From positions 1-33,664 of the forward strand of contig ONHI01000009.1 in the NCBI GenBank assembly GCA_900317565.1: a stretch of DNA of 33,664 nt. Reading direction: 5' to 3'. Position 1 is the stretch's first letter, and every line of letters starts with the position of its first letter. The notes under the pieces were generated by a model that was not told the origin of the DNA, did not search any database, and saw only the letters and a program-made list of their open reading frames with translations. This DNA is from an uncultured Eubacteriales bacterium (lineage in GTDB: Bacteria; Bacillota; Clostridia; Christensenellales; Aristaeellaceae). Position numbers and translations under genes: made by a program. This document shows, one piece after another, positions 1-33,664 of the stretch.

Positions 1-269
1 CCGTGGGGATGGTATTTGCCCAGGCAGTCGCCCACGATGCGGGCGCACTTGCGGTGGGGCTTGTCGGGGGTGTTGCCCAGCTCGTGCATGGTGAACAGTA
101 TGCGCCGCTGCACGGGCTTCAGGCCGTCCTCCACCCGGGGCAGCGCGCGCTCCAGTATGACGTGCTCCGAATAGGGCATCATGGATTCGTGCATCACGTC
201 CTCCATGTTGCGCTGTATGATCTCCTCCGGCCGCCTCTGGGTCGGCTCGTCATGCTTCTTTCTTGCCAT
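1..269 (-). CDS. parC: Type IIA topoisomerase subunit A, ParC-like (N-terminal part only)
   Basis: The reading frame runs off the left edge, so only the first 89 codons are present. It starts with ATG at 269 behind AGGAG and a 6-base spacer. The visible protein contains the subunit A winged-helix start, including [16 protein letters not shown] (a canonical ALPxxxDGLKPVxRR block) and the GKYHPHG block that comes just before the catalytic tyrosine region; the tyrosine itself lies outside the window. This subunit cuts and rejoins DNA, while ParE supplies ATP hydrolysis. It is 18 bases downstream of the GrpB gene and shares the strand with parE, so the pair probably forms one enzyme. GyrA is the alternative name; the N-terminal sequence is not a typical GyrA, so I prefer topoisomerase IV. 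Confidence 0.85.
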
Positions 270-286
270 GGAATACTCCTATATTG

Positions 287-820
287 TCATTCTGCGTTCT
301 TCCAGGTCCGCGCCTCGTTCAGCAGGCGCGCGATCAGCTCAGCCTTGCCTTCGGTATACGCCTCGCGATCGTCCGCGTATCGTCCGGCGAGTTCCCGCTT
401 CAATCCGCAGTACCGCCTGGCGGCGTCCGGATTGACGTTGAGATAGTCCCGAAAGGCGATGTAGTTTTCCCACTTCAGGCCATTCGCGGGCACCATGTGA
501 ATATGGCAGGAGCGGGATTCGGCGTCGCCCATCACATAGAATCGGTCGTCGTCGCGCTCCGTCTTTCGGAAGATGACGCCCCGCTTCTCAAGTACGTCAT
601 CGTATTCTTCGAGTGCCTCGGGCCGCTTCACAGCCACCGCGATATCGATGATCGGCTTGGCGTCGATCGAAGGGATGGCGGTGCTGCCGACATGCTGGAT
701 GTCCACGGCGTCACCGCCGAGCACATTCCAAAGAAGCGATATCACTTCTCTGGCGACATCGTCCCACGCCGGGTCATGCGGCTCCAGTCTGACCGTTCCC
801 CTCTTCAGCCCCAATGACAT
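287..820 (-). CDS. GrpB-family (UPF0157) nucleotidyltransferase-like protein
   Basis: This 177-residue protein has the UPF0157/GrpB signature: an early LEPHDPAW block, then VDIQHVGSTAIP and AKPIIDIAV. These resemble the GS and DxD-like elements of the nucleotidyltransferase fold. The frame stays open upstream to 907, but the ATG at 820 is chosen because a GTGGAG site lies 6-8 bases before it and because homologues begin near the VxLxPHDPxW block. The substrate of the family is poorly known; some members are fused to dephospho-CoA kinase. It sits between parE and parC on the same strand, which is unusual because these genes are normally adjacent, so it may be an insertion that is co-transcribed with them. 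Family assignment is firm; function is not. Confidence 0.85.
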   Translation of the reverse strand: MSLGLKRGTVRLEPHDPAWDDVAREVISLLWNVLGGDAVDIQHVGSTAIPSIDAKPIIDIAVAVKRPEALEEYDDVLEKRGVIFRKTERDDDRFYVMGDAESRSCHIHMVPANGLKWENYIAFRDYLNVNPDAARRYCGLKRELAGRYADDREAYTEGKAELIARLLNEARTWKNAE

Positions 821-917
821 GCTTCCACTCCACGTTTCACGATTGATCGTCCTCGTTCCGGCGGGCGACGCAGCGCCGCCCCTCCGGTTTTCCTGCTTCC
901 TGCGCACCGCTGCCCGC

Positions 918-2882
918 TCACTGAGCGCCCTCGTTCACCGGCACGAAGTTGTCCTCTTTGTTGAAGTTGGCGTAGGCACTGATATACTCGCGGCGAGGCT
1001 CCACCTTGTCGCCCATCAGTATGGTCACGCGGCGCTCCACCTCCACAAAGTCCTCGATGCCCACCTGCATCAGCTTGCGGCCGTCCGGGTTCATGGTGGT
1101 CTCCCACAGCTGCTCCGGGTTCATCTCGCCCAGGCCCTTGTAGCGCTGCAGCGTATAGCCCTTGCCGATGGACTTGATGGCCGCGGGCAGGGCGTTGTCG
1201 TCGTAGCAGTAGATCACCTTGTCGCCCTTGGCGACTTTATAGAGCGGCGGCATGCCGATGTAGACGTGGCCCTCGGTGATCAGCTGGCGCATGTACCGGA
1301 AGAAGAACGTCAGCAGTATCGCCCGGATGTGCGCGCCGTCCTGGTCCGCGTCCGAGAGTATGATGACCCGGTTGTACTTCAGCTTGGTGATGTCGAAATC
1401 CTCGCCGATGCCGGTGCCCAGCGCGGTGATGATGCTGCGATATTCCTCGTTGGCCAGCACCTGGTCCAGCCGCTTCTTCTCCACGTTCAGCGGCTTGCCG
1501 CGCAGCGGCAGTATCGCCTGGAAGCGGCGGTCGCGGCCCTGCTTGGCGCTGCCGCCTGCGGAATCGCCCTCCACGATGAACAGCTCGTTCAGCTCCGGCT
1601 TCTTGCCGGTGCAGCTGGACAGCTTGCCCACCAGCGGCGCGGCCTCCAGCTGGTTGGCCTGGCGGGCGATGTCCCGGGCCTTGCGGGCCGCCTCGCGCAC
1701 CTTGGCCGCCTTTACCGCCTTGGCCACGATGGCCTGGGCGAAATCCTGGTTCTTGAGGTCGTCCAGATAGATCGAAAGCTGCTCCTGGCAGACCGCCTCG
1801 AATATGGGTCGCACCTCGGTGTTGCCCAGGCGGCCCTTGGTCTGGCCCTCGAACTGGGGGTTCTTGACGCCGGCGTACACCACGGCGGTCATGCCCTCGC
1901 GGAAATCGTCGCCGGCCAGGTTGTTGTCCTTCTCCTTCAATATCCCCGCCCGGCGGGCATAGTCGTTGAAGGCCTTGGTGACGGCGGCCTTGAAGCCCAC
2001 CTCGTGGCTGCCGCCCTCGGCGGTGGGCACGTTGTTGACGAAGGAATAGATGTTTTCGGTGTAGGAATCGGTGTACTGTATCGCCACGCGCACCAGCGTG
2101 CCGTCCCGCACGGCCTCGAACACGATGGGATCGGTGATGGTGGTCTTGTCGGTGTTCAGGTAGCGCACGAAATCGGCGATGCCGCCCTCGTAGCAGTATT
2201 CGTGGACCCGCTTGTCCGCCTCCTTGATGCGCTCGTCGGTGAATATGAAGCGCACGCCCCTGTTCAGGTAGGCCAGCTCCCGCACGCGGCGGCGCACCAG
2301 GTCGGACTGGAAGCGCACGTCCTCGAACACCCGGGCATCCGGCTTGAAGCACACCACGGTGCCGCGCTTGCGGGTGTTGCCCACCTTCGCCAGCGGGGCC
2401 ATGGTGTGGCCGCTGAGGATCTTGCCGGTCTTGGGATCTGTGATGGATTCAAAGCGTATGAAATAGTGGCTGTAGTCCTTGTACACGTCCACCGTCATCC
2501 ACTCGGACAGCGCGTTGACCACCGACGCGCCCACGCCGTGCAGGCCGCCGGAATAGTTGTAATTCTTGTCGGTGAACTTGCCGCCCGCGTGCAGCTGGGT
2601 GTAGACCACCTCCACGGCGGATATGCCCAGCTCCGGGTGGATGTCCACCGGCACGCCGCGGCCGTTGTCCGTCACCTCGCAGGAGCCGTCCTTCTTCAGG
2701 GTGACGGAAATCTCCGTGGCGAAGCCGTTGGCCGCCTCGTCGATGGCGTTGTCCACGATCTCCCATATCATGTGGTGCAGGCCGCGGGAGCCGGTGGAGC
2801 CGATGTACATGCCGGGGCGCATGCGCACGGCCTCCAGGCCCTTCAGGACCTGTATGTCGCTTGCGGTATATGTATTCGCCAT
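918..2882 (-). CDS. parE: Type IIA topoisomerase ATPase subunit, ParE/GyrB
   Basis: The protein is 654 residues, normal for ParE/GyrB. The GHKL ATPase domain shows EIVDNAIDEA (41-50), DNGRGVPVDIHP (72-83), GGLHGVGASVVNALS (112-126) and the QTK loop lysine (347-349). The Toprim domain has EGDSAGG (438-444) and DADQDG (511-516), which bind the catalytic metal. The ATG at 2882 follows GGAGG with a 5-base spacer; a longer frame up to 2924 lacks a good site. It pairs with the ParC-like subunit beyond the GrpB gene. The C-terminus is ParE/GyrB-like (RREYI) but ends in a short lineage-specific tail. GyrB is possible, but linkage to a ParC-like partner favours topoisomerase IV, which decatenates replicated chromosomes. 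Confidence 0.88.
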   Translation of the reverse strand: MANTYTASDIQVLKGLEAVRMRPGMYIGSTGSRGLHHMIWEIVDNAIDEAANGFATEISVTLKKDGSCEVTDNGRGVPVDIHPELGISAVEVVYTQLHAGGKFTDKNYNYSGGLHGVGASVVNALSEWMTVDVYKDYSHYFIRFESITDPKTGKILSGHTMAPLAKVGNTRKRGTVVCFKPDARVFEDVRFQSDLVRRRVRELAYLNRGVRFIFTDERIKEADKRVHEYCYEGGIADFVRYLNTDKTTITDPIVFEAVRDGTLVRVAIQYTDSYTENIYSFVNNVPTAEGGSHEVGFKAAVTKAFNDYARRAGILKEKDNNLAGDDFREGMTAVVYAGVKNPQFEGQTKGRLGNTEVRPIFEAVCQEQLSIYLDDLKNQDFAQAIVAKAVKAAKVREAARKARDIARQANQLEAAPLVGKLSSCTGKKPELNELFIVEGDSAGGSAKQGRDRRFQAILPLRGKPLNVEKKRLDQVLANEEYRSIITALGTGIGEDFDITKLKYNRVIILSDADQDGAHIRAILLTFFFRYMRQLITEGHVYIGMPPLYKVAKGDKVIYCYDDNALPAAIKSIGKGYTLQRYKGLGEMNPEQLWETTMNPDGRKLMQVGIEDFVEVERRVTILMGDKVEPRREYISAYANFNKEDNFVPVNEGAQ

Positions 2883-2915
2883 TTCTGCCTCCGAAACGCA
2901 TAATAATCTGATATT

Positions 2916-2921
2916 ATTATA
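2916..2921 (-). promoter_or_regulatory. Probable -10 element for the parE transcription unit
   Basis: A perfect TATAAT on the minus strand lies 34 bases before the parE start, in the AT-rich gap shared with the divergent Nudix gene. I see no good -35 at 16-18 bases, so only the -10 is called. Confidence 0.4.
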
Positions 2922-3018
2922 CACCGAAAAGGTTAATTTTATTTTGTCCCGCCCCTATAGCGGCATTATGTGTTATTATTGTAGGAGATATGTAATCAAT
3001 TTGAAAGAAGGCGCGCCC

Positions 3019-3510
3019 GTGAAGCAGACCACGCTGCTGTACATCGAGCGGGGCGGGCAATATCTGATGCTGCACCGCACGAAAAAGGCCCACGACGAGA
3101 ACCACGACAAGTGGATCGGCGTGGGCGGCCACATCGAGCCCGGGGAAACGCCCGGGGAATGCGTGCTGCGGGAATGCCGGGAGGAGACGGGGCTGACCCC
3201 GCTGGACTGCCGCTATCGGGGCATCGTCCGCTTCCGTTCGGACGAATACCCGGACGAGGACATGCACCTGTTCACCGCCACCCGCTGCGAGGGCGAGCAG
3301 ATCGAGTGCGACGAGGGCGAGCTGGCCTGGATCGACAAGGACAGGCTGCTGGCGCTGACGCTGTGGGAGGGCGACAGGCTGTTCTTGAAGCTGTTGGACA
3401 CCCGGCAGGATTTCTTCGACCTGGCGCTGGAATACCGGGGCGAGAAGCTCGCCCGGGCGGCGCTGGACGGACGTGAATTGGAATTGGGAGGCGACGGAAA
3501 TGCGCTGTAG
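3019..3510 (+). CDS. Nudix hydrolase, MutT/8-oxo-dGTP diphosphatase type
   Basis: This 163-residue protein has a complete Nudix box at 37-59 (G-x5-E-x7-RE-x2-EE-x-GL), with the metal-binding glutamates R-E-C-R-E-E-T-G-L present. The early KWIGVGGHIE context and short length match MutT-like enzymes that cleanse oxidised nucleotides, but Nudix substrates cannot be read reliably from sequence. I choose a GTG start at 3019, preceded by AGAAGG at about 8 bases; a TTG at 3001 behind AGGAG (13-base gap) is the other option. The last 11 bases overlap the next gene, so the two are probably translated together. Confidence 0.8.
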   Translation: MKQTTLLYIERGGQYLMLHRTKKAHDENHDKWIGVGGHIEPGETPGECVLRECREETGLTPLDCRYRGIVRFRSDEYPDEDMHLFTATRCEGEQIECDEGELAWIDKDRLLALTLWEGDRLFLKLLDTRQDFFDLALEYRGEKLARAALDGRELELGGDGNAL

Positions 3511-3760
3511 CTGCCACGTGTGCGACACCTACATGGTCCAGTCCGAGGGGCTGGAGCTGGGCTGCGTGTGCCCGAACTGCGGCTACCGCTGCAAGGCCTG
3601 CCTGGGCACGAACAGCGTCGTCAGCCGGGAGGGGCTGAAAAACCTGGTCTACAACGACGCGCTGATGCGGGACATATTCACCAGCTTCGACGAGCCCGAC
3701 GCCCCGCCGGACGTGGATGAATCCCCGGACAAGTGGGGCGAGGAGCAATGGAGCGATTAA
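3500..3760 (+). CDS. Small cysteine-rich, probable zinc-ribbon protein
   Basis: The 86-residue product starts with ATG at 3500 behind GGGAGG (8-base spacer), inside the end of the Nudix gene. The first half holds several cysteine pairs: CSCHVC near the N-terminus, then CVCPNC and CKAC, a pattern expected for one or two zinc sites. The second half is acidic and ends in a Trp/Asp/Glu-rich tail. I do not recognise a named family. The overlap implies co-expression with the Nudix enzyme; a regulatory or partner role is only a guess. Confidence 0.65.
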   Translation: MRCSCHVCDTYMVQSEGLELGCVCPNCGYRCKACLGTNSVVSREGLKNLVYNDALMRDIFTSFDEPDAPPDVDESPDKWGEEQWSD

Positions 3761-3775
3761 AACACCCCATATACA

Positions 3776-3816
3776 CAGTGATCGGGATGACAGGCCTGCT
3801 GTCATCCCGATCACTG
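3776..3816. terminator. Perfect 17-bp inverted repeat between convergent genes
   Basis: Arms 3776-3792 and 3800-3816 are perfectly complementary over 17 bases, with a 7-base loop. It lies between the end of the cysteine-rich gene (plus) and the end of nudC (minus), where a bidirectional terminator is expected. Neither side has a clear T-run, so it may instead be an RNA-stabilising hairpin or a REP-like element. Confidence 0.6.
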
Positions 3817-3838
3817 TCTGGATCATATCGGTTATGGG

Positions 3839-4675
3839 TTATCTGGGCTCCTTCCCGTCCCGGAACAGGAGCATCATCTCGTTGGTGAGGCTGAAATCGT
3901 TGGGCTGGCCGACCACGTCCTCGCGCCTGACCCAGACGGCCTCCTTCAGCTCCCGGGCGTCCATGTGGATCTCGGTGGAGCCGTCCACGTCGCAGTAAAA
4001 GCCCGCCAGCAGATCGTCCACGATGGCCCAGGGCTGGGACTTGTAATAGCGGATGTTCTTCACCCGCAGCCCGGCCTCCTCCATGACCTCGCGGGCCACG
4101 GTCTGCTCCAGCGTCTCGCCGATCTCGGTAAAGCCCGCCACCAGGGCGTAATAGGGTATGTCCCTGCCGCTGTACTTGGTCATCAGTATCTCGTCGCCGT
4201 GGGTGACGCCCACGATCACGGCGGGGATGATCCGCGGATAGATGCGCCGCTTGCAGGCGGGGCACTCCATCGCCCGCTCGTCCGGGGCGGGCTGGGTGAG
4301 CGCGCCGCAGCGCCCGCAATAGCGGTTGTCACGGTACCAGTTGTACAGCTGAAAGGCCGTCCATGCCGCGAAGATGATCTCCCGCGGGCCGGCGGCGACC
4401 CGGCGCAGCTCGCGCACGCGGACCCATTCCAGCCCCTGCGGCGCGTCGGCGGCCTCCTCCATGCCCAGATAGCAGGGCGCGCCGTCCAGCGCGAACAGAT
4501 AGCGCCGCTCGGCCTCCGACGGCACGTCCGACACCCTCGGCAGCCGCACCGCGCCGTCCTCTATGGCGCAGGCCAGGCTGCCGTCCCGGAACAGGAACAG
4601 CAGCCCGTCGCCCTTCACGGCGCGGCCGGGGATGAATTCGTTGCGCAGCACGTGGGGAAAGATATCCTGTATCAT
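3839..4675 (-). CDS. nudC: NADH pyrophosphatase NudC
   Basis: The 278-residue protein has the NudC layout: a variable N-terminal domain, a zinc ribbon with four cysteines (C120, C123, C138, C141), a Nudix box at 181-203, and SQPW at 213-216, the start of the NADH-pyrophosphatase motif that follows the Nudix box. Family members cleave NAD(H) to NMN(H) and AMP, and some remove NAD caps from RNA. The ATG at 4675 overlaps the stop of the upstream NusG_II gene by 4 bases (ATGA), so it is the last gene of the Rnf operon. A link to NADH use by RnfC is tempting but unproven. The motif continues AIVD rather than the usual PFPxS, a small departure from the consensus. Confidence 0.85.
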   Translation of the reverse strand: MIQDIFPHVLRNEFIPGRAVKGDGLLFLFRDGSLACAIEDGAVRLPRVSDVPSEAERRYLFALDGAPCYLGMEEAADAPQGLEWVRVRELRRVAAGPREIIFAAWTAFQLYNWYRDNRYCGRCGALTQPAPDERAMECPACKRRIYPRIIPAVIVGVTHGDEILMTKYSGRDIPYYALVAGFTEIGETLEQTVAREVMEEAGLRVKNIRYYKSQPWAIVDDLLAGFYCDVDGSTEIHMDARELKEAVWVRREDVVGQPNDFSLTNEMMLLFRDGKEPR

Positions 4676-5184
4676 GGTTCCGCGTCCTCCTGCCCGCCCA
4701 TCAGGGCCAGCATCTCCTCCCGGGTGAACAGCTGGAGGTAGACCTGGTTCGGCAGGCAAATGATCATGTTGCCGAGTATGCGCTCCTCCCGGTTCTCCAG
4801 CGTGACGATGCCCTGGTCCACGCAATCGTGGTTGTCACAGGTGGAATCCTCCATGTAGACCCCCTCCGGGGTCAGGTGGATCAGGTTCAGCGTTTCGGTA
4901 CCGTCGGGCAGCGTCTGGGCCAGCGGATAGGTGCTCTCCCCCTCCAGGGGCAGCGGCAGCCAGCCCACCTGCGTCGGCGTGGACACCAGCACATAGGCCG
5001 TGGCGACCTGGGGCGCTTCCGCCTCTTCTGTGGGCGCTGCCTCCGGAGCAACCGTCGCCTCCGGGGCAAACGTTGCCTCCGGGGCAACCGTCGCCTCCGT
5101 GGCGGCCTCGCCCAGGCACGCCGGGCCCATCAGCGCCGCCAGCAGCAGCACGGTTATAATCCCTTTAATCAATGCTCTTCTCAC
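4672..5184 (-). CDS. Secreted or membrane-anchored NusG_II-domain protein (operon-distal copy)
   Basis: This 170-residue protein starts with GTG at 5184, 8 bases after GGAAGG. It has an N-terminal hydrophobic segment with signs of export, then a low-complexity stretch in which ATVAPE/ATFAPE units repeat, then a NusG domain II-like module. The module is marked by CDNHDC and IICLPN, a cysteine pattern typical of exported NusG_II proteins, not of transcription factor NusG. Such proteins are found with Gx transporters and flavin-based extracellular electron transfer genes. It lies just after rnfA, where rnfB would normally be, and overlaps nudC by 4 bases. A second NusG_II gene begins the same operon. 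Function is unknown; an accessory role at the membrane surface is inferred. Confidence 0.75.
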   Translation of the reverse strand: MRRALIKGIITVLLLAALMGPACLGEAATEATVAPEATFAPEATVAPEAAPTEEAEAPQVATAYVLVSTPTQVGWLPLPLEGESTYPLAQTLPDGTETLNLIHLTPEGVYMEDSTCDNHDCVDQGIVTLENREERILGNMIICLPNQVYLQLFTREEMLALMGGQEDAEP

Positions 5185-5199
5185 TTGTATACCTTCCCG

Positions 5200-5784
5200 T
5201 CAGGCCAGCCCCATGAAGCCCATGAAGGCCAGCGCCACCAGGCCCGCTGAGATCAGCGATATGGGCAGCCCCTTCAGCGGCGCGGGGACCTTGGAATAGG
5301 CGATGCGCTCCTTCACGCCCGCCATCAGCACAATGGCCAGCAGGAAGCCCAGCCCGCCAAACAGTCCGCCCAGCGTCGCGTCCAGCAGGCTCGCGCCCTT
5401 TTCGAGATCGATCAGCGCCACGCCCAGCACGGCACAGTTCGCCGCGATCATCGGCAGCCCCTCGCCCAGGGCCTCGGCCAGCGCGGGCTTGACGCCCCTG
5501 ACCACCGCCGCTGCCAGGTACGCCAGCGCGACGCACAGCAGCGCCAGCGCGGTGAGGGTCATGTATTCGGCGTGCAGCGGAACCAGCGCGAGGCTGCGCA
5601 CCAGCCAGCCGCACAGCGCGGCCAGCGTCATCACCGCCGCCGTGGCGATGCCCAGGCAGGCCGCGGCGCCCACGCCCCTGTCCTCCCGGACGGCCTCGCC
5701 GCTGCCCAGCAGGCGGACGAACACCACGTTCTGGGTGAACACGCAGCTCACCATGAACAGCAATATCCTCGAAATACCGGTCAT
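5200..5784 (-). CDS. rnfA: Electron transport complex subunit RnfA, atypical
   Basis: A 194-residue, six-helix integral membrane protein that aligns along its length with RnfA/RsxA/NqrE, including the AANCAVLGVAL block with C117 and the PAPLKG and AGLVALAFMGF C-terminal motifs. RnfA and RnfE form the membrane core and together hold a [2Fe-2S] cluster. The first conserved cysteine, in the GLCPFMG-type loop of known RnfA proteins, is missing: here the loop reads LLGSGEAVRED, with G29 at the cysteine position. A cysteine occurs earlier (C14), but not at the aligned site. The start (5784) overlaps the rnfE stop by 4 bases. Family assignment is firm; electron transfer through the usual cluster is doubtful. 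Confidence 0.85.
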   Translation of the reverse strand: MTGISRILLFMVSCVFTQNVVFVRLLGSGEAVREDRGVGAAACLGIATAAVMTLAALCGWLVRSLALVPLHAEYMTLTALALLCVALAYLAAAVVRGVKPALAEALGEGLPMIAANCAVLGVALIDLEKGASLLDATLGGLFGGLGFLLAIVLMAGVKERIAYSKVPAPLKGLPISLISAGLVALAFMGFMGLA

Positions 5785-6413
5785 TTGGACGCCTCCTCTC
5801 CGCTGCCGGAGCGCTTCCCGGCGATGGCGTTGACGATGCCCAGGATCACGCCGTACACGATGAAGCCGCCCGCGGGCAGCACGGCCAGCAGCATCGGCTC
5901 ATAGCCGGCGCCCAGCACGCACGCGCCGAACACGCTGCCGCAGCCGATCAGCTCCCGGACGACGCCCACCATTGTCAGCGCGCAGGCATAGCCCAGGCCC
6001 ATGCCGAGGCTGTCCGCCAGCGCCGCGGGGATGCCGTTCTCCGCCGCGAAGCCGTCGGCGCGACACAGCACGACGCTGCTGACGGCGATCAGCGGCACAT
6101 ATACGCCCAGAGCGGCGTTCATTTCGGGGAAGCACATGGCCATGACGGCCCGGGCGACCGTGGCGAACATGGCGCTGATCACGATCAGCACGGGCAGGCG
6201 GCCCTTTTCGGGCAGCAGCGCGCGCAGTATCGACGTGAGAAGGCCTGTGCACACCAGCACCGCTCCCGTGGCCAGGCCCAGGGCCAGTCCGTTGGCCGCC
6301 CGGGTGGTCACCGCCAGCATCGGGCAAATGCCCAGCGCCAGTCGCAGCCCGGGATTATCGCCCAGCAGGCCGCCGGCGAAGAGCGCGCCGATGGATTTGT
6401 TCTGCTTCGCCAT
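5781..6413 (-). CDS. rnfE: Electron transport complex subunit RnfE, atypical
   Basis: A 210-residue, multi-helix membrane protein homologous to RnfE/RsxE/NqrD. The first half keeps LGICPMLAVTT with C30, as in the family. The second conserved cysteine, in the VTNC-type motif of known RnfE, is replaced: the sequence is PLIAVSSVVLCRA, with S113 at the aligned position and a cysteine four residues later (C117). This mirrors the loss of one cysteine in RnfA. The ATG at 6413 shares one base with the rnfD stop codon (TGATG), and the end overlaps rnfA by 4 bases, so rnfD, rnfE and rnfA are translationally linked. A longer open frame upstream is only read-through inside rnfD. Confidence 0.85.
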   Translation of the reverse strand: MAKQNKSIGALFAGGLLGDNPGLRLALGICPMLAVTTRAANGLALGLATGAVLVCTGLLTSILRALLPEKGRLPVLIVISAMFATVARAVMAMCFPEMNAALGVYVPLIAVSSVVLCRADGFAAENGIPAALADSLGMGLGYACALTMVGVVRELIGCGSVFGACVLGAGYEPMLLAVLPAGGFIVYGVILGIVNAIAGKRSGSGEEASK

Positions 6414-7339
6414 CACGCCTCCGCCTCCTTTCCGTGTCCGTAGACCCGCCGCTTGAAGCAGCGGTCGATCAGCGGCGCGGCGACGTTCATCAGCAGCACG
6501 CCGTAGGTGACGCCCTCGGGATAGCCGCCGAAGCGGCGGATCACCGCCACCAGCGCGCCCGCACCCGCGGCATAGACGAACTGGCCGGGGGCGGACATCG
6601 GGCAGGTGACATAGTCCGTGGCCATGAACACCGCGGCGAACAGCAATCCGCCGGACAGCACGGAAGCCACCGGGTCCGCGCCGAAGATCCACGCGAACAC
6701 GCATTCGGAGGCCACCATCGCCACGGGGATGCGCCAGGTGATGGTCTTGGTGACCAGCAGCCAGACGAGGCCCAGCAATATCGCCAGCTTGCACACCTCG
6801 CCGATGGAGCCGGGGATGTTGCCCAGCAGCAGCTGCGCCGGGGTGTAGTTCGCCGGATTCGCCAGCGGCGTGGCGGTGGACAGCGCGTCCACGCCGCCCG
6901 CCCAGTTGACGGGCTGGGCCCACGCCGTCATGAACTTCGGCCAGGAGGCCAGCAGCATGGCGCGGGCGGCCAGCGCGGGGTTGATGAAATTGTCGCCCAG
7001 GCCGCCGAACAGCCCCTTGACGACGATCACCGCGAAGGCGCTGCCCACCACGGCGATCCACCAGGGCGCGCGGGAGGGCAGGTTCATGCCCAGTATCAGG
7101 CCGGTAACGGCGGCGGACAGGTCGCCGATCCGCAGCGCGTTGCCGGACAGCTTCTGCCAGAGCGCCTCAAACAGCACCGCGGAGGCGGTGGAGATCAGCA
7201 TCAGCAGCAGCGCGCCGGGGCCGAACACCAGCGTGCCGGCGACGGCACAGGGCAGCAGCGCGATCAGCACGTTCAGCATCAGCGTCCGCGTGGATTGCGC
7301 GCTGTGTACGTGGGGCGCCGGGGAGAGATTCAGTTTCAT
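6413..7339 (-). CDS. rnfD: Electron transport complex subunit RnfD
   Basis: A 308-residue membrane protein of the RnfD/NqrB family with about ten hydrophobic segments. It contains the covalent FMN attachment site typical of RnfD, DALSTATPL (151-159), with T157 as the expected acceptor, and the GGLGDNFINPALAARA block (112-127). RnfD takes electrons toward RnfG and is part of the ion-translocating core. The ApbE enzyme encoded upstream probably attaches the FMN. Only 3 bases separate the rnfC stop from the rnfD start, and rnfE overlaps the end. This subunit looks conventional, in contrast to RnfA, RnfE and RnfG of the same operon. Confidence 0.92.
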   Translation of the reverse strand: MKLNLSPAPHVHSAQSTRTLMLNVLIALLPCAVAGTLVFGPGALLLMLISTASAVLFEALWQKLSGNALRIGDLSAAVTGLILGMNLPSRAPWWIAVVGSAFAVIVVKGLFGGLGDNFINPALAARAMLLASWPKFMTAWAQPVNWAGGVDALSTATPLANPANYTPAQLLLGNIPGSIGEVCKLAILLGLVWLLVTKTITWRIPVAMVASECVFAWIFGADPVASVLSGGLLFAAVFMATDYVTCPMSAPGQFVYAAGAGALVAVIRRFGGYPEGVTYGVLLMNVAAPLIDRCFKRRVYGHGKEAEA

Positions 7340-7342
7340 GGC

Positions 7343-8689
7343 TTACCCCTTCCCTTTCTTCGCCTCGGCGGCGATCTTGTCCTTCATGGCCTTGAAAGCG
7401 CTGGTCAGATGGCGACGGGCCGGGCAGATGTAGGAGCAGCTGCCGCAGACCACGCAGTCCATCACGTTTTCATCGGAGGCGCCCTTCATGTCCCCCGCCT
7501 CGCACAGGTATTTCAGCTTATAGGGGTTCAGCCCGATGGGGCAGGCGTCCACGCAGCGCCCGCAGCGTATGCAGGGGCTCTCCTCCAGCTCCGCGGCCTC
7601 CTTCGCGCTGTACACCACCACGCCGTTGTTGGCCTTGGCCACGGGCACGGAGGTTACGGGACAGGGGAAGCCGGTCATCGCGCCGCCCATGACCACCTTG
7701 CCGACCTCGGCCTCGGGGATGCTGAAGCCGCCGCAGGTCTTGAGCAGGTCGGACACCCGCGTGCCCACGCGCACCCGCAGGTTGGAGGGCGTGCGCACAT
7801 GGCCCGTGACGGTGGTGATGCGGGAGATCAGGGGCTTGCCATCGATCACGGCGTCCGCGATGGCCGCCGCGGTGCCGACGTTCAGCACGATCACATGCAC
7901 GTCCAGCGGCAGCTTCTTCGTGGGAACCTCGCGGCCCGTGACCACCTGGATCAGCTGCTTCTCACCGCCCTGGGGGTATTTGGTCAGAAGGGGCATGACC
8001 TCCACGCCCTCCCGGCCCTGGGCGGCCCTGCGCATGGCCTCGATGGCGTCGGGCTTGTTGTCCTCGATGGCGATGACGCCCTTTTTGACGTTCAGCGCCC
8101 GCATCGCCGCCCGCAGGCCGTCCACGATGCGCCCGCTGTGCTCCACCATCAGCCGATGATCGCAGGTCAGGTGGGTCTCGCACTCCGAACCGTTCAATAT
8201 GATGGTGTCGCAGTACTGCCCCTCCTTGACCGCGAATTTCACGTGGGTCGGGAAGGACGCGCCGCCCATGCCGCACACGCCGGCGGCCTTGATGGCGGGC
8301 ACGATCTTCTCCGCGGGACAGCTCTCGACGCTGCCCAGGGGCTCGAGCCCCTCCACCCACTCGTCCTTGAAGTCGTTTTTGATGGTCACGGCCATGGCCG
8401 AGGGCGAGGTCACCGACTGCACGGGACCCACCGCCGTCACCTGGCCGGACACGCTGGCGTGCACCGGCAGGCCCAGGAAGCCCACGGGCTCGCCGATGAC
8501 CTGGCCGAGCTTGACCCGGTCGCCCACCTGCACGCAGGGCGTGCTGGGCGCGCCCAGGTGCATGCCCATCAATATGGTCACGGTATCGGCGACGTAGTCG
8601 CGCACCGCCGCGCCGCTGGTCGCCGCCTTCCCCTCATGGGCGCCGTGCAGCGGATGCACGCCCCCGCGAAAGGTTCTGAGATTCGACAA
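7343..8689 (-). CDS. rnfC: Electron transport complex subunit RnfC
   Basis: The 448-residue protein has the RnfC order: an N-terminal FRGGVHP domain, the NADH/FMN-binding region shared with complex I NuoF (GMGGASFPTHVK), a SLBB-type segment, and two C-terminal 4Fe-4S motifs, CIRCGRCVDACP and CVVCGSCSYICP. It is the peripheral subunit that exchanges electrons with NADH. I choose a TTG start at 8689, 8 bases after GGAGG; a GTG at 8698 is in frame but overlaps that site. Both Fe-S motifs are intact, so NADH chemistry at this end looks normal. In standard Rnf, electrons pass between RnfC and the ferredoxin-like RnfB, which is absent from this window. Confidence 0.92.
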   Translation of the reverse strand: MSNLRTFRGGVHPLHGAHEGKAATSGAAVRDYVADTVTILMGMHLGAPSTPCVQVGDRVKLGQVIGEPVGFLGLPVHASVSGQVTAVGPVQSVTSPSAMAVTIKNDFKDEWVEGLEPLGSVESCPAEKIVPAIKAAGVCGMGGASFPTHVKFAVKEGQYCDTIILNGSECETHLTCDHRLMVEHSGRIVDGLRAAMRALNVKKGVIAIEDNKPDAIEAMRRAAQGREGVEVMPLLTKYPQGGEKQLIQVVTGREVPTKKLPLDVHVIVLNVGTAAAIADAVIDGKPLISRITTVTGHVRTPSNLRVRVGTRVSDLLKTCGGFSIPEAEVGKVVMGGAMTGFPCPVTSVPVAKANNGVVVYSAKEAAELEESPCIRCGRCVDACPIGLNPYKLKYLCEAGDMKGASDENVMDCVVCGSCSYICPARRHLTSAFKAMKDKIAAEAKKGKG

Positions 8690-8713
8690 TTTCAGCACCT
8701 CCTGCCCTTTCCC

Positions 8714-9034
8714 CTATACCTCATGCTTTTCATGCTTGCTCTCCCAGTGCACCAGCAGGGTCATCGCCGCGCGCATCGCGATGATGGCGCAGGTCATGCC
8801 GATGTCCCGCCAGTCCGGGGCGATGATCGTCTTCAAAACCTCGCTGCCCAGCAGGAAGTTCAAGGCGGTGGCAATGCCCTCGGTAAACACGTTCTTGCCC
8901 TTGTCCGGGTTCTTGACGACGCAGACCAGCGCCTTGACAGCGGAGATGAATATGATCACCGCGCCGACGGCCTCCAGGATCAGTATGCCGTAGCGCACCG
9001 CGGTCTGGAAGACATCCTCGAATATCTCGTACAT
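8714..9034 (-). CDS. DUF1622-family small membrane protein
   Basis: This 106-residue protein has three hydrophobic segments and the DUF1622 pattern: a first helix with LILEAVGAVII, a GIATALNFLLGSEVLKTI middle (family: G-LxFLLAxDIxKTI), and a last helix starting near AIIAMRAAMTLL with a short charged tail. The ATG at 9034 is chosen for AAGGAG 6 bases upstream; the frame stays open to 9055. It sits between rnfG and rnfC. DUF1622 proteins have no established function, and this is not a standard Rnf subunit. Position suggests a membrane accessory of the complex, which is an inference from gene order only. Confidence 0.75.
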   Translation of the reverse strand: MYEIFEDVFQTAVRYGILILEAVGAVIIFISAVKALVCVVKNPDKGKNVFTEGIATALNFLLGSEVLKTIIAPDWRDIGMTCAIIAMRAAMTLLVHWESKHEKHEV

Positions 9035-9081
9035 ATCGGCTCCTTCCCGGCTCAAGGCCGGTCGGTCGATCCCCTGTGCTC

Positions 9082-11121
9082 TCAGAACGCGGGACGGACG
9101 CGCATCAGGCGCGCGGCGTCGCCGACAGCCGGTTCCGGTGCGGTTTCAGTTTCGACTTCGGTCGGTTCCTCCGCGTTCAGCGACGGTTTGGCCCGCATCA
9201 GCCGGGAGGGATCGACTGCCTCACTGTCGGTATCGGCAGCAGTGTCGGCTTCGGCGACAGGCTCCGCTTCAAAGGCGGGACGCTCGCGCATCAGGCGGGT
9301 AGCATCATCCGCCGGGGTATCGTCCGCAACAGGCTCCGCCGGGGTATCGTCCGCGGCAGGTTCCGCTTCAAAGGCGGGACGCGCACGCATCAGACGTGAA
9401 GCGTCACCGGCAATCGGTTCGGCATCAGATTCAGTTTCGACTTCGGTCGGTTCCGCATCACTGAATGCCGGACGCGCCCGCATCAGTCGGGAAGCATCTG
9501 CATTTTCGCCGTCGGTATCGGCATCAGTGTCGGCTTCGGCAGCGGGCGCTGCTTCGAGAGCGGGACGAGCGCGCATCAGACGCGCGGCACCATCCGCCAC
9601 AGAATCGTCCGCGGCAGGCTCCGCCGCGAAGACGGGGCGCTGGCGCATCAGACGGGAGGAATCATCCACCGTGGTATCGTCCGCGGCAGGCTCCGCCGCG
9701 AAGGCGGGACGCTGGCGCATCAGGCGGGAAGCACCGCCCTCATCAGTCGAGGCAGCATTGCCGACTTCGGTCTGTTCTATTGCTGCGAACGCCGGTCTCG
9801 CCCGCATCAGGCGGGAGGCGTCGCCGATGGCGACAGCAGACTCCGTTTCGGGTTCGGCTTCCGGCTCAAATTCAGCTTCCGGCTCGGACTCCGCCTCGGG
9901 TTCGGGCGCGCTCTCCGGCTCCGTCCCCACGTCGGTCCCGGTCTGCTCTGCCTGGGGCTGTGCCGCCGCGATCGCGGCCTTGTCGCCCGCGGGCACGAGC
10001 TCGTTCAGCGCGCCCAGCACCGCCGTGCTGGTCACGGTCGCGCCGGTGACGGCCTCGATGCCGTCCTCGCCGTAGGCGAAGGGCGCGGTCTTGCCGATGA
10101 ACTGGTCGGTAAACGCGGGCTCCGAGGCCAGCTTGCCCAGGCCGTCGGTCTCGTCCGGCGTGTCGATCGACAGCGCCGCGACGGTGTTGTCGTCGTTCAG
10201 CCGGACCGTCACGGTCACGTCGCCGCCGAAGCCCTGCACCGTCTGGGAGACGGGCTCCGCGGACTTCGCCCCGCCGCCGGACACGATCTCGTTGATGGCC
10301 TCCAGCGCCGCGTTGGAGGTGAAGGTCGCGCCGGTCACGGCCTCGATGCCGTCCTCGCCGTAGCTGAACGGCCCGGTCTTGCCGATGAACTGGCTTGTAA
10401 AGGCCTTCTCGGAGGCCAGCTTGCCCAGGCCGTCGGTCTCGTCCGGGGTATCGACGGCCAGGTATTCGATGGTCCCGTCCTCCGCAAAGCCCACGGTGGC
10501 GGTCACGTCGCCGCCAAAGCCCTTCCGGGTGGCGGAGGTGGTCGCGCCGAGATAGACTTCGGTCTGTTCTTCATCCAGGCCCAGCGGATAGGTGCGGACG
10601 TAGTTGGTCACGGCGTTCACGCCGCTGACCACCGCCCGGGACGTGGTGGACGCGCCGCTGACGGTGTCCACGCCGTCCTCGTTCAGCACCACGTTCGGGG
10701 TCTTGCCCACGAACTGGGCGGTGAACGCCTTCTCCCGGGTGAGCGCGCCCAGGCCGGGCGTCTCCGCGAATCCCTCGCCGCCCACCGACACGCCGGTGAT
10801 CTCGCCCGCCGGGTTGACGCCCGTCGTGACCTCCACCGGCCCGCCGTATCCGCTGACCGTGGTCTGGCCCACGTAGCCCAGGGCGTCGCCCGCGGCGTCA
10901 AAGCCCTGGTAGAGGTTGTCCAGGGTGTAGCGGCTCTCCTCCAGCGCCACCGCCTCGAAGCGCTCCGCGCCGGGCAGCGCCTTGGCCCGGGCGGCGTCCT
11001 CCAGCTTCACCTCCTGCGCCGCGACGCGCCCCGCCGTCAGGCGGTTGACCTGGCTCAGCAGCAGCACCGCGCACGCGCAGACGAGCAGCAGCGACACCCA
11101 AACAGGCATTTTTTTCTTCAC
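9082..11121 (-). CDS. rnfG: Enlarged RnfG-like protein: three FMN-attachment domains plus a nine-motif acidic tail
   Basis: 679 residues, against about 200 for ordinary RnfG. Residues 1-28 form one membrane anchor, followed by an RnfG-like AKALPGAERFEAV segment. Three FMN-binding domains follow, each with a flavin attachment motif: DTVSGASTTS (acceptor S158), EAVTGATFTS (T266) and EAVTGATVTS (T362). From about 380 the protein becomes rich in Glu, Asp, Ala and Pro and is probably disordered. From 434 to the last residue it carries nine copies of RLMRxRPxF-like motifs spaced 24-33 residues apart. The GTG start at 11121 lies 8 bases after GGAGG. ApbE is encoded just upstream and should flavinylate it outside the membrane. 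Domains 2 and 3 are close copies of each other. What the tail binds is unknown. Confidence 0.85.
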   Translation of the reverse strand: MKKKMPVWVSLLLVCACAVLLLSQVNRLTAGRVAAQEVKLEDAARAKALPGAERFEAVALEESRYTLDNLYQGFDAAGDALGYVGQTTVSGYGGPVEVTTGVNPAGEITGVSVGGEGFAETPGLGALTREKAFTAQFVGKTPNVVLNEDGVDTVSGASTTSRAVVSGVNAVTNYVRTYPLGLDEEQTEVYLGATTSATRKGFGGDVTATVGFAEDGTIEYLAVDTPDETDGLGKLASEKAFTSQFIGKTGPFSYGEDGIEAVTGATFTSNAALEAINEIVSGGGAKSAEPVSQTVQGFGGDVTVTVRLNDDNTVAALSIDTPDETDGLGKLASEPAFTDQFIGKTAPFAYGEDGIEAVTGATVTSTAVLGALNELVPAGDKAAIAAAQPQAEQTGTDVGTEPESAPEPEAESEPEAEFEPEAEPETESAVAIGDASRLMRARPAFAAIEQTEVGNAASTDEGGASRLMRQRPAFAAEPAADDTTVDDSSRLMRQRPVFAAEPAADDSVADGAARLMRARPALEAAPAAEADTDADTDGENADASRLMRARPAFSDAEPTEVETESDAEPIAGDASRLMRARPAFEAEPAADDTPAEPVADDTPADDATRLMRERPAFEAEPVAEADTAADTDSEAVDPSRLMRAKPSLNAEEPTEVETETAPEPAVGDAARLMRVRPAF
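9085..9822 (-). repeat. Nine in-frame repeats encoding RLMRxRPxF motifs
   Basis: Residues 434-679 of the RnfG-like protein. The arginine that opens each motif is at 437, 466, 490, 514, 545, 576, 609, 640 and 671. Each copy is R-L-M-R-x-R/K-P-x-F/L, mostly preceded by Asp-Ala-Ser, and spacers are acidic. Copies 2 to 4 are 24 residues (72 bases) apart with nearly identical DNA, showing recent tandem duplication; most later spacings are 31. The last copy ends exactly at the stop codon. Confidence 0.92.
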
Positions 11122-11155
11122 ACGCCCATCCTCCTTGCTCTATATCCTCGATTCG

Positions 11156-12145
11156 TCATTCCGCCATGTATGCCTTCGCGCCGGAGGTATAGCTCACCGT
11201 CCGGTCCCGGGCGATGAAGACCGCCTCCACGCCCTCGATGCCCTCGATCAGCGCCGTGCCCGCCTCGGTGCCGAGGGCAAACGCCGCCGTCGCCAGCGCG
11301 TCACCCCACATGGAGCTGTCCGAGAAGATGGTCACCGAGGCCAGCTCGTTCTGCACCGGCCAGCCCGTGGCGGGGTCCAGTATATGATGGTAATACACCC
11401 CGTCCAGCTCGAAGCCGCGCTCGTAGATGCCGCTGGTCACGGTGCTTCCGCCGAAGTTCTTCGCCACCAGCATGTACTCCCCGGTGGGCCGGTCGATGTC
11501 CTGTATGCCCACCCGCCAGGGGCTGCCGTCCGGCTTCAAACCGATGGTGACGATGTTGCCGCCGAAGGACAGCACCGCGCTGGTCACGCCCCTGTCCTCC
11601 AGATAGCCCTTCACCGCGTCGGCGATGTAGCCCTTGGCGATGCCGCCCAGGTCGATCATCATGCCCTCGGGCAGCGTGACCCGACTTCCGTCGGTTTTGA
11701 CCTGCGTGTAGTCCACGCGTGCCGCGGCCTCCGCCAGCGTCCGGGCGTCGGGCAGGACCGCCGCGCCGGAGGTGAAGTCCCATAGGGTCGAGGCCGGGGC
11801 CACCGTCACGTCGAACGCGCCGCCGGACAGGTCGCTCACCTGCCGGGCCGCCTCCAGGATCGCGAGGGTATCCTCTGAGACCTCCACGGGCGCCCCGCCC
11901 GCGTGGTTGATGCGCCAGACGTCGCTGCCCTCCACTGTGCGGGAGAGCAGCTGCTCGTAGCGCCCGCACTCCCGGAGCGCGTCCTGGAGCACCGCGGCGT
12001 CGTCCACGTAGGCCGTCAGCATGATGGCCGTGTCCAGATAAAAACCGACCGCAGACTGTTTTTCAACCTGTGCCTGCGCGCAGCCCGACAGCGACAGCAC
12101 CAGTGCCGCCATGACCGCGAGCGCGATCCCCCGCGTCCCCTTCAT
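11156..12145 (-). CDS. apbE: FAD:protein FMN transferase ApbE, lipoprotein
   Basis: A 329-residue ApbE with a lipoprotein signal (LSGC, C22), so it acts on the outer face of the membrane. It transfers FMN from FAD to the Thr/Ser of motifs such as SGAT. Family motifs are present: DLGGIAKGYIAD (165-176), HHILDPATG (253-261) and the metal-binding aspartate region WGDALATA (280-287). ATG at 12145 follows GGAG at 8 bases. Likely local targets are RnfD, the three domains of the RnfG-like protein and the two FMN domains of the divergent reductase, six sites in all. It lies between the Gx transporter and rnfG genes. Confidence 0.93.
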   Translation of the reverse strand: MKGTRGIALAVMAALVLSLSGCAQAQVEKQSAVGFYLDTAIMLTAYVDDAAVLQDALRECGRYEQLLSRTVEGSDVWRINHAGGAPVEVSEDTLAILEAARQVSDLSGGAFDVTVAPASTLWDFTSGAAVLPDARTLAEAAARVDYTQVKTDGSRVTLPEGMMIDLGGIAKGYIADAVKGYLEDRGVTSAVLSFGGNIVTIGLKPDGSPWRVGIQDIDRPTGEYMLVAKNFGGSTVTSGIYERGFELDGVYYHHILDPATGWPVQNELASVTIFSDSSMWGDALATAAFALGTEAGTALIEGIEGVEAVFIARDRTVSYTSGAKAYMAE

Positions 12146-12184
12146 TGAACCGACTCCATATCGATATTTACAGGCCTTGGTCTG

Positions 12185-12865
12185 TTATTGATCCTTGTAC
12201 ACCCGCAGCGCCGCGAACACCCGCTGGGCCACGATGCCCGTCAGGCAGCCCACCACCGCGCCGATGCCCACCAGCACCGGCAGATAGGTGTACAGCAGCT
12301 GGGGCGTGTGCAGCACGCCGCTGGCCGCCAGGATCTGCCCCACGTTGTGGGCCACGGCCCCGGCCAGCGAGGTGCCCAGCACCGCGAATTCGGCGTGCCT
12401 GCCGATCCAGAAGAAGGCGGCCGCCGCGGCTACGCAGGCCAGCGCGATCAGCAGCATGCACCACAGCATCTGTCCCCGGGGATGGGGATGCTTCGCCAGC
12501 AGCATGACGTCGCTGGCCGCGGCCAGCAGCGCGATGGCCAGCGCGCCGATCCGGGCGTTTTTCCGCACCAGCAGCATCACGCCCAGGCTCAGCACGCCGC
12601 CGGACAGGCTGTAGAGTATGGCCGACATCGACCCGAACAGGAAGCCGGACAGAAATACCTTCGCCAACATCAGCAGCACGCAGCCCCGCCAGTCCATCAG
12701 GTAGACCGCGTAGAGCAGCACCGTGTTGGCCAGGCCCAGCTTGATCCCGGGCACCGCGCCGCTCAGGAACCACGTCACCGGGATCGCCCGGTCCAGCCAG
12801 CCCAGCACCAGCGACAGCGCCGCCAGCAGCCCGAAGCGGGCAACCTTTTGCGCCTTATTACTCAC
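12185..12865 (-). CDS. Gx transporter family membrane protein (EetB-like)
   Basis: A 226-residue protein with about six hydrophobic helices and the family block LSGAVPGIKLGLANTV near 34-49, which marks the PF07456 group. That group was once labelled heptaprenyl diphosphate synthase component I but resembles small-molecule (ECF-like) transporters. Members sit beside NusG_II proteins in flavin-based extracellular electron transfer loci (the EetA/EetB pair, as I recall the literature), and the same pairing is seen here. It begins with GTG at 12865 with only a weak GGTGG site, 24 bases after the NusG_II stop. A role in flavin or quinone handling is inferred from context, not demonstrated. Confidence 0.82.
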   Translation of the reverse strand: MSNKAQKVARFGLLAALSLVLGWLDRAIPVTWFLSGAVPGIKLGLANTVLLYAVYLMDWRGCVLLMLAKVFLSGFLFGSMSAILYSLSGGVLSLGVMLLVRKNARIGALAIALLAAASDVMLLAKHPHPRGQMLWCMLLIALACVAAAAAFFWIGRHAEFAVLGTSLAGAVAHNVGQILAASGVLHTPQLLYTYLPVLVGIGAVVGCLTGIVAQRVFAALRVYKDQ

Positions 12866-12889
12866 TCAATCCACCATTTCAATTATCTA

Positions 12890-13306
12890 TTATTCCCTGA
12901 CCTCCACCGACAGCTTGTGGGGCAGGCATATGATGAAGCCGCCCATCACCCGCAGCTCGAGGTTGTCCCGGGTGACCGCGCCCATCTGCACGCAGTCCTG
13001 GTTGTCGCAGTCCGCGTGGCGCATGTACACGGCCTCGCCGGTGATCGCGACGGCGTTCTCCCCCACGCCGTCCTGCCGGACGACAATCTCGCGGGGCTCG
13101 TCGAAGGGCACGTCCAGAAGCGGCTGTCCGTCCAGCGTGAAATAGACCCGCAGGCCCTCGCCCGGGGACACCGGCTCTCCGTCCCAGGCCGCGCCGTCCA
13201 GCTCCACCCGGACGGCGGGAACCTCCCGCGCCCGACAGCCGGACAGCACGAGCGCCGCCAGCAGCAGCGCAAGCCCCATTCCCCCGCGACGCAGCCAAAC
13301 CGCCAA
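12890..13306 (-). CDS. NusG_II-domain lipoprotein (first gene of the Rnf operon; EetA-like)
   Basis: 138 residues with a lipoprotein signal ending LSGC, then a NusG domain II-like module marked by CDNQDC and IICLPH. The start is TTG at 13306, 9 bases after a good GGAGG; an internal ATG at 13279 has a poorly spaced site. The same CDNxDC...IICLP arrangement occurs in the operon-distal copy at 4672-5184, so the two are distant paralogues at either end of one operon. It is not transcription factor NusG: it is exported and has no NGN domain. Followed directly by the Gx transporter gene. Function unknown; a surface partner of the transporter or of the redox proteins is plausible. Confidence 0.78.
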   Translation of the reverse strand: MAVWLRRGGMGLALLLAALVLSGCRAREVPAVRVELDGAAWDGEPVSPGEGLRVYFTLDGQPLLDVPFDEPREIVVRQDGVGENAVAITGEAVYMRHADCDNQDCVQMGAVTRDNLELRVMGGFIICLPHKLSVEVRE

Positions 13307-13338
13307 TGTGACAATCCTCCAATATATATATTAATTAT

Positions 13339-13367
13339 ATTATATACGGCTTCGCCGCATTTATCAA
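13339..13367 (-). promoter_or_regulatory. Sigma-A-type promoter of the Rnf operon
   Basis: On the minus strand, TTGATA (13362-13367), a 17-base spacer and a perfect TATAAT (13339-13344). The -10 lies about 33 bases before the first start codon, giving a short leader. The spacer holds a small GC-rich hairpin. Confidence 0.75.
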
Positions 13368-13446
13368 CCCATATTTTTAAATTGGCATCATTTGCGATTT
13401 GATATGCAGCATCCGCGCAACAAATGGCAAAATCGTGACTTTTGGA

Positions 13447-13475
13447 TTGACTTCTATATATATTTTTGATATGAT
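13447..13475 (+). promoter_or_regulatory. Sigma-A-type promoter of the flavin reductase
   Basis: TTGACT (13447-13452), a 17-base AT-rich spacer and TATGAT (13470-13475), 58 bases before the reductase start. It is divergent from the Rnf promoter; the two -35 boxes are about 80 bases apart, room for a shared regulator. Confidence 0.75.
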
Positions 13476-13533
13476 GGGAGTGTAAATATGGGTGTGGTAT
13501 GCCCATATGAATCCAAACAACAGGAGGGGTAAC

Positions 13534-16050
13534 ATGAAGAAAATTGTTGCAATGCTGCTGAGCCTGTGCATGCTGGCCGGCTGCGTCGCCCTCGCCGAGG
13601 GCGGAGACGTCCTCACCGGCAGCGCCCAGGGCTTTGCCAGCGAGGTGAGCGTTGAGTTCACCGTTGAGGACGGCAAAATCACGGCCCTGACCGTGGATGA
13701 CTCCGCTGAGAGCTATCCCACCGCGGGCATCGACCGCGCGGAGAGCGTTGAAAAGCTGATCGCGGCCATCCTGGAGGCCGGCACCACCGAAGGCGTGGAT
13801 GTCACCACCGGCGCGACCTTCACCAGCACCGCCGTCGTTGATGCCATCAACGCCGCCATGGCCGGCGGCAATGACGCGGCGAGCGACGCCGAGATGACCT
13901 TCACCGCCGGCACCTACGAGGCCACCGCCGACGGCTACAACGGCCCCGTGACCCTGTCCGTCACCTACGCCGAGGACAAGATCGAGGCCATCGACATCGT
14001 GTCCAGCGTGGAGACCGACCACGTGGGCACCGTCGCCTACGACATCATGATCCCCGAGATGCTGGAAGCCAACGGCTCCGGCGTGGACGGCGTCTCCGGC
14101 GCGACCTTCACGACCCGCGCCCTGCGCAACGCCGTGAACGACACCGCCGAGCAGGCGGGCTGCACCAACCTGGACGCCTTCAAGGCCGCCAAGATCGAGC
14201 ACACCGCGGGCGATCCCGTGGAGCTGGAGTACGACGTGGTGGTCGTGGGCGCCGGCGGCGCCGGCATGGCTGCCGCGGCCCAGGCCGCCCAGGACGGCAA
14301 CACCGTGTTGGTGATCGAGAAGAACGCCGAGGTCGGCGGCAACACGCTGGTCTCCGGCGGTCAGTATCAGTCCGTGATGCCCTACCTGGTGTGGGATCCC
14401 GCCGATCCGGACGCCACCACCGGCGTCTATGAGCACGACGGCCAGACCTACGACAAGGTCAAGTCCGTGCAGGGCTGCATCGACGAGCTGAAGATGATCC
14501 TCAACTGGAGCGAGGAGCCCTTCGACGAGGACTACTACAAGGACAACGAGTTCGTGGCGGGCGACGCCGCCGAGCTGAGCAAGCACGGCGTGCATCAGGA
14601 GTACCTGCCCGTGCTGCAGGCCCTGAAGGCCGAGATCCAGGCCTATCTGGATTGGGCGCAGCCCCAGCTGGACGCGGGCACCCCCGAGAACCAGCTGACC
14701 CTGTTCTCCACCGTGAACCTGCACATCTTCCAGACCTACTACGGCGGCCTGCGCCAGAGCGCTGACAAGACCCAGTGGATCTACGGCGACGTGGACCTGG
14801 TGAGCCAGTTCATTGAGGGCGGTCAGGGCCTGAAGGAGTGGCTGGAGGACCAGGGCGCGACCTTCGTCGAGAACAGCCAGCCCACCCTGATCGGCGCGCT
14901 GTGGTATCGCGAGAACGAGTTCATCGGCTCCACCATCGACCTGGACGGCGACGGCAATCCCGAGATGGGCCGCTGGGGCAGCTACTTTGCCGCGCCCATG
15001 GCCACGCTGTACAAGGCCAACGACAAGAACGACATCATGATCCGCACCACCGCCACCGACCTGATCGTCGAGGACGGCCGCGTGACCGGCGTGAAGGCCG
15101 TGCACTATGATGGCACCGAGGTCACCGTGAAGGCCGACAAGGGCGTCATCCTGGCCACCGGCGGCTATGCCGCGAACATCGACATGGTGCTGGAGCACAA
15201 TGTCTATTGGTCCACCGAGTACCTGACCAAGTCCACCAAGACCACCAACCGCTCCAGCCAGCAGGGCGACGGCATCGCCATGGCGGAGGCCGTCGGCGCG
15301 GCGACCACCGGCCTGGGCTTCACCCAGCTGATGCCCATCTCCTGGGTGGACAACGGCAACCTGGCCTTCGGCGGCGGCAACTACGCCTGCTGGATCAACC
15401 CCACCACCGGCCACCGCTTCGTGGACGAGGGCTCCGAGCGCGACGTGCTGTCCCTGGCCGAGTTCCACAACGGCATCGTGGTCAACGGCACCCCGGGCGT
15501 CTTCCTGGAGTTCTACAACAAGACCGAGCCCATCCCCGGCCCGCCCATCGCGCAGCTGGGTGACGAGGACTTCGAGGGCCGCTACTACTTCGTGCACGGC
15601 AACGTGGACGAGCTGACCGAGCTGTTCGGCAAGCTGGACGGCGTCACCGCCGATCCCGCCACCGTGCTGGAGACCATCAAGGCCTACGACATGGCCGTGA
15701 TGGGCCAGGGCGAGTATCCCGACGTGGGCAAGGCCATCGCCTCCCGCACCGTGGGCAACGTGGAGATGAACGAGGACGGCAGCTACAACGTGGATTCCTA
15801 TGATCTGGAGAACACGCTGCTGACCGTGCGCCTGATGGCTCCCTCCACCCACCACACCATGGGTGGCATCGTGGTCGACACCGACCGCCACGTGCTGGAC
15901 GCCGACGGCAACGCCATCCCCGGCCTGTACGCGGCCGGCGAGGTCACCGGCGGCATCCACGGCGGCAACCGCCTGGGCGGCAACGCCATCGTGGAGATCT
16001 TCGTGTCCGGCCGCACCGCCGCGCAGGCTGTGTCCGCGGACAACAAGTAA
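13534..16050 (+). CDS. Secreted flavoprotein reductase: two FMN-attachment domains and a fumarate-reductase-like FAD domain
   Basis: 838 residues. The N-terminal signal has a possible lipobox (LAGC, C17); cleavage after ALA is an alternative. Two FMN-binding domains follow, with DVTTGATFTS (acceptor T95) and DGVSGATFTT (T191). From about 230 there is an FAD_binding_2 domain with GAGGAG (239-244). Family active-site elements are kept: the SERD arginine (R636), HHTMGG (773-778) and GGNRLGGNAI with R813, as in fumarate and urocanate reductases. It should reduce an alkene-type acceptor outside the membrane; the substrate is unknown. ATG at 13534 has GGAGG upstream. It is divergent from the Rnf operon, whose ApbE probably flavinylates it. 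Confidence 0.88.
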   Translation: MKKIVAMLLSLCMLAGCVALAEGGDVLTGSAQGFASEVSVEFTVEDGKITALTVDDSAESYPTAGIDRAESVEKLIAAILEAGTTEGVDVTTGATFTSTAVVDAINAAMAGGNDAASDAEMTFTAGTYEATADGYNGPVTLSVTYAEDKIEAIDIVSSVETDHVGTVAYDIMIPEMLEANGSGVDGVSGATFTTRALRNAVNDTAEQAGCTNLDAFKAAKIEHTAGDPVELEYDVVVVGAGGAGMAAAAQAAQDGNTVLVIEKNAEVGGNTLVSGGQYQSVMPYLVWDPADPDATTGVYEHDGQTYDKVKSVQGCIDELKMILNWSEEPFDEDYYKDNEFVAGDAAELSKHGVHQEYLPVLQALKAEIQAYLDWAQPQLDAGTPENQLTLFSTVNLHIFQTYYGGLRQSADKTQWIYGDVDLVSQFIEGGQGLKEWLEDQGATFVENSQPTLIGALWYRENEFIGSTIDLDGDGNPEMGRWGSYFAAPMATLYKANDKNDIMIRTTATDLIVEDGRVTGVKAVHYDGTEVTVKADKGVILATGGYAANIDMVLEHNVYWSTEYLTKSTKTTNRSSQQGDGIAMAEAVGAATTGLGFTQLMPISWVDNGNLAFGGGNYACWINPTTGHRFVDEGSERDVLSLAEFHNGIVVNGTPGVFLEFYNKTEPIPGPPIAQLGDEDFEGRYYFVHGNVDELTELFGKLDGVTADPATVLETIKAYDMAVMGQGEYPDVGKAIASRTVGNVEMNEDGSYNVDSYDLENTLLTVRLMAPSTHHTMGGIVVDTDRHVLDADGNAIPGLYAAGEVTGGIHGGNRLGGNAIVEIFVSGRTAAQAVSADNK

Positions 16051-16065
16051 TATCCCGATTCGCAG

Positions 16066-16099
16066 CGGGGGCAGGGCGTTTCGCCCTGCCCCCGGTTTT
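16066..16099 (+). terminator. Rho-independent terminator of the reductase gene
   Basis: A 13-bp GC-rich stem (16066-16078 with 16082-16094), a 3-base loop, and a short T-run (16096-16099), 15 bases after the stop codon. Confidence 0.8.
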
Positions 16100-16123
16100 A
16101 TGTGGATATGCCCCCATTGCACG

Positions 16124-16155
16124 CGAAACGCCTTCCCCTTCGGGAAGGCGTTTCG
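16124..16155 (-). terminator. 14-bp hairpin after the DHH phosphoesterase gene
   Basis: Arms 16124-16137 and 16142-16155 pair perfectly around a CTTC loop, 13 bases past the stop of the minus-strand DHH gene. There is no strong T-run, so termination efficiency is uncertain. Confidence 0.6.
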
Positions 16156-16168
16156 TATTTCAGACGGT

Positions 16169-17098
16169 TCAGACGTTCAGCGCCGCGATGATGTCCGGCA
16201 GCTGGCTGTCCACCACGTCGTTCTCCAGCTGGCAGGTGCCCGCGTTGCGATGGCCGCCGCCGCCGTACTTCAGGCACAGCTCGCCGATGTCCGCCTGGGA
16301 GGCCTTGTTCACGATGGACTTGCCGATCATGACCGCGGTGTTCTGCTTGCGGAAGCCCCAGGCCACGTGCACGGAGATCTGCGTCTCGGGATACAGCGCG
16401 TAGATCATGAAGCGGTTGCCCGCATGGATGATCTCCTCGTTGCGCAGGTCCAGCACGACCACCTTGCCGTAGACCTTGGCGATGCGCTTGAGCTGCTCCA
16501 CGAACAGCTCGGACTGCTGGAAGTACAGGTCCACGCGCTCCTTCACGTCGGGCAGCTCCAGGATCTCGTCGATGGTGTGGTCCATGCAGAAGCCGATCAG
16601 CTGCATCATCAGGTCGTAGTTGGAGATGCGGAACTCGCGGAAGCGGCCCAGGCCGGTGCGCGGGTCCATCAGGTAGTGCAGCAGCACCCAGCCGGTGGGA
16701 TGCAGTATCTCGTCCACGGTGAAATCGGCGCTGTCGCCCTTGTCCACCGCGGCCATCAGCTCGTCGCTGACCCGGGGGAACGCCTTCTTGCCGCCGTAGT
16801 AGTCGTAGACCACGCGGGCCGCGCTGCGGGCGTTGGGATCGATGATCAGCTTGCCGCCGGTCTCCTGGGCCTTCAGGCGGTCCATCTCGGATTCGTGATG
16901 GTCGAAGGCCAGGCCCACCCGGGGATCGTAGGGCAGGTTGGTGGTGATGTCGTTCGCCGTCAGCTCCACCTTGCCGTCCTGCACGTCCTTGGGATGGACG
17001 AACTTGATCTCGTCAATCAGATTCAGCTCGCGCAGCATCATCGCGCAGGCCAGTCCGTCAAAATCGCTTCGGGTAACCAATCTTCTCTTCTGTTCCAT
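16169..17098 (-). CDS. DHH/DHHA1-family phosphoesterase
   Basis: A 309-residue protein with N-terminal metal-binding aspartates (RSDFDG, D12 and D14), the DHH triad (66-68) and the C-terminal DHHA1 motif GGGGHRNAG (about 279-287). The layout matches the nanoRNase/pAp phosphatase and exopolyphosphatase-like groups; the exact substrate cannot be told. The first motif is TRSDFDG instead of the more common HxxPDxD form, as in one divergent branch. ATG at 17098 is chosen because AGGAGG lies 6 bases upstream; the frame stays open to 17149. It has its own promoter just upstream, so it need not be co-transcribed with the protease gene. Confidence 0.85.
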   Translation of the reverse strand: MEQKRRLVTRSDFDGLACAMMLRELNLIDEIKFVHPKDVQDGKVELTANDITTNLPYDPRVGLAFDHHESEMDRLKAQETGGKLIIDPNARSAARVVYDYYGGKKAFPRVSDELMAAVDKGDSADFTVDEILHPTGWVLLHYLMDPRTGLGRFREFRISNYDLMMQLIGFCMDHTIDEILELPDVKERVDLYFQQSELFVEQLKRIAKVYGKVVVLDLRNEEIIHAGNRFMIYALYPETQISVHVAWGFRKQNTAVMIGKSIVNKASQADIGELCLKYGGGGHRNAGTCQLENDVVDSQLPDIIAALNV

Positions 17099-17147
17099 GT
17101 CGTACCTCCTGCATCGCATGGGCGCGTTGTTCGGTTGACTTTCCCCC

Positions 17148-17177
17148 ATTATATCAGATCATCATCGTGCCGGTCAA
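17148..17177 (-). promoter_or_regulatory. Promoter of the DHH phosphoesterase gene
   Basis: Minus strand TTGACC (17172-17177), 18-base spacer, TATAAT (17148-17153), about 50 bases before the start codon. It lies between the protease stop and the DHH start. Confidence 0.7.
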
Positions 17178-17198
17178 GGGCTGCGGGGCGCGAATGCG

Positions 17199-18440
17199 CT
17201 ATGCCGCGGCCTTTCGCGCGGCGATCTGCCGGCGGATGTCCTCGATGGCGGCGGCCAGCTGCTCGTCGCCGCTGGGGTCCGGCTTTTCGGGCACGTATTC
17301 GGCGCTCAGCGCCACCTCGATGTCCGGCTGCACGCCCACGCCCTGGGGGCAGCGGTCCAGCGCGTCGTAATAGCTGGAGGTGGTGATCTGTATGCCCGCG
17401 CCGTCCTCCTTGTAGGTCCTCAGGCTCTGCACGATGCCCTTGCCATAGGTGTTCAGCCCGATCACCGTGCCCCGGGCGAAGGCCTGGACCGAGGAGGCCA
17501 GTATCTCCGATGCGCTGGCGGACATGTCGTTCACCAGCACCACCAGGGGCACGTCGTAGTATTCCTCGTCGGAATAGAAGTCCTGCCGGGTGCCGTCCCG
17601 CTCCTTCACGTAGACGATCACGCCGGTGGGCAGCAGCGCGTCGGCGATGCTGACCGCCTGGTCCAGCAGCCCGCCGGGGTTGTTGCGCACGTCGACGATC
17701 AGCCCCGCCACGTTTTTCGCCTTGAAGCTCTCGATGGCCTCGTGGAAAACGTCGGCGGCGTTGCCGGTGAACTGGGACAGGCTGATGTAGCCGATGTTGC
17801 CCGGCAGCACGGTGTAATCGCCGTAGCTGATGGTCACGTCGCCGCGGTTCACGGTGATCTCCAGCGTGCGGTCACCGCGAAGGATGGTCAGGTTCACCCG
17901 GGTGCCGTCCTGGCCCCGGATGCAGTACACGGCCTCGCTGTAGCTGCGCCCGTCCGCGCCGCTGATCGGCTCGCCGTCCACGGCCACCAGCACGTCGCCC
18001 GCGCGAACGCCGGCGGACTCCGCGGGCGAGCCCGGATAGACCTTCAGCACCTCGATGTCGCCCTCGGCGGTGTTTTGCAGCAGCGTGCCGATGCCCCGAT
18101 AGGACCCGGCGCTGTTCTCGTTGGCGCGGGTGAGCTCCTCGGGGGTGTAATAGAAGGTGTAGGGATCGCCGACGGAGGCGGTCATGCCCCGGATCGCGCC
18201 CAGCACCAGCTCGTCCTCGTCCAGCTCCTGATAGTAGTCGCTCATCAGGGAGGCGCGCACCTCGTCCAGCCGCTGATAGCGCTCCAGCGCGGCGTATTCC
18301 TCCTGGGTCACCCAGTGGCGGTCATCGGTCTGGGCCTGGCTGGCGCGGCCGGAGATGAGCAGCGTGGCCGTCGAGGACACCACGGCGATCATCACCGCCG
18401 CCCACACCAGCGTCACCACGCGCATGGAACTCTTTTTCAT
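17199..18440 (-). CDS. CtpA-type C-terminal processing protease (S41)
   Basis: 413 residues: one N-terminal membrane anchor (about 8-30), a PDZ domain (roughly 110-200, with VYPGSPAESAGVRAGDVLVAVDG) and an S41 protease domain. The catalytic serine is S309 in the SASASE motif and the lysine is K334 in TYGKG, 25 residues later, the same spacing as in E. coli Prc. Such enzymes trim exported proteins at the C-terminus and often act in cell-wall or envelope control. ATG at 18440 follows GGAGG by 4 bases. It lies downstream of the PucR-like regulator on the same strand, with a hairpin between them. Confidence 0.92.
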   Translation of the reverse strand: MKKSSMRVVTLVWAAVMIAVVSSTATLLISGRASQAQTDDRHWVTQEEYAALERYQRLDEVRASLMSDYYQELDEDELVLGAIRGMTASVGDPYTFYYTPEELTRANENSAGSYRGIGTLLQNTAEGDIEVLKVYPGSPAESAGVRAGDVLVAVDGEPISGADGRSYSEAVYCIRGQDGTRVNLTILRGDRTLEITVNRGDVTISYGDYTVLPGNIGYISLSQFTGNAADVFHEAIESFKAKNVAGLIVDVRNNPGGLLDQAVSIADALLPTGVIVYVKERDGTRQDFYSDEEYYDVPLVVLVNDMSASASEILASSVQAFARGTVIGLNTYGKGIVQSLRTYKEDGAGIQITTSSYYDALDRCPQGVGVQPDIEVALSAEYVPEKPDPSGDEQLAAAIEDIRRQIAARKAAA

Positions 18441-18476
18441 AGGACCTCCGAAGCTATTGATTTGCCCTTCAAAGCG

Positions 18477-18501
18477 ATGCGCCGGCTCTTGGCCGGCGCA
18501 T
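18477..18501 (-). terminator. Hairpin between the regulator and protease genes
   Basis: Ten-base arms 18477-18486 and 18492-18501 pair around a 5-base loop, in the 99-base gap after the PucR-like gene. T-runs are weak, so it may only attenuate read-through. Confidence 0.45.
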
Positions 18502-18539
18502 ACGGCTTTCTTGAATGTATGCCCCTGTCTGTCCGGGGA

Positions 18540-19610
18540 TTACAGGCGCAGCTTGCGGCTGTTCTCGCCCTTGCCCAGCAGCATCATCATCTTGAAGGTC
18601 ACCGCGTCGTCGAAATTGCGCAGGTCCAGGCCGATGGCGTGCTGCACCTTCTCCAGTCGGTACACCAGCGTGTTCCTGTGGATATACAACTTGCGGGCCG
18701 TCTCCGACAGGTTCAGGCTGTTGTCGAAGAAGGTCTCGATGGTGTGGATCATCTCGTCGTTGAACAGCCGCGCGGTCTTGCGGTTGAATATCATGGCGTT
18801 ATAGTTCGCGCCCAGTTCCGGCGAGACGTCGCTCAGGAAGCGCTCCAGCAGCAGGTTGCGGTACACGAACACGTGCTTGTTGCCGTGATAGACGCGGCCC
18901 ACGTTGATCGCGGCCCGGGCCTCGGCAAAGGCGTCCGGTATGGACACCAGGTCCTTGCGCGGGTCGGAGATGCCGATGTAGACGGTGGTCCCCGTCTCGG
19001 TGAGGAAGCTGCTCTCAAAGGCGTCGGCGTATTCCTCGATCTCGGTGAAGTCCGAATCCTCGTCCACGGCCTTCAGCATGGCCACGGAGTGGTGGCCCAC
19101 CTCGGTGATCAGGTCGTGCTCGCTGTCCACGGCGTCGCCCATCATCTGTATGGCGGTCTCCACCTCCATGTCCTGGAAGTAGAAGTACAGCACGCAGCGG
19201 TTCATCTGCATGGGGATGTCGTGCTCCACGGCCATGGATTCAAACTCGGCGCCCTCCACGTCGCCCCGCAGCATCAGCCGCAGGGACTGTTCACGGTTGG
19301 TCTGGCTCATGTCCTCGCGCATCATCACGTTGATGAGCTCGGCGCACAGCACCGCGCACTTCTTGATGTCCTCACTGTCGCCGTGCAGGCAGACGTACAC
19401 GGGCTGCTCCTCCGAGGTGCCGATCAGCGTCATGGCCCCGTAGACGAAGGGGATCGTCGGGTTTTGAAGCACCTCGTCCGGCATGGTAAAGGTGCGGGAA
19501 TCGCCCTCCGGCAGTATCACATTGCCGCTGGAATCCAGCAAAAGCGCCGACAGGTCGATCATATTCAGTACGCGGGCAATCTTTACCGTCACGCGATGAT
19601 CCAGATACAT
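18540..19610 (-). CDS. PucR/CdaR-family transcriptional regulator
   Basis: 356 residues. The C-terminus (about 295-345) has the PucR-type helix-turn-helix, with NLSETARKLYIHRNTLVYRL, which is diagnostic. The middle (about 170-270) resembles the GGDEF-like domain of CdaR proteins and the first 100 residues may be a sensory domain. Members usually control catabolic genes in response to small metabolites; no target can be named here. ATG at 19610 follows AGGAGG by 6 bases. The 149-base upstream gap is AT-rich, with a possible -10 (TATAAT on the minus strand near 19700) but no clear -35. Confidence 0.85.
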   Translation of the reverse strand: MYLDHRVTVKIARVLNMIDLSALLLDSSGNVILPEGDSRTFTMPDEVLQNPTIPFVYGAMTLIGTSEEQPVYVCLHGDSEDIKKCAVLCAELINVMMREDMSQTNREQSLRLMLRGDVEGAEFESMAVEHDIPMQMNRCVLYFYFQDMEVETAIQMMGDAVDSEHDLITEVGHHSVAMLKAVDEDSDFTEIEEYADAFESSFLTETGTTVYIGISDPRKDLVSIPDAFAEARAAINVGRVYHGNKHVFVYRNLLLERFLSDVSPELGANYNAMIFNRKTARLFNDEMIHTIETFFDNSLNLSETARKLYIHRNTLVYRLEKVQHAIGLDLRNFDDAVTFKMMMLLGKGENSRKLRL

Positions 19611-19759
19611 GGTAATCCTCCTTCTCCACAGGCGAAGCCGATTATGGATAAAGTATACCGTTTGAATGTTTAAATCCGGTGTACTTTCGGCTCAATTGCA
19701 TTATAATCGTGTTAATTCTCGATAATTTTGTGTATATCTCACGAATTATTAAGATTCTG

Positions 19760-20557
19760 CTATTCCCCGCAGTCCGTTGCGGCTCCGTCGAGCCACTCCC
19801 GAACGATGCGGCTGCCCGGCGCGGCGGCGGTCCAGACCATCGGCACGAGCAGCCCGCTCTGCCGGATGCTGACCACGTCCCGCCCGGCCACGATCAGGTG
19901 GTCCAGCAGCGGTATGCGCAGCGGCGCGAAGGCGTTCAGCGCCCGCAGCGTGCACAGCAGGTCCTCCTTGGAGGGCCGCTTGGTGCCGCCGGGATGGTTG
20001 TGGGCCAGCACGATGAAGCGGGCGTCCTCCGCCAGCGCCGCGGACAGCACCTGTCCCAGATAGAACGGCGTGGCGTCCACCGCGCCCCTTTGCAGCAGCA
20101 CCGGTCGGATCAGCCGCCCCTGCCGGTCCAGCAGGATCAGGTAGAAGCACTCCACGTGCACGCCGATGTACAGCGTGCCCAGCCACTGGGCCATCTTCGG
20201 GAGCGCGTCCAGTTGGGGCTTCATGCCCCACCGCTGGGACAGCGCCGTGCGCGTCAGGCTGGGGATCATGGAATAGTAAAAGGCGTCCAGCCGGGGCAGC
20301 CCCAGCCGCGTCAGCGCCTGGCGGTTGGATTCGATGAAGTACAGCGGCGCGGGATAGCCGCGCCGGATAAGCGCCATCGCATCCTCCGGCGACTGGCGCT
20401 TGTGCATGAAGGCCTGGGTGCGCCCGATGGCGTCGTACAGCGCCTGCCGCTTCTGCGCCAGCGGCGCGTCCGTGGGGCAAAGGGGCCGCCCCGCGTTGGC
20501 CGGCGTCTCCCGCACGGCATGGGTCAGCCGCGTCTGGGGGATCAGCTTCAGCTTCAT
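19760..20557 (-). CDS. RadC-like JAB/MPN (JAMM) domain protein
   Basis: A 265-residue protein. The C-terminal half carries a complete JAMM zinc site: E136, then HNHPGG with H186 and H188, and PSKED with D199, the arrangement of RadC-like proteins. The N-terminal half is unlike the helix-hairpin-helix of standard RadC and has no clear family. The activity of RadC-type JAMM proteins is not settled, and a direct role in DNA repair has been questioned. The ATG at 20557 overlaps the stop of the upstream 94-residue gene by 4 bases (ATGA), so both are made together. An in-frame start further upstream at 20575 is less likely. Confidence 0.8.
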   Translation of the reverse strand: MKLKLIPQTRLTHAVRETPANAGRPLCPTDAPLAQKRQALYDAIGRTQAFMHKRQSPEDAMALIRRGYPAPLYFIESNRQALTRLGLPRLDAFYYSMIPSLTRTALSQRWGMKPQLDALPKMAQWLGTLYIGVHVECFYLILLDRQGRLIRPVLLQRGAVDATPFYLGQVLSAALAEDARFIVLAHNHPGGTKRPSKEDLLCTLRALNAFAPLRIPLLDHLIVAGRDVVSIRQSGLLVPMVWTAAAPGSRIVREWLDGAATDCGE

Positions 20558-20838
20558 GAGCGGATCGCGCCGCACGCACGAAGCGCCGAGAGCACCTCCT
20601 CCGGCTGCTCCAGGCGCTCACCCATGTACCAGCCGTCCTGCTCCTCGTCGTACTTCAGCTCCGCCGCGCCGTCCACGCCGATGCCGCCCTTGACGAACAC
20701 CAGGTCCAGCGACACCGGGCGATCGATGTCATAGAGGTCCGCCATGTATTCCCGGGCGGAGAGCTGCTCGGCGTCCTCGGAAGCGTCCAGGAAGGCGCGC
20801 AGCTCCGCCTCCTGCTGGCTTGTCAGCTTGATTCTCAT
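20554..20838 (-). CDS. Uncharacterised 94-residue protein coupled to the RadC-like gene
   Basis: A short acidic protein with an N-terminal helix (QQEAELRAFLDASEDAEQ), a middle strand-like region (VSLDLVFVKGG) and a C-terminal helix. No family is recognised. ATG at 20838 has GGAGG 7 bases upstream, and a probable promoter lies at 20894-20922. The 4-base overlap with the RadC-like gene implies coupled translation, so it may be a partner or regulator of that protein. Confidence 0.7.
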   Translation of the reverse strand: MRIKLTSQQEAELRAFLDASEDAEQLSAREYMADLYDIDRPVSLDLVFVKGGIGVDGAAELKYDEEQDGWYMGERLEQPEEVLSALRACGAIRS

Positions 20839-20893
20839 GTCATATCCTCCCCCGCCGCGCCCGTGCGGCCGGAAAATCGTATCGGCTACATTA

Positions 20894-20922
20894 AGTTTAT
20901 CGCATCCGGGGCGCTTTTGCAA
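20894..20922 (-). promoter_or_regulatory. Probable promoter of the 94-residue gene and RadC-like gene
   Basis: Minus strand TTGCAA (20917-20922), 17-base spacer and TAAACT (20894-20899), 56 bases before the start. The -10 is imperfect. Confidence 0.5.
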
Positions 20923-20941
20923 GGTCTGTCGAAAAATTAAG

Positions 20942-20970
20942 TTGACCCGTGGACCTTTGTCCCGTATAAT
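20942..20970 (+). promoter_or_regulatory. Sigma-A-type promoter of the Ig-like protein gene
   Basis: TTGACC (20942-20947), 17-base spacer and a perfect TATAAT (20965-20970), 40 bases before the ATG at 21010. Confidence 0.8.
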
Positions 20971-21009
20971 ATAAGATGTGATAATATATGACAAGCGAGG
21001 CTTTGAGCC

Positions 21010-22377
21010 ATGAAGACCGTCTACGGCAAGCTGGTAAATCTGATCGCGGTGCTGATCGCGGGGACGCTGCTGTTCGCCCCGATGCGCTTCGGCAGCGAGG
21101 ATCACCTGTACGCCCACCCCAGGTCCATCCGCATGAACCTGGGTGACAGCTATGCCCTCTCCTACCGCCTGGACGCCGACGAGGACCAGCCGATCAACTA
21201 CACCTCCACCGACGAGAGGGTCGTCACCGTGGACGAGGGCGGCACCGTGACCGCCGTGGGCTCCGGCCGGGCGCAGATCCGGCTGGACGCCGAGAAAGGC
21301 GCGAAGGCGCTGGTGCAGATCGAGGTCGCCGGCGCGAAGATCTCCACGCTGACGCTGAACACCGACCACATCTCCATGGAGAAGGGCCAGATCTCCGGCC
21401 TGCGGGCCACCTTCAACGACCAGGCCGACAACACGCTGGTGCAGTGGCGCAGCGAAGACGAGCGCATCGCCCTGGTGGACGCCATCGGCCGCGTCTCGGC
21501 GGTGGGCGGCGGCAAGACCCGAGTGACGGCCACGGCGGTCAACGGCCTCACCGCCAGCGCCGAGGTGGATGTGCACGTGAGCGGCAACGCCATCCGCATC
21601 TCGCCGGAGCGGGTATCCGTGGGCGTGGGGGCCTACCTGCGGCTGAACACCCGATACCTGCCCGCCGACACCACCGACGAGGTGGCCCGCTGGACCAGCA
21701 GCGACGAGGGCATACTGCGGGTGCAGCCGGACGGCACGATGTACGCCGTGTCCGTGGGCCAGGCCGTGCTGAGCGTGTTCACCCGGGATGGGCTGAGCGC
21801 CGGCACCGTCATCACGGTGGAACCCGCCGCCGTGGATTTCGAGGTCTCCCCCGCCGCGGCCACGCTGGACCGGGGTGGCGAACTGCTGCTGGAGGCGCGC
21901 TTCTTCGACGCCAGCGGCGCGATCGACACGGATGCCAGCAGCCACTTCGTCACCTGGACCTCCAGCAATCCCGCCGTGGCCACGGTCTCCGACGGCGCGG
22001 TGAACGCCGTGGGCTCCGGCACGGCCCGCATCAGCGCCGCCGCGGACGGCAAGATCGCCAGCTGCAGCATACAGGTGCAGACCCCGGTGGACGAGGTCCA
22101 GCTGAACATGGACCACATCTACGTGCTGCGGGAGCAGACCATCATACCGATCCAGCTGGAGGCCCAGTGCCTGCCCGCCGACGCGGACGACACCCGCATC
22201 ACCTGGAGCGCCGACAACGACCTGGTCGCCACGGTGAACCAGCGCGGCCTGGTGACGCTGGTGGGCGGCTACGGCACCGCCACGGTCACCGCCCGGGCGT
22301 CCAGCGGCGCGGAGGCCAGCTTCGTGGTCAACGTGGTGGCGGAGCTGCCGGAGGGCATGGAATATCCGGCAAGCTGA
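21010..22377 (+). CDS. Secreted protein with tandem Ig-like (Big2) domains
   Basis: 455 residues: an N-terminal hydrophobic segment (about 8-24) for export or anchoring, then about five Big2-type domains. Each repeats a pattern of W/Y-S/T-S-x-D/N-x-x-V/I-A-x-V, a G-x-V-x-A/T-V-G-x-G turn, and a hydrophobic strand, for example WTSSNPAVATVSDGAVNAVG. Big2 domains are common in Gram-positive surface proteins and bind or space other modules. No catalytic domain or LPxTG anchor is visible, so cell attachment would depend on the N-terminal segment. The ribosome site is weak (GCGAGG, 9 bases). It stands alone between a promoter and a terminator. Confidence 0.85.
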   Translation: MKTVYGKLVNLIAVLIAGTLLFAPMRFGSEDHLYAHPRSIRMNLGDSYALSYRLDADEDQPINYTSTDERVVTVDEGGTVTAVGSGRAQIRLDAEKGAKALVQIEVAGAKISTLTLNTDHISMEKGQISGLRATFNDQADNTLVQWRSEDERIALVDAIGRVSAVGGGKTRVTATAVNGLTASAEVDVHVSGNAIRISPERVSVGVGAYLRLNTRYLPADTTDEVARWTSSDEGILRVQPDGTMYAVSVGQAVLSVFTRDGLSAGTVITVEPAAVDFEVSPAAATLDRGGELLLEARFFDASGAIDTDASSHFVTWTSSNPAVATVSDGAVNAVGSGTARISAAADGKIASCSIQVQTPVDEVQLNMDHIYVLREQTIIPIQLEAQCLPADADDTRITWSADNDLVATVNQRGLVTLVGGYGTATVTARASSGAEASFVVNVVAELPEGMEYPAS

Positions 22378-22387
22378 TCCTGCCATC

Positions 22388-22419
22388 AAAAAAGGCCGTC
22401 CGAACGGACGGTCTTTTTT
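22388..22419. terminator. Bidirectional Rho-independent terminator
   Basis: A-tract 22388-22393, stem 22394-22401 with 22406-22413 (one G-T pair), 4-base loop, T-tract 22414-22419. It serves the Ig-like gene on plus and rplT on minus. Confidence 0.88.
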
Positions 22420-22434
22420 GATATATCGCACTGC

Positions 22435-22794
22435 TTACTTGTTCAGCGCAGCCTTGGCCTTCTCCGCCAGCACCGCGAACGCGGCGGGATCGGAGATCGC
22501 CAGCTCGGACAGCATCTTGCGGTTGATGTCGATGCCGGCAACCTTCAGGCCGTTGATCAGCTTGGAATAGCTCAGGCCGTTGATGCGGGCAGCCGCGTTG
22601 ATGCGGGCGATCCACAGGCGGCGGAAGTCGCGCTTCTTCAGCTTGCGGCCGATGTAGGCATAGCGCAGGGAGCGGCGAACCTGTTCGCTGGCCGCGCGAT
22701 ACTGCTTGCCCTTGGCGCCAAAGTAACCCTTGGCGAGCTTCATTACCTTACGCTTTTTCTTCTGTGCGTTTACAGCACGCTTGATCCTTGCCAT
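22435..22794 (-). CDS. rplT: 50S ribosomal protein L20
   Basis: 119 residues, with the standard L20 sequence throughout, from [20 protein letters not shown] to the C-terminal [18 protein letters not shown]20 is needed early in large-subunit assembly and in many bacteria represses its own operon through the leader. It is the last gene of infC-rpmI-rplT, with GGAGG 8 bases before the ATG and 15 bases after the rpmI stop. The terminator lies 16 bases past the stop. Confidence 0.98.
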
Positions 22795-22809
22795 TCTTGA
22801 TTCGCCTCC

Positions 22810-23007
22810 TTACTTGTACGGAATCAGTTTCTTCATGGTGCGGCCTTCCGTGGTGGTCAGATAGGCAGCCTTGCGCAGGTTACGGGTACGCTTGGTGGGC
22901 TTCTTGGTCAGGATGTGACGCTTGAAAGCCTGAGCGCGCTTGACCTTGCCGCTCTTGGTGAGATTAAAACGCTTTGCGGCGCCCTTATGCGTCTTCTGTT
23001 TGGGCAT
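22810..23007 (-). CDS. rpmI: 50S ribosomal protein L35
   Basis: 65 residues, of normal L35 length, very basic, beginning [14 protein letters not shown], the conserved N-terminus. Middle gene of the infC-rpmI-rplT operon, with GGAGG about 8 bases before the ATG. Confidence 0.98.
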
Positions 23008-23039
23008 GGGATTTTCCTCCTCTCATTTATCGATGGCAA

Positions 23040-23552
23040 TCAATCGGATGCTCTCGGGGATATGAACATGGACATGTTGCGGCCCTCGATCTGGGGCGCC
23101 TTGTCCACCGTGCCATATTCCTTGATCCTCTCGGCAAACTCATTCATGACCTGGCGGCCGATGTCGGAGTGTGTGATCTGGCGACCGCGGAAGCGAATCG
23201 TCACCTTCACCTTGTTGCCCTCCTTCAGAAACTTGACGGCGTTCTTGAACTTGACGTCGACATCATGATCCTCGATGGTGGCGGACAGGCGAACCTCCTT
23301 GACGGTAATGACCTTCTGATTCTTGCGGAACTCGCGCTCCTTCTTGGACTGCTCAAAGCGATATTTGCCGTAGTCCATGAGCTTGCACACCGGCGGACGG
23401 GCCTGCGGGGCAATCTTGACCAGATCGAGCTGGCGCTCTTCGGCCAGGGCCAGCGCATCCCTGCTGGACATGACGCCCAGCTGCTCGCCGTTCTGATCCA
23501 CGACGCGGACCTCGCGATCGCGAATCTCCTCGTTAATCATGAGATCGTTAAT
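23040..23552 (-). CDS. infC: Translation initiation factor IF-3, probable AUU start
   Basis: 170 residues when read from an ATT codon at 23552. AGGAGG lies 9 bases before this ATT, but 21 bases before the next in-frame ATG (23540), too far to use. An AUU start is the known device by which IF-3 in E. coli limits its own synthesis, because the factor rejects non-standard starts. The N-terminal domain (INDLMINEEIRDREVRVVD), the linker, and the C-terminal domain with KVTIRFRGRQ are complete. IF-3 binds the 30S subunit. The gene is followed by rpmI and rplT and preceded by a structured leader. Confidence 0.93.
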   Translation of the reverse strand: MNDLMINEEIRDREVRVVDQNGEQLGVMSSRDALALAEERQLDLVKIAPQARPPVCKLMDYGKYRFEQSKKEREFRKNQKVITVKEVRLSATIEDHDVDVKFKNAVKFLKEGNKVKVTIRFRGRQITHSDIGRQVMNEFAERIKEYGTVDKAPQIEGRNMSMFISPRASD

Positions 23553-23700
23553 ACCGAAACACCTCCTAAAATGTTTGCCTGAAATATGGAAAGAGCAGCG
23601 CATACGCGCCGCTCTCAACAAAAACCCATGTTGGGGTATGTTCATTGCCTTAACCTGTACAACGCGAGTCGCAAGGTGAGAAGTCGGCGCTTCTGCTTAC
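23553..23700 (-). promoter_or_regulatory. infC operon leader with attenuator-like hairpin
   Basis: About 148 bases from the expected transcription start to the infC start codon. It contains a 9-bp stem (23593-23601 with 23606-23614) and a 4-base loop, followed by three Ts on the minus strand, plus a smaller CCCAACATGGG hairpin upstream. Position suits an L20-type autoregulatory leader or transcription attenuator, but I cannot match it to a known leader by eye. Confidence 0.55.
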
Positions 23701-23707
23701 CTGATAT

Positions 23708-23736
23708 ATTATAGCGGGGTGCGGGGGATTATGCAA
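23708..23736 (-). promoter_or_regulatory. Sigma-A-type promoter of infC-rpmI-rplT
   Basis: Minus strand TTGCAT (23731-23736), 17-base spacer, perfect TATAAT (23708-23713). Confidence 0.75.
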
Positions 23737-23756
23737 GGGAAGAACGTGTAAAATTT

Positions 23757-23806
23757 CAAATGGGAAATAGCGACACCTGCACGATTCATTTTCCGTTCCC
23801 CATTTG
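23757..23806 (-). terminator. Inverted repeat after znuB, possible terminator
   Basis: CAAATGGG (23757-23764) and CCCATTTG (23799-23806) can pair, with a 34-base loop that itself can partly fold. It lies 10 bases past the znuB stop. The long loop makes the call weak. Confidence 0.3.
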
Positions 23807-23816
23807 GCATTTGACA

Positions 23817-24848
23817 TCAATTCCGTATCGCCCCGATGGCCGAGAACACGATGAACACGAACAGGTTCACCGCCACAATGCCCGCGCCGGTGGGCAGCGA
23901 ATACACGCAGGACAGCAGCATGCCCGCCGCGAAGCAGCACACCGAGATCACCGCGGAGCAGATCGTCACCGCCCGGAAGCGGGAGAACACCCGCATCGAG
24001 GACAGCGCCGGGAAGATGATGAGGCTGGAGATCAGCAGCGTGCCCATCATCCGCATGCCCACCACCACAGTCAGCGCGGTCAGCAGCGCGATCAGCATGT
24101 TGTAGGCCCCCGCACGCACGCCGGTGGCCCGGGCGAAGGGCTCGTCGAAGGTCACGGCGAATATCCGGGGATAGAACAGCACGAACAGCGCCAGCACCAC
24201 CGCCGACAGCGCCACGGACACGTATACGTCCGACGCGCTCATGGCCAGTATCGATCCGAACATGTAGTTGTACACGTCCACGTTCATGCCGCTGGTCATG
24301 CTGGTGACGATCACGCCCACGGCCAGGGCGCTGGTGGAGATCAGCGCGATGGCGGAATCGCCCCGCATGCGGCTGCGCTCGCTGATGCGCAGCAGCAGGA
24401 AGGCGCACACCACCACGACCACCAGCGTGAAGGGCAGCGGGCTTTCCGCGATGCCTGCGCAGAGCCGCGCCAGGCCCGCCCGCAATCCCCCCGGCAGGAA
24501 GCCGGGCAGGCTGTCGGCGGTGACGAAGCCCAGCGCCATGGCCACGGTCAGCGAGCCGAAGCCCACGTGGGACAGGCCGTCGCCGATCATGGAATAGCGC
24601 TTCAGCACCAGCGTCACGCCCAGCAGCGACGCGCACAGCGACACCAGGCCGCCCACCATCAGCGCGCGCTGTATGAATTTATAGCCCAGGTACACCCCAA
24701 ACTGGGAGAAGGCCTCGCCGATGCAGCGCAGGTGGAAAAGCGCCCACACCAGCATCAGCGCCAGCACGGCCCACAGCGCCACGGCCCCGCGCCGCCCCTT
24801 TCCCGCCTCCGGGCGCTTCGCCAGGCAGCGGGCCAGCAGATCACCCAC
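23817..24848 (-). CDS. znuB: Metal ABC transporter permease, ZnuB-like
   Basis: 343 residues with about eight to nine membrane helices and ABC-3 family blocks: RALMVGGLVSLCASLLGVTL and the GDGLSHVGFGS segment near residues 90-100. It would carry zinc or manganese across the membrane with the ZnuC ATPase. Start is GTG at 24848, overlapping the znuC stop by 8 bases, so translation is coupled; the ribosome site is weak. The N-terminus has a 20-residue basic stretch before the first helix. Specificity is taken from the zur neighbour and the His-rich loop of the ZnuA protein. Confidence 0.88.
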   Translation of the reverse strand: MGDLLARCLAKRPEAGKGRRGAVALWAVLALMLVWALFHLRCIGEAFSQFGVYLGYKFIQRALMVGGLVSLCASLLGVTLVLKRYSMIGDGLSHVGFGSLTVAMALGFVTADSLPGFLPGGLRAGLARLCAGIAESPLPFTLVVVVVCAFLLLRISERSRMRGDSAIALISTSALAVGVIVTSMTSGMNVDVYNYMFGSILAMSASDVYVSVALSAVVLALFVLFYPRIFAVTFDEPFARATGVRAGAYNMLIALLTALTVVVGMRMMGTLLISSLIIFPALSSMRVFSRFRAVTICSAVISVCCFAAGMLLSCVYSLPTGAGIVAVNLFVFIVFSAIGAIRN

Positions 24849-25542
24849 GGCGCGTCACCGTCCCTTCGCTGAAGCGGGCGCGGTAATCGTCCACGCTTCC
24901 GAAAAAATCCAAGCCCCGGTCCATCACCAGCACCTTGTTGGCGTCGCGCATCGCGCCGCCCAGGTCGTGGGACACCATCACCACGGCCACGCCGTGCCTG
25001 CGGTTCAGGTTGCGGATCACGTCATAAAATTCCGCAGCAGCAGTGGGATCGAGGCCGGTCACCGGCTCGTCCAGCAGCAGCAGGGCGTCCGTGGCGCACA
25101 GCGCCCGGGCCAGCAGCGCCCGCTGCTGCTGCCCGCCGGACAGCGTGCGATAGGAGCGCTTCCGGTACTTCCAGGCGTCCAGCAGCTCCAGGTTCCTGCG
25201 GGCCTTTTCCCGGTCCGCGCGGTTGTAGAAGGGGCGAAAGCCCATGCGGTTCACGCACCCGGACAGCGCCACCTCCTCCACGGAGGCGGGAAAATCCCGC
25301 TGGGCGGCGGTCTGCTGGGGCAGATAGCCGATGCGGTTCTTCACCAGGCCGTCGCCGTAGGCGATCCTGCCGCTGCGGGGCTTGACCAGGCCCAGCATGG
25401 CCCGCATCAGCGTGCTCTTGCCGGAGCCGTTCTCCCCCACGATCACCAGATAGTCGCCCGGGTCCACCGCGAAGCTGACGCGGTCCACGGCCACGACGCC
25501 CTCAAAGGCAATCGTGACATCCTTCATGGCAATCAGCGCCAT
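24841..25542 (-). CDS. znuC: Metal ABC transporter ATP-binding protein, ZnuC-like
   Basis: 233 residues with Walker A GENGSGKST (36-44), Q-loop near YLPQQ (73-77), signature LSGGQQQR (134-141), Walker B LLLLDEP (154-160) and the switch histidine in MVSHD (189-193). It powers uptake through the permease encoded next. The ATG at 25542 follows GGGAGG by 9 bases and lies inside the end of zur, overlapping it by 41 bases, an unusually long overlap. Confidence 0.92.
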   Translation of the reverse strand: MALIAMKDVTIAFEGVVAVDRVSFAVDPGDYLVIVGENGSGKSTLMRAMLGLVKPRSGRIAYGDGLVKNRIGYLPQQTAAQRDFPASVEEVALSGCVNRMGFRPFYNRADREKARRNLELLDAWKYRKRSYRTLSGGQQQRALLARALCATDALLLLDEPVTGLDPTAAAEFYDVIRNLNRRHGVAVVMVSHDLGGAMRDANKVLVMDRGLDFFGSVDDYRARFSEGTVTRRG

Positions 25543-25966
25543 GCTCCACCGCCTCCCCGCCGGCCACCCGGCATTTTTCGCACACGCCCACCAGTATGGT
25601 CTCCCGCGGGTCCAGCCTGAAGCCGTGGTGCTTCATCAGGTGCTCCGTCATGGCCCGCATCACGCCGCAGTCCACGTGCATAAGGTTGCCGCAGCGGCTG
25701 CACATCATGTGGAAGTGGTCGTCGCAGCTGGAGGCGTCCGCCACGTGCTGGTACTGGGTGATGCCCTGCACGCTCTGGTACTTGCGCACGCTGCCCTGCT
25801 CGGCCAGCAGCTCAAGATAGCGATACACGGTGGACCGGCCGATCTTCTCGCCCCGGTCCTGGAGCTCGAAGACCACCTCGTCCACCGAAAAGTGCTGCAT
25901 GCTGCGCTCCTGGAGGAAGTTCAGCAGCTCCCGCTTCTGGCGGGTATTGTACGCGCCGCGCGTCAA
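25502..25966 (-). CDS. zur: Fur-family zinc regulator, Zur-like
   Basis: 154 residues: an N-terminal winged helix (NTRQKRELLNFLQ, GRSTVYRYLELLAEQG) and a C-terminal dimer domain with the structural zinc cysteines CSRC and CEKC, plus the HFHMMC region that holds further metal ligands. The start is TTG at 25966, 7 bases after GGGAGG and overlapping the znuA stop (TTGA). An extra Cys/His-rich C-terminus (GADCHEGCHDC) is unusual and might bind metal. Placement inside a znu operon favours Zur; Fur or another paralogue cannot be excluded. It probably represses its own operon. Confidence 0.87.
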   Translation of the reverse strand: MTRGAYNTRQKRELLNFLQERSMQHFSVDEVVFELQDRGEKIGRSTVYRYLELLAEQGSVRKYQSVQGITQYQHVADASSCDDHFHMMCSRCGNLMHVDCGVMRAMTEHLMKHHGFRLDPRETILVGVCEKCRVAGGEAVEHGADCHEGCHDCL

Positions 25967-26862
25967 TTCAATCCCTCCCGCACCGCTTCGACATTGTTCC
26001 ACATCAGGCTCACGTAGCTCTCCCCCGCCTCGAATTCGTCCTGGGTGACGGTCTGCAGCGAGTGGAGCGTCAGTATCTTCGCCCCGGTCTCCTCCGAGAC
26101 GGTGCGCGCCACCGCCTGGGTGCTCATTTCGATGGTGTAGATCGCGGGGATGCCGTCCTGCTCCACCCGCTGGATCAGCGCCAGCATCGTCTGGGGCGTG
26201 GGCTCGGTGTCCGCCGTGCAGGAGGGGAAGGCCGCCGCGTAATCCAGGCCGTATTCCCGGGTGAAATAGAGGAAGGGAAAGCGGTCCGCGAACACCAGCT
26301 CCCGGCGCGCGCCGTTCTCCACGGCCTCCCGGAAGGCGGCGTCAACGGCGTCGATTTGGGCGATGTAGTCCTCCGCGGCGGCGCGGTAATCCCCGGCGTT
26401 GTCCGGGTCCAGCCCGCACAGCGCCTCGGCCAGCGCGGCCACCATCGCTTCGGCGTTCTTTGGCGAGGTCCAGATGTGCTCGTCATACTCCGGCGCTTCA
26501 TGGGCGTGACTCTCCCCGCCCTCCTCCTCCAGCGGCGTCACGGCGTCCATCATGCGCAGCGCCGCGGGGCCGTCGTCGTCGAAGCCGGCCAGTATGCCGT
26601 CGGCCCAGGCGTCGCCCTCGCCGCCGATGTACACGAACAGGTCCGCGCCGCCGATCTCCAGTATGTCCGCCGGGGAGGGCTCGTAGGAGTGCACCTCCAC
26701 GCCGGGGTGGATCAGCAGCGTGGCGCTGCCCCGATCCCCCAGCACCTGGCGGGCGAAGTCATAGCAGGGGAAGTTCGCGGCGACCACGTTCAGACCGCCC
26801 TCGGCGCAGGCCATCGCGCCCAGGGCCAGCAGCAGCGCCGCCAGCAGGATCAGCTTCTTCAT
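25963..26862 (-). CDS. znuA: Zinc ABC transporter substrate-binding protein, ZnuA-like
   Basis: 299 residues: export signal, then a cluster A-I metal-binding protein. Likely metal ligands are H58 (VEVHSYEPSP) and H129 (YDEHIWTSP), with a later acidic residue. An acidic, His-containing loop (111-129) lies between them, as in zinc-specific members. The ATG at 26862 has GAGG 9 bases upstream; a second ATG at 26877 lacks a site. The signal may end in a weak lipobox (MACA) or be cut after ACA. First gene of znuA-zur-znuC-znuB. Confidence 0.88.
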   Translation of the reverse strand: MKKLILLAALLLALGAMACAEGGLNVVAANFPCYDFARQVLGDRGSATLLIHPGVEVHSYEPSPADILEIGGADLFVYIGGEGDAWADGILAGFDDDGPAALRMMDAVTPLEEEGGESHAHEAPEYDEHIWTSPKNAEAMVAALAEALCGLDPDNAGDYRAAAEDYIAQIDAVDAAFREAVENGARRELVFADRFPFLYFTREYGLDYAAAFPSCTADTEPTPQTMLALIQRVEQDGIPAIYTIEMSTQAVARTVSEETGAKILTLHSLQTVTQDEFEAGESYVSLMWNNVEAVREGLN

Positions 26863-26907
26863 ATCCGTAAACCTCATTTTGAATTTCAGTTTCAATTTCA
26901 TTTTCGT

Positions 26908-26936
26908 ATTATAGCCGCGCGCGCCGCCGCTGTCAA
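26908..26936 (-). promoter_or_regulatory. Consensus promoter of the znu operon
   Basis: Minus strand TTGACA (26931-26936), 17-base spacer, TATAAT (26908-26913): both boxes match the sigma-A consensus fully. Such a strong promoter fits control by a repressor. Three TGAAAT/TGAAAC-like units lie just downstream (about 26878-26900) and could be part of an operator. Confidence 0.85.
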
Positions 26937-27024
26937 TAGCCCATGGCCGCCGCAACAATAAATATTCGGAAAAAAGAATATGAAAAAAATAACAGCTTCG
27001 CCATGGGTGCGGCAAGTCTCGTCC

Positions 27025-27053
27025 TTGTAAAGGGCATCGAAACATGTTAAAAT
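27025..27053 (+). promoter_or_regulatory. Promoter of the first L,D-transpeptidase gene
   Basis: TTGTAA (27025-27030), 17-base spacer, TAAAAT (27048-27053), 38 bases before the ATG. Very like the promoter of the downstream paralogue. Confidence 0.65.
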
Positions 27054-27090
27054 ATACCTATATTATTCATGTGAGCGAAGGTGAGCTGGA

Positions 27091-28707
27091 ATGAAAAGGT
27101 TGACGTGCCTGCTGGCGCTGCTGCTGGCACTGGCGCTGCCCGCGTCGGCGCTGGCCGAGACACTCGACGGCGTCTATGCCGCCTCCCCCGCCGAGGCGGA
27201 TTGGGTGGACGTCCCCGTGGACGAGCTGGAGCTGGACCTGATGGCGCCGGAGGACGCGACGCCCGCCGAGGGCACGGCGGAGACCCCCGCGACGCCCGTC
27301 GAGGGCACGACCGAGACCCCCGCGCCGCCCATCGAGAGTACGACGGAAAACCCCGCTGAGCAGACGCCCGCAGAGCCCGCGCCGGAGACCCCCGCGGAGC
27401 CCGTCGAGGAACAGCCCGAGACGCCGTCCTACCTGGGCGACGCCATCGCGGCCAAGACCATCAAGGTCTCGAAAAACCTCTCCAAGACGGTGTACATGGG
27501 CATCCCCTATGCGCTGTCCGTGACCGGCGGCATCAAGAAGGTCAAGACCAGCGCCTCCAAGATCGCCAAAGGCGCGAAGGACGGCACGCTGACGCTGAAA
27601 AAGCCCGGCAAGGCCAAGCTGACCATCACCACCCGCAAGGGCAAGAAGTTCGTGCTGACCCTGACGGTGAAGGACACGCCCGCGCCCACGTCCCCCAAGG
27701 TCACCTACAAGAGCGGCAAGTTCAAGCTGAAGTGGACCAAGGCGAAGTACGCCACGGGCTATCTGATCCAGTACAGGCCCGCGGACGGCGAGTGGACGGA
27801 CTTCAAGGCCGTGTCCAAGAGCAAGACCAGCGCCACCGTCACCGACGCCGTGACCGGCACGATGGATCTGCGCGTGGTCGCCATACTGGGCGACACCCTG
27901 GGCGGCGAGAGCGACGCGGTGTCCGTGCTGGGCGCGGTGACCAATGTGAAGGTCATCTGCGAGGAGGAATACACCTACGGCCCCACCGACCATCTGAACG
28001 TCACCTGGAAGGCCTCCGTCGGCGCGACGGGCTATGAGGTCTACCGCGCCACGCTGCCCTCCGACAGCTACAAGAAGATCGGCGAGACCACCAAGACCTG
28101 GTATGCCGACACCCGCGACCCGGACAAGCTGTACGCCTACAAGGTCGTGCCCGTGCACGAGGGCATCGAGGATCTGCCGGAGAGCGAGCCCGTGACGCTG
28201 TGGAGCGGCATGATCGACAACGTGCACCCGCCCAAGGATATGAAGAGCGACACCGGCATCATATTGCTGGTGAACAAGAAGGCCCAGGTCGTCACCGCCT
28301 ACATCAAGGACGCCGACGGCAAGTACACGCTGCCGCTGCGGCAGATGATCTGCTCCACCGGCGCGACCTACAGCCGCACCCGCAACGGCGAATACACGCT
28401 GGGCCAGCGGGGCGGCGAATGGTACCGCTATCCCAGCGGGGTCTACATCCACTGGCCGTCCACCTATCGCAGCGGCTATTACTTCCATTCCCCGCTGTAC
28501 TCCGCCTCCAAGAGCGTCATGGGCTATACCGTGCGCCAGCTGGGCAGCCGCGCCTCCGCGGGCTGCGTGCGGCTGAAGGTGCGGGACGCCGATTGGGTGT
28601 TCCACCACTGCCCCGCGGGCACCACGGTGTACATCTGCGACGGCAAGGAGCTGACCAAGCTGAAGGACGCGCTGAAGCCCAAGGACGTGGAGGTCAACGG
28701 CTTCTGA
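27091..28707 (+). CDS. Secreted L,D-transpeptidase (YkuD), copy 1
   Basis: 538 residues: signal peptide (1-22), a Pro/Thr/Glu/Ala-rich linker (about 55-115) of repeated TPAE/ETPA units, a lysine-rich region (about 120-200), two fibronectin-III-like domains (about 205-385) and a C-terminal YkuD domain (about 395-530). The active site has H466 (YYFHSP) and C492 in SAGCVRL. Most relatives read SHGC; the S-x-G-C core needed for catalysis is kept, with alanine instead of histidine. YkuD enzymes form 3-3 cross-links or attach proteins to peptidoglycan. AAGGTGAG provides the ribosome site. It is a close paralogue of the next gene. Confidence 0.88.
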   Translation: MKRLTCLLALLLALALPASALAETLDGVYAASPAEADWVDVPVDELELDLMAPEDATPAEGTAETPATPVEGTTETPAPPIESTTENPAEQTPAEPAPETPAEPVEEQPETPSYLGDAIAAKTIKVSKNLSKTVYMGIPYALSVTGGIKKVKTSASKIAKGAKDGTLTLKKPGKAKLTITTRKGKKFVLTLTVKDTPAPTSPKVTYKSGKFKLKWTKAKYATGYLIQYRPADGEWTDFKAVSKSKTSATVTDAVTGTMDLRVVAILGDTLGGESDAVSVLGAVTNVKVICEEEYTYGPTDHLNVTWKASVGATGYEVYRATLPSDSYKKIGETTKTWYADTRDPDKLYAYKVVPVHEGIEDLPESEPVTLWSGMIDNVHPPKDMKSDTGIILLVNKKAQVVTAYIKDADGKYTLPLRQMICSTGATYSRTRNGEYTLGQRGGEWYRYPSGVYIHWPSTYRSGYYFHSPLYSASKSVMGYTVRQLGSRASAGCVRLKVRDADWVFHHCPAGTTVYICDGKELTKLKDALKPKDVEVNGF

Positions 28708-28710
28708 CGC

Positions 28711-28739
28711 TTGTCAGATCACCTGAAATATGGTAAAAT
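28711..28739 (+). promoter_or_regulatory. Promoter of the second L,D-transpeptidase gene
   Basis: TTGTCA (28711-28716), 17-base spacer, TAAAAT (28734-28739), 42 bases before the ATG. Each paralogue thus appears to have its own promoter. Confidence 0.65.
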
Positions 28740-28781
28740 CAGTTAAAGCCACTTGAAAAATGTTTGCGAAGGTGAGAGTAA

Positions 28782-30404
28782 ATGAAGAAGCGTCTGACAT
28801 GCCTGCTGGCGCTGCTGCTGGCGCTGGCGCTGCCCATGGCGGCGCTGGCCGAGGCCGTGCCCGGGGAGGGCTTTGACGGGGTCTATGAGATCTCCCCCGC
28901 CGAGGCGGACTGGGTGGACGCCCCCGTGGACGAGCTGGAGCTGGAGCTGACAGTCCCGGAGATCGCCGCGCCGGAGGATGCGGCCGCCGCGGAGGGCGCG
29001 ACCGAGACCCCCGCCGGCGAGACGCCCGCGACGCCCGCCGAGGGCACGCCGGAACCCCCCGCCGAGCCCGCGCCGGAGACGCCCGCGGAGCCCGCCGAGG
29101 CGCAGCCCGAGACGCCGTCCTACCTGGGCGACCCCATCGCCGTCAAGACCATCAAGGTCTCCAAGGACCTGTCCAAGACGGTCTACAAGGGCATCCCCTA
29201 CGCGCTGTCCGTGACCGGCGGCATCAAGAAGGTCAAGACCAGCGCCTCCAAGGTCGCCAAGGGGGCCAAGGACGGCACGCTGACGCTGAAGAAGGCCGGC
29301 AAGGCCAAGCTGACCATCACCAACGGCAAGGGCAAGAAGTTCGTGCTCACGCTGACGGTGAAGGACACCCCCGCGCCCGGGTCCCTCAAGGCCACCTACA
29401 AGAGCGGCAAGTTCAAGCTGAGCTGGACCAAGGCGAAGTACGCCACGGGCTACCTGATCCAGTACAGGCCCGCGGGCGGCGAATGGACGGATTTCAAGGC
29501 TGTCTCCAAGAGCAAGACCAGCGCCACCGTCACCGATGCAGTGGCCGGGACGACCGATTTCCGCGTGATCGCCATACTGGGCGACGCCCTGGGCGGCGAG
29601 AGCGCCACGGTTTCCGTGCTGGCGCCGGTGACCGACGTGAAGGTCATCTGCGAGGAGGAATTCTACTTCGGCCCCACCGACCACCTGAACGTCACCTGGA
29701 AGGCCACCGTGGGGGCCAGCAAGTACGAGGTCTGGCGCGCGACGCTGCCCTCCGGGAAGTACAAGAAGATCGGCACCACCAAGAAGACCTGGTTCGCCGA
29801 CACCCGCGACCCGGAGAAGCTGTACGCCTACAAGATCAAGCCGGTCTCCGGGCTGATCGAGGGATTGCCGGAGAGCGAGCCGGTGACCCTGTGGAGCGGC
29901 ATGGGCAACAACGTCTATCCGCCCAAGGACATGGAGAGCGACACCGGCATCATACTGGTGGTGAACAAGACGGCCCAGGTCGTCACCGCCTACATCAAGG
30001 ACGCCGACGGGCGCTATCGGCTGCCGCTGCGGCAGATGATCTGCTCCACCGGCCGCACCTACGAGCGCACCCGCAACGGCGAATACACGCTGCTGAGCAA
30101 GCGGGGCGAGTGGTACACCTATCCCGGTCCCAGCGGCGATACCATCCGCTGGCCGTCGGTGTATCGCAGCGGCTATTACTTCCACTCCCCGCTGTACAAC
30201 GCCAACCACACCATCCGCGGCTGGACCGTCAAGCAGCTGGGCAGCCGCGCCTCGGCGGGCTGCGTGCGGCTGAAGAGCAACGACGCCGAGTGGGTTTCCA
30301 AGCACTGCCCGCTGGGCACGAAGGTCTACATCTGCGACGGCAAGGAAAAGAAGGCGCTGAGGGAAGCGCTGAAGCCCGCGGACGTCAAGGTCAAGGGCTT
30401 CTGA
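28782..30404 (+). CDS. Secreted L,D-transpeptidase (YkuD), copy 2
   Basis: 540 residues with the same layout as copy 1: signal peptide, acidic Pro/Ala-rich linker, lysine-rich region, two fibronectin-III-like domains and YkuD. Active-site H468 (YYFHSP) and C494 in SAGCVRL keep the same 26-residue spacing. Long blocks are identical to copy 1, especially around 120-200, so this is a tandem duplication. Differences cluster in the linker and in surface parts of the catalytic domain. The two may have different partners or substrates. ATG at 28782 has the same AAGGTGAGA-type site. Confidence 0.88.
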   Translation: MKKRLTCLLALLLALALPMAALAEAVPGEGFDGVYEISPAEADWVDAPVDELELELTVPEIAAPEDAAAAEGATETPAGETPATPAEGTPEPPAEPAPETPAEPAEAQPETPSYLGDPIAVKTIKVSKDLSKTVYKGIPYALSVTGGIKKVKTSASKVAKGAKDGTLTLKKAGKAKLTITNGKGKKFVLTLTVKDTPAPGSLKATYKSGKFKLSWTKAKYATGYLIQYRPAGGEWTDFKAVSKSKTSATVTDAVAGTTDFRVIAILGDALGGESATVSVLAPVTDVKVICEEEFYFGPTDHLNVTWKATVGASKYEVWRATLPSGKYKKIGTTKKTWFADTRDPEKLYAYKIKPVSGLIEGLPESEPVTLWSGMGNNVYPPKDMESDTGIILVVNKTAQVVTAYIKDADGRYRLPLRQMICSTGRTYERTRNGEYTLLSKRGEWYTYPGPSGDTIRWPSVYRSGYYFHSPLYNANHTIRGWTVKQLGSRASAGCVRLKSNDAEWVSKHCPLGTKVYICDGKEKKALREALKPADVKVKGF

Positions 30405-30461
30405 AAACACCCTGTACACAATCGCCGAGGGCGATCACGATAAAAGATGGAGGGAATCATC

Positions 30462-30989
30462 ATGCTGCACATCAACCGCAAAATCGCCACCCGCGTCAGC
30501 GCGCTCGTACTCGCCCTGATGCTGCTGTTCTCCTGCACCGCCGGCTTTGCCGCTGCCTCCTTCACGAAGAAGGCCGCCGGGGTCAAGTACAACAAGACCA
30601 CGCTGAAGCTGGGCGGCACCACCTCCGAGAAGGCGCTGAAGAAGCTGTTCGGCAACAAGTACAAGCGCGTGACGGACGACGGCTGCACCTTCGGCTATGC
30701 CACCTATCAGTATACCTTCTCCGGCAAGGGCATCACCGTGGAGACCCTGCAGAAGAAAAAGGGCGGCAAGGAGCAGATCATCACGCTGACCATGACCAAG
30801 AAGAACGTGCCCACCATCGCGGGGCTGAAGGTCGGCGACAAGACCAGCAAGATCGCCAAGCTGTACGGCAAGAATTGCAAGATCAACAAGGCCAAGACCA
30901 AGATCCTGTACGAGGTCGGCGCGTACTACATGGAGATCACCGTCAAGAAGAGCAAGGTCACGAAGATCACCATACTGTGGGACCTGTGA
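30462..30989 (+). CDS. Small secreted lysine-rich protein of unknown function
   Basis: 175 residues. The ATG at 30462 follows GGAGG by 8 bases; another at 30447 lies within that site. The N-terminal hydrophobic segment (about 10-30, with FSC as a possible lipid site) suggests export. Two internal units look alike: one with LGGTTSEKALKKLFGNKYK and one with VGDKTSKIAKLYGKNCK. The rest is basic and probably beta-rich. Only 1 base separates its stop from the AlgX-like gene, so it may belong to that surface-polymer operon. I recognise no family. Confidence 0.7.
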   Translation: MLHINRKIATRVSALVLALMLLFSCTAGFAAASFTKKAAGVKYNKTTLKLGGTTSEKALKKLFGNKYKRVTDDGCTFGYATYQYTFSGKGITVETLQKKKGGKEQIITLTMTKKNVPTIAGLKVGDKTSKIAKLYGKNCKINKAKTKILYEVGAYYMEITVKKSKVTKITILWDL

Positions 30990-30990
30990 T

Positions 30991-32277
30991 ATGAAGGCGA
31001 CGCGCATCACAACCGTGGCGCTGTGCATCCTCTTATTGGTATTGCCATCCCTGGCAATGCCAATTTTTCCGTCCGGGGATGACGGCGCTGAGAACCGCTA
31101 TCTGGCGGACTACCCCACCCTGGCCGACGAGGACGGGCTGAACCCGGACTTCGACGACGATTTCGAGGCCTGGCTGCGGGATCACTTTGCCCTGCGGCAG
31201 CAGGCCGTGCGGGCCAACGCCCAGCTCAATTACAGCCTGCTGCGCACCTCGCCCAACAGCCAGGTGATCGTCGGAGACGGCGATTGGCTGTACTTCGACG
31301 AGACCGTGGCGGACTACACCGGCGAGGGCCGCTTCACCGACGAGGAGCTGGCGCTGCTCTCCGGCAACCTGTCTGCGCTGGCGGACGCGCTGGCTGAACG
31401 CGGTGCGCGGCTTTACATCGCCATCGTGCCCAACAAGAACACCGTCTACCCGCAGTACATGCCCGGGCGCTACGCCATGCGGGTGGACGAGGGCAACCTG
31501 CCGCTGCTGCGGGAGGCCTGCGCGGACATCGACGCCCAGTGGATCGACCTGGTCGGGCCGCTGGAGGCCACCGCCGCGGGCGACAGGCTGGTGTACCTCA
31601 AGACGGACACCCACTGGAACGCACTGGGCGCGGCCATCGCCGCCGACGCGGTGCTGGAGGCCATGGGCAGGGCCAACGCGCCCTGGCGGGATGCCGGGGA
31701 TACGGATTTCCATGACGGCGACCTGGCCCGCCTGATGGGCCTTTCCGGCGTTCTGAGCGAATCCGTGCCCGACATCGTGCCGGACGCGCCGCTGCCCGAG
31801 GCGGATTACGGGGAATCCCGCGTTTCCGTGGAGGGGGACGGCGAGGGCGCGCTGGCGGTCTACCGGGATTCCTTCGGCACCGCCATCGGGCCGTGGCTGG
31901 CCGGGGCCTTTGAGCGCACGGAGCTGCACTGGGAATACCCGCTGGACGGGACCATACCCTGCGACGCGGCGCTGGTGCTGCTGTGCGAGCGCAACCTGCG
32001 CACCTACCTCACCGAGCCGCCCATCGTGGAGGGCGAGGCGGAGGCCATCGACGCCGGGGCGGAGGATGCCGCGGAGGAATTCACCGACATCGACGAGGAC
32101 TTCTTCGACGACGCCGACGAGGACGACGATGAGTTCTCCCCCATCGACGACGGGGACGACATCTTCGCGGACGACGGGGACGAGGACGACGATTTCGAGG
32201 ACTACGGCGACGACGACGGGTTCTTCGACGACGCAGAGGACGACGAGGAAGCGGGGTGGGACGAGGATGGTATTTAG
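30991..32277 (+). CDS. AlgX/AlgJ-like SGNH acetyltransferase-domain protein with acidic tail
   Basis: 428 residues: one N-terminal membrane segment, then an AlgX/AlgJ-type (SGNH-like) domain. DTHWN (206-210) supplies the Asp and His, and RDSFG (292-296) the catalytic serine S294, as in alginate O-acetyltransferases. From about 349 to the end the protein is an extreme acidic tail, about half Asp and Glu, with repeated DDxDE and FFDD units. It overlaps the MBOAT gene by 11 bases and probably hands acyl groups received from it to an outer polymer. The ribosome site is weak, so translation may depend on the upstream gene. Confidence 0.83.
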   Translation: MKATRITTVALCILLLVLPSLAMPIFPSGDDGAENRYLADYPTLADEDGLNPDFDDDFEAWLRDHFALRQQAVRANAQLNYSLLRTSPNSQVIVGDGDWLYFDETVADYTGEGRFTDEELALLSGNLSALADALAERGARLYIAIVPNKNTVYPQYMPGRYAMRVDEGNLPLLREACADIDAQWIDLVGPLEATAAGDRLVYLKTDTHWNALGAAIAADAVLEAMGRANAPWRDAGDTDFHDGDLARLMGLSGVLSESVPDIVPDAPLPEADYGESRVSVEGDGEGALAVYRDSFGTAIGPWLAGAFERTELHWEYPLDGTIPCDAALVLLCERNLRTYLTEPPIVEGEAEAIDAGAEDAAEEFTDIDEDFFDDADEDDDEFSPIDDGDDIFADDGDEDDDFEDYGDDDGFFDDAEDDEEAGWDEDGI

Positions 32278-33643
32278 CTCATTGACGTTCCTGACCTGCG
32301 CGCTGCCCGTCGCGCTGGCGGTCTACTACCTGCTGCCCCGCAGCCTGCGCAACCACTGGCTGCTGGTGTTCAGCCTGGTGTTCTACGCCTGGGGCGAGCC
32401 GGTGTACCTGCTGCTGATGCTGTTCAGCATCGTTTTCAACTATCTGTGCGGCCTGTGCATGGAGCGCTTCCCCGCCCCCAGGGGCCGCAAGGGGCTGATG
32501 GCGCTGGCGCTCGTGGTCAACCTGGGCATGCTGTTCGCGTTCAAGTACCTGGGCTTCTTCGCGGGGCTCGCGGGCAAGGCCTTCGGCTTTGAGGCGACCG
32601 TCCCTGCGCTGGCGCTGCCCATCGGGATATCCTTCTACACCTTTCAGGCCCTGTCCTACACCATCGACGTGTACCGGGGCACGGTCCCGGCGCAGCGCAG
32701 CCTGCCGAAGCTGGCGCTGTACATCACCTTCTTCCCCCAGCTGATCGCGGGCCCGATATTGCGCTACGACGGCGTCGCGCCCCAGATCGAGCAGCGCCGG
32801 GAGACGCTGGCGGGCTTCACAAAGGGCATGCGCCGCTTCGTGGTGGGCCTGGGCAAGAAGGTGCTGATCGCCAACGCCGTGGCCGCGCTGGCGGACGAGG
32901 CCTTCGCGGCCTCCGGGCTGTCGCTGGGCAGCGCGTGGCTGGGCGCGATTGCCTACGCGCTGCAGATACTGTTCGACTTCTCCGGCTATTCGGACATGGC
33001 CATCGGCCTGGGATCGATGTTCGGCTTTGAGTACCCGGAGAACTTCAACGCGCCCTATACCGCGCTGAGCGTGCGGGACTTCTGGCGGCGCTGGCACATA
33101 TCGCTGTCCACCTGGTTCCGGGATTACCTGTACATCCCCCTGGGCGGCAGCCGCCGGGGCAAGGCGCGGCACATCGTCAACCTGCTGATCGTGTTCCTGG
33201 TGACCGGCCTCTGGCACGGCGCGGGCATGACCTTCCTGGCCTGGGGCGTGTACTACGGGCTGCTCTCCGCGCTGGACGTGGCGCTGGATTATCGCCCGGC
33301 AAAATCCGCGGCGGTGCGGGCGCTGCAGCATCTGCTCACGCTGCTGCTGGTGCTGATCGGCTGGGTGATGTTCCGCGCGGACACCATGGCGGACGCCGTC
33401 CGCTACCTGCGCGGCATGGTAACTGGCGGCACGCTGCTGCTGCACAGCATGACGCCCCGGGCCCTGTGCGCGGTTGCGCTGGGCTGCCTGTGCGCCACGT
33501 CCCTGCCCCGCAGGGCGCTCTCCGCCATGCCCGAGGCGACCCGGGAGCGGCTGTCCGTCATCGCCACGCCGGCACTGCTGCTGCTGTGCCTGCTGACGCT
33601 GGCCTCCGGGGCGTACAATCCGTTCATCTATTTCAGGTTTTGA
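32267..33643 (+). CDS. MBOAT-family O-acyltransferase (AlgI/DltB-like)
   Basis: 458 residues with about eleven membrane helices. The invariant MBOAT histidine is H317 in TGLWHGAG, and the family blocks DFWRRWHIS and YIPLGG are present. It moves acyl groups across the membrane to a partner of the AlgX/AlgJ/DltD type, which is encoded just upstream. The ATG at 32267 lies within the end of that gene. The polymer acylated is unknown (cell wall, teichoic acid or exopolysaccharide). AlgI is the closest textbook name; DltB cannot be excluded, but dltA and dltC are not here. Confidence 0.92.
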   Translation: MVFSSLTFLTCALPVALAVYYLLPRSLRNHWLLVFSLVFYAWGEPVYLLLMLFSIVFNYLCGLCMERFPAPRGRKGLMALALVVNLGMLFAFKYLGFFAGLAGKAFGFEATVPALALPIGISFYTFQALSYTIDVYRGTVPAQRSLPKLALYITFFPQLIAGPILRYDGVAPQIEQRRETLAGFTKGMRRFVVGLGKKVLIANAVAALADEAFAASGLSLGSAWLGAIAYALQILFDFSGYSDMAIGLGSMFGFEYPENFNAPYTALSVRDFWRRWHISLSTWFRDYLYIPLGGSRRGKARHIVNLLIVFLVTGLWHGAGMTFLAWGVYYGLLSALDVALDYRPAKSAAVRALQHLLTLLLVLIGWVMFRADTMADAVRYLRGMVTGGTLLLHSMTPRALCAVALGCLCATSLPRRALSAMPEATRERLSVIATPALLLLCLLTLASGAYNPFIYFRF

Positions 33644-33646
33644 TAT

Positions 33647-33664
33647 ATGTGGATTCTTCGCTTC
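33647..33664 (+). CDS. Possible start of a further gene (cut by window edge)
   Basis: An ATG 3 bases after the MBOAT stop opens a frame of six codons (MWILRF) before the edge. CAGG lies about 9 bases upstream. Gene order suggests another member of the acylation operon, but nothing more can be seen. Confidence 0.25.

Follow-up and report, generated by a model that had tools for sequence, protein, structure and literature searches.

What does a disordered-looking tail of nine basic motifs do at the end of an electron-transfer protein? The question is raised by a 33,664-nucleotide stretch of the genome of an uncultured Eubacteriales bacterium (the window), in which an RnfG-like protein of 679 amino acids with a GTG start (9082–11121, minus strand, as are all features of the window given below between 5200 and 13306) consists of an N-terminal anchor, three FMN_bind domains and an acidic tail that contains the motifs. 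The original prediction had called this protein RnfG, and the assignment holds: the protein matches TIGR01947 with 136.2 bits (cut-off, 102), has three FMN_bind stretches and is surrounded by rnfC, rnfD, rnfE and rnfA genes. The first FMN_bind domain covers residues 91–171 (10609–10851); the second and third, with limits estimated from the sequence, lie at about residues 195–280 and 292–376. The translation has SGAS, TGAT and TGAT at the three flavinylation-type sites, all of which fit the pattern [ST]GA[ST] in FMN_bind, and flavin attachment is predicted.

The low-complexity tail (residues 396–679, 284 amino acids; 9085–9936) carries, in order, RLMRARPAF (9787–9813), RLMRQRPAF (9700–9726), RLMRQRPVF (9628–9654), RLMRARPAL (9556–9582), RLMRARPAF (9463–9489), RLMRARPAF (9370–9396), RLMRERPAF (9271–9297), RLMRAKPSL (9178–9204) and RLMRVRPAF (9085–9111), each motif starting at its higher coordinate. 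Translation and pattern matching (nine matches to RLMR.[RK]P.[FL]) bear out the predicted nine near-identical copies, the last of which is followed directly by the stop codon. Successive motifs are 29, 24, 24, 31, 31, 33, 31 and 31 amino acids apart. The second arginine is replaced by lysine in one copy and the final phenylalanine by leucine in two; the x position is taken by A, Q, E or V in the window and mostly by P (67/120) across all of the arrays described below. Basic motifs alternate with Asp/Glu-rich spacers, as had also been predicted: the motifs (90 residues) hold all 27 lysines and arginines of the tail and one acidic residue, whereas the spacers (194 residues) hold 68 acidic residues and 0 basic ones. 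In 20,000 shuffles of the 284-residue tail the strict motif never occurred, and a looser form occurred 0.008 times per shuffle on average. A low-confidence AlphaFold model built from a two-sequence alignment (mean pLDDT, 38.9) renders the tail as coil, with pLDDT below 50.

Downstream of the RnfG-like gene lie genes for a small DUF1622 membrane protein (8714–9055, assigned by family search), RnfC (7343–8698; TIGR01945, 480 bits, cut-off 246), RnfD (6413–7339; TIGR01946, 302.5 bits, cut-off 207), an RnfE-like protein (5781–6416; TIGR01948, 157 bits, under the curated cut-off of 213) and an RnfA-like protein (5200–5784; TIGR01943, 151 bits, under the curated cut-off of 229). Upstream are genes for the flavin transferase ApbE (11156–12145), a Hpre_diP_synt_I family membrane protein (12185–12865) and a NusG_II domain protein (12890–13306), and a divergent reductase with FMN_bind and FAD_binding_2 domains is encoded on the plus strand (13492–16050) and is a candidate electron acceptor. 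We found no RnfB polyferredoxin subunit in the window, where CxxCxxCxxxC sites occur in RnfC only; in five related clusters (L043 and L046–L049) such sites are likewise confined to RnfC, bar one 164-amino-acid frame far upstream in L046. Lacking RnfB, and with RnfA and RnfE under their curated cut-offs, the cluster does not qualify as a complete Rnf complex, and an rnfB elsewhere in the genome, for example that of the nrfA cluster discussed below, could serve it. The first conserved cysteine of RnfA is missing in all six RnfA sequences compared from window-type clusters (cluster 2), and the VNC cysteine of RnfE is missing in three of four. We take these cysteines to be the membrane FeS site of Rnf, which is therefore probably incomplete in this type of cluster. 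By eye, the protein encoded at the end of the rnf cluster (4672–5184) is NusG_II-like, starts like a signal sequence and has TVAPEA repeats, and adjoining open reading frames of 538 and 540 amino acids elsewhere in the window (27091–30404) have signal-like starts and tandem repeats.

The original prediction tied the tail to RnfG. It is present on RnfG, but it is not specific to it, as NrfA (cytochrome c nitrite reductase) and a small FMN_bind-like protein are also hosts. Concordant searches of the proteins of 60 relatives, with two-motif DNA patterns over 28 genomes of the genus and with a 29-unit motif profile, recovered the array in 20 of the 28 genomes (a single copy in one of them), at a single gene locus per genome at E ≤ 0.01. 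A reversed control DNA pattern gave one match over two scans of the genus. Three of the eight matches of one DNA pattern (L059, L060 and L063) proved to be near-copies of another stretch rather than arrays, and a weak match on contig C121 of the window's own genome (E 0.49) had no frame with two motifs in the fetched stretch.

RnfG hosts the array in six genomes (G000, G001, G005, G007, G026 and G012, in which a contig end cuts the gene), a small protein with an anchor and a single FMN_bind-like domain (the solo protein) in two (G016 and G023) and NrfA polypeptides in 12. On NrfA polypeptides the array lies between FMN_bind-like domains and NrfA (G002, G008, G009, G010, G014, G018, G019, G020, G024 and G025) or at the C terminus (G015, which is broken into frames, and G027); G020 has one copy, and the matches in G018 fall at two contig ends that resemble one broken gene. 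Where the frame was uncut, the hosts that we read have an apparent N-terminal membrane anchor, judged by eye. Separate hosts carry 5–11 copies (n = 9) and NrfA hosts 1–8 (n = 13; P = 0.003, uncorrected for kinship), and copy number differs even between the near relatives G019 (8) and G002 (2). The divergent reductase, which had been put forward as a partner of the tail, is not favoured in that role: it occurs in 25 of the 28 genomes whatever the host of the array, although it sits beside the array gene on the same contig in five of the eight genus genomes with a separate host.

Most NrfA fusions have an N-terminal part that is a relative of the FMN-like part of the solo protein. In G016 the solo domain is 57% identical to a domain of the G019 fusion from an FMN_bind-positive region, which implies that a solo array protein and an unfused NrfA correspond to one fused polypeptide elsewhere. 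The solo proteins of G016 and G070 (the latter from the sister genus) matched no Pfam family, and those of G016, G023 and G070 have SSAS or TSAS in place of [ST]GA[ST]; the solo protein may lack flavin, and we call it FMN_bind-like on account of the 57% identity.

In the genus searches the array was absent from G003, G004, G006, G011, G013, G017, G021 and G022, absences that are soft because the assemblies consist of tens to hundreds of contigs; nrfA was not found in G022. The original prediction had held that simple low-complexity tails without the motif in relatives would speak against it. On this point the outcome is mixed: RnfG lacks the motif in G003, G004 and G013, but the tails have one or more extra FMN-like domains in its place. 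Instead of an array, a second type of FMN-like domain (TVEKTTDFSTI...) is repeated along the RnfG tails of G004 (L049, 945–3554) and G003 (L014).

We collected 120 units from 22 arrays around the core [RK]-[YFLM]-M-R-x-R-P and obtained the consensus D-x-S-[RK]-[YFLM]-M-R-x-R-P. Relative to the hydrophobic residue, aspartate occupies position −4 in 94 of the 120 units and arginine or lysine position −1 in 100, and neither position was used to choose the units. The residue beside the arginines is tyrosine or phenylalanine in 76 of the 120 units and leucine in all nine copies of the window, and the methionine is replaced by threonine, valine or alanine in some NrfA hosts. Over the 22 arrays, 341 basic residues fall in motifs and 29 in spacers. 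This composition bears on the idea that the motif binds free flavin, a quinone or a similar shuttle, making the tail an electron relay or store. The replacement of the array by extra FMN-like domains in the three motif-free RnfG tails fits such a role, but the motif has no cysteine, histidine or invariant aromatic residue, its [YFLM] position varies and even its methionine is exchanged in some hosts, and we consider cofactor binding improbable.

The motifs are under stronger constraint than their surroundings, in agreement with the prediction that motifs are kept while spacers vary. Across the 17 arrays with at least three copies, we obtained a motif pN/pS of 0.25 (95% interval, 0.16–0.37, bootstrap over arrays) versus 0.68 and 0.62 in the flanks, values that are skewed towards constraint because units were chosen by pattern and those that had lost the motif went uncounted. 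In each of the 17 arrays, motif pN lies below the values of both flanks; equally fast evolution of motif and spacer codons, which the original prediction had named as a finding against it, is thus not observed. Together with the shuffles, this constraint leads us to reject chance or a simple repeat as the source of the tail motifs. With a pS of 0.40, the motifs have diverged at synonymous sites, which indicates that the copies are not fresh duplicates. A functionless low-complexity repeat that grows and shrinks by slippage would account for the fast change in copy number between G019 and G002, but it is contradicted by the constraint, by the age of the copies and by the occurrence of one motif on different proteins in two genera, and we give this neutral explanation almost no weight. 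All 12 complete C-terminal arrays end 0–7 residues after a motif, an outcome with a chance of about 5 × 10−8 under independent random ends; duplication of whole units would also make arrays end on a motif. These sequence comparisons give good support to a conserved short linear motif in multivalent form. The part of the original prediction that called for a conserved motif array stands, in 17 of 17 arrays, on several hosts and in two genera; the partner that it called for is putative.

Beyond the genus the array is rare. In the sister genus it occurs in at least 3 of 45 genomes, on a solo FMN-like protein in G070 and G099 and on NrfA in G065. The motif profile, run over 308 genomes of the family at E ≤ 0.01, returned no real arrays outside the genus other than those of G070 and G099, whose spacers differ from those of the genus, and it missed G065, so the family-wide count is a lower bound. 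Single profile matches in six further family genomes (L234 and L236–L240) were read and taken for chance. The G065 array came to light through a search for NrfA, which matched in 24 of the 45 sister-genus genomes; it comprises seven motifs at the C terminus of NrfA in a frame with no FMN site, and it breaks the rule, which we had entertained, that the array always accompanies an FMN_bind-like domain. Among 396 sampled genomes of the order, the profile found no array outside the family; seven genomes had one match each, which we took for chance after reading one locus. A three-motif DNA pattern, applied to 84,980 GTDB species with one genome apiece, returned 61 stretches, an undercount because the pattern is limited to CGN arginine codons and certain spacings. 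Four of these encode an array in FMN-like or haem proteins, all four from the genus; in the other 57, from outside the genus, no haem motif or FMN site shared a frame with three MRxRP. Some of the 57 nevertheless contain in-frame MRxRP repeats; one of them, a cyanobacterial locus (L135), has six in-frame YMRSRP in a 271-amino-acid frame without a haem or FMN site and is probably unrelated. We also looked for mobile transfer: plasmids gave no match to the array, and five viral contigs that matched a DNA pattern had no frame longer than 40 amino acids with two motifs. At least 11 changes of host state are needed on an NrfA tree, which was made by a quick method and leaves several forks open. Two NrfA of the sister genus, from G064 and G065, group within the genus; this placement suggests transfer, although the G064 branch is long.

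The three host types belong to one electron chain. The window's own genome holds a second cluster, rnfC–rnfDG (fused)–rnfE–rnfA–rnfB, followed by nrfA and then by a ResB gene (contig C243; L275, 6983–13311); rnfE and rnfA of this cluster were placed by gene order and alignment rather than by family search. The rnf cluster of the window is not the one that bears nrfA, which weighs against the docking reading given below. In all genomes that we read (the window's own, G062, G091 and G019), nrfA follows rnfB in an rnf cluster. L273 and L274 also have nrfA directly behind rnfC–rnfDG–rnfE–rnfA–rnfB, with the ResB gene next. The identity of NrfA is indicated by PF02335 (Cytochrom_C552) matches in the two proteins searched (the G019 fusion and the NrfA of G000), by five haem motifs including CxxCK in G065 and in the NrfA hosts of the genus (12 frames), and by PDB relatives that include 3ubr (E 5 × 10−46). 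No NrfA relatives were found in viral contigs. In the sister genus (L286–L302), most NrfA frames (about 800 to 1,230 amino acids) have FMN-type sites before or after the haem domain and carry no array.

We favour, without yet calling it probable, the reading that the tail is a portable multivalent docking array for which NrfA is the likeliest receptor and which gathers the Rnf–flavin–NrfA chain outside the membrane. We infer that the array is exported, disordered and able to bind; each D-x-S-[RK]-[YFLM]-M-R-x-R-P motif would be a binding unit, and the acidic, Ala/Pro-rich stretches would be flexible spacers of opposite charge. The array would thereby bring NrfA, as terminal reductase, together with Rnf or with flavin (FMN_bind) carriers and could aid electron transfer between them. 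An array on a separate flavin protein would recruit NrfA through its acidic surface, and NrfA molecules bearing their own array would be joined into clusters. We favour NrfA docking because the hosts share one chain, the solo protein and the fusions correspond to each other, separate arrays accompany unfused NrfA and NrfA is acidic.

The last two points have quantitative limits. NrfA is unfused in all ten genomes whose array sits on a separate protein. Within the genus, a separate array occurs in 8 of 12 genomes with unfused NrfA versus 0 of 15 with fused NrfA (Fisher's exact test, P = 0.0002), and in the sister genus in 2 of 5 versus 0 of 19 (P = 0.036; the NrfA of G082 and G086 were counted as fused by frame length alone), an association that is partly built in because fused proteins cannot be separate and that is not significant once kinship is considered (NrfA switches between the fused and the unfused state at least three times on its tree, and there are two to three independent pairs). 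Unfused NrfA also occurs without an array, in 4 of the 12 genus genomes (G003, G004, G006 and G013) and in 2 of the 5 from the sister genus (G064 and G072). The haem region of NrfA has a median net charge of −31 over about 340 amino acids in 23 genomes with arrays and of −28 in 26 genomes without them (P = 0.0004, uncorrected), a difference that is confounded by kinship and overlaps in range within the genus, and we rejected it as a marker of the array. Both AlphaFold runs, from two sequences each, gave a mean pLDDT of 38–39, too poor to read docking.

The G065 array, on an NrfA frame with no FMN site, misfits a model in which a flavin carrier simply finds NrfA and calls for self-association or a third receptor. 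Two live rivals accommodate it. Through its basic motifs, an electron-transfer protein might be retained by the anionic wall of the cell or by some other polymer of the envelope, in which case any member of the chain could be the host; the switching of hosts with one array per genome, the strict segregation of charge between motifs and spacers and the array on NrfA alone in G065 would all follow. However, the hosts that we read already seem to be anchored at their N termini, the fixed [YFLM]-M-R-x-R-P order with aspartate at −4 exceeds what a basic patch needs and an anionic wall would be opposed by the acidic spacers, which makes wall binding unlikely in our view. Alternatively, motifs and spacers could act as stickers and spacers that condense their bearers into surface clusters without a separate receptor. 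Alternating basic and acidic blocks, tyrosine or phenylalanine beside the arginines in most units and the many copies agree with this, as does the sufficiency of an array on any single member; but the position is leucine in nine of nine window copies and charge-driven assembly would not require so uniform a motif, and we rate self-association somewhat lower still. Set against both, docking to NrfA remains the reading that we prefer.

Multi-flavinylated carriers with RnfG or FMN_bind (PF04205) domains have been described (Meheust et al. 2021, PMC8238504; Tong et al. 2023, PMC10339131), and the protein of the window resembles them in being anchored, with tandem FMN_bind domains and an adjoining apbE. 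Flexible linkers between the domains of such carriers are reported (PMC10339131), but the sections of the two reports covered here describe no repeated motif tail, unlike the nine conserved motifs that follow the domains in the window, and the text of PMC8238504 does not mention NrfA. NrfA itself is like known members of PF02335 in its five haem motifs, CxxCK site and PDB relatives, and unlike them in that its gene comes after an rnf cluster in the genomes that we read and in its frequent fusion to FMN_bind-like domains and the array. Tandem repeats in the multihaem cytochromes of Borgs are, in the sections of the report covered here, mostly disordered with motif-like units and never interrupt folded domains (PMC9879509). 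Those repeats, like the array, sit on extracellular electron-transfer proteins; however, they are perfect, recently formed and rich in threonine and proline in cytochromes, whereas here the motifs are kept, the spacers drift and one motif is common to three types of host (compare PMC9879509).

Neither a motif tail on RnfG nor NrfA–FMN fusions appeared in a literature search that left subscription journals mostly outside its scope. CsoS2 and EPYC1 are disordered chains whose repeated basic motifs gather an enzyme, and multivalent disordered recruitment is best known from carbon-fixing organelles. The array would be comparable to these proteins in working principle and differs from them in its presumed location outside the membrane, its fusion to redox proteins and its movement between hosts.

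Taken together, the evidence suggests a docking tag in many copies that can move between proteins, and not repeats without meaning. To our knowledge, it is an open question by what means flavin carriers outside the cytoplasm of single-membrane bacteria locate their reductases, and a selected motif that is common to Rnf, FMN_bind-like proteins and a nitrite reductase offers a handle for a partner, with the motif peptide as bait. The gene order points to Rnf-driven nitrite ammonification in rumen-type Clostridia, and the array points to multivalent disordered recruitment in bacterial respiration. In its boldest form, which is possible but which we hold doubtful, the array would be a portable docking code, present once per genome, read by a receptor and moved between Rnf, flavin carriers and NrfA, that assembles a surface ‘respirasome’ held together by disordered repeats in these Clostridia.
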